The translations under genes were made by a program, and so were the position numbers. From NCBI GenBank assembly GCA_035528375.1, contig DATKYS010000114.1, forward strand, positions 1-7,411: 7,411 nt of DNA. The letters are read 5' to 3'. The stretch comes from a bacterium. Lineage in GTDB: Bacteria > RBG-13-66-14. The notes beneath the pieces are model-generated. The model worked only from the letters and a program-made list of their open reading frames with translations, searched no databases and was not told where the DNA came from. Shown here one piece after another: positions 1-7,411 of this stretch (position 1 is its first letter; every line of letters begins with the position of its first letter).

Positions 1-42
1 GAAGGACACGCCTGTCGAGTTTATATCACCCTCTCGAATGAC

Positions 43-75
43 CCGCCCTTTTCGGCGGCCCGTGGAAGGGCCGCC
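43..75. repeat. Two mutually exclusive GC hairpins
   Basis: A perfect 8-bp stem forms between 54-61 (GGCGGCCC) and 68-75 (GGGCCGCC) with a 6-nt loop. A competing 5-bp stem forms between 43-47 (CCGCC) and 54-58 (GGCGG). Both need the same GGCGG segment, so only one can form at a time. No U-tract directly follows on either strand, so neither is a standard terminator. The function is unknown. Confidence 0.5.
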
Positions 76-83
76 ATACACCT

Positions 84-112
84 TTTACATTCAGCATCTC
101 TTCTTTTAAAAG
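84..112 (+). promoter_or_regulatory. Possible sigma-70-like promoter, rightward
   Basis: TTTACA (84-89, 5 of 6 to the -35 consensus) is followed after exactly 17 nt by TAAAAG (107-112, 4 of 6 to the -10 consensus). The 9-mer TTTACATTC at 84-92 recurs exactly at 4358-4366 in the divergent promoter region of this window. No protein gene lies downstream on the + strand before the convergent HEAT gene, so a transcript from here would be a short noncoding RNA or antisense RNA. This could be chance in an AT-richer patch. Confidence 0.25.
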
Positions 113-211
113 TGTGCTGACAGATCGTTAGCGGTCGTCTCAACATCGTGCTGGTCCGAAATGAAGTGGTGATCCCTTGTCCTTTTGAGTTGTCGGTTGC
201 AACGGCGATTG

Positions 212-240
212 AAAAAACCCCGCCCGTAAGCGGGGTCTTT
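212..240 (-). terminator. Intrinsic terminator for the HEAT-repeat gene, possibly bidirectional
   Basis: A perfect 6-bp GC stem, 218-223 (CCCCGC) with 230-235 (GCGGGG), closes a 6-nt loop. On the - strand it is followed by six T residues (complement of 212-217), the classic Rho-independent layout, about 77 nt beyond the HEAT gene stop. On the + strand the stem is followed by TCTTT (236-240), so it may also stop rightward transcripts, but less strongly. Confidence 0.8.
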
Positions 241-300
241 CTGAGCCTCGTGGTGTATTCCTTGGGTATGGGGGAACACACACCCGAAAGCGGGGTCTTT
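228..300. repeat. 13-nt direct repeat AAGCGGGGTCTTT, two copies
   Basis: AAGCGGGGTCTTT occurs at 228-240 and again at 288-300, exactly 60 bp apart. Each copy forms the right arm of a hairpin followed by a T-rich run on the + strand. The second hairpin is CCCG (283-286) with CGGG (291-294), followed by GTCTTTT. The second is the weaker one, so it may be a decayed or partial duplicate of the first terminator. Confidence 0.55.
253..281. repeat. Imperfect hairpin between the two terminator-like elements
   Basis: GTGT (253-256) pairs with ACAC (278-281) and TTCC (258-261) with GGAA (273-276). One A-C mismatch separates the two helices and the loop is 11 nt (262-272). It sits between the hairpins at 218-235 and 283-294, so an RNA covering 212-300 on either strand could fold into three consecutive stems. 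No function can be assigned. Confidence 0.4.
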
Positions 301-308
301 TACGGGTT

Positions 309-331
309 CGGTTAACCGGCCGTTTCGGCCG
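309..331. repeat. Nested palindromes over the HEAT gene stop codon
   Basis: CGGTTAACCG (309-318) is a perfect 10-bp palindrome containing the leftward TAA stop (314-312). It abuts CGGCCG-TTT-CGGCCG (317-331), a 6-bp perfect stem with a 3-nt loop inside the last sense codons. No U-tract follows, so this is not an intrinsic terminator. It may simply result from the Thr-Ala-Glu-Thr-Ala codons at the end of the gene. Confidence 0.4.
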
Positions 332-3284
332 TCACGGGCGCGGGCAGTTCCACGCCGGCCAGCGCGTCCCTAGCCGCCCTCGCCAGCTCGGGGGGCGAAT
401 CGGCGGCTTCGATTATCTGCGTCAGGTAGGCCCGACCCACGCCGGTGGGATCCGCGGCCAGGGAGCCCAGAACGGTAAGCCTCACGGCCAGGCTCTGGTC
501 CTCGGTGGCTATCTGGCCCCAGATTAAAGGCATGCGCTTGTCCGTCGTCCAGCCCGCTAACCGCTCGGCCACCAGAACCCGGATAGACTCGTCGCCGGTG
601 CGGAACAGGCGGCGCAGATACGTCTGAGCCCCCAGGTCGTCCAGGGCGACGATGAGCACGGGGGCGTCCTGTGGATACGCGCTGATCTGTTCGGTTAAGC
701 GATCCAGGACCTTGTCCCCCCCGATTCTGACCAGTATCGCGTACCCGAGCTGCCGTATCCCGGCGTCGTCGTTATTCAGGTAAGTGTCGAAGGCGGTGTA
801 GGCGGTGGGACGATACTGGGCGATGTTATCCAGCAGCCCCTGGCGCAGGTAGTCGTACTGCAGGGCCTTTTCGGCCAGGATGGAGTAGGTGTCGTTGGAC
901 GCTATATCCCCGGTTAGGGTCTGGGTCGCGTAGGCCCAGGCGGAGATCTCCCGCGGCTCGGTGGCCAGCTCCTCGATCTGGCTCTCCGGGGTGCCGGTCA
1001 GCTCGGCGGCCAGGAGCTCGATGCCGGCTCCGAGGGGCGTGATGGGGGGCAGGCCGGGGTTGATGGTCAGGGTGCTGGTGGAGTTGAGCTCCTCTTTCAG
1101 GAATGCTAATCCGCGTCCCTCTTCGTCGTTGAGTCGGGTGAGGCAGACGGCTGCGCCGTAGCGGACGCCGTCATCCTCATTTTTGAGATAACCGGCGATA
1201 TCGTCGGCCATGCGTTTGTCCCCCATGCGGGAGATGAAGTCGAGGGCGGCGATTTTCACCGACGGCGCGACGTCCGAGCCGAGTATATCGCGCACCTCGT
1301 CAATGGTGTTCTTGTCGCCGATGGCCAAGATGGAGCCGATGGCGCTCTCCTGCACCCAGGGATTCGGGTCCTGGAGGGCCTGGCCCAGGAAGCCGGTCGT
1401 TCGCGTATCGGCGAATATGCCGAGGACCTGGGCGGCGCCCCAGCGGACGTAGTCGGACCCGTCGTTCAAAAGGCCCACCGTGGGCATCACGCCGCGTGTG
1501 TGGCCGATGCTCCCCAGGCAGGCCACGCCGATGAGCCGCCGGCCGACGCTGGGGTCGGAAAGCATGTCTATGAAGTGGTTGATCCCGTCGCGGTTATCGG
1601 AGGAGGCCAGCATGGAGGCGGCCCGCATTTTCACGGAGTAAATTTCACCCAGGCTCGAGGACAGGTCCTCGAAGTTGTCCTTGGTCTCCCCGTAAATCGT
1701 GTAATCGTCCTCCCCACGCTCGACAAGGGCCGCGAGCGCGTCGTCGCTCTCCGCATAGTCGTAACGGGCGACGGCGTCGAGGGCGGCCATCACAATCGTG
1801 ATGTCCGGGTCCCCGAAGAGCTCCACCAGCATGGGGGGCGCCGGGGTCTCGGAGTTGCTCCGCATGGATAGGGCGTCAATCGCGATGAGGCGCGTCAGTT
1901 GGTCGTTGTCCACCCCGAGGTAGATCTGGAGCTCCCCGTAGTCGGCGATGGAGGCGACCGCGTGGGTGACGGCGGGGATGAGGGTATCGTCGGCGACGGC
2001 GTACCTGATCAGGCGGTCGAGGTCCTCGGAGCTGCCCAGGGACCCCACGCCGCAGATGGCGGCGATGCGAACGTCCCGGTCGGGGTCGTCAAGAAAGCCG
2101 TTGATGGTGCCCAGGTAATCCTCGTTGTCGAGATTGGACAGGGAGTTTATCAATTGGAGTTTGACGAACCAAAGCTCGTCGGGTTTCAAGAGCGCCGCTT
2201 TCATTGCCTCCCCGCCGGTCCGCATCCGTCCGAGAACCATAGCGGCCATCATCCGTCTCTGCGGATCGTCCTCGCCGAGGGCGGCGACGACGGCCGTTTC
2301 GACCGCCTGCTTCCCCTCCTCATTCTCGAAGCTCGCGAGGGCGTTGACGGTGGCGATGCGGACGCGCTCGTTGGCGTCGGACAGGGAGCGCATCAGCGGC
2401 GTGACGGATGTCGTGTCGTCGAAAACGTCCAGGGCCTGGATGGCCGGGATGCGGACCGAGGGTTCCGGGTCCTCCAGGGCGTTGATGCAGTGCTGGTAAA
2501 CCGAATCCTCGAGCGTTTTTAGGTTTTGCCGGTCGAGCTCGGCCGTCTTATCGTCCCCGTAGGAGATGGATTGGAGGGCGTGCGCGACGTAGTAGCTCCC
2601 GATGGCATGGATGGCGTTGAAGGTCGCGGCGCGGACTCCGGCCACCTGGTCCTCGGCGAGCTGCTTGAGGAAGTAACCCGATTCGTGGAGGTGGAGGGAC
2701 GCCAGGGAACCGGCGGTGCAGATGCGAACGCCGGGGTCGGGATCGTTCGCGCCGTAGGAGAATAGGTCTATGGCCTCCTCGCGATCCTTCTCACTGCCGA
2801 AGGCCAGCTGGCCGAGGGCGATCATCACCTCGCAGCGGAACTGGGCCGCCAGCTCGATGGAGAGCTCGTCCTCCCCGATAGCGATGGGTTCCCCCAGATT
2901 CTCGGTTTGGGATTCCGGGAGGTAGGAGGCGTCTATGAGAGGTTGCGTCGCGGAGATGGAACCGATGGCGGCCATGCCCCGGACCGCGGTGATGCGGATG
3001 TCCGTTACCTCCCGCATGATGGCCTCCTCGTCCATCTCCGAGAGGCGCGCGGGGGGCACCTGGGTTTCGAACAGGTTGCGCACGGTCGAGAAATCGAGGA
3101 GCTTGGCGAAGATGTCCACTCCTTCTTCGCCGAGCTTGACGATTTCGTCCCGGGCGAGGAGTCTGGCGCGGGCGTCCTCAGCGGTTACGACCGAGGACAT
3201 GAGCTCGTCGCTGCTGGCGCCGCAACCTATGGTGGCGATGGTGCACAGCCCGATGAGAAGGGCGGCAAAACGGGTCAGGCGCAT
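312..3284 (-). CDS. Large HEAT-repeat lipoprotein
   Basis: A 990-residue protein with an N-terminal lipoprotein signal and then almost only HEAT repeats. I chose the ATG at 3284 rather than the in-frame start at 3338. It puts the signal peptide at the N terminus (Arg2 and Arg5, hydrophobic residues 6-19, then Thr-Ile-Gly-Cys with Cys21 as lipidation site), it has AAAGGGG 5 nt upstream, and the farther start lies around the predicted transcription start. The residue after Cys21 is Gly, so an outer-membrane anchor is likely if proteobacterial sorting rules apply (inference). At least 15 HEAT units are visible by the pattern D-P-x-x-x-V-R followed by an alanine-rich helix, for example near residues 181, 271, 302, 399, 576, 607, 638, 702 and 837. 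Residues 519-548 and 730-800 are irregular, the latter with a Pro/Gly-rich loop. There are no catalytic motifs. HEAT solenoids are binding scaffolds, so this is probably an envelope protein-interaction platform with unknown partner. PBS-lyase HEAT-like repeats would be an equivalent description. Confidence 0.9.
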   Translation of the reverse strand: MRLTRFAALLIGLCTIATIGCGASSDELMSSVVTAEDARARLLARDEIVKLGEEGVDIFAKLLDFSTVRNLFETQVPPARLSEMDEEAIMREVTDIRITAVRGMAAIGSISATQPLIDASYLPESQTENLGEPIAIGEDELSIELAAQFRCEVMIALGQLAFGSEKDREEAIDLFSYGANDPDPGVRICTAGSLASLHLHESGYFLKQLAEDQVAGVRAATFNAIHAIGSYYVAHALQSISYGDDKTAELDRQNLKTLEDSVYQHCINALEDPEPSVRIPAIQALDVFDDTTSVTPLMRSLSDANERVRIATVNALASFENEEGKQAVETAVVAALGEDDPQRRMMAAMVLGRMRTGGEAMKAALLKPDELWFVKLQLINSLSNLDNEDYLGTINGFLDDPDRDVRIAAICGVGSLGSSEDLDRLIRYAVADDTLIPAVTHAVASIADYGELQIYLGVDNDQLTRLIAIDALSMRSNSETPAPPMLVELFGDPDITIVMAALDAVARYDYAESDDALAALVERGEDDYTIYGETKDNFEDLSSSLGEIYSVKMRAASMLASSDNRDGINHFIDMLSDPSVGRRLIGVACLGSIGHTRGVMPTVGLLNDGSDYVRWGAAQVLGIFADTRTTGFLGQALQDPNPWVQESAIGSILAIGDKNTIDEVRDILGSDVAPSVKIAALDFISRMGDKRMADDIAGYLKNEDDGVRYGAAVCLTRLNDEEGRGLAFLKEELNSTSTLTINPGLPPITPLGAGIELLAAELTGTPESQIEELATEPREISAWAYATQTLTGDIASNDTYSILAEKALQYDYLRQGLLDNIAQYRPTAYTAFDTYLNNDDAGIRQLGYAILVRIGGDKVLDRLTEQISAYPQDAPVLIVALDDLGAQTYLRRLFRTGDESIRVLVAERLAGWTTDKRMPLIWGQIATEDQSLAVRLTVLGSLAADPTGVGRAYLTQIIEAADSPPELARAARDALAGVELPAPVTAETAG

Positions 3285-3289
3285 CTCGG

Positions 3290-3296
3290 CCCCTTT
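3290..3296 (-). promoter_or_regulatory. Ribosome binding site supporting the ATG at 3284
   Basis: AAAGGGG on the - strand ends 5 nt before the ATG. It is a purine-rich, imperfect Shine-Dalgarno match, and it favours this start over the upstream in-frame one. A CCCC run at 3303-3300 (- strand) could pair with the GGGG at 3293-3290 across a 6-nt loop, which would partly hide the site. Confidence 0.5.
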
Positions 3297-3322
3297 CCGG
3301 GGGAGTGGGATACCCCGTAATT

Positions 3323-3333
3323 CCAATAATTGG
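3323..3333. repeat. Small palindrome in the HEAT gene leader
   Basis: CCAAT-A-ATTGG is a perfect 5-bp inverted repeat around one central base. It lies roughly 13-23 nt downstream of the transcription start predicted from the promoter at 3353-3382. The position and AT-rich centre would suit a repressor operator, but it is short and no regulator gene is near. Confidence 0.3.
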
Positions 3334-3352
3334 GTCAACTTTCAGTATTTTG

Positions 3353-3382
3353 ATTCTAGCAGAACGCAATCTCCGAGGTCAA
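3353..3382 (-). promoter_or_regulatory. Promoter of the HEAT-repeat gene
   Basis: On the - strand, TTGACC (3382-3377, 5 of 6) is followed after 18 nt by TAGAAT (3358-3353, 5 of 6). The -10 is preceded by TG one base upstream, giving an extended -10 (TGCTAGAAT). The -35 overlaps the TGA stop of miaA (3381-3379). The predicted transcription start near 3346 gives a leader of about 60 nt. A second TTGACC at 3338-3333 has no good -10 behind it. Confidence 0.65.
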
Positions 3383-4314
3383 GAAATCGCTCCGAGACGA
3401 CGCGCCAGTGCGTCGTACGCCGACTCCTCCCCGGGGGCGTCCACCCCGAGCAAGTCGAACCTCGGATCGGAGCGGATCCAGGTCAGTTGGCGCTTAGCCA
3501 GCCTGCGCGTCGCCGTGGCGGTGTCCTCGATCGCCCGCTCGGGGGGAATTTCCCCGCGCAGGCACGCCGCCGCCTGGAGGTACCCGATGGACTCCAGGGC
3601 GGGTGCCGAGGGGGGCATACCCGATTCGAGCAGACCCCGCACCTCCTCCACCAGGCCCCGCTCGAATATCCGGCGGGAGCGGTCGTTTATCCTCCCGTAG
3701 AGCTCGTCCCGGGGACGGACCAGGGCGATCCGGGTCACCGGTCCCTCGATTGGGCGGGACGCATTATCGGCGTTCCACTCGGAGAGCCCCCGACCGGTCT
3801 GGAGGTGGACCGCCAGAGCCCGGGCGAGACGCTGCCGGTCGTGGGGATGGATGCGGTTGGCCGAAACCGGATCGCACCGCCGGAGCCTTTCCGCGAGCTC
3901 CTCGGTCTCGAGCGCCTCCAGCCCGTGCTCGATATCGGGGTCCGTCTCCGGGGCCCCGCTCAGACCGTCGAGGAGAGCCCGGGCGAAGAGGAGCGTCCCG
4001 CCCACGATCAGCGGTATCCGCCCCCGGCGGTGGATTCCCGCGACGGCCGCGGCCGCCAGATGGGCGTACCGGCCGGCGGAAAACCTTTCAGTGGGGTCGC
4101 AGACGTCCACCAGGTGGATGGGAAAGCCGGCGCGGAGCTCGGGCGAGGGCTTGTTGGCCCCGATTTCCAGTCCCCGGTAGACCTTGACCGAATCGCACAG
4201 GACCAGCTCGACGGGGAATGCCCCGGCGAGGCGAGTAGCCAGAGCGCCCTTGCCGACGGCCGTCGGACCGCCGAGGAAGAAAACTCCGGTTCGGGATGCT
4301 TCGGCTTCAGTCAC
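3379..4314 (-). CDS. miaA: tRNA dimethylallyltransferase MiaA
   Basis: Transfers a dimethylallyl group from DMAPP to N6 of adenosine 37, next to the anticodon of tRNAs reading codons that start with U (EC 2.5.1.75). This is the first step towards ms2i6A, in the cytoplasm. At 311 residues it matches the usual length of about 310-320. Family landmarks are in order: P-loop GPTAVGKG (16-23), catalytic Asp41 in DSVKVYRG (41-48), VGGT with Thr107 (104-107), IHPHDRQR (155-162), IGYLQA (243-248) and RRLAKRQLTW (270-279). The start is GTG at 4314; it is the only plausible start before the P-loop, because an in-frame TGA lies upstream. No Shine-Dalgarno is visible. Odd points: the Walker A Ser/Thr after Lys22 is Gly23, the family's common Gln in DSxQVYRG is Lys44, and GGTxLY reads GGTLLF. 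The gene is followed by the HEAT gene on the same strand and is divergent from the TPR gene. Confidence 0.95.
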   Translation of the reverse strand: MTEAEASRTGVFFLGGPTAVGKGALATRLAGAFPVELVLCDSVKVYRGLEIGANKPSPELRAGFPIHLVDVCDPTERFSAGRYAHLAAAAVAGIHRRGRIPLIVGGTLLFARALLDGLSGAPETDPDIEHGLEALETEELAERLRRCDPVSANRIHPHDRQRLARALAVHLQTGRGLSEWNADNASRPIEGPVTRIALVRPRDELYGRINDRSRRIFERGLVEEVRGLLESGMPPSAPALESIGYLQAAACLRGEIPPERAIEDTATATRRLAKRQLTWIRSDPRFDLLGVDAPGEESAYDALARRLGAIS

Positions 4315-4355
4315 CGGCGTGGCCGCGCGTACGCCGCGGGGAGGTGGGAAAGGTC

Positions 4356-4383
4356 AATTTACATTCGATGAAAGACGTGTTAA
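4356..4383 (-). promoter_or_regulatory. Predicted promoter of miaA
   Basis: On the - strand, TTAACA (4383-4378, 5 of 6) is followed after 16 nt by TAAATT (4361-4356, 4 of 6). The start site would fall near 4349, leaving a leader of about 35 nt. That leader is GC-rich and can form a CCGCG/CGCGG stem (4323-4327 with 4335-4339) just upstream of the GTG start. Confidence 0.4.
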
Positions 4384-4386
4384 ATT
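4358..4386 (+). promoter_or_regulatory. Predicted promoter of the TPR gene
   Basis: TTTACA (4358-4363, 5 of 6) is followed after 17 nt by TAAATT (4381-4386, 4 of 6). Transcription would begin near 4393, only about 18 nt before the ATG at 4411. The only Shine-Dalgarno-like sequence is AAAGG at 4392-4396, about 14 nt from the ATG, so the mRNA may have a very short or weakly initiated leader. Confidence 0.45.
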
Positions 4387-4410
4387 GAAGTAAAGGCTCC
4401 TTATAGCGCC

Positions 4411-7284
4411 ATGACATACGAGAAGAAATTACCACCCGAGTTCCGCCATCCGGCCGGGCTTTCCGGTCGCCGGAAGTACAGGTTGGTACACGACCTTCCC
4501 GGCGTGGACCCCGGTCTGGACCGGATCATCGAGGAGAGCCTGAACGCCGCCCGGCGCAGGGCTTTTCTCATCGAGTGCGCCGGGGAGATGGGGGGCGACG
4601 GAGCCGCCTTCCGGGAAGCGCTGGCCGCCTTCGCGGTTAAATCCGGATTCAGGGTAATCCGCACCGCCGACCGGGGTGGGGTGGTGGAACCCCTGAGCCT
4701 GGTGAAGACGATAGTGGAGGGGTATGCCCCCTGGGCTGAGCTGCGCGAATCGCTCCCCGCCGCGCTGGCGGAAAATCTCCGCCTCCTCGAGGAAGGCTAC
4801 GCCGAAGCCGGTGAAGGGAAAGCCGAGGACGACGCGGGCGACCCGACCGGTCTGCGCTGGACGCGGGTGGATTATACCATCGAACTCCTCGGACGGGTCA
4901 TGGAGGGGCCCACGGCGGTTTTCGCGGACAACACCGAGGGTGGAGGAGACCTGGAAACCCTGGCCGTTCTGGAGAGGCTGATGAGCGAGCGGAGTCGCAC
5001 CCCTATTCTTCTGGTTCTGGGGGGGACCAGCGGCGCGGTCTCCTCCGAGTACTTTGACCGGGTGGACAGCCTCCACCTGCGATACCTGCCCGTCGTCCGG
5101 TCCGAGGAGTTGGGGAGACTCGGCGAAGAACTCGGTCGGAGGCTCAACCCGGGGCAGCTCGAGCACTACCTCGCGGAACTGCCCCGGAGCCGGGTTCACG
5201 CCGAGCAGCTACGGGCGTACTACGAGCTGGACCTGGACGGCGTGTTCGAAGAGCGCCTGCTCACATCGAAAACGACCATCCAGCTCTTCATGTACCGCTG
5301 GGAGGGATTGAGGAAGGAGGAAAAGAAGGTCCTGTGCGCCCTGGCCGGAGAGACGCGCCCGCAGTCTGCGGAGAGCGTCGCGAGGAGCACCGGCTTCAGT
5401 GAGAAGCGGGTGGAGAAGCTGCTGGGCGAGTTGACGAGGAGGTTCTTCTGCGAGCGGGTGGATGGGGGTTACACACTCCGCGCACCGCGATTCGGCGGGT
5501 GGATCGCCGATTTCGCCGGGGAAATGATGGACAAGGTTCATCGGGCCGGGCTGTCCGCGGAGGTCGAGACCGGGCGGAGCTTTGTCGAGGATTTTTTCCG
5601 GGTGAAGCACCTCTCGGCCGTCGGTCGTGACGACGAGGCCCTGATCGGGCTGGTGGATGTGCTGGAACGCCTGCACCGATCGGGCTTTTTCCCCACCATC
5701 TGTTCCCTGGAGCCCCTCGCGGAGGGAGTCGCGTCCAGGGGTCGGGATAAACGGCTGAGCCTGGAGGCCCGACTGATCCTCGCCCAGGCCGACATCGAAC
5801 TCCTCCGGTTCGATTCGGCGTTACGGCTTCTGGATATCGTCCGGGGATCGCTCTCGGTGGAGGACGCCCCATTCGCGGGGCGGGAGTGTCTCCTCCGGGG
5901 GACCGTCCACGAGGCGAGGGGCGAGAACGACGCCGCAGTCCGGTGCTTTCGGGAGGCTGCGGAGCGATTCGGTGGAACGCGGGAGGGGGCGCTGGCCCTT
6001 CGCCGGGCCGTGGACATCCAGGACACCCTCGGCGACCTCGAGCGGGACGGGTCTCTGGTGGACGAGCTGATGGGCTTTCCCGAGCTGGAAGGCATCGGGT
6101 ACGTGAAAAAGCTGATGAAGGCCAAGCACCTGAGGCGGGGCGGGAAGTTCGAGGAGGCGGGGAAAATCCTCGCCGACCTGGTCAAGGCGGAGAAGCGCGG
6201 GGGCATCACGTGGCTGGGGGTGTCGGCGGAGATTGATCTGGGCAACGTCAACAGGCACCTGGGCCGGCTGGAGGAGGCCGCGAAACAGCTCGACGCGGCT
6301 GCGGAGCACGCCCGGCTCAGGGGCGACCTGCGGGGGTTGGCCGAAGCCAAGTTGGGCCTGGCCAACATCCTCTACCTGCAGGGGCGCTTCGGTGAGGCGG
6401 CGGACCTCCACCTCGAATGCCTGCCGATATTCGATAGAGTGAGGGCGCCCCACGAGCGGATGACGATCCTGAACAACCTCGGCATGATTTACCTGAACTG
6501 GGGGAGGCTGGAGTCCGCCCTCGACTGCCTGGAGCTGTGCCGGGCGTACTTCGCCGGCACGCGCTACACCGCCTACCTCAACGCCGTGGAGCTGAACCTG
6601 GGGCTGGCGCTGGTGAACCTGGGGCTGGCGGCCGAGGCGCTGACCACACTGGACGGGCTCAAGGTCCGGCTGTCCGAGGAGAGCCCCTATCGCCGCATCC
6701 TGCTGTGGGTCTTGGGGCGGGTGGCCCTGGAGCAGGAAAACCTCGAACTGGCCGAGGACCTCCTGACGAGGGCGCTGAGCGGGTTTCGGGACACATCCAT
6801 GCTGAGTTGGGAGTTGAAGGCCGTCCAGCAGCTGGCCGAAATCTTGGTGATGACCCAGCGGCCGCAGCGGGCGAAGGAGATCCTCGAAGAGGCCCGACCT
6901 AGGCTGGAAAGCCTGGGCTCGGACATACACCGGGCGAATTTCCTGCAGGGGCTGGCGGAGGCCGAGCTGGCGCTGGGCGACGCCGATAAAGCCCTGGACC
7001 TGACCCGGCAGGCCATTGTGCTCGACGAGAGGAGCGGTAACCCCGTCAATCAGGCCCTGCTATATCACCTGATGGGTCGCGCCCATCTGGCCCAGGGGGA
7101 CGAGAAGGCGGCGAAAAATTCGCTCAAGAGCGCCATGGACGAGCTGGAGGGAGTCCTGGGCGATTTGACCCAGGCCAGGCACCGGCGATCCTTCCTCAGC
7201 CGTCCGGTCATGCGGAATTTATTCGCCACGGCCACGATGCTTTCCGTGAGCCTGGATCGGAGGAGGTTCGAGGAGGGGCGGTGA
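4411..7284 (+). CDS. TPR protein with a degenerate STAND/AAA_16-type ATPase domain
   Basis: A 957-residue cytoplasmic protein with no signal peptide or membrane segment. Its order of parts matches MalT/PknK-like STAND ATPases: an NTPase-like domain (about 20-230), a lid-like region (231-290), a winged-helix-like segment (about 295-357), then about 11 TPR units (451-915). The TPRs are clear, for example 601-639, 641-677, 683-717, 721-754 and 880-915. The NTPase domain is eroded. Where the family has a P-loop ending G-K-[ST], residues 54-64 read IECAGEMGGDG, so Lys is replaced by Gly62 and Ser/Thr by Asp63. The Walker B equivalent (168-174) keeps Asp173 but has Asn174 and lacks the following His-Trp-Ala-Asp. 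Nucleotide hydrolysis is unlikely. There is no kinase, cyclase, LuxR HTH or other output domain at either end. It is probably a binding scaffold or regulator; partner unknown. It could also be a highly diverged active relative. The coding frame is intact. Confidence 0.85.
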   Translation: MTYEKKLPPEFRHPAGLSGRRKYRLVHDLPGVDPGLDRIIEESLNAARRRAFLIECAGEMGGDGAAFREALAAFAVKSGFRVIRTADRGGVVEPLSLVKTIVEGYAPWAELRESLPAALAENLRLLEEGYAEAGEGKAEDDAGDPTGLRWTRVDYTIELLGRVMEGPTAVFADNTEGGGDLETLAVLERLMSERSRTPILLVLGGTSGAVSSEYFDRVDSLHLRYLPVVRSEELGRLGEELGRRLNPGQLEHYLAELPRSRVHAEQLRAYYELDLDGVFEERLLTSKTTIQLFMYRWEGLRKEEKKVLCALAGETRPQSAESVARSTGFSEKRVEKLLGELTRRFFCERVDGGYTLRAPRFGGWIADFAGEMMDKVHRAGLSAEVETGRSFVEDFFRVKHLSAVGRDDEALIGLVDVLERLHRSGFFPTICSLEPLAEGVASRGRDKRLSLEARLILAQADIELLRFDSALRLLDIVRGSLSVEDAPFAGRECLLRGTVHEARGENDAAVRCFREAAERFGGTREGALALRRAVDIQDTLGDLERDGSLVDELMGFPELEGIGYVKKLMKAKHLRRGGKFEEAGKILADLVKAEKRGGITWLGVSAEIDLGNVNRHLGRLEEAAKQLDAAAEHARLRGDLRGLAEAKLGLANILYLQGRFGEAADLHLECLPIFDRVRAPHERMTILNNLGMIYLNWGRLESALDCLELCRAYFAGTRYTAYLNAVELNLGLALVNLGLAAEALTTLDGLKVRLSEESPYRRILLWVLGRVALEQENLELAEDLLTRALSGFRDTSMLSWELKAVQQLAEILVMTQRPQRAKEILEEARPRLESLGSDIHRANFLQGLAEAELALGDADKALDLTRQAIVLDERSGNPVNQALLYHLMGRAHLAQGDEKAAKNSLKSAMDELEGVLGDLTQARHRRSFLSRPVMRNLFATATMLSVSLDRRRFEEGR
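6593..6630 (+). repeat. Near-tandem 17-nt repeat inside a TPR helix
   Basis: TGAACCTGGGGCTGGCG occurs at 6593-6609 and 6614-6630, a 21-nt (7-codon) period. It encodes NLGLALV followed by NLGLAAE (residues 729-742) within a TPR of normal phase. The repeat unit keeps the canonical TPR spacing, so no extra residues appear to be inserted. Confidence 0.6.
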
Positions 7285-7304
7285 GGTCGGTTAATACGGA
7301 GAGG

Positions 7305-7325
7305 GTCCCGTCGGCGGGGCTTTTT
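7305..7325 (+). terminator. Intrinsic terminator of the TPR gene
   Basis: GTCCCG (7305-7310) pairs with CGGGGC (7315-7320), with one G-U pair, around the 4-nt loop TCGG. It is followed at once by TTTTT (7321-7325). It sits 20 nt after the TGA stop at 7282-7284, the expected position and form for Rho-independent termination. Confidence 0.85.
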
Positions 7326-7385
7326 AATAACCGTGAGGCGGGGTGGAGTCGGTGATTGCGTCAACCGCCGTGCGCCCGAATGTAA

Positions 7386-7407
7386 GGCGGGGGCTCCGTA
7401 CCCCGCC
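7386..7407. repeat. GC-rich intergenic palindrome at the right edge
   Basis: GGCGGGG (7386-7392) pairs perfectly with CCCCGCC (7401-7407) across the 8-nt loop GCTCCGTA. The same GGCGGGG heptamer also occurs at 7313-7319 and 7337-7343. No U-tract is visible before the window ends. It may be a dispersed intergenic repeat or part of another terminator, continuing beyond the edge. Confidence 0.5.
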
Positions 7408-7411
7408 TGTC

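Follow-up and report, generated by a model that had tools for sequence, protein, structure and literature searches.

A MalT/PH0952-type STAND protein with a dismantled nucleotide site, conserved in one Coatesbacteria family

Results

A 957-residue STAND-like protein is encoded beside miaA

The analysed window spans one whole contig, 7,411 bases long, from a metagenome-assembled genome (G000:C114). It carries a long forward-strand reading frame, hereafter the pseudo-STAND gene, next to the divergent gene miaA and a HEAT-repeat lipoprotein-like gene (Table 1). The frame opens with an ATG, the same start being kept in its orthologues, and the nearest named relative found is Candidatus Coatesbacteria bacterium RBG_13_66_14, in which the corresponding protein is 86% identical. 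miaA (IPP transferase) has an intact P-loop and is included as context only. The HEAT-repeat product is 1,008 residues long with a lipoprotein-like signal (IATIGCGASS), and its gene adjoins miaA within the genus, lying near infB and nusA at two further loci (L077, L078). Between miaA and the pseudo-STAND gene, at 4356-4386, promoter-like sites overlap on both strands (2 found against 0.1 expected, by consensus match only). At 216-300 of the forward strand, two 18-nt direct repeats, CCCG[TA]AAGCGGGGTCTTT, are spaced by 60 nt; a terminator-like hairpin is predicted for the first (z -2.8) but not for the second.

Table 1 Genes of the window and mapped features of the pseudo-STAND protein
Feature	Position	Strand	Basis
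HEAT-repeat lipoprotein-like gene	312-3338	-	window
miaA (IPP transferase)	3379..4314	-	divergent from pseudo-STAND gene
Pseudo-STAND gene, NOD-arm-TPR	4411..7284	+	957 aa ORF
Nucleotide-binding-like domain (degenerate), residues 26-230	4486..5100	+	AF2 model, fold matches, hhalign
Walker A equivalent, G58-A65 (GEMGGDGA for GEAGIGKT), Lys position G64	4582..4605	+	hhalign, MAFFT
Walker B strand and following box, residues 168-182, acidic pair D173-N174	4912..4956	+	hhalign, MAFFT
Strand 4 and sensor-1 position, residues 198-206, Arg to T206	5002..5028	+	MAFFT alignment
Helical (lid) domain, residues 231-284	5101..5262	+	AF2 model, fold matches; lowest dN/dS
GxP-motif position, R259-S260-R261	5185..5193	+	MAFFT alignment
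Winged-helix domain, residues 285-388	5263..5574	+	AF2 model, fold matches; weak TrmB-type winged-helix hits
Hinge motif T[TP]IQLFxxR, family-conserved, residues 288-296	5272..5298	+	orthologue comparison, alignment
Arm domain, residues 389-490	5575..5880	+	AF2 model; boundary by analogy with PH0952 (PMC6468293)
TPR superhelix, MalT domain III-like, residues 491-957	5881..7281	+	Pfam, AF2 model, fold match

Profile and structure comparisons recover a STAND architecture

Family searches by sequence detected the TPRs (Pfam TPR_12, 5.2e-27; TPR_MalT, 2.4e-12), and residues 1-290 had no convincing family match in Pfam, NCBIfam or PADLOC, where TPR and weak winged-helix hits alone were returned (TPRs only, in the case of PADLOC). 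AAA_16 (PF13191) was absent among the best 25 of 28 Pfam matches to the whole protein at E<=1 and from the Pfam matches of six N-terminal halves at E<=10, and searching PDB chains by sequence with an N-terminal profile yielded nothing useful (best E 0.011). No N-terminal effector or signalling domain (EAD, TIR, peptidase or Death-like) was found; some 25 residues precede the NOD, with no Pfam hit there.

Profile-profile comparison was more informative. An alignment of the six orthologues matched intact AAA_16 STANDs, nearly all drawn from the same phylum, at Prob 98.1 and E 7.6e-13 in global hhalign mode and at Prob 96.8 and E 2.1e-10 in local mode (columns 52-325). With a reversed-sequence decoy scoring Prob 0.2, this match lies above chance. 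AlphaFold2 models of residues 1-390 (pLDDT 76, pTM 0.68) and of the whole protein (pLDDT 83.7, pTM 0.73) run from a strand-loop-helix core through a helical lid, a winged helix and an arm into a TPR superhelix. The core comprises a strand at 52-58, the loop, a helix from 62/63 to 77 and the 'GFRVIR' strand at 81-84, much as the first-pass annotation of this DNA had proposed from the letters alone. Its broader assignment of the protein to the STAND class as a pseudo-NTPase with the domains still in order was likewise borne out by hhalign, the models and the fold matches.

The structural comparison of residues 1-390 with STANDs suggested at that stage revealed strong fold similarity. The best PDB match of the NOD model was Apaf-1 (Z 14.2, rmsd 6.4 A, 305 residues aligned), alongside MalT (Z 13.5, 6.0 A, 311 residues), PH0952 (Z 12.7, 6.1 A, 290 residues) and the NB-ARC domain of NRC1 (Z 12.7); the rmsd values of 6.0-6.4 A probably reflect a shift of domains relative to one another. 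The TPR part matched MalT domain III (Z 24.1, 352 residues) and also the peptide-sensing TPRs of Rap, NprR and AimR; in the full-length fold search, TPR proteins took up the hits, which makes it uninformative on the NOD. Both the AAA+-type NBD-HD followed by the STAND-specific winged helix, which define the fold of the class (AlphaFold2 model, hhalign), and the arm domain followed by a TPR sensor, which define its MalT/PH0952-type TPR members, are present. Escherichia coli MalT and P. horikoshii PH0952 have the NBD-HD-WHD-arm-TPR order and fold in common with the pseudo-STAND. They differ in having a working nucleotide site, with a resting form that holds ADP and multimers driven by ATP (PMC6468293, PMC10427625); MalT also carries a DNA-binding domain. 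The pseudo-STAND has lost the motifs and has no effector domain.

All four nucleotide-contact motifs are lost

STANDs are closed monomers while they hold ADP; on switching they assemble, ATP-bound, into multimers in which ATP sits between the protomers (PMC6468293). To read the nucleotide site, we relied on a register in which hhalign and an independent MAFFT alignment with 27 intact STANDs agree. The GEAGIGKTRL of intact STANDs here reads GEMGGDGAAF (58-67), and GELRSDGATF, GEGCFGDPSF and GEGCRGEPSF in orthologues L005, L007 and L008, respectively. The Lys position is occupied by G64 here and by G, D and E in those three, and the Ser/Thr position by A65 and by A, P and P; across the family, GxxxxGK[ST] is missing from 6/6 orthologues, with G, D or E for the Lys. 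The loss of GKT noted in the first-pass annotation therefore stands, but its register, G61-G62-D63, was off by one, 'GKT' corresponding to D63-G64-A65. Its reading of Walker B was exact: D173-N174 aligns with the [E/D]-D pair of intact STANDs and is kept in this genus, being replaced by C-S in L007 and C-A in L008. Of the HWAD-like box that had been reported missing, the invariant Asp D180 is the sole survivor.

Two further losses had gone unremarked. The sensor-1 position, R in most intact STANDs, is T206 here and V, D and D in L005, L007 and L008, and the GxP motif, GNP in most intact STANDs and in contact with adenosine in PH0952 (PMC6468293), reads RSR here and KSR, PSR and PSL in the same orthologues. 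All four nucleotide-contact motifs are consequently gone from each of the orthologues compared. The length of the P-loop, G58-E59 (the family 'GE'), F67, D180 and E182 are retained, and judged by the lost motifs the domain would be classed as an inactive STAND domain.

Since every contact residue has been lost, switching from the ADP-closed to the ATP-open state is unlikely, and we consider it very probable that the pseudo-STAND cannot perform it. Motif loss alone does not entail loss of nucleotide binding, because LypA of the Caulobacter LypABC system has an ATPase domain that is needed and modelled to bind ATP without conserved Walker A/B residues (PMC13236601). Together with the D173 and Gly-rich loop kept in the own genus, this precedent would favour a divergent but live STAND that binds ATP, ADP or another nucleotide through non-canonical residues and still switches. 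Such a protein would, however, have to manage without the Lys, the Ser/Thr, the Walker B pair, the sensor-1 Arg and the GxP motif; no new conserved basic residue has arisen in the loop to replace the Lys, and L007 and L008 combine an acidic residue at the Lys position with Pro for Ser/Thr and zero Walker B acids. We accordingly regard a live site as quite unlikely.

The six known copies form one clade, and the gene is under purifying selection

The pseudo-STAND is a single-copy gene of six genomes from three genera of one Coatesbacteria family (four genomes in one genus, one in each of the others), with orthologue identity falling to 28-30%; the family is known from these six metagenome-assembled copies only. 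A seventh genome of the Coatesbacteria family (G005, 70% complete) showed no copy. Homologues of the N-terminal half were found nowhere else in the phylum, and other genomes, of 290 searched in all, gave matches to the winged-helix part only, all weak. Other TPR matches in the phylum (L009, L010, L014, L015) were set aside as TPR-only-looking in the stretches read. In the tree, the six sequences group together as a single clade (100/100), whose stem of 1.94 changes per site carries a long-branch warning; the tree resolves no intact sister group. Single STAND subfamilies compared by hhalign gave mostly low scores (Prob 0.1 to 83) and point to no specific intact parent subfamily.

The first-pass annotation had asked whether the Lys is lost in all orthologues and whether the gene is under purifying selection, and both proved to be the case: the Lys is lacking in 6/6 copies, and the search of 290 genomes turned up no orthologue in which GK[ST] is intact. 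Substitution ratios were computed by NG86 between the window's copy and L004, more distant pairs being near synonymous saturation. The whole gene gave dN/dS of 0.074/0.298 = 0.25, with 0.080/0.247 = 0.32 for the NTPase part (residues 49-230), the highest of the regions measured; 0.037/0.307 = 0.12 for lid and hinge (231-298), the lowest; 0.25 for residues 299-390; and 0.075/0.303 = 0.25 for the TPRs (521-957). Purifying selection maintains the gene.

These values also bear on what is being maintained. A decaying pseudogene of an active STAND would account for the copy in G001, frameshifted as assembled, but the open frame is complete in 5/6 genomes at dN/dS near 0.25, and identical motif losses extend down to 28-30% identity; with the Lys lost in all six copies and even the NTPase domain at 0.32, this is not one decaying allele, and the pseudogene explanation is hardly tenable. 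In a second alternative, the TPR half alone matters as a generic scaffold and the NOD is a passive remnant. The TPR part is indeed long, well modelled and similar to peptide-binding TPRs, and the NTPase part has the highest ratio. Against this, the NOD is kept in every orthologue, no region measured has a lower ratio than the lid and hinge, and their share of invariant sites, 0.26 versus 0.16 in the TPRs, is the highest apart from the N-terminal segment. That the lid and the hinge motif TPIQLFxxRW are so constrained shows that the NOD keeps a selected role, and a scaffold of TPRs alone appears improbable. Taken together, alignment, model and dN/dS identify the pseudo-STAND, with high confidence, as a MalT/PH0952-type NOD-arm-TPR protein whose nucleotide site was dismantled ahead of the split of the known family, with purifying selection acting on the protein ever since.

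The G001 frameshifts (L077 10210-12514, G001:C178) lie near residue 520 and near residue 744, close to a contig end, and may be decay or assembly error.

Neighbourhoods on short contigs and domain content differ from those of known inactive STANDs

Within the genus (window, L077, L078), the neighbours of the pseudo-STAND gene are miaA, the HEAT lipoprotein gene, infB and nusA. Those in G003 (L079) are rsgA and an MFS transporter gene, and the neighbour in G004 (L080) encodes a VIT-vWA protein and is convergent. No MoxR-vWA linkage or defence neighbours were seen at the loci examined, which are on short contigs; MoxR was not found, and the VIT-vWA gene is the convergent one of L080.

Bacterial STANDs that are inactive have been described before. 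The iSTAND and iSTAND2 domains (Kaur et al. 2020, 2021; PMC7159879, PMC8195603) are catalytically inactive STAND NTPase domains found, like the pseudo-STAND, by profile comparison. They join MoxR and vWA proteins as third member of ternary conflict systems and in many cases come with N-terminal signalling domains; on the short contigs read here, neither the linkage nor such a domain was found. A third type accompanies GT4/HEPN effectors. The pseudo-STAND differs further in its MalT-like TPR sensor. LypA shares the loss of Walker A/B residues, and its system has a STAND-like TPR partner, LypB, but LypA fuses a peptidase to the ATPase domain and belongs to a defence operon, whereas the pseudo-STAND is a lone NOD-TPR protein without peptidase. 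A search of a limited literature collection returned nothing on Coatesbacteria signalling or on degenerate Walker A motifs in bacterial STANDs. The window's protein is a MalT-type TPR pseudo-STAND beside miaA that matches no family tested. Inactive bacterial STANDs have so far been described mainly in MoxR-vWA and other conflict systems, and this one is single-copy, selected and outside such systems.

The role of inactive STANDs in conflict systems is itself a proposal (PMC8195603), and its extension to this protein would make the dead NOD a receptor for RNA or DNA that signals through the TPRs. In addition to the generality of that proposal for inactive STANDs, the presence of a winged helix with weak hits to DNA-binding winged-helix families is consistent with it; a winged helix nevertheless belongs to every STAND NOD, MoxR-vWA and defence neighbours are absent at the loci examined, and PADLOC gives TPRs only. 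We consider a nucleic-acid receptor unlikely.

A proposed nucleotide-independent adaptor and its candidate partners

The best overall explanation, which we hold to be reasonably probable, is that the pseudo-STAND acts as a nucleotide-independent TPR adaptor or regulator with its frozen NOD as a docking module. The TPR superhelix would take a protein or peptide as ligand; the NOD, frozen and presenting a conserved lid and hinge surface, would serve as a fixed docking module. Lacking an effector domain, the pseudo-STAND would have to act via another protein. The scaffold or decoy suggested in the first-pass annotation would likewise be a candidate role. Partner control of STANDs has precedents that make such a model plausible by analogy: MalY stops MalT oligomerization (PMC10427625), and in plants RGA5 and RRS1, both sensor NLRs, keep their helpers repressed, with a sensor P-loop that is dispensable (PMC9528088). 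The latter parallel is one of function only, a NOD protein that does not need its own P-loop controlling an active partner; RGA5 and RRS1 are LRR receptors with integrated domains, and the bacterial pairing here is a candidate only. NRCX was dropped as a further precedent, its P-loop being intact (PMC9851556).

Tentatively, the pseudo-STAND might cap or gate the assembly of one of the cell's own intact STANDs, which would then be its partner. A stronger form, in which the protein signals without nucleotide and its NOD, turned into a fixed partner subunit, gates the assembly of active STANDs, the dead/live pairing resembling plant sensor-helper NLRs, seems doubtful. The pseudo-STAND offers a simple case for testing NOD function without the ATP switch, and for dead/live STAND pairing in bacteria.

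The genome of the window also carries intact STANDs, including a cyclase-AAA_16-TPR protein (L083), a full-length relative of an intact guanylate cyclase-AAA_16 protein that in G006 (L081) lies head to head with the pseudo-STAND gene, 216 bp apart; the contig stops short of any TPR part of that G006 protein. The NOD of both cyclase proteins falls in the same alignment register as that of the pseudo-STAND; they differ in having intact GEAGIGKT and ED-QW motifs and an N-terminal guanylate-cyclase domain, and they are not resolved as its sister. Co-occurrence of the two proteins in the family is suggestive, though drawn from seven incomplete genomes, and the head-to-head arrangement is seen in 1/6 genomes. 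In G003, the pseudo-STAND is intact while the cyclase-STAND appears only as a remnant, which speaks against the cyclase-STAND as an obligate partner and weakens its candidacy as such. The remnant (L094, about 1500-2350, G003:C188) has broken frames and no NOD, with residues 1-29, 68-155 and 887-1068 alone recognisable, and could be decay or misassembly.
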